A stretch of DNA of 35,681 nt from Desulfobacteraceae bacterium (lineage in GTDB: Bacteria > Desulfobacterota > Desulfobacteria > Desulfobacterales > JAABSP01), in NCBI GenBank assembly GCA_011389855.1, contig JAABTM010000019.1:1-35681 (forward strand), read 5' to 3'. This document shows, piece by piece, positions 1 to 35,681 of the stretch (within the stretch, counting starts at the first letter, position 1; every line of letters starts with the position of its first letter). A model generated the notes under the pieces. That model was not told the DNA's origin and made no database searches. It saw nothing but the letters and a program-made list of their open reading frames with translations. Both the position numbers and the translations under genes were made by a program.

Positions 1-4
1 CGGC

Positions 5-140
5 CTTGATCATCTTTTCGGCCATGATTGCCGCGGAGCGGCAACGGTATATAGCCTGGGGTTTCAACCCCAGGTCGGAATCGTCCAACCAATGCGCCCT
101 GAAGGGGCGCAGGCAGTGAATGGCCGAAACGATGATCAAG
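5..140. repeat. MITE/REP-like palindromic element
   Basis: The ends form a 21-bp inverted repeat (5-25 against 120-140) with one mismatch. Inside are three perfect small hairpins: 29-34/38-43, 55-63/66-74 (9-bp arms, 2-nt loop) and 94-99/105-110. There is no coding capacity. Terminal inverted repeats around stacked hairpins suggest a non-autonomous mobile repeat or a REP-type element. The left flank is too close to the window edge to test for a target duplication. Confidence 0.6.
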
Positions 141-220
141 ACCTGCAAAAACATACCTCTGTAAGGCAGAAAACACAATAGATTCGGCATAGCAGTCATC
201 GTATTTTTTAGCCGCCATTC

Positions 221-541
221 TTATAACTTCGATGCCAACTCATAAACAGATCTGACTTCCTCGCCCTCCACCTTAAAATAGCGCTCAAAAGCCTTGTTTG
301 TGCTGTGCATGGTCGCCCGCTTGATTTGCTCAGGGGGTGTGGCCTTCCGAAGCGTCAAGGAGGTGCTATGCCTTGTGCTCCCATAAAGATCAACACCCTC
401 GATCCCGTGGTCGTCACACGCCTTTTTCCATAATTTATAAAGGTACCAGGGACCGAACTTTTCCTTCCCCTTAACAATCAAAATCTCGTAAAAATTTATT
501 GCTCTGAGAACTTGAGAACTTTCTAAATTGAGTTTGCACAA
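221..541 (-). pseudogene. Tyrosine recombinase/integrase remnant (C-terminal part)
   Basis: The 106-residue frame ends with a pattern typical of the catalytic half of tyrosine recombinases: an RH pair in 'STRHSTS', then 'MHSTNKAFERYF', which fits the conserved H-x-x-(T/N) stretch and the tyrosine nucleophile. A complete integrase is about 300-400 residues. The N-terminal DNA-binding part and first catalytic arginine are absent, because the upstream DNA on this strand is occupied by the oppositely oriented gene starting at 624. I read it as a decayed leftover of an integrated element. It sits beside a MITE-like repeat and two small accessory genes. Some translation of the fragment cannot be excluded, but it should not be active alone. 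Confidence 0.55.
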
Positions 542-623
542 TAACTGTGGTAACCATTATTAAATGACATGCCACGAACCCAAGAGGTATGGGGCTCACA
601 GCAATAGGAGGGTACATCAAAAG

Positions 624-1058
624 ATGAGCTTACAAAAAGTAACGTTAGATCTGCCCGAAAATATTTACATCCGCCTGCAACAAGCAGCTCAAGCTACACA
701 ACAACCCCTCGATCAAGTAATTCTTCGAGCCGTTCAGATGGGCAGCCCACCCGGATGGGACGACATCCCGGCTGAATATCAAGCGGATATAGCGGCATTG
801 GAACGTCTCGATGATCGTTCGCTGTGGCGCATCGCCCGCTCTCGTCAGTCTCATACGGACTTTGACCAATATCAGGATTTGCTTGATATGAATCGGGAGG
901 GAACGATTTCAGACGCCGAACGTCAAGAGTTGCGGGATTTAAGAGCTGAATCCGATCTCTTCATGCTCCGGAAAGCCCATGCGGCGGTTTTGCTTCGATG
1001 GCGGGGGCACACGATACCGCCCGCGGAAAAGCTCACAGGCCATTTCCAAAGAATTTAG
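624..1058 (+). CDS. Small hypothetical protein, antitoxin-like N-terminus
   Basis: A 144-residue soluble protein. The ATG at 624 was chosen because AGGAGGG (606-612) precedes it; the frame is open further upstream but without a ribosome site. The N-terminus ('KVTLDLPENIYIRLQQAAQ') resembles the short strand plus helix of ribbon-helix-helix or other antitoxin-type proteins. A charged helical region follows ('RYQDLL'-type helix around residue 85) and a conserved-looking C-terminal 'FMLRKAHAAVLLRWRG'. From memory, proteins of this shape are common unnamed accessory genes in cyanobacteria and Desulfobacterota. The next gene starts 10 nt downstream, so the two are probably cotranscribed and may form one functional pair. 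Function unknown. Confidence 0.65.
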   Translation: MSLQKVTLDLPENIYIRLQQAAQATQQPLDQVILRAVQMGSPPGWDDIPAEYQADIAALERLDDRSLWRIARSRQSHTDFDQYQDLLDMNREGTISDAERQELRDLRAESDLFMLRKAHAAVLLRWRGHTIPPAEKLTGHFQRI

Positions 1059-1068
1059 CGTAAAAATC

Positions 1069-1299
1069 ATGAACGAACACAATCTCAGCAATACCTCGAA
1101 CATTCAAGCCAGCAGATATCAATCACCTTTAGAAGAGATTTCCGCAGAACTGACAGCGTTTGAGCAAAAATACGCGATGTCTTCAGAGGATTGCTACCAA
1201 CGCTTCAATGACGGCGAGTTGGGTGATGACGCCGATTTTTTCGAATGGACAGGTCTTTACGAAACCTTCCTTCAGCATCGGAAGAGACTGAAAACCTAA
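1069..1299 (+). CDS. Small acidic hypothetical protein, possible partner of the preceding gene
   Basis: A 76-residue protein from an ATG 10 nt after the stop of the upstream gene; the longer in-frame extension overlaps that gene and was rejected. The central part is rich in Glu and Asp, with a 'YAMSSEDCYQRF' helix followed by 'GELGDDADFFEWTGLYE'. I recall this pattern in small antitoxin-like proteins that accompany nucleic-acid-acting toxins, but no toxin domain is visible nearby. No signal peptide or membrane segment. It probably shares a transcript with the 624 gene. Function is not assigned; the toxin-antitoxin idea is inference from size, acidity and pairing. Confidence 0.6.
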   Translation: MNEHNLSNTSNIQASRYQSPLEEISAELTAFEQKYAMSSEDCYQRFNDGELGDDADFFEWTGLYETFLQHRKRLKT

Positions 1300-1374
1300 G
1301 AAAATTACCAATATAAAACCGGATTATTGGGGATAATTTGGATGTGCAGGGATAACAAACCGCGAAAGGAAGCC

Positions 1375-2937
1375 ATGCCGTCATCGCCCCCGTTGTTCAC
1401 GCCGGATACCGCCCACACCGCCCTCTACCCCAGCCCCAACCCCGCCCCCAAACACGCCATCGCCCGCTACTTCGGCCCCCATCGCCTGCCGGGCACCACC
1501 GCCATCGGGCTCCGGAAAACGCATCCCGAGCTTTTCCAGGACACCCTGGATTCCCCCTTCGAGACCTACCCGGACTGGGTGGACCGGACGGTTCGCAAAA
1601 TCTTGACGTCCATGAACGGAAACGGTTTCACGAATACGCTCGACGACCACGCCCAGGGCCGCATCGTCCGTAAAACCATGGACATGCTCGAATCGCCCAC
1701 CGCCGACGGGACGCCCCTCCACGACGAAATTCCCCAGCAGATGTACGAGGATGTGTTCACCCGCCTCGTAACGATCGCCGTCGGCCCGGCGCCGACGCCG
1801 CCGGAAACCCACTCCTACGCCGCCTTCAACGCCCTTTGCCATCGGATCGGCCTTCGGCTCATCGACCAAATGACGGCACGGTCCATCATCGGCGGGGAGC
1901 GGCCCGACATCCCGACCCTGATCCGCGCGGCCGTGCTGTCGGGGCATGTGGGCATCAATCTCAAGAGCACGGCATCAGCCGCTTCGGCCCTGCTCAACCG
2001 GGATCTGCTCCCGCTGGATCGGGCCTGGGTCCGCGACCCGGAAACGGCCCGTTCCATACCGGCCGACGATCTGGACGCCGTCGCCCGGCATCTGCTCGAT
2101 CTGGCCTCCATGCCAAGGGGCCGATTCGGACTGGATTCCCTTTCCCGGTATCGCGCGGAAGTCGTGGACGCCCCCGACCCCACCCTGCTGGTCTTTTTCT
2201 GCGACGATTACCTGGAATCCATGATCGACATGAAGCGGTTCGCGGTCATGCTGGCGCGGAATCCCCGGCTGTCCCTCCTGTTCGTGCCCCGGGCCGGTCG
2301 ATACGGCAACGATCTGGCCCTTTCGGATGTGGACGCCCTCCTGGAAGAACCCCAATTTCGCGATTTCGATGACCTGCGCCGCCGCGGACGAATCCGCGTC
2401 AGCGAACACGGCCCCCGGGCCGGCTGCCTGGACCCAAGGGACGTGAGCCGGGAATTGATCGGGGCCATCGACGCCATGGGCCGGGGCCGCCGGATCATCT
2501 TCGAGACCAAAGGGTGCCGGAATTTCGAGATGCTCCAGGGGCGGCTGACGGTCCCCTGGTACGCCGCCTTCAATTGCAACCGGGCCCTGAGCATCCGGAC
2601 CGTCGGGCTGGACGGCCCCCCGGTGTTTCTTCGGATTCCCCCCGGCCTCCGGGCCTACGACGGGTTCACGACGCCCCGCATCGGCCGGAGCCCCTCCTAC
2701 CACGCGGCCGGGGTCCGGTTCGCCCGCATGACCACACAACAGCTTTTCGCGGCGTTGGCGTCGGAACCGTACCGTCGCCTCCGGGCGCTGTGCGGGGATG
2801 AACGCAAACTGAACACAGCCCTGGATCGATGGGGCGCGGATCGCGGAATGACGTTTTCAGAGCTGATGGACCTCTTTTCAACCCGCCCAGAGACCTTGTC
2901 GCGATTCCAGGAGGACCTCGTTGACGACCGGAACTAA
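1375..2937 (+). CDS. DUF89/ARMT1-like protein (damage-control phosphatase family)
   Basis: A 520-residue cytoplasmic protein. The start at 1375 follows AAAGGA; an ATG at 1342 is possible. The C-terminal half carries the signature of the DUF89 metal-dependent phosphohydrolase family. 'VFFCDDYLESMID' (D277, D278, E281, D285) is a variant of the usual D-N-x-G-E-x-x-x-D motif, 'GND' (N312-D313) follows about 30 residues later, and 'KGCRNFE' (K379-G380, N383, E385) matches the family's KGxxNxE element. Family members hydrolyse phosphorylated or damaged metabolites using Mn, Co or Ni. The first Asp-Asn is Asp-Asp here, so the substrate may differ. It overlaps the radical SAM gene by 17 nt, so the two are translationally coupled. 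N-terminal residues 1-200 are helical and unassigned. Confidence 0.65.
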   Translation: MPSSPPLFTPDTAHTALYPSPNPAPKHAIARYFGPHRLPGTTAIGLRKTHPELFQDTLDSPFETYPDWVDRTVRKILTSMNGNGFTNTLDDHAQGRIVRKTMDMLESPTADGTPLHDEIPQQMYEDVFTRLVTIAVGPAPTPPETHSYAAFNALCHRIGLRLIDQMTARSIIGGERPDIPTLIRAAVLSGHVGINLKSTASAASALLNRDLLPLDRAWVRDPETARSIPADDLDAVARHLLDLASMPRGRFGLDSLSRYRAEVVDAPDPTLLVFFCDDYLESMIDMKRFAVMLARNPRLSLLFVPRAGRYGNDLALSDVDALLEEPQFRDFDDLRRRGRIRVSEHGPRAGCLDPRDVSRELIGAIDAMGRGRRIIFETKGCRNFEMLQGRLTVPWYAAFNCNRALSIRTVGLDGPPVFLRIPPGLRAYDGFTTPRIGRSPSYHAAGVRFARMTTQQLFAALASEPYRRLRALCGDERKLNTALDRWGADRGMTFSELMDLFSTRPETLSRFQEDLVDDRN

Positions 2938-3757
2938 AATCCACCGGAACGTGACCGTTTACCGCCTGGCTGCGGATTTTCTCCAGTTCATCCGCTGTCA
3001 GCGCCCCGTGATCCGGCGTCTGGGCCGGCCGTTTCATCGGAGCCGTCGGTATGTTGAATTGGACATCACCTACCGGTGCAACCTCCGGTGCGGCAACTGC
3101 AACCGGTCCTGCACCCAGGCGCCGAGCGATCTGGCCCTGACCGTCCGGGACGTGGCGGATTTCCTGGCCCAAAGCCGGGAACAAGGGGTCCGGTGGGACC
3201 GCATCCGGCTCCTGGGCGGCGAACCCACCCTCCACGCGGATTTCTTCAAGATAGTGGACCGGCTTCTGACCTACCGGGACGATGGCCATCCGGACCCGCG
3301 GATCGTGGTCTGCACCAACGGCGCCGGCCGAAGGGTCCGGCGCGTTCTCGACGGCCTTCCGGACGGCGTGGTCGTCAAAAACACCTCTAAAAACAGCCGC
3401 CAGCGCCTCTTCCGGCCCTTCAACAAGGCGCCCTTCGACGCCCCCCTGCTGCACCGGTTTTCCGATTTTTCCGCCGGATGCCGCATTCTCGAAGACTGCG
3501 GCATCGGCCTGACGCCCCTGGGCTATTACCCCTGCGCCATCGCCGGCGGCATCGACCGGGTCTTCGGCTTCAATCTCGGCCGACCGCGCCTCCCATCGCC
3601 CGACGACGACATGCGGGACCTGCTTTCCGTTTTCTGCCCCCTGTGCGGCCATTTCGGCGTTTCGGGATTCACGAAAAAGGCGAAGCTGTCGCCCGCCTGG
3701 AGAGCCGCCTACGCCAAATATCACTCGGAAACCACCAAGGAACCAACGCACCCATGA
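2921..3757 (+). CDS. Radical SAM protein coupled to the DUF89 gene
   Basis: A 278-residue protein starting at TTG 2921 with AGGAGG (2909-2914) inside the end of the upstream gene. 'YRCNLRCGNC' supplies the C53-x3-C57-x2-C60 motif that binds the SAM-cleaving [4Fe-4S] cluster, with an extra Cys at 64. 'LLGGEP' near residue 99 is the usual SAM-contact GGE motif. Further cysteines lie in 'YYPCAIAGG' (about 204) and 'FCPLCG' (about 238-241), which could bind an auxiliary cluster or metal. The protein is short, close to a bare radical SAM core. The reaction is unknown. Tight coupling to a DUF89 protein suggests they act on one substrate or one peptide or metabolite product. Confidence 0.8.
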   Translation: MTTGTKIHRNVTVYRLAADFLQFIRCQRPVIRRLGRPFHRSRRYVELDITYRCNLRCGNCNRSCTQAPSDLALTVRDVADFLAQSREQGVRWDRIRLLGGEPTLHADFFKIVDRLLTYRDDGHPDPRIVVCTNGAGRRVRRVLDGLPDGVVVKNTSKNSRQRLFRPFNKAPFDAPLLHRFSDFSAGCRILEDCGIGLTPLGYYPCAIAGGIDRVFGFNLGRPRLPSPDDDMRDLLSVFCPLCGHFGVSGFTKKAKLSPAWRAAYAKYHSETTKEPTHP

Positions 3758-3930
3758 AAACCTGATCGCCCGCGACGGCGCCGCCCCTTTTTCTCCCTGT
3801 ATGCGCGTTTACCGGCCGATGGTCCCAAATCTACGGGTTTTACCGTATTTACTTTTTGAGCCGTTTCCGCATTAAAATGGTCGGGTAAAACGAAACATAA
3901 CGAATCCGGCAACCAAGGAAAGGAGCCCCC

Positions 3931-4383
3931 TTGAAACTCACCAGCACCGCTTTTGAAAATGAAGGAACCATACCGTCCAAATACACCTGCGACGGCGAGA
4001 ACGTCAGCCCGCCCATCCAGTTCTCGGATGTACCGGCGGAGGCCGAAAGCCTGATCCTGATCATGGATGATCCGGACGTGCCCAAGCATATTCGGGAGGA
4101 CGGCGTGTGGGATCACTGGGTGGCCTTCAACATTCCGCCGGACACCCGCGAGATTCCGGAAGGCCGGGAGCCCAAGGGGACGCCGGGTCTGGGCACCAAC
4201 GGCGACACCGGCTATTTCGGCCCCTGCCCGCCGGATCGGGAGCACCGCTACTTCTTCCGGGCCTATGCCCTCGACGCCACGCTGGATCTGCCGGAAGGAT
4301 CGGACAAGGTGACCGTGGAGCGGGAGATGACCACCCACGTCATCGACCGCGATTACCTCATGGGCCGGTACGAGCGGCGTTGA
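3931..4383 (+). CDS. YbhB/YbcL-family PEBP (Raf-kinase-inhibitor-like) protein
   Basis: A 150-residue protein of normal length for the bacterial phosphatidylethanolamine-binding-protein family. It begins at TTG 3931 after AAAGGAG. The family pattern is clear: 'IPSKYTCDGENVSPPI' near residue 14-29, 'LILIMDDPD' with the conserved DDPD, 'WVAFNIPP', 'GTNGDTGYFGPCPP' and 'HRYFFRAYALD'. These residues line the small anion or phosphate-binding pocket of YbhB-type proteins, whose physiological ligand is unknown. There is no signal peptide, so it is cytoplasmic. It stands alone, 173 nt after the radical SAM gene, and is followed by a palindromic repeat that may end its transcript. Confidence 0.92.
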   Translation: MKLTSTAFENEGTIPSKYTCDGENVSPPIQFSDVPAEAESLILIMDDPDVPKHIREDGVWDHWVAFNIPPDTREIPEGREPKGTPGLGTNGDTGYFGPCPPDREHRYFFRAYALDATLDLPEGSDKVTVEREMTTHVIDRDYLMGRYERR

Positions 4384-4436
4384 AAGGAAAGCCCATAACC
4401 ATCAGCATCTCCACCTCTGAAATGAACCCAAACCCA

Positions 4437-4467
4437 GACCTCCGGGGTTTCCAAAACCTCGGAGGTC
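4437..4467. repeat. Dispersed palindrome, copy 1
   Basis: A 31-bp imperfect inverted repeat (4437-4451 against 4453-4467, one G-T wobble plus one mismatch at the centre). A near-identical copy lies at 11491-11521, and both are flanked by 'gaaccca' on the left and 'ttcgtcc' on the right. Placed just after the PEBP gene, it could act as a terminator-like hairpin, but it lacks a T-run and the shared flanks argue for a REP-type family. Confidence 0.75.
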
Positions 4468-4483
4468 TTCGTCCGGTCCAAAA

Positions 4484-4528
4484 TTGGTCTGACAACCTGT
4501 TGACAGGCCATCCTATAAGATGGTACAG
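4484..4528 (+). promoter_or_regulatory. Possible GntR operator and promoter
   Basis: A perfect TTGACA lies at 4500-4505. The -10 is weak: GTACAG at 4523-4528 with 17-nt spacing. 'TTGGTCTGACAA' (4484-4495) resembles the T-G-G-T-N3-A-C operators of FadR/PdhR-type GntR regulators, and a second GGT...ACC pair lies at 4522-4534. This fits autoregulation of the downstream GntR gene. It is inferred from motif similarity only. Confidence 0.35.
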
Positions 4529-4564
4529 GATCACCGAGGATAACAAAGACGGATCGCGGAGCCC

Positions 4565-5311
4565 ATGAAGGTCGAATCGATACAGAAAACATCCACCCCG
4601 GAACTGGTGGTTCGGGAAATCTTAAAAAACATCAAATCGGGCGGGTTGAAGCCGGGCGACAAGCTGCCGCCGGAGCGGGAACTCTCCAGGGCTTTCGGCG
4701 TGGGCCGGTCTTCCATCCGGGAGGCGATTTCAGCCATGGTGCTGGTGGGATATTTCGAGGTGACCCAGGGCAAGGGCGTCTTCCTTCGGGAGGACATCCC
4801 CTCCCCTCACGTCTTCAACAGCAAACTCAGCGACGTGCTGGCCGCCTACTGGATTCTCGATCTCATCGAAACCCGGGAGCACATCGAGTGCAGCGTGGTC
4901 CGGATGGCCGCGGCCAAGGCAGGTCCCAAGGAGATCGAAAAACTCCGGGAGAGCGTGGCGGCCATCCGCGGCAACGGGGCGGACATCGACCGGTTTTACC
5001 AATCCGATTTCGACTTTCACATGGCCCTGGCCGACGCCTCCGAGAATCCGGTCATGGCCGGCATCCTGCGGATGATCATCGAAAAGATCCATGCCGACTA
5101 TATGGCCTTCATGCCCGACACCCTCTGCCGGCCCGACCGGGCCATCGAGACGGCGGCGCGGCTCGTGGACCGGATCGAAGGAAAAGACGCGGACGCCGCC
5201 TGCGCGATCATGCTCGAACACCTGGGCATCGTGAAGGCCGAGCTGGTCCGCATCATCCCGGAGATCGACCAGTACCGAAACCGGAAGGACATGGTTCTGC
5301 TGGAATCATGA
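4565..5311 (+). CDS. GntR-family regulator, FCD (FadR-type) subgroup
   Basis: A 248-residue transcription factor. Residues about 10-75 form the GntR winged helix ('GGLKPGDKLPPERELSRAF', then 'GRSSIREAISAM' as recognition helix, and 'TQGKGVFL' as wing). Residues about 95-235 are an all-helical FCD ligand-binding domain with 'ETREHIE', 'DFDFHMALADASENP' and 'EHLGIV', whose Asp/His residues usually bind a metal and a carboxylate ligand. It lies immediately upstream of the amine-demethylation genes in the same direction (42-nt gap), so it most likely controls them in response to a carboxylated substrate or product, betaine-like in this setting. The ligand is inferred. An operator-like site precedes the gene. 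Confidence 0.92.
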   Translation: MKVESIQKTSTPELVVREILKNIKSGGLKPGDKLPPERELSRAFGVGRSSIREAISAMVLVGYFEVTQGKGVFLREDIPSPHVFNSKLSDVLAAYWILDLIETREHIECSVVRMAAAKAGPKEIEKLRESVAAIRGNGADIDRFYQSDFDFHMALADASENPVMAGILRMIIEKIHADYMAFMPDTLCRPDRAIETAARLVDRIEGKDADAACAIMLEHLGIVKAELVRIIPEIDQYRNRKDMVLLES

Positions 5312-5353
5312 TCCCCCTCTATTAACCCTTTCCCGGAACGCGGAGGTTGCCGA

Positions 5354-6847
5354 ATGATTGGCAAGAAACTGGGGACCGAACCCATCCAGCCGACCCCCCG
5401 GCTGCACGATTTCCCTCATGTCACCGACGAAACCGTCAACATCAAGCCCAAACAGCGGTTTCTCAGCGACCGTCAGGTGGCGAGGCTCCACGAAGCCGCC
5501 CTCAACCTGATGGAGACCACCGGGGTCAAGGTGACCCATCCCAAGGCCCGTGAGATCCTCCACGGCCACGGCTGCCATGTGGACGACAGCCGGGTCCGGA
5601 TACCCGGCTGGCTCGCGGAGCGGGCCATGCGGTTCGTCCCGCCCCAGGTGGTCTTCTACACCCGCCGCGGCAAGAGCGCGGTGGTGCTCAGGGAAGACGA
5701 CACCTACTACGGCCCCACGCTGGACGCCTACGATTACCTGGAACCCCTTACCCAGAACCGCCGGCGGTTCACCATCGACGACCTGAAGGTCACCGCCACC
5801 ATCGCCAACGCCTTGCCCAATTTCCACTGGACCATGACCATCGGCGTGGCGTCGGACGTGGACTCGGACGTGGCGGAGCGGACCACCGCCCGGACGGCGC
5901 TGACCTACTGCGAAAAGCCGCTGCTGTTCTGCACGTCGAGCCTCAAGGCACTGAAGGACATTTACCGGATGGCCGGCGTCATCGCCGGCGGGGAGGCGGC
6001 CCTGCTCATGCACCCCAACGTGGTGGTCTTCAATTCGCCCATTTCGCCGCTCTCCTTCGACGACGCCCTCATCGACCGGCTTTTGTTCACGGCGGAAAAG
6101 GGGTTGCCCCAGGTCTGCTATTCCGGGCCCCAGGCCGGGGCCACGGCGCCGGCCACCCTGGCCGGCACGGTGGTCCAGGGCGGCGTCGAATCGATGTTCG
6201 GCTGCATCCTGGCCCAGCTCGTCCGGCCCGGGGCGCCGTTCATCTACGGGGCCTTCGCCACCATCATGGACATGAAGAGCACGGTCTTTTCCTACGGCGC
6301 GCCCGAAATGAACCTGATGGCCTCGGCCATGGCCCAGATGGCGAATTTCTACAACGTCCCGTTCATGGGCATGTCCGGGTGCTCGGACGCCAAGTTCCCG
6401 GACCAGCAGGCCTCGGTGGAAGCCACCTTTTCGTGTCTGTGCTCTTCCATGAGCGGCGCCAACATGGTCCACGACAACGGGTGGCTCGACCGGTCGAACC
6501 TCGTATCGCCGGAATACATGGTGCTGGTCAACGAGATCATCGAAATGGTCAACCATTACATGGCGGGCATGAGGGTGGACGACGAACGCCTTGCCCTGGA
6601 CGTCATCGATAAAGTAGGACCGGGGGGCAATTTTCTCTCCCAGCCCCATACCCTCAAATATTTCCGGGAGGTCTGGTATTCCAAACTCTTCGACCGGGCC
6701 ACCATGTCCAAATGGGAGTCCAAGGGATCCAAGCGTTTCGAGCAGCGGCTCCAGGAGCACACCCAGTGGTACATGGAAAGAACGCCGGAACCCCTTCCCG
6801 ACAAGGTGGTGGATGAACTGGACCGACTGTCGGACGATTGGGAATAA
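5354..6847 (+). CDS. MttB-family methyltransferase homologue without pyrrolysine
   Basis: A 497-residue protein matching the trimethylamine methyltransferase (COG5598) family in length and layout, read with no in-frame stop. Family features include 'LHEAALNLMETTGVKVTHPKA' near residues 45-65, 'YYGPTLDAYDYL' near 119-130, and 'STVFSYGAPEMNLMASAMAQMANFY' followed by 'GMSGCSDAKFPDQQ' around 317-352. Archaeal MttB has pyrrolysine in this last segment. Here the equivalent position is a sense codon, apparently Cys343 by eye alignment. Non-Pyl relatives such as MtgB demethylate glycine betaine to dimethylglycine with a cobalamin protein as acceptor. No corrinoid protein or second methyltransferase is in this window. 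Start ATG 5354 follows CGGAGG. First gene of the run with ferredoxin, AOR and FAD oxidoreductase. Confidence 0.9.
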   Translation: MIGKKLGTEPIQPTPRLHDFPHVTDETVNIKPKQRFLSDRQVARLHEAALNLMETTGVKVTHPKAREILHGHGCHVDDSRVRIPGWLAERAMRFVPPQVVFYTRRGKSAVVLREDDTYYGPTLDAYDYLEPLTQNRRRFTIDDLKVTATIANALPNFHWTMTIGVASDVDSDVAERTTARTALTYCEKPLLFCTSSLKALKDIYRMAGVIAGGEAALLMHPNVVVFNSPISPLSFDDALIDRLLFTAEKGLPQVCYSGPQAGATAPATLAGTVVQGGVESMFGCILAQLVRPGAPFIYGAFATIMDMKSTVFSYGAPEMNLMASAMAQMANFYNVPFMGMSGCSDAKFPDQQASVEATFSCLCSSMSGANMVHDNGWLDRSNLVSPEYMVLVNEIIEMVNHYMAGMRVDDERLALDVIDKVGPGGNFLSQPHTLKYFREVWYSKLFDRATMSKWESKGSKRFEQRLQEHTQWYMERTPEPLPDKVVDELDRLSDDWE

Positions 6848-6861
6848 AGGAGGATTACCCC

Positions 6862-7269
6862 TTGCAACTTACAGCCATTCACGAAAACTGCTCCGGATGC
6901 CGCACCTGCCTCATGGCCTGCGGACTGGCGCGGTTCAAGGAAGTCAATCCGTCCCGGGCGGTTCTGCGCATCAACGGGCTGTTCCCCGCGCCGGGCGTCT
7001 ATCGCATCGATCTCTGCGACCAGTGCGGGGCCTGCGCCGACGCCTGCCCGGTAGAGGCCATCACGGAAACGGACGGCGTCTACACCATCGACGCGGACCT
7101 CTGCACCGAGTGTCTGCTCTGCGTGGAGGCCTGCCCCCACGGCGTGATGTTCATCCATCCGGCGGAAACCGTCCCCTCCAAGTGCAACATCTGCGGGGCC
7201 TGCGCCGAGGCCTGCCCCCGGGGGGCCATCGTTCTGACCGACGAATCGGAGAAAGCGAGGGCTGTATGA
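6862..7269 (+). CDS. Four-cluster ferredoxin, electron partner of the AOR
   Basis: A 135-residue protein starting at TTG 6862 behind TAAAGGAGG, 14 nt after the MttB-like stop. It contains four CxxCxxCxxxC motifs: 'CSGCRTCLMAC' (about residues 9-19), 'CDQCGACADACP' (52), 'CTECLLCVEACP' (77) and 'CNICGACAEACP' (98). It can therefore hold up to four [4Fe-4S] clusters. No signal or membrane segment, so it is cytoplasmic. It overlaps the AOR gene by ATGA, so the two are translationally coupled. The arrangement is like the small iron-sulfur subunits of multi-subunit AOR-family enzymes. It likely carries electrons from aldehyde oxidation to other redox partners. Confidence 0.9.
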   Translation: MQLTAIHENCSGCRTCLMACGLARFKEVNPSRAVLRINGLFPAPGVYRIDLCDQCGACADACPVEAITETDGVYTIDADLCTECLLCVEACPHGVMFIHPAETVPSKCNICGACAEACPRGAIVLTDESEKARAV

Positions 7270-9173
7270 CGCTTTATGGATATGCCGGACAGATCCTCCG
7301 GGTCGATTTGAGCGGCCCGGCAATCAAAAAAGAGACCCTGGACCCGGACCTGGCGGAAAATTACATCGGCGGACGCGGCTTCGTGGCCCGGATGCTCTGG
7401 GACGAAATCCCGCCGGGGACCGAACCGTTCGCGCCGGAGAACATGGTGGTGGTGGCCACCGGCCCCCTCACCGGCCATTACCTGCCCGGCAGCGGCAAGA
7501 CCCACTTCGGGACCAAATCCCCGGCTTCCGGCGGCTACGGCGACGGCAACATGGGCGGCCATTTCGGCCCGGCCCTCAAATACGCCGGCTACGACGCCAT
7601 GGTCCTGACCGGAAAGGCCGGGCGGCCCAGCTACCTGGTCATCGACGACGACCGGGTGGAGATCCGGGACGCCGCCTCCCTCTGGGGAAAAGGCGCCATC
7701 CAAACCGAGGTCGCCCTCAAAAAGGAACTCGGGGAGGATTTCGAGATCTGCACCATCGGGCCGGCGGCGGAAAATCTCGTCAGGTACGCCTGCATCTCCC
7801 ACGATTTCGGCCGTCAGTGCGGCCGGACCGGCATCGGAACGGTCTGGGGGTCTAAAAATTTAAAGGCGGTGGCCGTCCGGGGCCGGAAGCCCCTGCCGGT
7901 CTACGATTTCGACGCCGCAATGGAAGCAGGGAAACGGGCGTACGGGGATATTTACAAAAAGCCGGGCTTTACCGGATGGACCCCGGAAGGGACCGCCGGG
8001 ATCACCAATTTCGTCAACCAGGTGGGGGCCTTTCCCACCCGGAACTTCCAGACCTCCTGGGCCGCCCACCACGAGCAGATCAACGGCAAAAAGATCCTGG
8101 AACGCCTCAAGATCACCGACAAGGGGTGCTTCTGCTGCCCCATCCCCTGCGGGAAATACGGCAAGGTGGAAACGGCCCGGGGAACCGTTTACGTGGAAGG
8201 TCCGGAGTTCGAGACCATCGCCCTGTTCGGCGGCAACTGCGTTCTCCAGACCATCGAAGAAGTGGCCTGGGCCAACCAGGTCTGCGACGAACTGGGGCTC
8301 GACACCATATCCGGCGGCGCCGTGGCCGGATTCGCCATCGAGTGCTTTGAAAAGGGCCTGTTGACGGAGGAAGACTTCGGCCAACCGGTTCGATTCGGGG
8401 ATCTCGACTCGGTCCTCCACATCCTCGGTCTCATCGCCCGGCGGGAAAAGATCGGCGACGTGCTGGCCGAAGGGGTGGCCCGGGCCGCCCGGACCATCGG
8501 CAAGGGCGCCGAGGCCCTGGCGGTCCACGTCAAGGGGCTGGAATGGACCGGCTACGAATGCCGCAACGCGCCGGGCATGATGCTGGCCTACCTCACCGCG
8601 GACGTGGGCGCCCACCACAACCGGGCCTGGGTTCTGGGCAAGGACGTCACCGGCACGGACGCCGACGTCCACGCCCTCATCGAGGCCGGCGGATCGGGCG
8701 AGCGGATGGCCAAATCAGCGGTCCGGGGCAAGGCCCGGGGGGTCATCGACTCCCAGCACCTCCGGCCCATGTTCGACGTGCTGGGCACCTGCCGGCTCCA
8801 GATGATGGAACTGGGCTTCGAGGTGGCGCACTACGAGGAGCTGAGCGCCCTGATCACCGGCCGGAAACGGACCTGGGACGAACTGATCGCGGTGTCGGAG
8901 AAAATCTGGCACCTCACCCGGGCCTTTTCGGCCCGGGAGATCGACGGCTTCGGCCGGAAGATGGACATGCCCCCGCCCCGGCTGTGCCGGGAGGCGATCC
9001 TCGACGGTCCCAACCAGGGCCATTTCATCACCGAGGACGAGGTCAACATCATGCTGGACGAATACTACGCGGCCCGGGGCTGGAACGAGGACGGCATCCC
9101 CACCACGGCGACCCTGGAGCGCGTGGGCCTGGACGACGTGGCCCGAAACCTGAACCCCCATCAACCCCAATAA
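7266..9173 (+). CDS. Tungsten aldehyde:ferredoxin oxidoreductase (AOR family)
   Basis: A 635-residue AOR-family enzyme. The start is the ATG overlapping the ferredoxin stop. The N-terminal domain has 'NYIGGRGFVARMLW', 'ATGPLTGHYLPGSGKTHFGTKSP' and 'GDGNMGGHFGPALKYAGYD', which bind the bis-pterin tungsten cofactor. 'CFCCPIPC' gives C288-x2-C291-x3-C295, and C509 in 'LGTCRLQ' is the fourth [4Fe-4S] ligand expected in this family. Members oxidise aldehydes to acids, including formaldehyde in the FOR subgroup, and pass electrons to ferredoxin. Clustering with a methylamine methyltransferase homologue and an amine oxidoreductase suggests it may oxidise formaldehyde or another aldehyde released during demethylation. 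That substrate is inference. Other subgroups (tungsten benzoyl-CoA reductase, YdhV-like) remain possible. Confidence 0.93.
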   Translation: MTLYGYAGQILRVDLSGPAIKKETLDPDLAENYIGGRGFVARMLWDEIPPGTEPFAPENMVVVATGPLTGHYLPGSGKTHFGTKSPASGGYGDGNMGGHFGPALKYAGYDAMVLTGKAGRPSYLVIDDDRVEIRDAASLWGKGAIQTEVALKKELGEDFEICTIGPAAENLVRYACISHDFGRQCGRTGIGTVWGSKNLKAVAVRGRKPLPVYDFDAAMEAGKRAYGDIYKKPGFTGWTPEGTAGITNFVNQVGAFPTRNFQTSWAAHHEQINGKKILERLKITDKGCFCCPIPCGKYGKVETARGTVYVEGPEFETIALFGGNCVLQTIEEVAWANQVCDELGLDTISGGAVAGFAIECFEKGLLTEEDFGQPVRFGDLDSVLHILGLIARREKIGDVLAEGVARAARTIGKGAEALAVHVKGLEWTGYECRNAPGMMLAYLTADVGAHHNRAWVLGKDVTGTDADVHALIEAGGSGERMAKSAVRGKARGVIDSQHLRPMFDVLGTCRLQMMELGFEVAHYEELSALITGRKRTWDELIAVSEKIWHLTRAFSAREIDGFGRKMDMPPPRLCREAILDGPNQGHFITEDEVNIMLDEYYAARGWNEDGIPTTATLERVGLDDVARNLNPHQPQ

Positions 9174-9183
9174 GGAGGCCCCA

Positions 9184-10383
9184 ATGCGTAAAATCTACAT
9201 CCCGGACACCGCGGACACCACCGCCGACGCGGTGGTCATCGGCGGCGGCGTCGTCGGCGCGGCCACCGCCTACTGGCTCTCCAAAGCCGGGCTGGACACG
9301 GTCCTGGTGGAGGCCAAGGACGGCCTGGGCGAACTCACCACCGGGGCCTCCGCCGAATGCTTCCGGTGCCAGTTCACCGAACCGGCCATCGTGCCCCTGG
9401 CCAGGGAAAGCGTCGATTTCTTTGAAAACTTCCCGGAGCGGATCGGGTTGCCCGGCCACGAAATCCATCTCCATCAGCAGGGATACCTCTTCATCACCGA
9501 CAAGGAGGAGATGCTGCCGAACCTCCAGGCCGCCATAGAGGAACAGCATCGACTCGGGGTCGAAGGATCGGAATTTCTGAACCGGGACGAAGTCCGCAAA
9601 CGGTTCCCCTTTCTGTCGCCGTCGGTGGCCGGGGCCACCTTCCGGAACGCGGACGGCTGGCTCTCGGTCCACGAACTGGTCCAGGGATACGCCAAGGCGT
9701 CCACGGCCCGGTTCTTCGTCCGGACAAAGGTCATCGACGTGCTCACCGACAAAGGGGGCGTATCGGGGGTCAAGACCGACCGGGGCACGATTTCGACCCG
9801 CCACGTGGTCAACGCGGCCGGCCCCTTCGCCGGCGTCATCGGAAAAATGGTCGGGCTCGACCTGCCCCTGGAGCCGGTCCTCCGGCAGAAGGCTTTCGTG
9901 GAGTCGGACAAGATCCCCACGGAAGCCCCCTTCACGGTCAACCTGGTCAACGGCTCCTACTGGCGGCCCGAGGCCGGCGGCGCCCTGGTGGGATGGGTCA
10001 ATCCCGACGAGCCGGCCTCGGCGCCCCTGGAAAATCCCGTGGGAGACTGGGACTTCCCGGCCATGGCCCTGGACAAGGTCCGGGAGCTGACCCCCTTCTG
10101 GGACAGCATCATCGAGAACCTGAAGGCCAACGACATTTCCGTGTCCGCCGGACAGTACGTCTACACGCCGGACCAGCAGCCCATCATCGGCCCGGTGACG
10201 GAAGTCCCCGGGTTTCACCTCAACTGCGGCTACTGGATAGGCATCATGGTCTCCCCGGCCGTCGGCCGCCTCTGCGCCGACCTCGTCACCGGCGCCCGGG
10301 AGAACAAGGACAACCCCCTGCGGCTGAGCCGCTACAAGGAAGGCGCGGTGGACAAGGGGAGCAGTTTTTTGAGCGGACACTGA
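9184..10383 (+). CDS. FAD-dependent oxidoreductase of the DAO/sarcosine oxidase-beta family
   Basis: A 399-residue cytoplasmic flavoprotein from ATG 9184 with AAGGAGG upstream, 10 nt after the AOR gene. 'ADAVVIGGGVVGAATAYWLSK' (about residues 15-35) is the FAD-binding beta-alpha-beta with GxGxxG, and 'VLVEA' ends the second strand with the ribose-binding Glu. 'VVNAAGPFA' and the C-terminal 'VYTPDQQPIIGPV' plus 'LNCGYWIGIMVSPAVGRLCADLV' are typical of SoxB, DadA and dimethylglycine dehydrogenase-type DAO enzymes. They oxidise N-methyl or amino groups of glycine derivatives. In this cluster a dimethylglycine, sarcosine or other N-methyl compound is the natural guess, and would release formaldehyde for the neighbouring AOR. 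No covalent-flavin evidence was checked. Confidence 0.9.
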   Translation: MRKIYIPDTADTTADAVVIGGGVVGAATAYWLSKAGLDTVLVEAKDGLGELTTGASAECFRCQFTEPAIVPLARESVDFFENFPERIGLPGHEIHLHQQGYLFITDKEEMLPNLQAAIEEQHRLGVEGSEFLNRDEVRKRFPFLSPSVAGATFRNADGWLSVHELVQGYAKASTARFFVRTKVIDVLTDKGGVSGVKTDRGTISTRHVVNAAGPFAGVIGKMVGLDLPLEPVLRQKAFVESDKIPTEAPFTVNLVNGSYWRPEAGGALVGWVNPDEPASAPLENPVGDWDFPAMALDKVRELTPFWDSIIENLKANDISVSAGQYVYTPDQQPIIGPVTEVPGFHLNCGYWIGIMVSPAVGRLCADLVTGARENKDNPLRLSRYKEGAVDKGSSFLSGH

Positions 10384-10434
10384 TCGCTTACGGGATCGGG
10401 AAGCTTCGGGACACCCTAACCTAACCCCCCCCGG

Positions 10435-10461
10435 CCCCCCTTCCCTGGGAGGGATGGGGGG
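10435..10461. repeat. C/G-rich hairpin downstream of the FAD oxidoreductase gene
   Basis: A run of C followed by 'ttccctggga' and a run of G forms an imperfect hairpin about 50 nt after the flavoprotein stop. No T-run follows. It may terminate or stabilise the operon transcript, or be one more REP-type palindrome. Confidence 0.45.
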
Positions 10462-10502
10462 AGACAGGCTTTTGGGTGGGTGGGGATTTAAAGAATTTAC
10501 GG

Positions 10503-10529
10503 TTGACAGGCCCGCCGCCACCGGTTAAT
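10503..10529 (+). promoter_or_regulatory. Candidate sigma70-type promoter of the betaine-binding-protein gene
   Basis: TTGACA (10503-10508) and GTTAAT (10524-10529) are separated by 15 nt, shorter than ideal; TAATGT at 10526 would give 17 nt. It lies 75 nt upstream of the start at 10605, after the hairpin at 10435. This suggests the gene is transcribed on its own. Confidence 0.4.
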
Positions 10530-10604
10530 GTGCGGATGTTTAGATCAATATGCTCGAATCATGGGCAATCGCCCCATTATGCAACCCAAACCACAGGAGG
10601 AACC

Positions 10605-11468
10605 ATGAAGAAACTGCTCGTTGTACTCACAGTTTGCGCCGCGATGGTCGTCGGCGTCATGCCCGCCCTTGCATCCAAAGGCAAGCTCACCCTGGTCTAT
10701 ACTGAGTGGGCCTGAGCGACCGCGAGCACGCACGTGCTCAAAGCCGCCTTGGAACAGGCTGGCTATGATGTGGAAACCCTGCCCGTGGCCGCAGCGGCCA
10801 TCTACCAGGCCCTGGCCACCGGCAACGCCGACGCCATGACCACCGCCTGGCTGCCGATCACCCACGCCGATTATATGAAGAAAGTGGGCGAGGATGTCGT
10901 CAACCTCGGCACCAACCTCAACGGCCCGGCCGTCCTGGGATGGGTGGTGCCCGACTATGTCGACATCGATTCGATCCCCGAGATGAAAGACCCCAAGATC
11001 GCCGACAAATTCAACAACAGGATCATCGGCATCGACCCGGGCGCCGGGATCATGCGCTACTCCGAAAAGGCCCTCAAAGCCTACGATCTGGAAGACGAGT
11101 ATGAGCTGATGGGAGGCAGCGGCGCCACCATGACCGGCGCCCTGAGCAACGCCATCAAGGCCGACGAATGGGTCGTGGTCACCGGATGGGCCCCCCATTG
11201 GAAGTTTGGGCGCTGGGACCTGAAAATCCTGGAAGACCCCAAGAAAACGCTGGGCGAACTGGAGCACGTAGACACCATCGTCCGCAAGGGTCTGAAAAAA
11301 GACATGCCCGAAGCCTACGCCATCATCGACCGGTTTGAATGGGACGATACGGACATCGCCCAGGTCATGGACTGGAACACCGCCAAAAACGCCGATCCGG
11401 ACGAGACCGCCAAGAAATGGGTGGCGCGGAACCCGGAGAAGGTAAACAAGTGGCTCACTGGTAAATAA
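10605..11468 (+). CDS. Glycine-betaine-type substrate-binding protein with in-frame TGA (probable selenoprotein)
   Basis: A 287-codon gene from ATG 10605 (CAGGAGG at 10594-10600). Residues 1-23 are a Sec signal peptide ending 'MPALA'. The mature part has OpuAC/ProX features: 'LVYTEWA' at the N-terminus, 'GNADAMTTAWLPITHADY', 'GIDPGAGIM' and 'VVVTGWAPHWKF', which in this family build the aromatic cage for quaternary amines. Codon 37 is TGA (10713-10715), and the same frame continues without change for 250 codons ('ATASTHVLKAALEQ'). From memory, relatives carry Cys in 'EWACA' at this place, so selenocysteine is the best reading. A hairpin follows the TGA. The alternative is a nonsense mutation in a Cys codon. 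Permease and ATPase genes are not in the window. It sits next to the MttB-like cluster, consistent with betaine uptake or sensing. Confidence 0.8.
10724..10739 (+). promoter_or_regulatory. Candidate bacterial SECIS hairpin
   Basis: Starting 9 nt after the TGA, GAGCAC (10724-10729) pairs perfectly with GTGCTC (10734-10739) around the tetraloop GCAC, inside the coding sequence. Bacterial SECIS elements are short hairpins just after the UGA with G at the start of the loop. This one agrees in position and loop G but is slightly closer to the UGA than the fdhF element and has no bulged U. Confidence 0.45.
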
Positions 11469-11490
11469 GGGAATCCCATTCCCGAACCCA

Positions 11491-11521
11491 GACCTCCGAG
11501 GTTTTCAAAACCTCGGAGGTC
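11491..11521. repeat. Dispersed palindrome, copy 2
   Basis: A perfect 15-bp inverted repeat (11491-11505 against 11507-11521, one-base centre). It repeats the sequence and flanks of the copy at 4437-4467. It begins 23 nt after the betaine-binding-protein stop and may double as a transcription terminator, although no T-run follows. Confidence 0.8.
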
Positions 11522-11652
11522 TTCGTCCTGATGATTAGCCCCCGCAATCGGGTTCCCGACCCGTCATTCGACCCCAGCCCCGCCTTTTCCCCCTTCCCAT
11601 GGATGACCCCGTGGAGCACGTCGCTCAATGGAAACCGAACATCACATTTATC

Positions 11653-13452
11653 ATGCCCGAGATTCCATTGAAGAAATCCACCATACTCGTTGTGGACGAC
11701 GAAGATCTCGTGCGGGAGATGCTGCGGAATTTCCTTGTCACAAAAGGCTACGACGCCTTTCAAGCGGAAAATTACGCCGGCGCCCTGGACCTGCTAAATC
11801 GGTTCGAGGTGGATTTGATCCTGGCCGATATCCGGATACCCGGAAAATCCGGCGTCGATCTTCTGGAGACGGTCAAATCCCTGGGCCTGGACGCGCCGGT
11901 GATCATGATCACCGGACAGCCGGACATCGAAACCGCCGCCGACGCCCTCCGGCTGGGGGCCTTCGATTACGTTGTCAAGCCCTTTAAGTTCAAATCGTTT
12001 CTCGCCATTATCGAAAAGGCGCTGCATCACAAAGCGCTGCTGGATGGAAAGCGACGACTGGAAATCGAAAACCGGGTCTATCGCGAACACCTGGAAGAGA
12101 TGGTCGGCGCCCGAACGGCGGAACTCGAAAAAGTCAACAGAAGCCTGCGGCGGGAAATCGACCGCCGCATCGCGGCTCAGAAGCTCATGCGGATCCAGCG
12201 GGATCTGGGCATCCGCCTCAATGCCGCTACGGATTCGAAAACAGCCGCGGCGCACGCCTTCGACGCCTTGTTCGAGATCAACGAGATAGACGGGGCCGCC
12301 CTCTTCGGCCGGGATGACGAATCGGACGAGCCCTTCCTGCTGCACCACGCGGACTTGCCGGAACCCTTCATCCGGGCGGCGTCCGGGCTTGAAACGGACG
12401 GCGGAAAAGACGGATCGCTCTTCCCGGATGCGCCCGCCTGCGGCCCGCCTTCGGTGATCATCGGGGATTCGGAGGCCGCGGATCAAGGAGATTTCCCGAA
12501 ATGGACGGGCATCCTCCCCCTCCGCCACGAAAACCGGACCATCGCCTCCCTGATCGTCGCGTCCCGGGAGCGCCGCCGCGTTTCGCATCATACGGTCCAC
12601 GGCCTGGAGGTCATCGCCTCCCAGCTCGGCGGCGTCATCGCCCGGATAGACGCCCAAAAAGAGGCGCGGATCAAGGAAAAGCAGCTGATCCAGGCCGACA
12701 AGATGAAGTCCCTGGGCATCCTGGTCTCGGGCATGGCCCATGAGATCAGCAATCCCAACAATTTCATCATGCTCAATATCCCCCTGCTGTCGGACTCGTG
12801 GAGAGACGCCCTGCCGGTCCTGGAGCGCCACTACCGGTCCGCCGGCGATTTCCCCCTGGCCGACCTTCCCTTTTCCGAGATGCGGGATCACATCCCCGAG
12901 CTGTTGGCGGCCATCGGCGACGGGGCCAATCGCATCAAAAAGATCGTATCGAGCCTCAAGGAATATGCACGGGGCGGGGCCGCCAATCTGACGGAGGACG
13001 TGAACCTGAACGACGTGCTGGACGAGGCCCTGCTCCTGATGAACACCCCCCTCAAAAAAGCGACGGACCGGCTGATGATCGACCGCGATCCGGCCCTGCC
13101 GCCGGTGCGGGGATCGTTCCACCAGTTGGAGCAGGTGATGATCAACCTCATCCAGAACGCCTGCCAGGCCCTGACTGACAAAGCACAGCCCATCGAGATC
13201 GCGACCCGGCGCGACCCATCGACCGATACGGTGGCCGTCCAAATCAAGGACGGCGGGCCGGGCATCCCCGCGGATCATCTCGACCGGATTTTCGACCCCT
13301 TCTTCACCACCAAACGGGCCGCCGGCGGGTGCGGCCTCGGCCTCTCCATATGCGCCGGCATCGTCAAAGAACACGGCGGAAAGATCGAACTGGCGTCCGG
13401 GCCCGGCGAAGGGACCACCGTTATTCTTGTATTTTCGGCGGGGTGCGAATGA
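11653..13452 (+). CDS. Response regulator-GAF-like-histidine kinase hybrid
   Basis: A 599-residue cytoplasmic protein. Residues 8-125 are a REC domain with 'VVDDED' and phospho-acceptor D59 in 'LILADIRIPG'. A coiled coil follows (about 130-185, 'YREHLEEMVGARTAELEKVN'), then a GAF-like sensor region (about 185-340). A histidine kinase core comes next: H363 in 'GMAHEISNPNN', N-box 'NLIQNACQAL', 'KDGGPGIP', 'FDPFFTTK' and 'GCGLGLSICAGI'. Kinases that begin with REC are often controlled by another kinase, here possibly the CheA at 16987. Start is uncertain: ATG 11653 places the REC domain at the N-terminus as usual, while ATG 11599 is also open, and neither has a clear ribosome site. First gene of the signalling block. 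Confidence 0.88.
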   Translation: MPEIPLKKSTILVVDDEDLVREMLRNFLVTKGYDAFQAENYAGALDLLNRFEVDLILADIRIPGKSGVDLLETVKSLGLDAPVIMITGQPDIETAADALRLGAFDYVVKPFKFKSFLAIIEKALHHKALLDGKRRLEIENRVYREHLEEMVGARTAELEKVNRSLRREIDRRIAAQKLMRIQRDLGIRLNAATDSKTAAAHAFDALFEINEIDGAALFGRDDESDEPFLLHHADLPEPFIRAASGLETDGGKDGSLFPDAPACGPPSVIIGDSEAADQGDFPKWTGILPLRHENRTIASLIVASRERRRVSHHTVHGLEVIASQLGGVIARIDAQKEARIKEKQLIQADKMKSLGILVSGMAHEISNPNNFIMLNIPLLSDSWRDALPVLERHYRSAGDFPLADLPFSEMRDHIPELLAAIGDGANRIKKIVSSLKEYARGGAANLTEDVNLNDVLDEALLLMNTPLKKATDRLMIDRDPALPPVRGSFHQLEQVMINLIQNACQALTDKAQPIEIATRRDPSTDTVAVQIKDGGPGIPADHLDRIFDPFFTTKRAAGGCGLGLSICAGIVKEHGGKIELASGPGEGTTVILVFSAGCE

Positions 13453-13463
13453 CATCTCTTCGC

Positions 13464-13492
13464 TTGATGACGACAACCCGCAGAAATATCTT
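13464..13492 (+). promoter_or_regulatory. Possible promoter before the PP2C gene
   Basis: TTGATG (13464-13469) and TATCTT (13487-13492) are separated by 17 nt, in a short AT-rich gap between the kinase gene and the start at 13538. Each hexamer matches the sigma70 consensus at four of six positions. Confidence 0.3.
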
Positions 13493-13537
13493 TAATTATC
13501 TATCTCAATCATGCTATGCTCGTCCAGGAATGAAACG

Positions 13538-14761
13538 ATGAGCAAACACATCCTGATCGCCGAAGACGAAAAACAGGCCCGGCTGTCCCTGAGCCTCATC
13601 CTCAAAGGGGCCGGTTACCGGGTCACCGCCGTCGAAAACGGCGCCCGGGCCCTGACGGAACTCATGACGCCCGAACAGAACGGGCAGCCGGCGGATCTGC
13701 TGCTGACCGACATCAAGATGCCCGAAATGGACGGCCTGGCGCTGATCCAGGCCCTTAAATCCCACGGCCTCGATGTTCCGGCCGTTGCCATGACCGGCTT
13801 CGGCGACAAGGATGCGGTTGTCCAGCTTCTCAGGAGCGGCTGCAAGGATTATCTTGAAAAACCCCTGTCGGCCGAAGAGATATTGGCATGTGTTGAAAAA
13901 GTGCTGAGTGAAGCGGAGAAAACGACCGGCGACAGGATGGGTTCTCCGCGAGACAACGGCGACGATTCCCGGCTGTGGCGGGATATCGGCGCCTACAAAC
14001 GCCATCTGGACCGTCTGAGCGCCCAGTTCGATTCGGCCGTGGGGGTTTACCACGAACTCGTTGAAATCGCGCCCCGGTCGCTCAGCATTCCCTTTGCCTG
14101 GAAAAACCGCCCTCTGACTACGCTCGGCGGAGATTTCATCGGCGTCGAAAGCCGGTCGACCACCCATGACGCGCTCATCGCCGACGTGGCGGGTCACGAC
14201 CTCGGGGCCTCGTTCCACACGGTCCTGATCAAAGCCTTTTTAGAGGAAAACGCCCGGCAAAGGAACGACGGCGCCACCCTGTTCCACCTGATCAACCGCC
14301 ATCTCCTTGAAAGCGGCAAGAACCAGCGGATGATCACCGCCCTCTTCGTCCGCATCGACCTCGACGCCATGGCGGGCTTTTTGACCACGGCGGGCCATCC
14401 GCCCCTGATCCATCTGCCGGCGTCGTCCGGGGCGATCGCCCGTCTTACCACCCAGGGGCCGGTTTTGGGCATCCATGAAACCGCGGCATTCGACAGCCTT
14501 CAATTCGACATCGGGCCCGGCGACCGGTTGTTTCTCCATACCGACGGCGTCACCGGCGCGACCCGCCTCGATACGACCGACGGCCGGATGGAAAAGCTGT
14601 CCGAAAGCGGGCTGGAAAAAATTTTGCTTTCCCATCGAAAAAATGATCTGACCGCCATGGTCGCAGCCGCGTGGCGGGATGTGCTGGCCCATTGCGATGG
14701 CAGACCCGACGACGATATGCTTCTGGCGGGCATCGAAATACCGGAAAATGAGGATATATAG
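13538..14761 (+). CDS. REC-PP2C (RsbU/SpoIIE-type) phosphatase
   Basis: A 407-residue protein from ATG 13538 with AGGAA upstream; the open frame begins 9 codons earlier. Residues 1-125 are a REC domain with 'IAEDEK', D58 in 'LLLTDIKMPEMDG' and K in 'DYLEKPLS'. A linker of about 60 residues leads to a PP2C-like Ser/Thr phosphatase (about 185-400) with metal-binding 'GGDFIGV', 'ALIADVAGHDLGAS', 'TTAGHPPLI' and 'DRLFLHTDGVT' plus 'DDMLLAGIEI'. Such proteins dephosphorylate STAS-domain antagonists in partner-switching systems, activated by REC phosphorylation. The next gene encodes both an RsbW-like ATPase and a STAS domain, an obvious candidate substrate. CheA in the same cluster is a plausible phosphodonor. 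Confidence 0.92.
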   Translation: MSKHILIAEDEKQARLSLSLILKGAGYRVTAVENGARALTELMTPEQNGQPADLLLTDIKMPEMDGLALIQALKSHGLDVPAVAMTGFGDKDAVVQLLRSGCKDYLEKPLSAEEILACVEKVLSEAEKTTGDRMGSPRDNGDDSRLWRDIGAYKRHLDRLSAQFDSAVGVYHELVEIAPRSLSIPFAWKNRPLTTLGGDFIGVESRSTTHDALIADVAGHDLGASFHTVLIKAFLEENARQRNDGATLFHLINRHLLESGKNQRMITALFVRIDLDAMAGFLTTAGHPPLIHLPASSGAIARLTTQGPVLGIHETAAFDSLQFDIGPGDRLFLHTDGVTGATRLDTTDGRMEKLSESGLEKILLSHRKNDLTAMVAAAWRDVLAHCDGRPDDDMLLAGIEIPENEDI

Positions 14762-14790
14762 AACTGATCCATGAACGGACCCTATCGAAC

Positions 14791-16983
14791 ATGAACGATC
14801 CCATGCCCATTCTCCTGGTGGAAGATTTCGGCGTCATTCGCAAGGCCCAGGTCAAGGTGCTTTCAACCCTGGGTTATCGGGACATCATCGAAGCCCGGGA
14901 CGGCCGGGAGGCCCTCGGGGTTCTCGAAAGCCGGGCCGACATCCGCCTCATCATCAGCGACTGGAACATGCCCAACATGAACGGGCTGGCGTTGCTGGAA
15001 AGGGTCCGGGCCCACGAAACCTACAAGGACGTCCCCTTCATCATCGCCACGGCCCAGGCTGAAATGAGTCAGGCGTCGAAGGCCCGGGACGCGGGGGTCT
15101 CCGCCTTCATCACCAAACCCTTCGGGGTCCAGGATCTGCGATCCGCCATCGAAACGGTCATGGCGGCGGCGCCCCGTTCATCCCATAAAACCCAAATCCG
15201 GGTCGCCCACATCCAGATCACCGACCACCTGGCCCTGGGGGTCCTGGACCATCTAATCCGCACCGGCGAGGTCAATCCCCAAGGGTTCGAGCTGGACATC
15301 CGGTGCATGCCGGGGTGGAATCCGGTCCAGAAGGCCCTGGCCGCCGGCGAGGTGGACGCGGCCTTTGTTCTGGCGCCCATGGGCATGGATTTTTTCGCCG
15401 GCGGCGTGGACGTCCGGCTGGTCCTCTTCGCCCACCGGAACGGGAGCATCTGCGTCCGGAGCGCCGAGGGTGCGTCCGGATTGTCTCTCCACGATTACCT
15501 GAAGGGGAAGGTTTTTTTTCTGCCCCACATCCTGTCGGTCCACCACATGCTGGCGGACCTGTTTCTGCGGGAAATCGGCCTGAAGCTCGGCCCGGTGGGG
15601 GCGACCGGCGCCGACGTTTTCTATGAAGTCGTGGAGCCGATCCAAATGTCGACCTATCTGGCGGACACCCCCGACGCCCGCGGCTTCATCGTGGCCGAAC
15701 CCCTGGGAACCAAGGCGATCCACGAGGGCGCGGCCAAGCCCATGTTCCTGTCGGGGGAACTCTGGGAAAACCACCCCTGCTGCGTGGTGCTCCTCCAGAA
15801 CCGGTTCATCGAGGCCCACGAGGAGGCGGCGGCCGAGTTCGTGGAGCTGCTGGTGAACGCCGGCCGTTTCATCGGCCGCAACCCGGAAGCCTCGGCCCGG
15901 ATCGCCCTCGATTTTCTCGATCCCGACCGGTCGCTGGGGTTGAACGAGGCCCTGCTGGAAAGCGTACTGACGGAGCCGAAAGGTGTGGCCATGGGCGACA
16001 TGTACCCGGTGATCGGGGATCTGGACAAGATCCAGCGGTACATGACGTCGGAGATGGGGGTCGGCGTGATGATCGATCTGGAGCGGTTCGTGGACCTCCG
16101 GTTCGCCCGGGCCGCCATCGGCGAACCGCCGGCGGGACGGCGGCCCTCGGCCATCCGGGACTCCGCCGCCATCGTGGCCGGCATGATCAACCGCCGGATG
16201 ACCGCGCCGGCGGACGAAGCCCCCGCCCGCGCCTATACCGTGACGGAGGACGACGCGTCGATACGATTCGAAATCTCCTCGGAGATGCAGTTGGTGGACC
16301 GGGTCGCGGCCGACGCCCGGCGGTTTCTCACCAAACTGGGATTTGAAACCTTCTCGGAATTCAAGCTGGTGCTGCGGGAACTGCTCATCAACGCCATCGA
16401 ACACGGCAACCGGAACCAGTCGGACCGGATCGCGACCTGCGCCGTCACGCTGTTGCCCGGCGGCGACGGGGCGGTCTTCAAAATCGAGGTCGCCGACGAA
16501 GGCGAGGGTTTCGATCACCGCGGCCTCGACATGACGATTCCCGAAGACGCCCGGCAGGTGCGCCATCGCGGTTACGCCATCATCAACGCTTTCAGCCGGA
16601 AGATCGAATTCAACGAGCCGGGCAACCGGGTCGCGGCCTATGTAAAATTAGAGCGGGAAACCAGGTTCGATGTGACCGAAGACGGCGACTGGACCGTGAT
16701 CCGGCCCACCGGCGACATCACGGCGGCGGTGGCCGACAAGTTCCGGGCCCTGCTGGACCGGCGCGTGGAGAAAGGCCGCACCCGGTTCCGGTTCGATCTG
16801 GCCCGGGTCCAGGACATCGATTCCGTCGGCCTCAGCTCCTTTCTCCTTCTCCACAAAATCCTGTCGGACCGCGATCCGAAGCTGGAGCTGGACAACGTCG
16901 GCGACGATCTGCGCCGGTTTTTCCGGATGATCCGCCTGGACCGGTCCTACACCATCCGGTCCCCCCGGAAAGGAAACGGTTAG
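14791..16983 (+). CDS. REC - NMT1/NrtA-like binding domain - HATPase - STAS fusion
   Basis: A 730-residue protein with no signal peptide or membrane helix. Residues 5-125 are REC (D57 in 'LIISDWNMPNMNG', K in 'AFITKPFG'). Residues about 133-430 resemble the periplasmic NMT1/NrtA-type binding proteins ('IRVAHIQITDHLALGVLDHL', 'GWNPVQKALAAGEVDAAFVLAPMGMDFF', 'HPCCVVLLQNRFIEAH'), here placed in the cytoplasm. Residues about 475-620 are an RsbW/SpoIIAB-like ATPase ('LVLRELLINAIEHGNRN', 'EVADEGEGFD', 'RHRGYAIINAF'). Residues 628-728 are STAS, with the phosphorylatable Ser678 in 'DIDSVGLSS'. It appears to join a ligand sensor, a phosphorelay input and a whole partner-switching kinase plus antagonist in one chain. 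The upstream REC-PP2C protein would dephosphorylate Ser678. It is 3 nt from the CheA gene. Confidence 0.85.
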   Translation: MNDPMPILLVEDFGVIRKAQVKVLSTLGYRDIIEARDGREALGVLESRADIRLIISDWNMPNMNGLALLERVRAHETYKDVPFIIATAQAEMSQASKARDAGVSAFITKPFGVQDLRSAIETVMAAAPRSSHKTQIRVAHIQITDHLALGVLDHLIRTGEVNPQGFELDIRCMPGWNPVQKALAAGEVDAAFVLAPMGMDFFAGGVDVRLVLFAHRNGSICVRSAEGASGLSLHDYLKGKVFFLPHILSVHHMLADLFLREIGLKLGPVGATGADVFYEVVEPIQMSTYLADTPDARGFIVAEPLGTKAIHEGAAKPMFLSGELWENHPCCVVLLQNRFIEAHEEAAAEFVELLVNAGRFIGRNPEASARIALDFLDPDRSLGLNEALLESVLTEPKGVAMGDMYPVIGDLDKIQRYMTSEMGVGVMIDLERFVDLRFARAAIGEPPAGRRPSAIRDSAAIVAGMINRRMTAPADEAPARAYTVTEDDASIRFEISSEMQLVDRVAADARRFLTKLGFETFSEFKLVLRELLINAIEHGNRNQSDRIATCAVTLLPGGDGAVFKIEVADEGEGFDHRGLDMTIPEDARQVRHRGYAIINAFSRKIEFNEPGNRVAAYVKLERETRFDVTEDGDWTVIRPTGDITAAVADKFRALLDRRVEKGRTRFRFDLARVQDIDSVGLSSFLLLHKILSDRDPKLELDNVGDDLRRFFRMIRLDRSYTIRSPRKGNG

Positions 16984-16986
16984 ACC

Positions 16987-19959
16987 ATGGGCGACAGCCA
17001 GACATCGGCCAATGGGGAAGGGTTCGGCGACCTCCACGAGGAATTCCTGGTCGAGGCCCGGGAACACATCGAAAAGGTCGAACGCCGGCTGCTGGAATTG
17101 GAAAAACGACCCGGGGGCGCCGCCGGGAGGGAATCCGCCGAGGCGATCGCCGAGATCTTCCGGGCCATCCATTCCATCAAAGGCGCGGCCGGGTTCATGG
17201 GGTTTTCCAACATCACGGACCTCACCCACGCCATGGAAACGCTGCTCCAGATGATGCGGGCCGGCGACATCCAGCCGGCCCCCCGGATTATCGACGCCCT
17301 TTTGGCCGGCATCGACGCCCTGCGGGGACTGCTGGACGACCTGGACAGCGAAGGCGAAATGGACATCGCCCCGGTCCGGGACCGGCTCGCGGCCATCATC
17401 GACGAAACCTCATCGGACGCGGCCAAAACCGAAATGAACACCCAGGTGCGGGTCGGCGAGGGCGAGGGGTTTACGGTGGACCAGTTCACCCTCAACCAGG
17501 TCCTCCAGGCCCACGGCCATCTCTATTTTCTTCACTACGATCTCAACGAACTTCAGAGCCGGAGCGGAACCACGCCCGTGGCCCTGGTGCGGCGGCTGCT
17601 GGCCCGGGGATCCATCGTGGACACCCGCCTCGACACCGGCGCGCTCGCCCTGAAAGAGGACCTGTCTGCGGCCCCCCTGACCTACCGGGTGCTCTACGGA
17701 ACCGGCATCGGGCCCGACGCCATCGAAGACGCCGCCGGTTTGCCCGGCGACCGGATCATCCCCATCGACCGATCCACCCTGGCGCCGTCGTCGCCGCCGG
17801 TCCTGGACGACCGAACCCGGCCCGAGGAAACGACGCCGGCGGAAGCGGAGTGCGCGCCGGCGCCGGGCATTCACGGAGGCGCCGAGACCATCCGGGTCAA
17901 GGTGGACATCCTCGACCGGCTCATGGAGCTGGCCGGCGAACTGGTTCTGGTGCGCAACCAGCAGATGATCTCGGCCGATGCCGCGTCGGCGGCCCGGGTT
18001 ATCTCCCAGCGGCTCGACATCGTCACCACCGAGCTGCAGGAGACCATCATGCGCACCCGGATGCAGCCCCTGGGCAACGTCTTCGCCAAGCTGCCCCGGA
18101 TCGTCCGGGACCTCTCCATCAAACTGGGCAAGGAGATCGACATCGACATCTCCGGCAGCGAGGTGGAGCTGGACAAGACCATCCTCGAAACCCTCACCGA
18201 CCCGCTCATCCACCTCATCCGGAACTGCTGCGACCACGGCGTCGAGCGGCCGGACGTGCGGAAGGCGGCCGGAAAGCCGGGGGAAGGCCGGGTCCGGATC
18301 GACGCTTTTCACGAGGCCGGTCAGATCAACATCCGCATCGAGGACGACGGCCGGGGCGTGGACCCCGAGGCACTGAAGCGGATCGCCCTGGCCAGGGGCC
18401 TCCGGACCGACGGCGACCTGGCCCGGATGACGGAAAAAGAGATCCTGTCCCTGATCTTCCTGCCGGGGTTTTCCACCACGGAAACGGTGAGCAGCGTCTC
18501 GGGCCGGGGCGTGGGCATGGACGTGGTCAAATCCGCCATGGACGCGCTGGGCGGGTCCGTGGACATCGACGCCGTCCAGGGCAAGCGGACCGTCATCCAT
18601 CTTCGACTCCCCCTGACCCTGGCCATCATCCCCTGCCTCATCGTGTCGTCCGGGGGTCAGCGGTACGCCGTCCCCCAGGTCAACCTGGTGGAGCTGGTCT
18701 GCCTCTACGACGACGAGGTGTTCACCCGCATCGAACGGGCCGAGGACCAGGAGGTCTTCCGGCTCCGGGACCGGCTCCTGCCCATGGTGCGGCTGGAAGA
18801 AGCGCTGAAGCGGCCCGAGCCCTTCACCCGTGCCGTGCGGCGGGAGATCGCCGACGCCCGCCGCCCGCCGCCCCTCGACGGCGATCCGGCGCCGGAATCC
18901 CTCCATTTCGCGGTGGTCAAGTTCGGAAGCCAGCGGTTCGGCCTCATCGTCGACGCGGTCCTGGGCGCCGAGGAGATCGTGGTCAAACCCATGCACCCGG
19001 CCATGAAGTCCATTGCCGTCTATTCGGGGGCCACGGTGATGGGCGACGGGCGGGTGGCCCTGATCCTCGACGTGGAGGGGATCGCGCGCCACGCGGGGGT
19101 TCTGTTCAGCGGACTCCGGGAGACCCGGGAGGAGGCGGCCGCCAAAACGGACGAGACCCAGACGGTGCTCCTGTTCAAGAGCGGCGACCAGGAACGGTTC
19201 GCCGTTACTTTGCCGCTGATCCGCCGCATCGAAAAAATCGACCCGTCCCGCATCGAAACCATCGGCGACAAACAGTACATCACCATCGACGGGGTCTCCA
19301 CCATGGTTCTCCGGATGGACGACGTCCTGACGGTCTCCCCCTGCGCGGCCGTGGAAGAGCCCTTCCTGCTGCTGCCCAAACACATCAAGCGGCCCTTCGG
19401 CATCCTCGTTTCGTCCATCGTGGACATCGCCGACGCGCCCATGACGCTCAGCACCGACGGCTACATGGCCGACGGCCTCCTGGGCACGGCCATCATCGAC
19501 GACCGGACCACCCTGTTTATCGACATCTTCCGTCTTATCGAGCTGGCCGAGCCGGAATGGTTCGCGGAACGACGAAAGCTGGCGCCCCCGCCCGACGTTC
19601 AAAAGCGGGTCCTGCTGGCGGAAGACACGGCCTTTTTCCGTCAACTGGTCAAGGGTTACCTGGAATCGGACGGCTACACGGTGGCGACGGCCGAGGACGG
19701 CAAGGAGGCGCTGCAATATCTCAACGCCGCCGACTACGACCTGATCGTGTCGGACCTGGAGATGCCGGTCCTGGACGGCTGGCGCTTCCTGGAGCGGGTC
19801 CGGAGCGATCCCCGGTGGTCGGACCTGCCGGCCGTCGCCCTTACCGCCCTGGATTCCGAGGCCGACCGCCGGTCGGCACTGGCGGTCGGTTTCAACGCTT
19901 ACGTCATCAAAATCAACCGGGAAGAACTGTTGGCCACGGTTTCAAAGCTGATAACATAA
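16987..19959 (+). CDS. cheA: CheA-type kinase with two CheW-like domains and a C-terminal REC
   Basis: A 990-residue CheA hybrid. The Hpt domain (1-120) has H62 in 'AIHSIKGAAGF'. Residues about 130-290 are a linker with no recognised CheY/CheB-binding domain. Residues 300-365 are the dimerisation helices ('DILDRLMELAGELVLVRN'). The ATP-binding domain (365-545) has N-box 'LIRNCCDHGVE', 'DDGRGVD', 'FLPGFSTTETVS' and 'GRGVGMDVV'. The first CheW-like domain spans about 548-705 and a second, more divergent one about 722-858. REC (873-990) has D923 in 'LIVSDLEMPVLDGW'. Standard CheA has one CheW domain and no REC. The attached REC may act as phosphate sink or direct output. The CheW gene follows after 18 nt. 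No separate CheY is encoded nearby, so the REC-containing neighbours are candidate targets. Confidence 0.95.
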   Translation: MGDSQTSANGEGFGDLHEEFLVEAREHIEKVERRLLELEKRPGGAAGRESAEAIAEIFRAIHSIKGAAGFMGFSNITDLTHAMETLLQMMRAGDIQPAPRIIDALLAGIDALRGLLDDLDSEGEMDIAPVRDRLAAIIDETSSDAAKTEMNTQVRVGEGEGFTVDQFTLNQVLQAHGHLYFLHYDLNELQSRSGTTPVALVRRLLARGSIVDTRLDTGALALKEDLSAAPLTYRVLYGTGIGPDAIEDAAGLPGDRIIPIDRSTLAPSSPPVLDDRTRPEETTPAEAECAPAPGIHGGAETIRVKVDILDRLMELAGELVLVRNQQMISADAASAARVISQRLDIVTTELQETIMRTRMQPLGNVFAKLPRIVRDLSIKLGKEIDIDISGSEVELDKTILETLTDPLIHLIRNCCDHGVERPDVRKAAGKPGEGRVRIDAFHEAGQINIRIEDDGRGVDPEALKRIALARGLRTDGDLARMTEKEILSLIFLPGFSTTETVSSVSGRGVGMDVVKSAMDALGGSVDIDAVQGKRTVIHLRLPLTLAIIPCLIVSSGGQRYAVPQVNLVELVCLYDDEVFTRIERAEDQEVFRLRDRLLPMVRLEEALKRPEPFTRAVRREIADARRPPPLDGDPAPESLHFAVVKFGSQRFGLIVDAVLGAEEIVVKPMHPAMKSIAVYSGATVMGDGRVALILDVEGIARHAGVLFSGLRETREEAAAKTDETQTVLLFKSGDQERFAVTLPLIRRIEKIDPSRIETIGDKQYITIDGVSTMVLRMDDVLTVSPCAAVEEPFLLLPKHIKRPFGILVSSIVDIADAPMTLSTDGYMADGLLGTAIIDDRTTLFIDIFRLIELAEPEWFAERRKLAPPPDVQKRVLLAEDTAFFRQLVKGYLESDGYTVATAEDGKEALQYLNAADYDLIVSDLEMPVLDGWRFLERVRSDPRWSDLPAVALTALDSEADRRSALAVGFNAYVIKINREELLATVSKLIT

Positions 19960-19977
19960 CCGGGAACAGGCGACGCC

Positions 19978-20448
19978 ATGAACGATGAAGAGACCCGACA
20001 GATCTGCACCTTCGCCATCGAAGACCGCCGCCTGGGGGTGGACATCCTGGATGTGAAGGAGATCAACACCGAAACCGATTTCACCCCCATCTTCCACGCC
20101 CCAAGGGCGGTCAAGGGGTACGTCAACATCCGGGGGCAGATCCACTTGATCCTCGACCTGCGGCTCATCATGGATTTGCCGGAAAAGCCCGTGGACGAGG
20201 AGAGCCGCCTGGTTCTTTTCAAACCGGAGGTGGGCGACAATTTCGGCATCCTGGTCGACCGGATCGGAGATGTGATGGAAATCCATAGGGAAATGGTCGA
20301 AGACCGCCGGAAAGCCGACGAAGGCGTTCCCGAGGCCGGCGACCGGCGCGGCCTGGATTTGGGCAGCGGCGTCTGCAAGCTTGAAGACGGGCTGCTAATC
20401 ATTTTGGATGCAAAACAGTTGCTGATTGATATCGAAAAACCGGTATAG
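19978..20448 (+). CDS. cheW: CheW adaptor
   Basis: A 156-residue single-domain CheW. 'QICTFAIEDRRLGVDILDVKEIN' begins the first beta-barrel, 'PIFHAPRAVKGYVNIRGQIHLILDLRLIMDLP' is the most conserved family segment, and 'NFGILVDRIGDVMEI' plus 'ICKLEDGLLIILDAKQLL'-type strands close the fold. CheW links chemoreceptors to CheA. The 18-nt gap to the CheA gene indicates one operon. It is separated from the downstream binding protein and receptor by a 114-bp inserted repeat, which may split the transcript. Confidence 0.95.
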   Translation: MNDEETRQICTFAIEDRRLGVDILDVKEINTETDFTPIFHAPRAVKGYVNIRGQIHLILDLRLIMDLPEKPVDEESRLVLFKPEVGDNFGILVDRIGDVMEIHREMVEDRRKADEGVPEAGDRRGLDLGSGVCKLEDGLLIILDAKQLLIDIEKPV

Positions 20449-20477
20449 CCGGAAATGTTCCGGTAAATCATTTAACC

Positions 20478-20591
20478 GCAATACCCGTGAATGAATGAGA
20501 TTCAGTCGGTTTTTTACCCGTAAAACAGCCTTCCAGGCTGTTTGAACAGCCTGGAAGGCTGTTCTACGGAGAATTCGTTCACGGGTATTGC
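20478..20591. mobile_element. 114-bp MITE-like element with 8-bp target duplication
   Basis: Terminal inverted repeats of 19 bp (20478-20496 against 20573-20591, one mismatch) enclose the palindrome at 20524-20563. The element is flanked on both sides by the direct repeat ATTTAACC (20470-20477 and 20592-20599), as expected of a target-site duplication. No coding capacity, so a transposase in trans would be needed. It interrupts the chemosensory operon between CheW and the exported binding protein. Confidence 0.7.
20524..20563. repeat. Perfect 19-bp inverted repeat inside the MITE-like element
   Basis: Arms 20524-20542 and 20545-20563 are perfectly complementary with a 2-nt centre. Each arm also contains a smaller inverted repeat (AACAGCC...GGCTGTT), so either one long hairpin or two short ones can form. 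It could terminate transcription from the cheW side, although there is no clean T-run. Confidence 0.8.
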
Positions 20592-20626
20592 ATTTAACCG
20601 CATAGCGGGAAAAAAAGGAGTGTATT

Positions 20627-21649
20627 ATGAGACGAATTGCAGTGTTGGCGATGGTCCTTTGCCTAATGTCCGCCGGTCTGGCCAGTGCAAGAACCTACAA
20701 AATCGCCGTGGTGTCATGGGCCGGATTTTCACCCTCCCATGTCGCCGACGCCGAGGGCTTCTGGAAATCCGAAGGCGTGGATGTCAAACTGGTCACCACC
20801 ACCGCCCCGATGCATTTGACCATGCTGAAGGATCGGCTTGTGGACCTGACCTTCGACATGATCGGAACCGTCATTGGAGTCTTCCAGGAGGGAACGCCCG
20901 TCGCGATTGTGGCGGAGACGGGCTGGTCCCACGGCGGCGATAAAATTATCGTGAGAGAAGACCTCGACTTGTCGAAGCTCAAAAACCTTCCCATAGGCAT
21001 TTACTACGACCAACCCTCCGTGACTTTTTTTCTGGACCAATACCTGTCGACGATCGGCATCGCCATGTCGGACGCACGCGTCATCGAGATGGAACCATCC
21101 ACCCTGGCGGACAATTTCATCGCCGGACGCCTCGGCATTATCGTCAACTTCGATCCGGACGCCATCCGCGCGGAAAGACAGGGCAAAGGAAAGGTGGTCG
21201 CCACAAGCGCGACCTATGAAGGATCCATTCCGGAAGGCCTGATTGCCCTGGATGATGTGTTGCAATCCATCCCTCATGCCGATCTGGTCAAGATATTGAA
21301 AGGCTGGATCAGAGCCGCTGAATGGATTCAATCGCCCGACAACTGGGAAGCGTACGCGCAAATACTCAACGCCCGGGCTTTCAAGAACGATCCCCCCTAT
21401 CCGGAAAGCGACCTGAGAGCCATGGTGGACGCCGTCCGCATCCACGACCGCGAGAGGCTGCGGGAAAGAAACCGGACCGGCGGCGGGTTGCACGCCTACC
21501 TGACGCATCTCAAATCCTTTCTCGAAAAGAACGGCATGTTGGAAAAAGATTTCACCGCCGACATGATCTTTGACAATACCGCCGTTTTGAACGCACTCGG
21601 AGTCGAAGACGCCCCGGCCCCGTCCCGGACCCCCGCCGCCTCGGACTGA
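20627..21649 (+). CDS. Exported NMT1/NrtA-like substrate-binding protein
   Basis: A 340-residue protein from ATG 20627 (AAAAGGAG upstream). Residues 1-21 are a signal peptide ending 'GLASA'. The mature part has the NMT1/TauA/NrtA-type periplasmic binding fold: 'YKIAVVSWAGFSPSHVADAEGFWKSEGVDV' near residues 24-53, 'MLKDRLVDLTFDMIGTVIGVFQEG', 'LKNLPIGIYYDQPSVTFFLDQYL', and a helical C-terminus. No permease or ATPase is encoded beside it. It lies 64 nt before the chemoreceptor gene, so its likely job is to present a small ligand (nitrate-, sulfonate- or pyrimidine-like in other members) to the receptor rather than to import it. The downstream start of the MITE-like element lies just upstream and may have changed its promoter. 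Confidence 0.9.
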   Translation: MRRIAVLAMVLCLMSAGLASARTYKIAVVSWAGFSPSHVADAEGFWKSEGVDVKLVTTTAPMHLTMLKDRLVDLTFDMIGTVIGVFQEGTPVAIVAETGWSHGGDKIIVREDLDLSKLKNLPIGIYYDQPSVTFFLDQYLSTIGIAMSDARVIEMEPSTLADNFIAGRLGIIVNFDPDAIRAERQGKGKVVATSATYEGSIPEGLIALDDVLQSIPHADLVKILKGWIRAAEWIQSPDNWEAYAQILNARAFKNDPPYPESDLRAMVDAVRIHDRERLRERNRTGGGLHAYLTHLKSFLEKNGMLEKDFTADMIFDNTAVLNALGVEDAPAPSRTPAASD

Positions 21650-21713
21650 AGCGACAGCCGGCGCGTCTTTCGGGCGCCGCCCAACCGAACCGTTTTGAAG
21701 GGAGCAACGACCT

Positions 21714-23963
21714 ATGGCCTTTAAATCCTTGCGAACGAAACTGATGGTGATCGTCAGCCTCTGCATGGTCCTTGCGATCGGCGCTCTGCTGGCGATCGGA
21801 GTGATGGCCGCGCGGAAAAACGGTGCATACATCGCGCAATCCTCGGGGGAAAGCGCCACCAAAGCCGCCGGAGAGATTATCCTGAAAAACGCCAAGGCCG
21901 TCTCGTTTGAAATCGACGCGGCCATGGAAGTCGCGCTGGACGCCGCCCGCACCATGGCGGACGTCTTCGCCGGCATCAAGGATCCGGACGTCAATCTGAG
22001 GATGGACCGGAAGCGCATCAACGGCATACTCAAAAGCCTTCTGACCAAAAACTCTACGTTTCTAGGCACCTATACCGCATGGGAGCCCGACGCCCTCGAC
22101 GGACTCGACGACATCTACAAGGGCACGGCCGGGCACGACGCAACGGGCCGTTTCATCCCCTACTGGAACCGGAACGCCGAAGGCAATGTCATCCAGGTTC
22201 CCCTGGAGGATTACGAAAATGAAGAAACCCACGAAAACGGCGTTCGGAAAGGCGCATATTACCTTCGGCCCCGGGAGCGGAAGAAGGAATGCGCTATCGA
22301 CCCTTATCCCTACCCGGTTCAGGGGAAAACGGTCTGGCTCGCCTCCCTCGTGGCTCCCATCATGGTCGGGGAGACGTTTTACGGCATCGCCGGCGTCGAT
22401 ATGCGCCTCGATTTTCTCCAATCCCTCGCGGCGGCCGCCAATAAAGGCATCTACGACGGCGTCGGCGACACGACGGTCATCAGCTACAACGGCATCATTG
22501 CCGCGTCCAGCGGCAAACCGGAACTGATCGGCAAGCACATGAAGCTGCTGATGCCGGATGGATGGGAAAAAAAACTGGCCCTTATGCGCAACGGGAAAGA
22601 ACAACTGGACATTACGGAAGCCTCGGCCGAAGCCATGACGCCGTTTCATCTGGGCAAGACGGACACCCCCTGGTCCGTGATCATCACGGTACCCAAAATC
22701 GCCGTATTTTCCCATGTCGAAGAGCAACTACAGGAGCTTGAACGTCGAAACCGTGAAAGCCTTGTCTACCAGGTCATCGCCGGCGTCGGCGTCCTTTTGC
22801 TGGCGTTGCTCATCTTCTGGCTCATGTCGGGGTTCATCGTCCGGCCCATCAACCAGGCCAAGGATCGATTAAAAGACATCGCCGAAGGCGAAGGGGATCT
22901 CACCGCCCGCCTGGATGCGACAAGCGAGGATGAAGTCGGCGATCTGGCCCGGTGGTTCAACGTCTTTATCGAAAACCACCAGAAGATGGTGGCCGACATC
23001 GTCGGCAATATCGAAACGCTCAACGCCGCCTCTTCGGACCTGAACGAACTCTCGGTCCGTTTGGCCTCGGGTTCCGAGGAGATGAGCGCCCAGTCCGACA
23101 ACGTGGCCGGGGCCACCGAACAGATGTCGGCCAGCATCAACGCCATGGCGTCGGCGGCCGAAGAGATGTCCGCCAACGCCAACAGCGTCTCGTCCACGGC
23201 CGAGGAACTCTCCATGAACATGAACGCGGTGGCGTCGTCCATCGAGGAGATGTCCATGGCCATCAAGGAGGTGGCCCAGACCGCCAAGGGCGGGGCCGAG
23301 ATCGCCGGCAAGGCCGCTGAGATGACCGATTCGGCCACTCAAACCATGAGCCTGCTGGGCGCCGCCGCCGGGGAGATCGGTCAGGTGACCACGGTGATCA
23401 AACGGATCGCCGAGCAGACCAACCTCCTGGCGTTGAACGCCACCATCGAGGCGGCCTCGGCCGGGGACGCCGGCAAGGGGTTCGCCGTGGTGGCCAACGA
23501 GATCAAGGAACTGGCCCGCCAGAGCGCCGGCGCGGCCGAGGACATCGGCAAGCGCATCGAGGGGGTTCAGTCCAACACGGAAGAAGCCGTCCGGGTGATT
23601 TCCGAGGTATCAGCCACCGTGGCCAACCTCAACGACGCCTCCACGGACATCACCAAATCCGTGGAGCAACAGACCGAAACGGCCAACGAGATCTCCGGCA
23701 ACGTCCAGCAGGCCAACACCGGCGTCAACAACATCGCCTCGGCCATCGCCGAAATCGCCAAGGGAACCGAGGATGTGGCCAAAAACGCCGGCGAGGCCGC
23801 CAAGGGGGTCAACGACGTCTCCATGAACATCCAGGGCGTGAGCAAGGCCGCGTCCGATTCCAATGCAGACGCCAAGCAGGTCCAGGCATCGGCCGAAAAA
23901 CTGGCCGGAGTGGCCGGGCTGTTGCGAGACATGGTGGGGAAATTCAAGATCAAGGATGAATGA
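21714..23963 (+). CDS. Methyl-accepting chemotaxis protein with dCache-type sensor
   Basis: A 749-residue chemoreceptor from ATG 21714 (GAAGGGAG upstream). TM1 is at about residues 10-32, a long periplasmic sensor at about 35-340, and TM2 at about 345-368, followed by HAMP (to about 425) and a signalling domain. The sensor has dCache-like features: '[15 protein letters not shown]', 'PYWNRN', '[29 protein letters not shown]' and 'NGIIAASSG'. The signalling tip '[38 protein letters not shown]' (about 562-600) is canonical and binds CheA and CheW. There is no C-terminal pentapeptide tether for CheR/CheB. Adjacent exported binding proteins and a betaine-type binding protein upstream suggest amine or binding-protein-mediated sensing, but the ligand is unproven. 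The stop overlaps the next gene's start. Confidence 0.95.
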
Positions 23964-24683
23964 TCTCATCCCCAGGCACGGCGGGTACCGTAAGCTGAAA
24001 AGTTTTCGGATCTCACAGCTGGTGTACGACGTTACGGTGCGGTTTTGCGACCAGTACATCGACAGAAGAAGCCGAACCCATGACCAAAGGTTCAGGCGGC
24101 CCGATCCGGGGTTCAGAATATCGCTGAAGGCAGCAAGGCGTCCGGAACGTCTAAAAAGATGGAGCTGAAACTGACCAATGTGGCCCGCGCCAGCCTTGAA
24201 GAACTGCGATTAGATTATGAAGATTTTCTTCGGCAAAGAGGGCTCGAAATGCTGCCGCCCGACCACCCGGTTTTAATGCGGTTTAAACAGAAACGCTGCG
24301 CTTCGCTCGACTGCGTCAGAGACTGGGTGGCTGAAGAAAGGGCGCGGCAGTTGAAGATTTATCAGGAAAGCGTGAAAGAGACACAGACGAACACGGACCA
24401 ACAAGGACGAACACAGACCACGGACAGAACTACCAAAGCGGTCAAGGCGTCGAACAAACCGTCCGTGTCAGTCCCTGTGTCAGTCCGTGTCAGTCCGTGC
24501 CATCGTCGGTGTCAACCATTGCGCTCTTCCGAATTGGCGGCCAACGCCGCCCTCTCTTTGCTGAACCTGGCCTGTTATTTTCTCGATCGCCAGATCTCTT
24601 CTCAGGCCCGATCCTTTGAAAAAGAGGGCGGCTTTACCGAGCGCCTTTACAGAAGAAGAATCCAGGCGAGGAAGAATCATTGA
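23956..24683 (+). pseudogene. Four-helix-bundle 'suffix domain' gene with a one-base frameshift
   Basis: Translation from ATG 23956 reads '[17 protein letters not shown]' and 'VYDVTVRFCDQYIDRRSRTHDQ', then loses homology. The adjacent frame resumes with 'GVQNIAEGSKASGTSKK' and continues to the TGA at 24683. Adding one T between 24088 and 24089 restores a continuous family sequence. From residue about 145 a repetitive insert interrupts the family pattern, before the conserved end 'ANAALSLLNLACYFLDRQ' and 'GGFTERLYRRR'. The family is related to 23S rRNA intervening-sequence-type four-helix-bundle proteins of unknown role. The gene overlaps the receptor stop by 8 nt and the cheB start by 4 nt, so it still fills an operon slot. 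The C-terminal part could start at ATG 24159. It could instead be a sequencing error or a programmed shift. Confidence 0.8.
24381..24499. repeat. Degenerate ACACGGAC-type repeats within the four-helix-bundle gene
   Basis: The left part (24381-24425) contains repeated ACACRGAC/ACGGAC units. The right part (24461-24499) contains the complementary GTCCGTGTCA units, so the segment can fold back on itself. It lies exactly where the family has a variable insert. It encodes a low-complexity 'TQTNTDQQGRTQTTD' stretch. Confidence 0.6.
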
Positions 24684-25762
24684 AAATCCTCATCCTCATT
24701 GTCGACGACTCGCTCATTTTCCGGAAGGTTCTGGAAGAGGGGCTTTCCGGCGAGCCCGATATCGAGGTTATCGGCTCGGTGAGAAACGGTCTCAAGGCAC
24801 TGGACTTCATCCGGTCCCGGCGGCCCGATCTGATCACCCTCGACGTAGAGATGCCCGACATGGACGGCATGGAGACCCTGGACGCCATCCAGGCCCTCAA
24901 CCGCGAAACCCCGGACATGCCGCCCATCGGTGTCATTATGCTCAGCGCCCATACCCGGAAAGGCGCCGACATCACCATCAAGGCCCTGGAGGCTGGGGCC
25001 TTCGACTTCATCACCAAACCCCGAACCGATTCCCTGGAGGAGAGCCGCGCGATCCTTAGACGTCAGCTCCTGGTCAAAATCCGGTATTTCACCGGCAAGC
25101 GGTTCTCCTTCGCCCGGTCGGCGCCCCCGATTCAGGCGATTCCCGCGATTCAGGCGATTTCGACCGAACCGCTTCCGGCGCCGGCCGGCGCGGTGGAGGC
25201 CGTCGCCGTCGGGGTCTCCACCGGCGGCCCCAAGGCCCTGGCGACCCTGATGCCCGCCCTCTGCGAGGGGCTGCGAGCGCCCATCTTCATCGTCCAGCAT
25301 ATGCCCGCCGGGTTTACCCGGTCCCTGGCCGCGAGCCTGGACAAAAAATGCGCCCATACCGTGGTGGAAGCGGAACACAACCGGACCGTGAAAGCCCGGC
25401 ACGTCTACATCGCGCCGGGGGACCGGCACATGCTGCTCCGGAACCCGGAAAACGGCCCTGCCACGATCATCAACCGCCAGCCGCCCGAAAACGGGTCCCG
25501 GCCGTCGGCGGACGTGCTTTTCCGGTCCGCGGCGACGGTGTTCGGTCCCCGTCTCGTGGCCCTGATCCTCACCGGCATGGGGAGCGACGGCACGAAGGGG
25601 GCCGCCGCGATCAAACGGGCCGGGGGCCGCGTCATCGCCCAGGACAACGCCACCGCCGTGGTCTGGGGCATGCCGGGCAGCGCGGCGGCGGCCGGTCATG
25701 TGGACGCGGTGCTGCCCCTGGACCGCATCGCCGACGCCGTCGTCCGCCTCGCCGGCGGCTGA
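24680..25762 (+). CDS. cheB: CheB receptor methylesterase
   Basis: A 360-residue protein starting at TTG 24680 (GAGGAAG upstream), overlapping the stop of the preceding gene. REC (1-125) has 'IVDDS' and D55 in 'LITLDVEMPDMDG'. A linker contains a short repeated 'IQAIPAIQAIS' stretch (about 152-163). The esterase domain (about 172-358) carries the catalytic triad S180 in 'VGVSTGGPKAL', H207 in 'VQHMPAGF' and D303 in 'TGMGSDGTKGA'. CheB removes methyl groups from chemoreceptor glutamates when phosphorylated by CheA. It stands directly before CheR, giving this pathway its own adaptation system. Confidence 0.96.
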   Translation: MKILILIVDDSLIFRKVLEEGLSGEPDIEVIGSVRNGLKALDFIRSRRPDLITLDVEMPDMDGMETLDAIQALNRETPDMPPIGVIMLSAHTRKGADITIKALEAGAFDFITKPRTDSLEESRAILRRQLLVKIRYFTGKRFSFARSAPPIQAIPAIQAISTEPLPAPAGAVEAVAVGVSTGGPKALATLMPALCEGLRAPIFIVQHMPAGFTRSLAASLDKKCAHTVVEAEHNRTVKARHVYIAPGDRHMLLRNPENGPATIINRQPPENGSRPSADVLFRSAATVFGPRLVALILTGMGSDGTKGAAAIKRAGGRVIAQDNATAVVWGMPGSAAAAGHVDAVLPLDRIADAVVRLAGG

Positions 25763-25775
25763 AGGAACCCGGTTC

Positions 25776-26651
25776 TTGGATCTCTCTTCTCAGGATTTCG
25801 ACATCATTCGCGACTACATCCAACGGGTGTCGGGCATCTCCTTCAGCCGGGAGAAGGTCTACCTGATCCAGCAGCGACTGGAACCCCTGGTTAGCGCCGC
25901 GGGGTGCAGGGATTTCTCGGAATTGAGCCGCAAGCTCGTCCACGACGATTCCGTTCAGTTGCGAAACGATGTGATCCTGTCCATCACCACCAACGAAACG
26001 TCCTTTTTCAGGGACGTCCACCCCTTCGAGGCCTTCCGGACGACGATCCTCCCCGAGCTGGCGGACCGGATCAGACGCCGCAAAGCCGCCTTCCCCGGCG
26101 GCGGTTCGCCGACTAAAGCTCATATTTTGAGCACCGGGGCCTCCACGGGTCAGGAGCCCTACAGCATCGCTATTCTCGTCCATGAATTCACCGCCGGTCA
26201 ATCCGGATCAAACATCACGCCCCAAGATTTCAACATCCTGGCCACGGACATTTCAAAAAAGGTGCTGCAAAAGGCCATGGCCGGCGAATACACGAAAAGC
26301 GAAGTGGACCGGGGGCTGTCGGAAAAGCGGCGGGCGGCGTTTTTCACGGAATCCGGCAAAACCTGGCGGCTCAGGGACGACATCCGGAACATGGTCCGGT
26401 GGCATCAGCTCAACATCATCGAACCCTACGCCATTTTCGGCATCAAATGCGACGTCATCTTCTGCCGGAACATGATGATCTATTTCGACGACGCCACCAA
26501 GCGGCGGGTCTTCGACACCCTGTCCCGGCTGCTGACCGACGAGGGGCATCTTTTCCTCGGGGCCATGGAGAACACCTACATGCTGACGGACAAGTTCGAA
26601 TCGGTCCGCATGGGCGATACCCTGGTCTATCGAAAACGGAAAACCGGCTAA
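25776..26651 (+). CDS. cheR: CheR receptor methyltransferase
   Basis: A 291-residue protein. TTG 25776 was chosen because AAGGA (25763 region) precedes it and the family N-terminus starts at 'MDLSSQDFDIIRDYIQRVSGI'; upstream in-frame codons lie inside cheB. The N-terminal helical domain (1-80) includes 'NDVILSITTNETSFFRD', which positions the receptor substrate. The SAM-binding domain has 'ILSTGASTGQEPYSIAI' (glycine-rich loop), 'ILATDISKKVLQKA' (acidic ribose contact), 'NIIEPYAIFGIKCDVIFCRNMMIYF' and 'GHLFLGAMENTY'. It methylates glutamates of chemoreceptors. It ends the cluster; 179 nt without genes follow. Confidence 0.95.
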   Translation: MDLSSQDFDIIRDYIQRVSGISFSREKVYLIQQRLEPLVSAAGCRDFSELSRKLVHDDSVQLRNDVILSITTNETSFFRDVHPFEAFRTTILPELADRIRRRKAAFPGGGSPTKAHILSTGASTGQEPYSIAILVHEFTAGQSGSNITPQDFNILATDISKKVLQKAMAGEYTKSEVDRGLSEKRRAAFFTESGKTWRLRDDIRNMVRWHQLNIIEPYAIFGIKCDVIFCRNMMIYFDDATKRRVFDTLSRLLTDEGHLFLGAMENTYMLTDKFESVRMGDTLVYRKRKTG

Positions 26652-26738
26652 TACCCTATCCGAAAACCTTGTTCCGGCCTCTCCCCCTTTCTCATCTCCA
26701 TCGGTTTTGACGAGTGTTAAATTTCCGGGTATCATGGA

Positions 26739-26744
26739 TATAAT
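26739..26744 (+). promoter_or_regulatory. Possible -10 element before the exported dikinase-like gene
   Basis: A perfect TATAAT lies 87 nt upstream of the start at 26831 in the intergenic gap after CheR. No good -35 is at the standard distance (GTTAAA at 26716-26721 with 17 nt). Single-hexamer evidence only. Confidence 0.3.
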
Positions 26745-26830
26745 GAGAACTGGATCTGTTTTCCGGATGCGCCGAACAGATTCCCAACTATAACCGCCCG
26801 TTTCGGACTCGCCGCCAAAGGAGCTTCGCC

Positions 26831-29746
26831 ATGAAACACGCGCTGTTCGCCCTTCTGACCGCTTTCCTTTTTCTTCCGCGGCCCCTCGCCGCGGCTCCCC
26901 CGCCCGACCCTGATACGGCCAGGGCCTGGATCCAGGAGATGAAGGAACGCCACCGCGGCCCCTTCAAGCGGATCCGCTGGTTCTGCGAGGACGGGACCAT
27001 TCTCGCCCCCAAGGAGAGCTGCTCCGAACACGGCGGCGGGGTCCAGCACGGCGAATGGACCGACAAGACCAAAGCCCTCCGGGAGGCCGGGTATTATGTG
27101 GCCACCGTTTTGGCGGACATCGACCCCAAACGCTTCGCGGCCCGGCCCGAATTCCCGAATATGCTGCGCGGGATGATCCTCGAACAATATCTAATCCGGG
27201 CCGACGACGGGTGGATATTCCGGAAATCACGCTATTATCGCGGCTCTCTCCAGGCCGAAGACGAGACGGAAAAGGGGCGGGACCTGCTCCTGACCCTCCT
27301 GAAAGATCCCCACTGGCAGGTGGACCGCTTCCTGTTGCTTCGCGAGGCGGTCCGGGCCGTGCCCCACGGGCGGCAAGGCGCGCCCCTCACCGAGATGCGC
27401 CAGCTCTCCAAGACCATCGCGGAAAAGGACCCGGGGTTCGAAAATCTTCGGATCAAGCTCCACGTCCTGCCGGAGGCTTCGGACGCCGTCGCCGTGAGGC
27501 AATACGCCAGGGCCGGGGGGAAGAAAATGCTTCAATCAGACTACGCCCGCCTGGCGGACCTGGCGACGGCGGTCTTCACCGTGCCGGACATCCACGCCGA
27601 GGCGGCCTCGGTCATCGGCCGCATCGAGACGCCGGCCATCGCCGAATCTTTCGGCAATATCCTGCCGACCCTGTCCCCGGAATTCCCCCTGCCCCGCCGC
27701 ATGGCCGCCGCCAACCGGATGATGGCGACGATCCGGGACACCCTGCCCCAGCTCCGGAAAGCCGGAACCCGGCTGGCCGTCATGGACCTGAGCCTGGCCC
27801 TGGAGGATTTCATCTACGGCAACGGCGCGGCCCTAACCGCCGACGCGCCGGACCTGATCCGCCGGGAAATCGTGGTCCGGACCTGGGAGGCGGCCATCGG
27901 GATCTACGGCATGGGGCTCATATCCTCCAGGCAGCAGATGGCCCTGGGCGATAGCCTGGCCAGGGTGCTGGCGACCCCCCTCTACCTGGACGTCTATCGA
28001 AAAGAACTCCAGTACCTCAGCCGGATCTCGGACTGGGCCGACGGCCAGCTCTCCTTCTATTTTTCCCGGCCCGTGGATAAGATGGCGGAAGTTGAGCCCA
28101 AGGCCGCGGATTTCATTCACGACCGGCTCCACGGCAACCCCGTCCTGTTTCTGGCCAACACCCTCGATCTCCTGATCCGGGACGCCGACCGGCTGGCGGG
28201 CATGGCGCACACGCTTTTTGGAAGCCCCATCGGGGCCGGCCTCCGGGCTCTCAACCCCGGCATGGCCCGGGGGCCTCTGCGCCTGGCCGCCGACGGGATC
28301 ACGCCGGCGGAGATAGACCCCGGCGGGATCTATCTTCTGCCCATCACCACCAGCGACCTCCCACGGGTGGCCGGGATTCTGACCGCCGGCCGGGGCAACG
28401 CTCTCTCCCATGTGCAGTTGCTGGCCCGGAATCTGGGGATTCCCAACGTCTCGGTCGAAAACCGGCTCTTTCCGCTCCTGGAGAAACGGGCCGGATCGCC
28501 GGTGGTGCTGGCCGCCAGCCCGGGCGGGGTGGTCCAACTGGCCGACGACGGCCCGGCATGGGACGGCGTCTTCCAGCGCCGTGAACAGCAGCGGGACGTG
28601 CTCATCCGGCCCGATCTGGAGAAGCTCGACCTGTCGTCCCAATCCTTTGTGACCCTGTCGGAAATCCGGGCGACGGATTCGGGCCGGATCGCCGGTCCCA
28701 AGGCCGCCAACCTGGGAGAGTTGAAGCACCATTTCCCGGAGGCGGTGGCCGAGGGTCTGGTGCTCCCCTTCGGGGTGTTCCGGTCGGTGCTGGACCAGCC
28801 CTTCGATCCGGCGGGCGGCCCCTCCATCTGGGAATGGATGGGGGCCCGGTACCGGCAGATGGAGGGGCTGAAGGACGATTCCAAGCTGCTGGCCGCCTTC
28901 ACCCAGGAATTTCTGGATCAGCTCCACGCCCGGATCGCCGGCATTAAACCGGGCCGGACGTTTCGGGAGCGGCTGCGGGCCGCCATGGCCAAGGCATTCG
29001 GACCCGACGGGTCTTACGGAGTCTTCATCCGGAGCGACACCAACGTGGAGGATCTTCCCGGTTTTTCCGGCGCCGGGCTCAATCTCACAGTGCCCCACGT
29101 GGTGGGCGTGGACAACATCATCGACGCCATCCCCCGGGTCTGGGCATCTCCCTTCACCCGGCGGGCCTTCGGCTGGCGCCAGACCCACATGTCCGAGCCG
29201 GAGCACGTCTACGTTTCGGTGCTGCTGATGCGGAGCGTGCCGGTGGACGTATCCGGCGTGCTGGTCACCGTGGACATCGACAGCGGCAGCCCGGACTGGC
29301 TCACCGCGGCGGTCAACGAAGGCCCCGGGGGCGCGGTGGAGGGTCAGGGGGCCGAGGAAGTCCGGATCCACATGGAGACCGGCCGCGTGCGGCTGCTGGC
29401 CCAGGCCACGGAGCCGCGCCGGGCCGCGCTGCTGCCCGAAGGGGGGATCCTCAAGATCCCGGCCAGCGGCCGGAACCGGCTCCTGACCGAGTCTGAAATC
29501 CGCATCCTCATGGACCTGGCCCGAACCGCGCCCCAAAGGTTCCCCCGTCTTCGGACCGCCGGCGGAGAAACGATCCCGGCGGACATCGAATTCGGCTTTT
29601 TAGACGGCAAATTGGCCCTGTTCCAAATCCGTCCGTTCATCGAGAGCAGCCGGGCCCGGGCCAACGCCTATCTCATCAGCCTCGACGCCGAGCTGGCCGG
29701 GGCGGCGGACCATCGGGTGGATTTGGATTCGCCGCCGAAATTATAA
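26831..29746 (+). CDS. Exported PEP/pyruvate-dikinase-like protein, glucan-water-dikinase order
   Basis: A 971-residue protein. Residues 1-21 look like a Sec signal peptide (hydrophobic 'ALFALLTAFLFL', cleavage near 'PLAAA'). Residues about 25-480 are an unassigned, mostly helical region. A phosphohistidine (PEP-utiliser mobile) domain follows at about 490-570, with H527 in 'GNALSHVQLLARNLGIP'. An ATP-grasp, PPDK N-terminal-type domain spans about 620-950: 'AGPKAANLGELKHHFP', 'FIRSDTNVEDLPGFSGAGLN', 'DVSGVLVTVDID' and 'IPADIEFGFLDGKLALFQIRPF'. Phosphohistidine before ATP domain is the order of plant starch/glucan water dikinases, not PPDK or PEP synthase. Catalysis would need ATP, which is scarce in the periplasm. 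Either the signal is misread, the enzyme does not use ATP, or ATP is supplied. Serine hydrolases and a nucleotide exchanger follow. Confidence 0.85.
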   Translation: MKHALFALLTAFLFLPRPLAAAPPPDPDTARAWIQEMKERHRGPFKRIRWFCEDGTILAPKESCSEHGGGVQHGEWTDKTKALREAGYYVATVLADIDPKRFAARPEFPNMLRGMILEQYLIRADDGWIFRKSRYYRGSLQAEDETEKGRDLLLTLLKDPHWQVDRFLLLREAVRAVPHGRQGAPLTEMRQLSKTIAEKDPGFENLRIKLHVLPEASDAVAVRQYARAGGKKMLQSDYARLADLATAVFTVPDIHAEAASVIGRIETPAIAESFGNILPTLSPEFPLPRRMAAANRMMATIRDTLPQLRKAGTRLAVMDLSLALEDFIYGNGAALTADAPDLIRREIVVRTWEAAIGIYGMGLISSRQQMALGDSLARVLATPLYLDVYRKELQYLSRISDWADGQLSFYFSRPVDKMAEVEPKAADFIHDRLHGNPVLFLANTLDLLIRDADRLAGMAHTLFGSPIGAGLRALNPGMARGPLRLAADGITPAEIDPGGIYLLPITTSDLPRVAGILTAGRGNALSHVQLLARNLGIPNVSVENRLFPLLEKRAGSPVVLAASPGGVVQLADDGPAWDGVFQRREQQRDVLIRPDLEKLDLSSQSFVTLSEIRATDSGRIAGPKAANLGELKHHFPEAVAEGLVLPFGVFRSVLDQPFDPAGGPSIWEWMGARYRQMEGLKDDSKLLAAFTQEFLDQLHARIAGIKPGRTFRERLRAAMAKAFGPDGSYGVFIRSDTNVEDLPGFSGAGLNLTVPHVVGVDNIIDAIPRVWASPFTRRAFGWRQTHMSEPEHVYVSVLLMRSVPVDVSGVLVTVDIDSGSPDWLTAAVNEGPGGAVEGQGAEEVRIHMETGRVRLLAQATEPRRAALLPEGGILKIPASGRNRLLTESEIRILMDLARTAPQRFPRLRTAGGETIPADIEFGFLDGKLALFQIRPFIESSRARANAYLISLDAELAGAADHRVDLDSPPKL

Positions 29747-29797
29747 CCATTCAGCGCAATCAGCTAAATCCGCGTCAATCAGCGGGCCGGACCGTCT

Positions 29798-29825
29798 GTA
29801 GGGGCGAAAAATTTTTCGCCCCTAC
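29798..29825. repeat. Perfect 28-bp palindrome
   Basis: Arms 29798-29811 and 29812-29825 are perfectly complementary with no spacer (GTAGGGGCGAAAAA and its complement). It lies between the dikinase-like gene and the serine hydrolase gene. The shape fits a REP-type dispersed repeat; termination of the upstream gene is possible. Confidence 0.75.
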
Positions 29826-29894
29826 GGAAACGACGTCATTTCGGCCCGTCGTAATTACATACGACCCCATTCCGGCCCCCTAAAAGGAGGAAAC

Positions 29895-31184
29895 ATGAAA
29901 CTTACATCAACGACCATCGCCCTCATTTTCGCCATCGGCGCCCTTTTGACGAGCGCCCTTCCCGTCGGCGCCTACCCCCTCGACGGGTACGAGCACACGG
30001 GCATCAACCGCCTGGAGGCGTTCCGTCTGGCCCAGGAGGGAAAAGTCCGGGGTCGGAAGGCGCCGGTGGGGGCCATGCTCACCATGGAGGAGGTGGACAT
30101 CCGGTTGACGGATCAAAAAGATTTCGAGATCCCGCCGGAGAACCCGAAATTCCTCTCCCAGATCCGGAACCTGATGGGACGCGAGGCGAACCGTTACGGC
30201 GTGGCGGTGCTCGACCTCACCGACCGGGACAATCCGCGGTACGCCGGGCATCGGGGCGAGGCCATGTACAATCCCGGCAGCATCGGCAAAATTCTGGTGG
30301 GGCTGGGTCTTTTCCAGGCACTGGCGGACGCCTATCCCGACGATCCCAAGGCTCGTTACAAGATCCTCAGGACGACCCAGGTGACCGCCGACGAGTTCAT
30401 CCTCAGCGATCATCACAAAATCCCCCTGTGGGAACCGGGGGACAAGCGGATCCGCTATCGTCCGCTTCGGAAGGGGGACACGGCAAACCTTTACACCTAT
30501 CTCGACTGGATGTTTTCCGCCAGTTCCAACGCCGCCGCCGCCATGAACCAGCGGGAGCTGCTCCTGATCAAGCGGTTCGGCCGGGGGTATCCCCTGGAGC
30601 CGGCGGCCATCGACGCTTTCTTCAAGGAGACGCCCAAGGGTGAACTCTCGGATCTTCTTTCAGAGGCCATGCACCTGCCCGTGGACCGAAACGGCATGAA
30701 CTCGGAGAAACTGCGCCAGGGGGGATTTTTTACCTGGCGGGGCAAACAGAAGGCGCCGGGGAAGAGCAGCTATGCCAACGCCCGGTCGCTGATGGAATAC
30801 CTGGTGAAGATGGAGAAGGGAACCCTGGTGGACGAATTCTCCAGCCGGGAACTGAAGCGGCTGATTTACATAACCCAGCGCCGGATCCGGTATGCCTCCT
30901 CCCCGGCCCTGCGGGAGTCCGCCGTCTATTTCAAGTCGGGGTCTCTCTACAAGTGCCGGGAAGAGGCCGGGTTTTCCTGCGGAAAATACAAGGGGAACGT
31001 CTACAACATGATGAATTCGGTGGCCATCGTCGAGTCGCCCCACCACGATCCGCCGCTGTACTACATGGCGGTGGTCATGTCCAACGTGCTGCGAAAGAAC
31101 TCAGCGGTGGAGCACCAGACCCTGGGGACCCGCATCCACCGGCTTATCGAATCGTTCCATCGGCCTGAGAAGACGGCCGACTAG
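29895..31184 (+). CDS. Exported serine hydrolase of the class A beta-lactamase/PBP fold
   Basis: A 429-residue protein from ATG 29895 (AAAAGGAGG upstream). Residues 1-26 are a signal peptide ending 'LPVGA'. Penicilloyl-serine-transferase motifs are present in order: S129-x-x-K132 in 'NPGSIGK', S210-S-N212 in 'FSASSNAA', and K347-S-G349 in 'YFKSGSLY'. No clear omega-loop ExxxN was found, so a true beta-lactamase is unlikely; a peptidase or esterase acting on the cell wall or another exported substrate is more plausible. The gene follows the exported dikinase-like gene in the same direction. It converges with a second gene of the same superfamily, overlapping its end by 41 bp. Confidence 0.85.
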   Translation: MKLTSTTIALIFAIGALLTSALPVGAYPLDGYEHTGINRLEAFRLAQEGKVRGRKAPVGAMLTMEEVDIRLTDQKDFEIPPENPKFLSQIRNLMGREANRYGVAVLDLTDRDNPRYAGHRGEAMYNPGSIGKILVGLGLFQALADAYPDDPKARYKILRTTQVTADEFILSDHHKIPLWEPGDKRIRYRPLRKGDTANLYTYLDWMFSASSNAAAAMNQRELLLIKRFGRGYPLEPAAIDAFFKETPKGELSDLLSEAMHLPVDRNGMNSEKLRQGGFFTWRGKQKAPGKSSYANARSLMEYLVKMEKGTLVDEFSSRELKRLIYITQRRIRYASSPALRESAVYFKSGSLYKCREEAGFSCGKYKGNVYNMMNSVAIVESPHHDPPLYYMAVVMSNVLRKNSAVEHQTLGTRIHRLIESFHRPEKTAD

Positions 31185-32082
31185 CGTACAGTTCGGGTTT
31201 GAAAATCAGATCGTCCAGCCCCACGATGAGCCGGGGAAACCACTCGCCGCCGGCGCTGGTGTTGGCCAGGGCCACGGCGATGTATTTCCGGCCGTCCCGC
31301 TCGACAATGGCGCTGTCGGCGTGGTAGGTTCGCCAGGTGCCGGATTTCCGGAAAATCCTGGACCCGGGCCGTTCCGCCGTCAGCCCTTTGACGAATTTAT
31401 GGCGGATGGCCGGCTTTCCGAGGATCTCCTTCATCTTCCGGCTCAGTTCCGGCGAGACCAGGCGGCCGGTTTCCATCATGTAGTAGAACCGGGCCGTCTG
31501 GACGGCCGTGGCGCCGTGGGACAGGTTGTACATGGGGTCCCGCCGAAACGCCGGACCCTTGCCGTATTCCTTGCCCACCCAGAGCCCGCCGTTGAACTGG
31601 GGGTCATACAAACGGTAACGCCGCGACTGGAGCAAGTCGGCCAGATACGCCTTGCCCACCCGGTTGAGCATCGTCGTGGCGCAGGAATTGCTGGAGTTGC
31701 GGATCATCCGGGTCAGGGTCTTTTCTGTCTCGCCGTCAAAGGGCAGATCCCCTTTTTGTATCCGGTCGAAGGCCCCCAGGAGGATGGCGATTTTGGGCAG
31801 GCTGGCGGCGTACATCATGGTATCGCCGTTGAGGGCGGCCATGCGGGGCGCGTAGGGTTGGGTGATGTCCACCAGGGCCACGCTCAGGCGCCTGGATCGG
31901 ACCGCCTCGTCCATGCCGAGATCGGAGACGAGCCCTTCGAGGGCTTTTTGCAGCGTCGGGTCCACGCTGGCTTTCAACGGCGGGCAGGATTCCTGGGCCC
32001 CAAGTACAGGATGGACGCCGCCGGTAAAAAGAATTGCTAAAAGGACCAAAAACACGGATAAAGACTGTTTTGTGCGCATCAT
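31144..32082 (-). CDS. Exported serine hydrolase, class A beta-lactamase-like
   Basis: A 312-residue protein. The start at 32082 is the first of two adjacent ATGs behind GGCGGAG; an open extension upstream lacks a ribosome site. A signal peptide covers about residues 1-29 ('SVFLVLLAILFTGGVHPVLGA'). Motifs are S94-x-x-K97 in 'YAASLPK', S130-S-N132 in 'IRNSSNS', and K246-S-G248 in 'FRKSGTW'. The deacylating Glu of class A beta-lactamases is not evident, so it may be a D,D-peptidase-like or esterase enzyme. It is only distantly similar to the converging neighbour, and their tails overlap by 41 bp on opposite strands. It diverges from the exchanger gene at 32207 across an AT-rich gap. Confidence 0.88.
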   Translation of the reverse strand: MMRTKQSLSVFLVLLAILFTGGVHPVLGAQESCPPLKASVDPTLQKALEGLVSDLGMDEAVRSRRLSVALVDITQPYAPRMAALNGDTMMYAASLPKIAILLGAFDRIQKGDLPFDGETEKTLTRMIRNSSNSCATTMLNRVGKAYLADLLQSRRYRLYDPQFNGGLWVGKEYGKGPAFRRDPMYNLSHGATAVQTARFYYMMETGRLVSPELSRKMKEILGKPAIRHKFVKGLTAERPGSRIFRKSGTWRTYHADSAIVERDGRKYIAVALANTSAGGEWFPRLIVGLDDLIFKPELYASRPSSQADGTIR

Positions 32083-32206
32083 GAATCTCCGCCCCTTTTC
32101 CGAATGGGGAATAGTTAAAAATTGGTACTTCATAAAGAATAAGAATAAGAATGAATACTATGTGTAAAAATTCCCGACACTATAAACGGCTTTTCTCCGA
32201 TTGTAA
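32083..32206. promoter_or_regulatory. AT-rich divergent intergenic region
   Basis: This 124-bp stretch separates the divergent serine hydrolase and exchanger genes. It is far more AT-rich than its surroundings ('aagaataagaataagaatga' near 32134-32153), which fits back-to-back promoters, but no confident -35/-10 pair was identified. Confidence 0.4.
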
Positions 32207-33505
32207 ATGATAATTCAAACTAAAAATCGCTCCGTCGAATTTTTCGGGAGATACATCTCACTGAGAACCCCGGGCTTCCGGGCGCTGTTCATGTTCGCCA
32301 ATTTCTGGCTGATCATCATGGCCATCTACCAATTGAAGCCCGCCAGCCGGTCCCTCTTCATCGGGGCGGTCGGGGCCGACGGACTCCCCTATGTCTGGAT
32401 CGGCGGCGCCCTGACCATGGGTCTGTTCATCCCTTTTTACAACCGGCTGGTGGCCCGGTTCAGCCGCCTCCATGTGGTGATGGGCAGTTGTTTGGCGACC
32501 TGCGTTCTTCTGGTGTTTTTCCGGGTGTTGTTTATCGTCCACGCCGGGCCATCCGTTTCGGTGCTCTTCTATCTCCTCGTGGATCTCATGAGCGTCATCC
32601 TGGTGGAGCAGTTCTGGAGCCTCTGCAATTCCATATACAACATTGACGAAGGAAAACGCTGGTACGGGCTGGTGGGGACCGGCGGCCTGGCCGGCGGCAT
32701 GGTGGGCGGGGCCATGGCGGGGTTTCTCATCAAGCATACCTTTCTCATCACGGCGGACCTCACCCTGGTGGCCGGCGGGTTCATCTTCCTGCTCTTCCTG
32801 CTGACCTGGTTCATGGGCGTTTGCGGGATCTACTGCGAGGTGGATGGCCCGGAAATCGGCCCCGGCCGCAGCGCCCGGGACGAAGGGGCGTTGCGAATCA
32901 TTGTGGGAAGCCCCTATCTTCTGCTGCTGGCCGGCATTCTGTTCCTGGCGCAACTGGCGTCGCCCCTGGTGGAATATCAGTTTCTCAAGACCGTGGCCGT
33001 CTCCTATCCGGAACAGGAGATGCGGACCGCGTTCCTCTCCATGTTTTTCAGCCTGCTGGGGTTCTTCTCCATCGTCGTCAACCTGGGGATCACCCCCCTC
33101 GTCCACCGGTACGCCGGGATCATTCCGGGGCTGCTGGTCCAGCCCCTCGTAATGAGCTTCTTTTCGTTGTTTTTCTACGGCGCCCCCACCCTCTTTTTCG
33201 CATCGGCGTCCAAGATCAGCGACCGGGGGCTGTCCAATTCCATCAACCGGGCATCCCGGGAGCAGCTCTACGTGCCCATCGACCCGGTGCTCATCTACCA
33301 GGCCAAGGCATGGATCGACATGTTCGGCTTCCGGGTTTTCAAAGTGGCTGGTTCTCTGCTCATCCTCGCCTTCACCGGGTGGCTCCCCGTCACCCTCGGC
33401 GTCTCCCAGTTCAGCGTATTCACCATCCTCATCTGCGCCGTCTGGATCGCGCTGGTGCTGGGGCTCCAGCGCTACTACCGGAGCCTGGCCGCCCCGGCGG
33501 CGTAA
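32207..33505 (+). CDS. NTP/NDP-exchanger-like (TLC/MFS-type) membrane protein
   Basis: A 432-residue integral membrane protein with about 11-12 hydrophobic segments, starting at ATG 32207 (ribosome site weak). The pattern matches bacterial relatives of ATP/ADP translocases: 'FRALFMFANFWLIIMAIYQLKPASRSLFI' at the first helix, 'EQFWSLCNSIYNIDEGKRWYGLVGTGGLAGGMVGG' around residues 144-178, and 'ASKISDRGLSNSINRASREQLYVPIDPVLIYQAKAWIDMFGFR' around 341-383. That last loop is the most recognisable family segment. Classic members in obligate intracellular bacteria swap host ATP for ADP; free-living members are poorly understood. The substrate here is unknown. The genes around it encode exported enzymes, one ATP-grasp-like and one nucleotidase-like. 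Confidence 0.65.
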   Translation: MIIQTKNRSVEFFGRYISLRTPGFRALFMFANFWLIIMAIYQLKPASRSLFIGAVGADGLPYVWIGGALTMGLFIPFYNRLVARFSRLHVVMGSCLATCVLLVFFRVLFIVHAGPSVSVLFYLLVDLMSVILVEQFWSLCNSIYNIDEGKRWYGLVGTGGLAGGMVGGAMAGFLIKHTFLITADLTLVAGGFIFLLFLLTWFMGVCGIYCEVDGPEIGPGRSARDEGALRIIVGSPYLLLLAGILFLAQLASPLVEYQFLKTVAVSYPEQEMRTAFLSMFFSLLGFFSIVVNLGITPLVHRYAGIIPGLLVQPLVMSFFSLFFYGAPTLFFASASKISDRGLSNSINRASREQLYVPIDPVLIYQAKAWIDMFGFRVFKVAGSLLILAFTGWLPVTLGVSQFSVFTILICAVWIALVLGLQRYYRSLAAPAA

Positions 33506-33518
33506 GAGCCGGTTGCCG

Positions 33519-34337
33519 TCAAAACCCCCGGACATGCCCCATTTTGGGCTCGGTCAGGGCCCGCTCCCACGAACCGTAAATGGGGTTGGGCAGGATGAAC
33601 CACATGCGGCCCCATCGGTCGCGGTGCCGATCCACGAGGTCTTTGCGCTGGTCGGGGCCGATGCCGTTTTTGACGCCGGGGAGGAAATCGCCCAGGTCGT
33701 CGCCGATGAGCATGAGGATGCGGTGGTCCGCCGCCGCGGCCGCCCGGCGGTTCTCCTTTTCGGATCCCCACTCCTGCTTTTCCCGTTTGAGGAGCATCCG
33801 GTCGGGCGATACGTCGGGAAAGCCGAGGCGCCTTAGGTTGCGGATGGTTTGGGCCTCCTGGGGGCAGGGATTATTTCCGTCCCCGACGGCGCAGGCCCTG
33901 TTGGTGATGTAGAAGACGGCGATGTCCCGCTGGATCGCCGCCTTGACGAAGGCGAGAGCGCCGGGAATCGCCTCGGCCTTTTCCATGGCCACCCAGGCGT
34001 CCCACCGGACGGGATCGAAGGGGGCGTTGTCCAGGAGCAGTCGTCCCTGGAAAGGCGCATTGTCCAGGACCGTCTCGTCGATGTCGAGAATCACCGCCGG
34101 CGGCAGGCCGCTGTAACCGCCCGTCTGTTCGAGGGCCGCGGTCCAGGATGGATCGGCCAGGGCCGCGTCCAGGCGGGAAGCGGCCGCCGAATAAGTCTCC
34201 AGGGCCTCGGCCCGGTACTCGGCGGCGGTCTGGACCCAGAGGGTGCTGTAGAGATTGGGGGGTTGAGCGGCGCAGGATGAAAACAAAATCGCGAACAACA
34301 AACCAATGCCCAAAACCGTTTCTTTCATACCGTTCAT
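33519..34337 (-). CDS. Exported class C acid phosphatase (lipoprotein e(P4)-like, HAD superfamily)
   Basis: A 272-residue protein. The start at 34337 follows GAGGAGG; upstream in-frame codons lack one. The N-terminus is hydrophobic and ends 'FSSC' (C22), a possible but non-ideal lipobox, so it is likely a periplasmic lipoprotein. HAD motifs are D85-x-D87-x-T in 'VILDIDETVLDN', 'VFYITNR' (motif II), the lysine in 'LLKREK', and 'LIGDDLGDF' (motif IV). This set is characteristic of e(P4)-type phosphomonoesterases, which hydrolyse nucleoside monophosphates and NMN outside the cytoplasm. It ends 13 nt from the exchanger gene's stop (tail-to-tail). The pair may belong to external nucleotide handling. 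Confidence 0.93.
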   Translation of the reverse strand: MNGMKETVLGIGLLFAILFSSCAAQPPNLYSTLWVQTAAEYRAEALETYSAAASRLDAALADPSWTAALEQTGGYSGLPPAVILDIDETVLDNAPFQGRLLLDNAPFDPVRWDAWVAMEKAEAIPGALAFVKAAIQRDIAVFYITNRACAVGDGNNPCPQEAQTIRNLRRLGFPDVSPDRMLLKREKQEWGSEKENRRAAAAADHRILMLIGDDLGDFLPGVKNGIGPDQRKDLVDRHRDRWGRMWFILPNPIYGSWERALTEPKMGHVRGF

Positions 34338-34518
34338 GGCGACCTCCTCGCTCCCATTAAGACCCCACGCCCCGGAAATTGTCAACCGGGTTTTTCAGGG
34401 AGCCAGGCGGCCGCCGGCGCCCGGCCAGGCGCGGCGTGCTTCTGAATTTGCGAAAGGGTCCGTTGTGTGGTACAGGTAATTCCCTGTTCGCATCACCTCA
34501 ACGCCGGGAACCCGTATC

Positions 34519-35681
34519 ATGCGCCTTCGCCTGATCCTGCTCGTACTGTCCCTGATCGCCTTCATGTCCGCCTCCATCGGCGGGGTGCTCTACTACCGGT
34601 CCCTCAAGCAGACCGCCATAAAGGAGGCCGAACAGCGGTCCCTGGACCGGGTGGACGCCATCCAGAAAAACCTCTCCTTTTTCCTGTCTGAGAACATCCG
34701 GCCGGCCCGGGCCATGGCCGGCATCGGGGCCTTCAAGAGGGCCCTGGACCGCCGGACCGAACAGCGGATGCGAACGGCCAACGCCATGCTGGACCACTTC
34801 CGGACGGCCCTGGGCGTGGAGGTCTGCTACCTCATCGACCGGACGGGAACCACCATCGCCTCCAGCAACCGGGATGATCCCGACAGCTTCGTGGGCGAGA
34901 ACTTCCATTTCCGGCCCTATGTCCGGCTGGCCCTGGCGGGCCGGGCCTCCACCTACCTGGCCCTGGGCACCACATCCGGCCGGCGGGGAGTTTATTCCAG
35001 CCATCCGGTGTCCGTCAAAAACGAGACCGAACCGGGGGGCGTGGTGGTGATCAAGGCCCCCATCGAACGGATCGAAAACCAGTTCCACCTGGAAAAGAGC
35101 GAGGCCATGCTGGTGGTCTCCCCGAGGGGGGTAGTGTTCGTCTCCAGCCGGGACAAATGGCTGTACAGGACCCTGGGCCGACTGTCGGAGGCCGACGCCG
35201 ACTACATCGCGGCCTCCAAGCAGTTCGGTTCCGGCCCCTGGCGGCCCATCGACCTGACCCTCGGAAAGGACGGATACGCCGTTGACGGCGGCGGCGACCG
35301 GTACCTCTTCCACCGGCGGGAACTGGAGAACTTTCCCGGCTGGAACGTGATCTATCTCCAGGATCTGAGCGTAATCTCCAAGCAGATGAGCGCGCCCCTG
35401 ATCAACATCACCAAGGAAATCGTCTTCGCTCTCTGCCTCCTGGTAGGGGTGGGGGTGGCGTTTCTCTACGGCAAGGCCAATGTCGAAATCCGACGGCGGG
35501 AGGACGCAGAGGCGGCCCTGAGGGAGAGCGAGGAACGGTACCGGTCCATCTACCACAACGCCCCGGCCATGCTCCATTCGGTCAACCCCGAGGGACGGCT
35601 CGTCCGCGTGAGCGACCACTGGCTCCGCATGCTCGGGTACGAACGGGAGGAGGTGATCGGGCGGAACCTTTCCGATTTTCT
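34519..35681 (+). CDS. Membrane sensor with Cache-like sensor and PAS domain (partial, runs off the window)
   Basis: Open from ATG 34519 to the window end (387 complete codons, no stop). TM1 is at residues about 4-26 ('LILLVLSLIAFMSASIGGVLYY'). A periplasmic double-Cache-like domain covers about 30-295: 'VCYLIDRTGTTIASSNRDDPDSFVGENFHFRPYV', 'RRGVYSSHPV' and 'VVVIKAPIERIE' are typical of DctB/dCache sensors for carboxylates or similar ligands. TM2 is at about 300-318. A coiled coil leads into a PAS domain starting near 335 ('ERYRSIYHNAPAMLHSV', 'RMLGYEREEVIG'). The output domain (kinase, cyclase or other) is beyond the window. It diverges from the acid phosphatase gene across 181 bp. Confidence 0.9.
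   Translation, partial: MRLRLILLVLSLIAFMSASIGGVLYYRSLKQTAIKEAEQRSLDRVDAIQKNLSFFLSENIRPARAMAGIGAFKRALDRRTEQRMRTANAMLDHFRTALGVEVCYLIDRTGTTIASSNRDDPDSFVGENFHFRPYVRLALAGRASTYLALGTTSGRRGVYSSHPVSVKNETEPGGVVVIKAPIERIENQFHLEKSEAMLVVSPRGVVFVSSRDKWLYRTLGRLSEADADYIAASKQFGSGPWRPIDLTLGKDGYAVDGGGDRYLFHRRELENFPGWNVIYLQDLSVISKQMSAPLINITKEIVFALCLLVGVGVAFLYGKANVEIRRREDAEAALRESEERYRSIYHNAPAMLHSVNPEGRLVRVSDHWLRMLGYEREEVIGRNLSDF

Follow-up and report, generated by a model that had tools for sequence, protein, structure and literature searches.

The window, i.e. the whole 35,681-nucleotide stretch of DNA that was analysed, contains a forward-strand gene (10,605-11,468) for an OpuAC-family substrate-binding protein of 287 residues that is predicted to carry selenocysteine (Sec) at the codon 37 UGA (10,713-10,715). 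This UGA aligns with the Cys of the nearest homologues and with Asp45 of the choline-binding protein ChoX. Judging from sequence and model comparisons, we put at roughly 0.8 the probability that the codon is decoded as Sec and that this residue contacts the ligand, a figure that leaves out any role for the selenolate.

The gene and the codon 37 column

The gene is real. Its reading frame opens with ATG at 10,605, four nucleotides after an AGGAGG ribosome-binding site (10,595-10,600), and runs through the TGA at codon 37 for 250 further open codons up to TAA (11,466-11,468). The first 24 residues or so (10,605-10,676) appear to form a signal peptide ending in MPALA-S, the cleavage site being placed by eye, and the residues that flank the TGA are YTEWA before and ATASTH after it. 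The original prediction had described an otherwise intact gene with these same elements, and the sequence bears it out. It had also named an OpuAC-type protein; in agreement, the translation with the TGA read through matches PF04069 with E 3e-69 and 233.9 bits, against a gathering score of 21.2, over residues 27-274. The match covers the whole OpuAC domain, of which the TGA is the sole interruption. The AlphaFold2 model of the read-through protein has a mean pLDDT of 90.8, and the Trp residues of the family's aromatic cage (W35, W82 and W195/W199) are conserved.

Another species of the genus, Desulfobacteraceae MAG S20.Bin143 (JAABTD010000227.1; labelled G001, L020/L033), has TGA at this codon too. 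Its protein is 94% identical, while the DNA of the flanking segments is only 78-87% identical; a simple base-calling error is therefore excluded. Among 99 homologues, the codon 37 column holds Cys in 63 (TGC in 33, TGT in 30), Ser in 13, Asp in 11, Glu in 7, Gly in 2, Arg in 1 and TGA in 2, and never Trp. Thus the in-frame UGA falls in a column that is Cys or putative Sec in 65 of the 99, including nearly all of the nearest ones (52-60% identity), and the Sec pair groups with the Cys homologues in the tree (SH-aLRT 91%). The expectation that relatives have Cys here holds for close relatives and not for the family as a whole, where more distant members carry Ser, Asp or Glu. Sec37 would then have taken the place of an ancestral Cys. 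Searches of contigs from GTDB and of some 850 whole genomes, which cover part of the order and phylum and in which the peptide patterns of the contig scan were not built for TGA forms, gave no third homologue with TGA, so that the form is known from two closely related species of one genus, with no independent recurrence seen. Also, two Ser-type OpuAC homologues (L026 in G009 and L133 in G061) have an in-frame TAA, not TGA, in the matched stretch, and are possibly decayed copies or cases of alignment overrun.

The binding pocket and the proposed role of residue 37

The closest structural matches are Borrelia ProX (3tmg, Z 35.9) and the betaine-bound OpuAC of Lactococcus lactis (3l6h), which has a like fold (Z 35.5, rmsd 1.7 over 254 residues, 44% identity). 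The OpuAC proteins of L. lactis and B. subtilis, both of PF04069, share with the window protein the Trp cage and the expected quaternary-amine ligand; the lactococcal cage is a three-Trp prism (PMC2861598). OpuAC, the glycine-betaine-binding domain of OpuA, has Ser where the window protein has U37, as the alignment with the lactococcal protein shows. Choline-bound ChoX (2reg) has the same fold (Z 30.5, rmsd 2.5 over 260 residues) but differs in having Asp in place of Sec and in sharing only 23% identity. In the alignment to ChoX W35 corresponds to Trp43, W82 to Trp90 and codon 37 to Asp45 (W43-T-D45 against W35-A-U37), and the match of W82 with Trp90 fixes the register. U37 follows W35, the first cage Trp, by two residues and lies at the N-terminus of helix 1 (residues 36-51 in the AlphaFold2 model); such a helix end favours a negatively charged side chain. 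As Asp45 of ChoX forms a salt bridge with the quaternary ammonium group of its ligand (PMC8371380), the proposal that the site lies beside the quaternary-amine pocket is strengthened, and residue 37 probably contacts the pocket.

Selenols, with a pKa near 5.2, are charged at neutral pH, so Sec could mimic the Asp or Glu of other branches while remaining similar to Cys in size. On this view, the product would be an exported protein of the OpuAC type that binds quaternary amines, and Sec37, as a selenolate, would offer a soft and charged contact to the cationic head of the ligand instead of being half of a thiol redox pair. Such a contact may tune how strongly or how selectively a betaine-like compound is bound. 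The reading that we prefer, tentatively, is that the selenolate serves as counter-charge to the ammonium head group. Its fuller version is unlikely as a whole: a selenolate that replaces Asp or Cys as direct counter-charge to the quaternary ammonium, in a non-redox, non-metal site of an orphan protein tied to methyl-group catabolism. Residue 37 is the only Cys or Sec of the mature protein, and 41 of the 63 Cys homologues likewise have just one Cys from the W-x-C motif onward, which speaks against a disulfide-type mechanism within the protein.

A genuine Sec37, being a strong nucleophile, might instead have a redox role or capture its ligand covalently, the ligand being thiol-reactive, a metal or an organometalloid; a proposal of this kind exists for the Sao-type binding proteins. 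The Sec-containing binding proteins SaoX and SaoB are linked to metal and organometal chemistry (PMC13188914), and B. subtilis OpuAC was crystallised with arsenobetaine (5nxy). However, the protein lacks the second Cys that a redox pair within it would need, it retains the Trp cage of betaine binders, and no metal-resistance gene was recognised among the neighbours scanned, so that we regard capture as a doubtful explanation. It is also conceivable, with a still lower probability, that the Sec is real and represents a neutral swap for Cys in a selenium-using lineage, with ligand binding unchanged. The change from TGC or TGT to TGA takes one base, and the Sec machinery is common in this order (selB was present in 6/6 relatives tested). 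Nevertheless, the TGA was kept through the divergence of two species, together with a hairpin and a genomic context that are both new, as would be less expected from a neutral change.

Probable decoding of the UGA

As the original prediction called for, we looked for the selenocysteine machinery in the window's genome and found selA (E 2e-182), selB (E 3e-109), selD (E 6e-112) and tRNA-Sec (76.5 bits, above the gathering score). The congener genome also has selB. The UGA would thus be decoded by the genome's own SelA, SelB, SelD and tRNA-Sec, aided by the SECIS-like hairpin just 3' of it. selD carries an in-frame TGA of its own, in the GAGUASK loop (GAG-U-ASK; G000:C229:4145-5065, L014 and L108), being a second selenoprotein gene in this genome.

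After the TGA the gene is under purifying selection, with a dN/dS between the two species of 0.033/0.187 = 0.18 over codons 38-284. The silent divergence is uneven: dS is 0.02 for codons 38-97 against 0.26 for codons 98-284, and 0.55 for the upstream FAD gene. A SECIS element would be shorter than this low-dS tract of some 60 codons, which may in part reflect recombination between the two species. Recombination is also possible for a run of 193 nt without mismatches between L001 and L020 (gene positions 97-290), which is too long to be explained by SECIS constraint by itself. In the next gene upstream, about 30% of third codon positions differ between the two species.

These results bear on whether the OpuAC gene is broken or truncated, the TGA then being a nonsense mutation or a sequencing error. 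The contigs are drafts, a single in-frame stop is present, and the expected permease and ATPase neighbours are missing. Against this, the second species has the TGA, the codons beyond it are under selection, no other lesion is found and the position of the stop coincides with the conserved Cys column; a random stop would need both to be TGA and to land on that one column. A broken gene is thus largely refuted and very improbable. Even less probable is a restart of translation downstream, for example at GTG 10,734, where a mechanical ORF for a cytoplasmic 244-residue protein does exist, or a stop at codon 37 that yields a regulatory short peptide. No ribosome site precedes this GTG, a restart would discard the signal peptide, strand 1 and the cage residue Trp35, and codons 1-36 are themselves conserved, with 1 nonsynonymous change between the two species. 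Finally, UGA is reassigned in some bacterial lineages, but a reassignment or leaky suppression that would insert Trp, Cys or Arg here is negligibly probable, given a complete Sec machinery and a column that is mostly Cys and never Trp, and given that UGA terminates 9 of the 23 window genes, of which only the OpuAC gene has an internal stop; the many neighbouring genes that end in UGA show that the codon has not been reassigned throughout the genome.

Taken together, the machinery, the congener and homologue column, the selection and the use of UGA as a genuine stop make sequencing error, pseudogene and code reassignment unlikely. None of the outcomes that the original prediction had named as refuting was observed. 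The reading of the TGA as selenocysteine is strongly supported, and we predict that codon 37 is very probably decoded in this way.

Just downstream lies a candidate bacterial SECIS apical hairpin (10,724-10,739, forward strand), GAGCAC-GCAC-GUGCUC, with 6 perfect base pairs and a G-first loop, which begins on the 9th base after the TGA, as originally described. An identical hairpin is found in the congener (2/2 Sec genes, which are not independent), while an equivalent one, defined as at least 6 Watson-Crick pairs with G in the first two loop bases at the same distance range, occurs in 0/63 Cys homologues. From the UGA to the loop the distance is 14 nt, slightly less than the 16-37 nt of the usual bacterial SECIS model. 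By chance, an equivalent hairpin arises in 1.2% of synonymous recodings and at 1.5% of the codon positions of neighbouring genes, and the fold energy of the region 3' of the UGA is unremarkable against shuffles (z about -0.6 to -1); for these reasons the hairpin alone is weak evidence, and it adds modest support for Sec decoding. A second hairpin (about 10,742-10,764) is present in the 71-nt fold.

Known relatives and genomic neighbourhood

The nearest known proteins are Cys-type OpuACs of Desulfobacterota, spirochaetes and methanogens (e.g. L034, L036 and L047), which are 47-60% identical and have W-x-C at the same place. They differ from the window gene in having Cys instead of Sec, in lying in opuAA-opuAB-opuAC operons and in being devoid of the G-loop hairpin. 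The protein falls short of the ChoX family model ABC_choline_bnd (TIGR03414), with 116.5 bits against a curated cut-off of 379. Sec was previously predicted in other exported ABC substrate-binding proteins, namely SaoX, SaoB and BtuF (PMC13188914), and these precedents temper the original view that such a protein is an odd location for Sec. They belong to other families (NF040735, NF040727 and cd01144, respectively): the NCBIfam models NF040735 and NF040727 did not match, and at E <= 0.001 only TIGR03414 and a ProX model did. A 2026 review that lists 119 families of prokaryotic selenoproteins (PMC13188914) includes neither OpuAC nor PF04069, and the deep-Sep paper makes no mention of betaine or of a substrate-binding protein. 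In those parts of the literature that were open to the search, no paper was found that joins selenocysteine to an OpuAC or glycine-betaine-binding protein, the sole co-mention being in a paper on an ergothioneine transporter. In computational terms, we would thus describe a Sec-containing variant of the known OpuAC family, so far from one genus.

Most known selenocysteines are in redox or metal sites, and a lone Sec in a betaine-binding pocket, if true, would widen the known uses of this residue. It would also connect selenium with the way in which anaerobic, likely sulfate-reducing, bacteria handle quaternary amines. The role in the pocket is directly testable because natural Cys, Ser, Asp and Glu versions exist. 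Annotation pipelines are expected to label genes of this kind as truncated or as pseudogenes.

The genomic context is shared in part by the two species. In both, the gene order is an aldehyde ferredoxin oxidoreductase (AFOR) family gene (7,266-9,173 in the window), a DAO-type FAD-dependent oxidoreductase gene immediately upstream of the Sec gene (9,184-10,383 in the window, where it has TGA as its stop), the Sec gene and then a response regulator/histidine kinase gene. Upstream of the AFOR and FAD genes, the window has GntR, MttB-family and ferredoxin genes, all of these neighbours serving here as context. The MttB-family (trimethylamine/quaternary-amine) methyltransferase gene (5,354-6,847; PF06253, E 2e-94) has no in-frame TAG and, like the genes above, is on the forward strand. 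The congener contig starts inside the AFOR gene, so the comparison of the two species covers the cluster from that gene onward; each of the two genomes has seven MTTB matches.

No ABC ATPase or permease gene adjoins the Sec gene in the window or the congener, whereas the Cys relatives examined mostly belong to opuAA-opuAB-opuAC operons or have a permease gene next to them, and the OpuAC of L. lactis is fused to its permease. Such an operon is a feature of context and is not required for membership in the OpuAC domain family. OpuAB homologues are encoded elsewhere, in the window's genome (G000:C311, 64%) and in the congener (G001:C194, beside a Ser-type paralogue), which makes a shared transporter possible. 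We consider it an even chance that the Sec protein either works with separately encoded OpuAA and OpuAB or takes part in catabolism alongside the MttB cluster next to it; it is the position of the genes that suggests the catabolic use. Elsewhere in the window's genome, two nearby OpuAC-like genes lie beside multi-TM proteins (G000:C449:25760-29257; L003, L005 and L008), and the L005 gene has Glu at the codon 37 column. Within the window, a second and unrelated substrate-binding protein gene, NMT1-like (20,627-21,649), is found just before a methyl-accepting chemotaxis-like gene (21,714-23,963), in a region with many two-component and chemotaxis-type genes.
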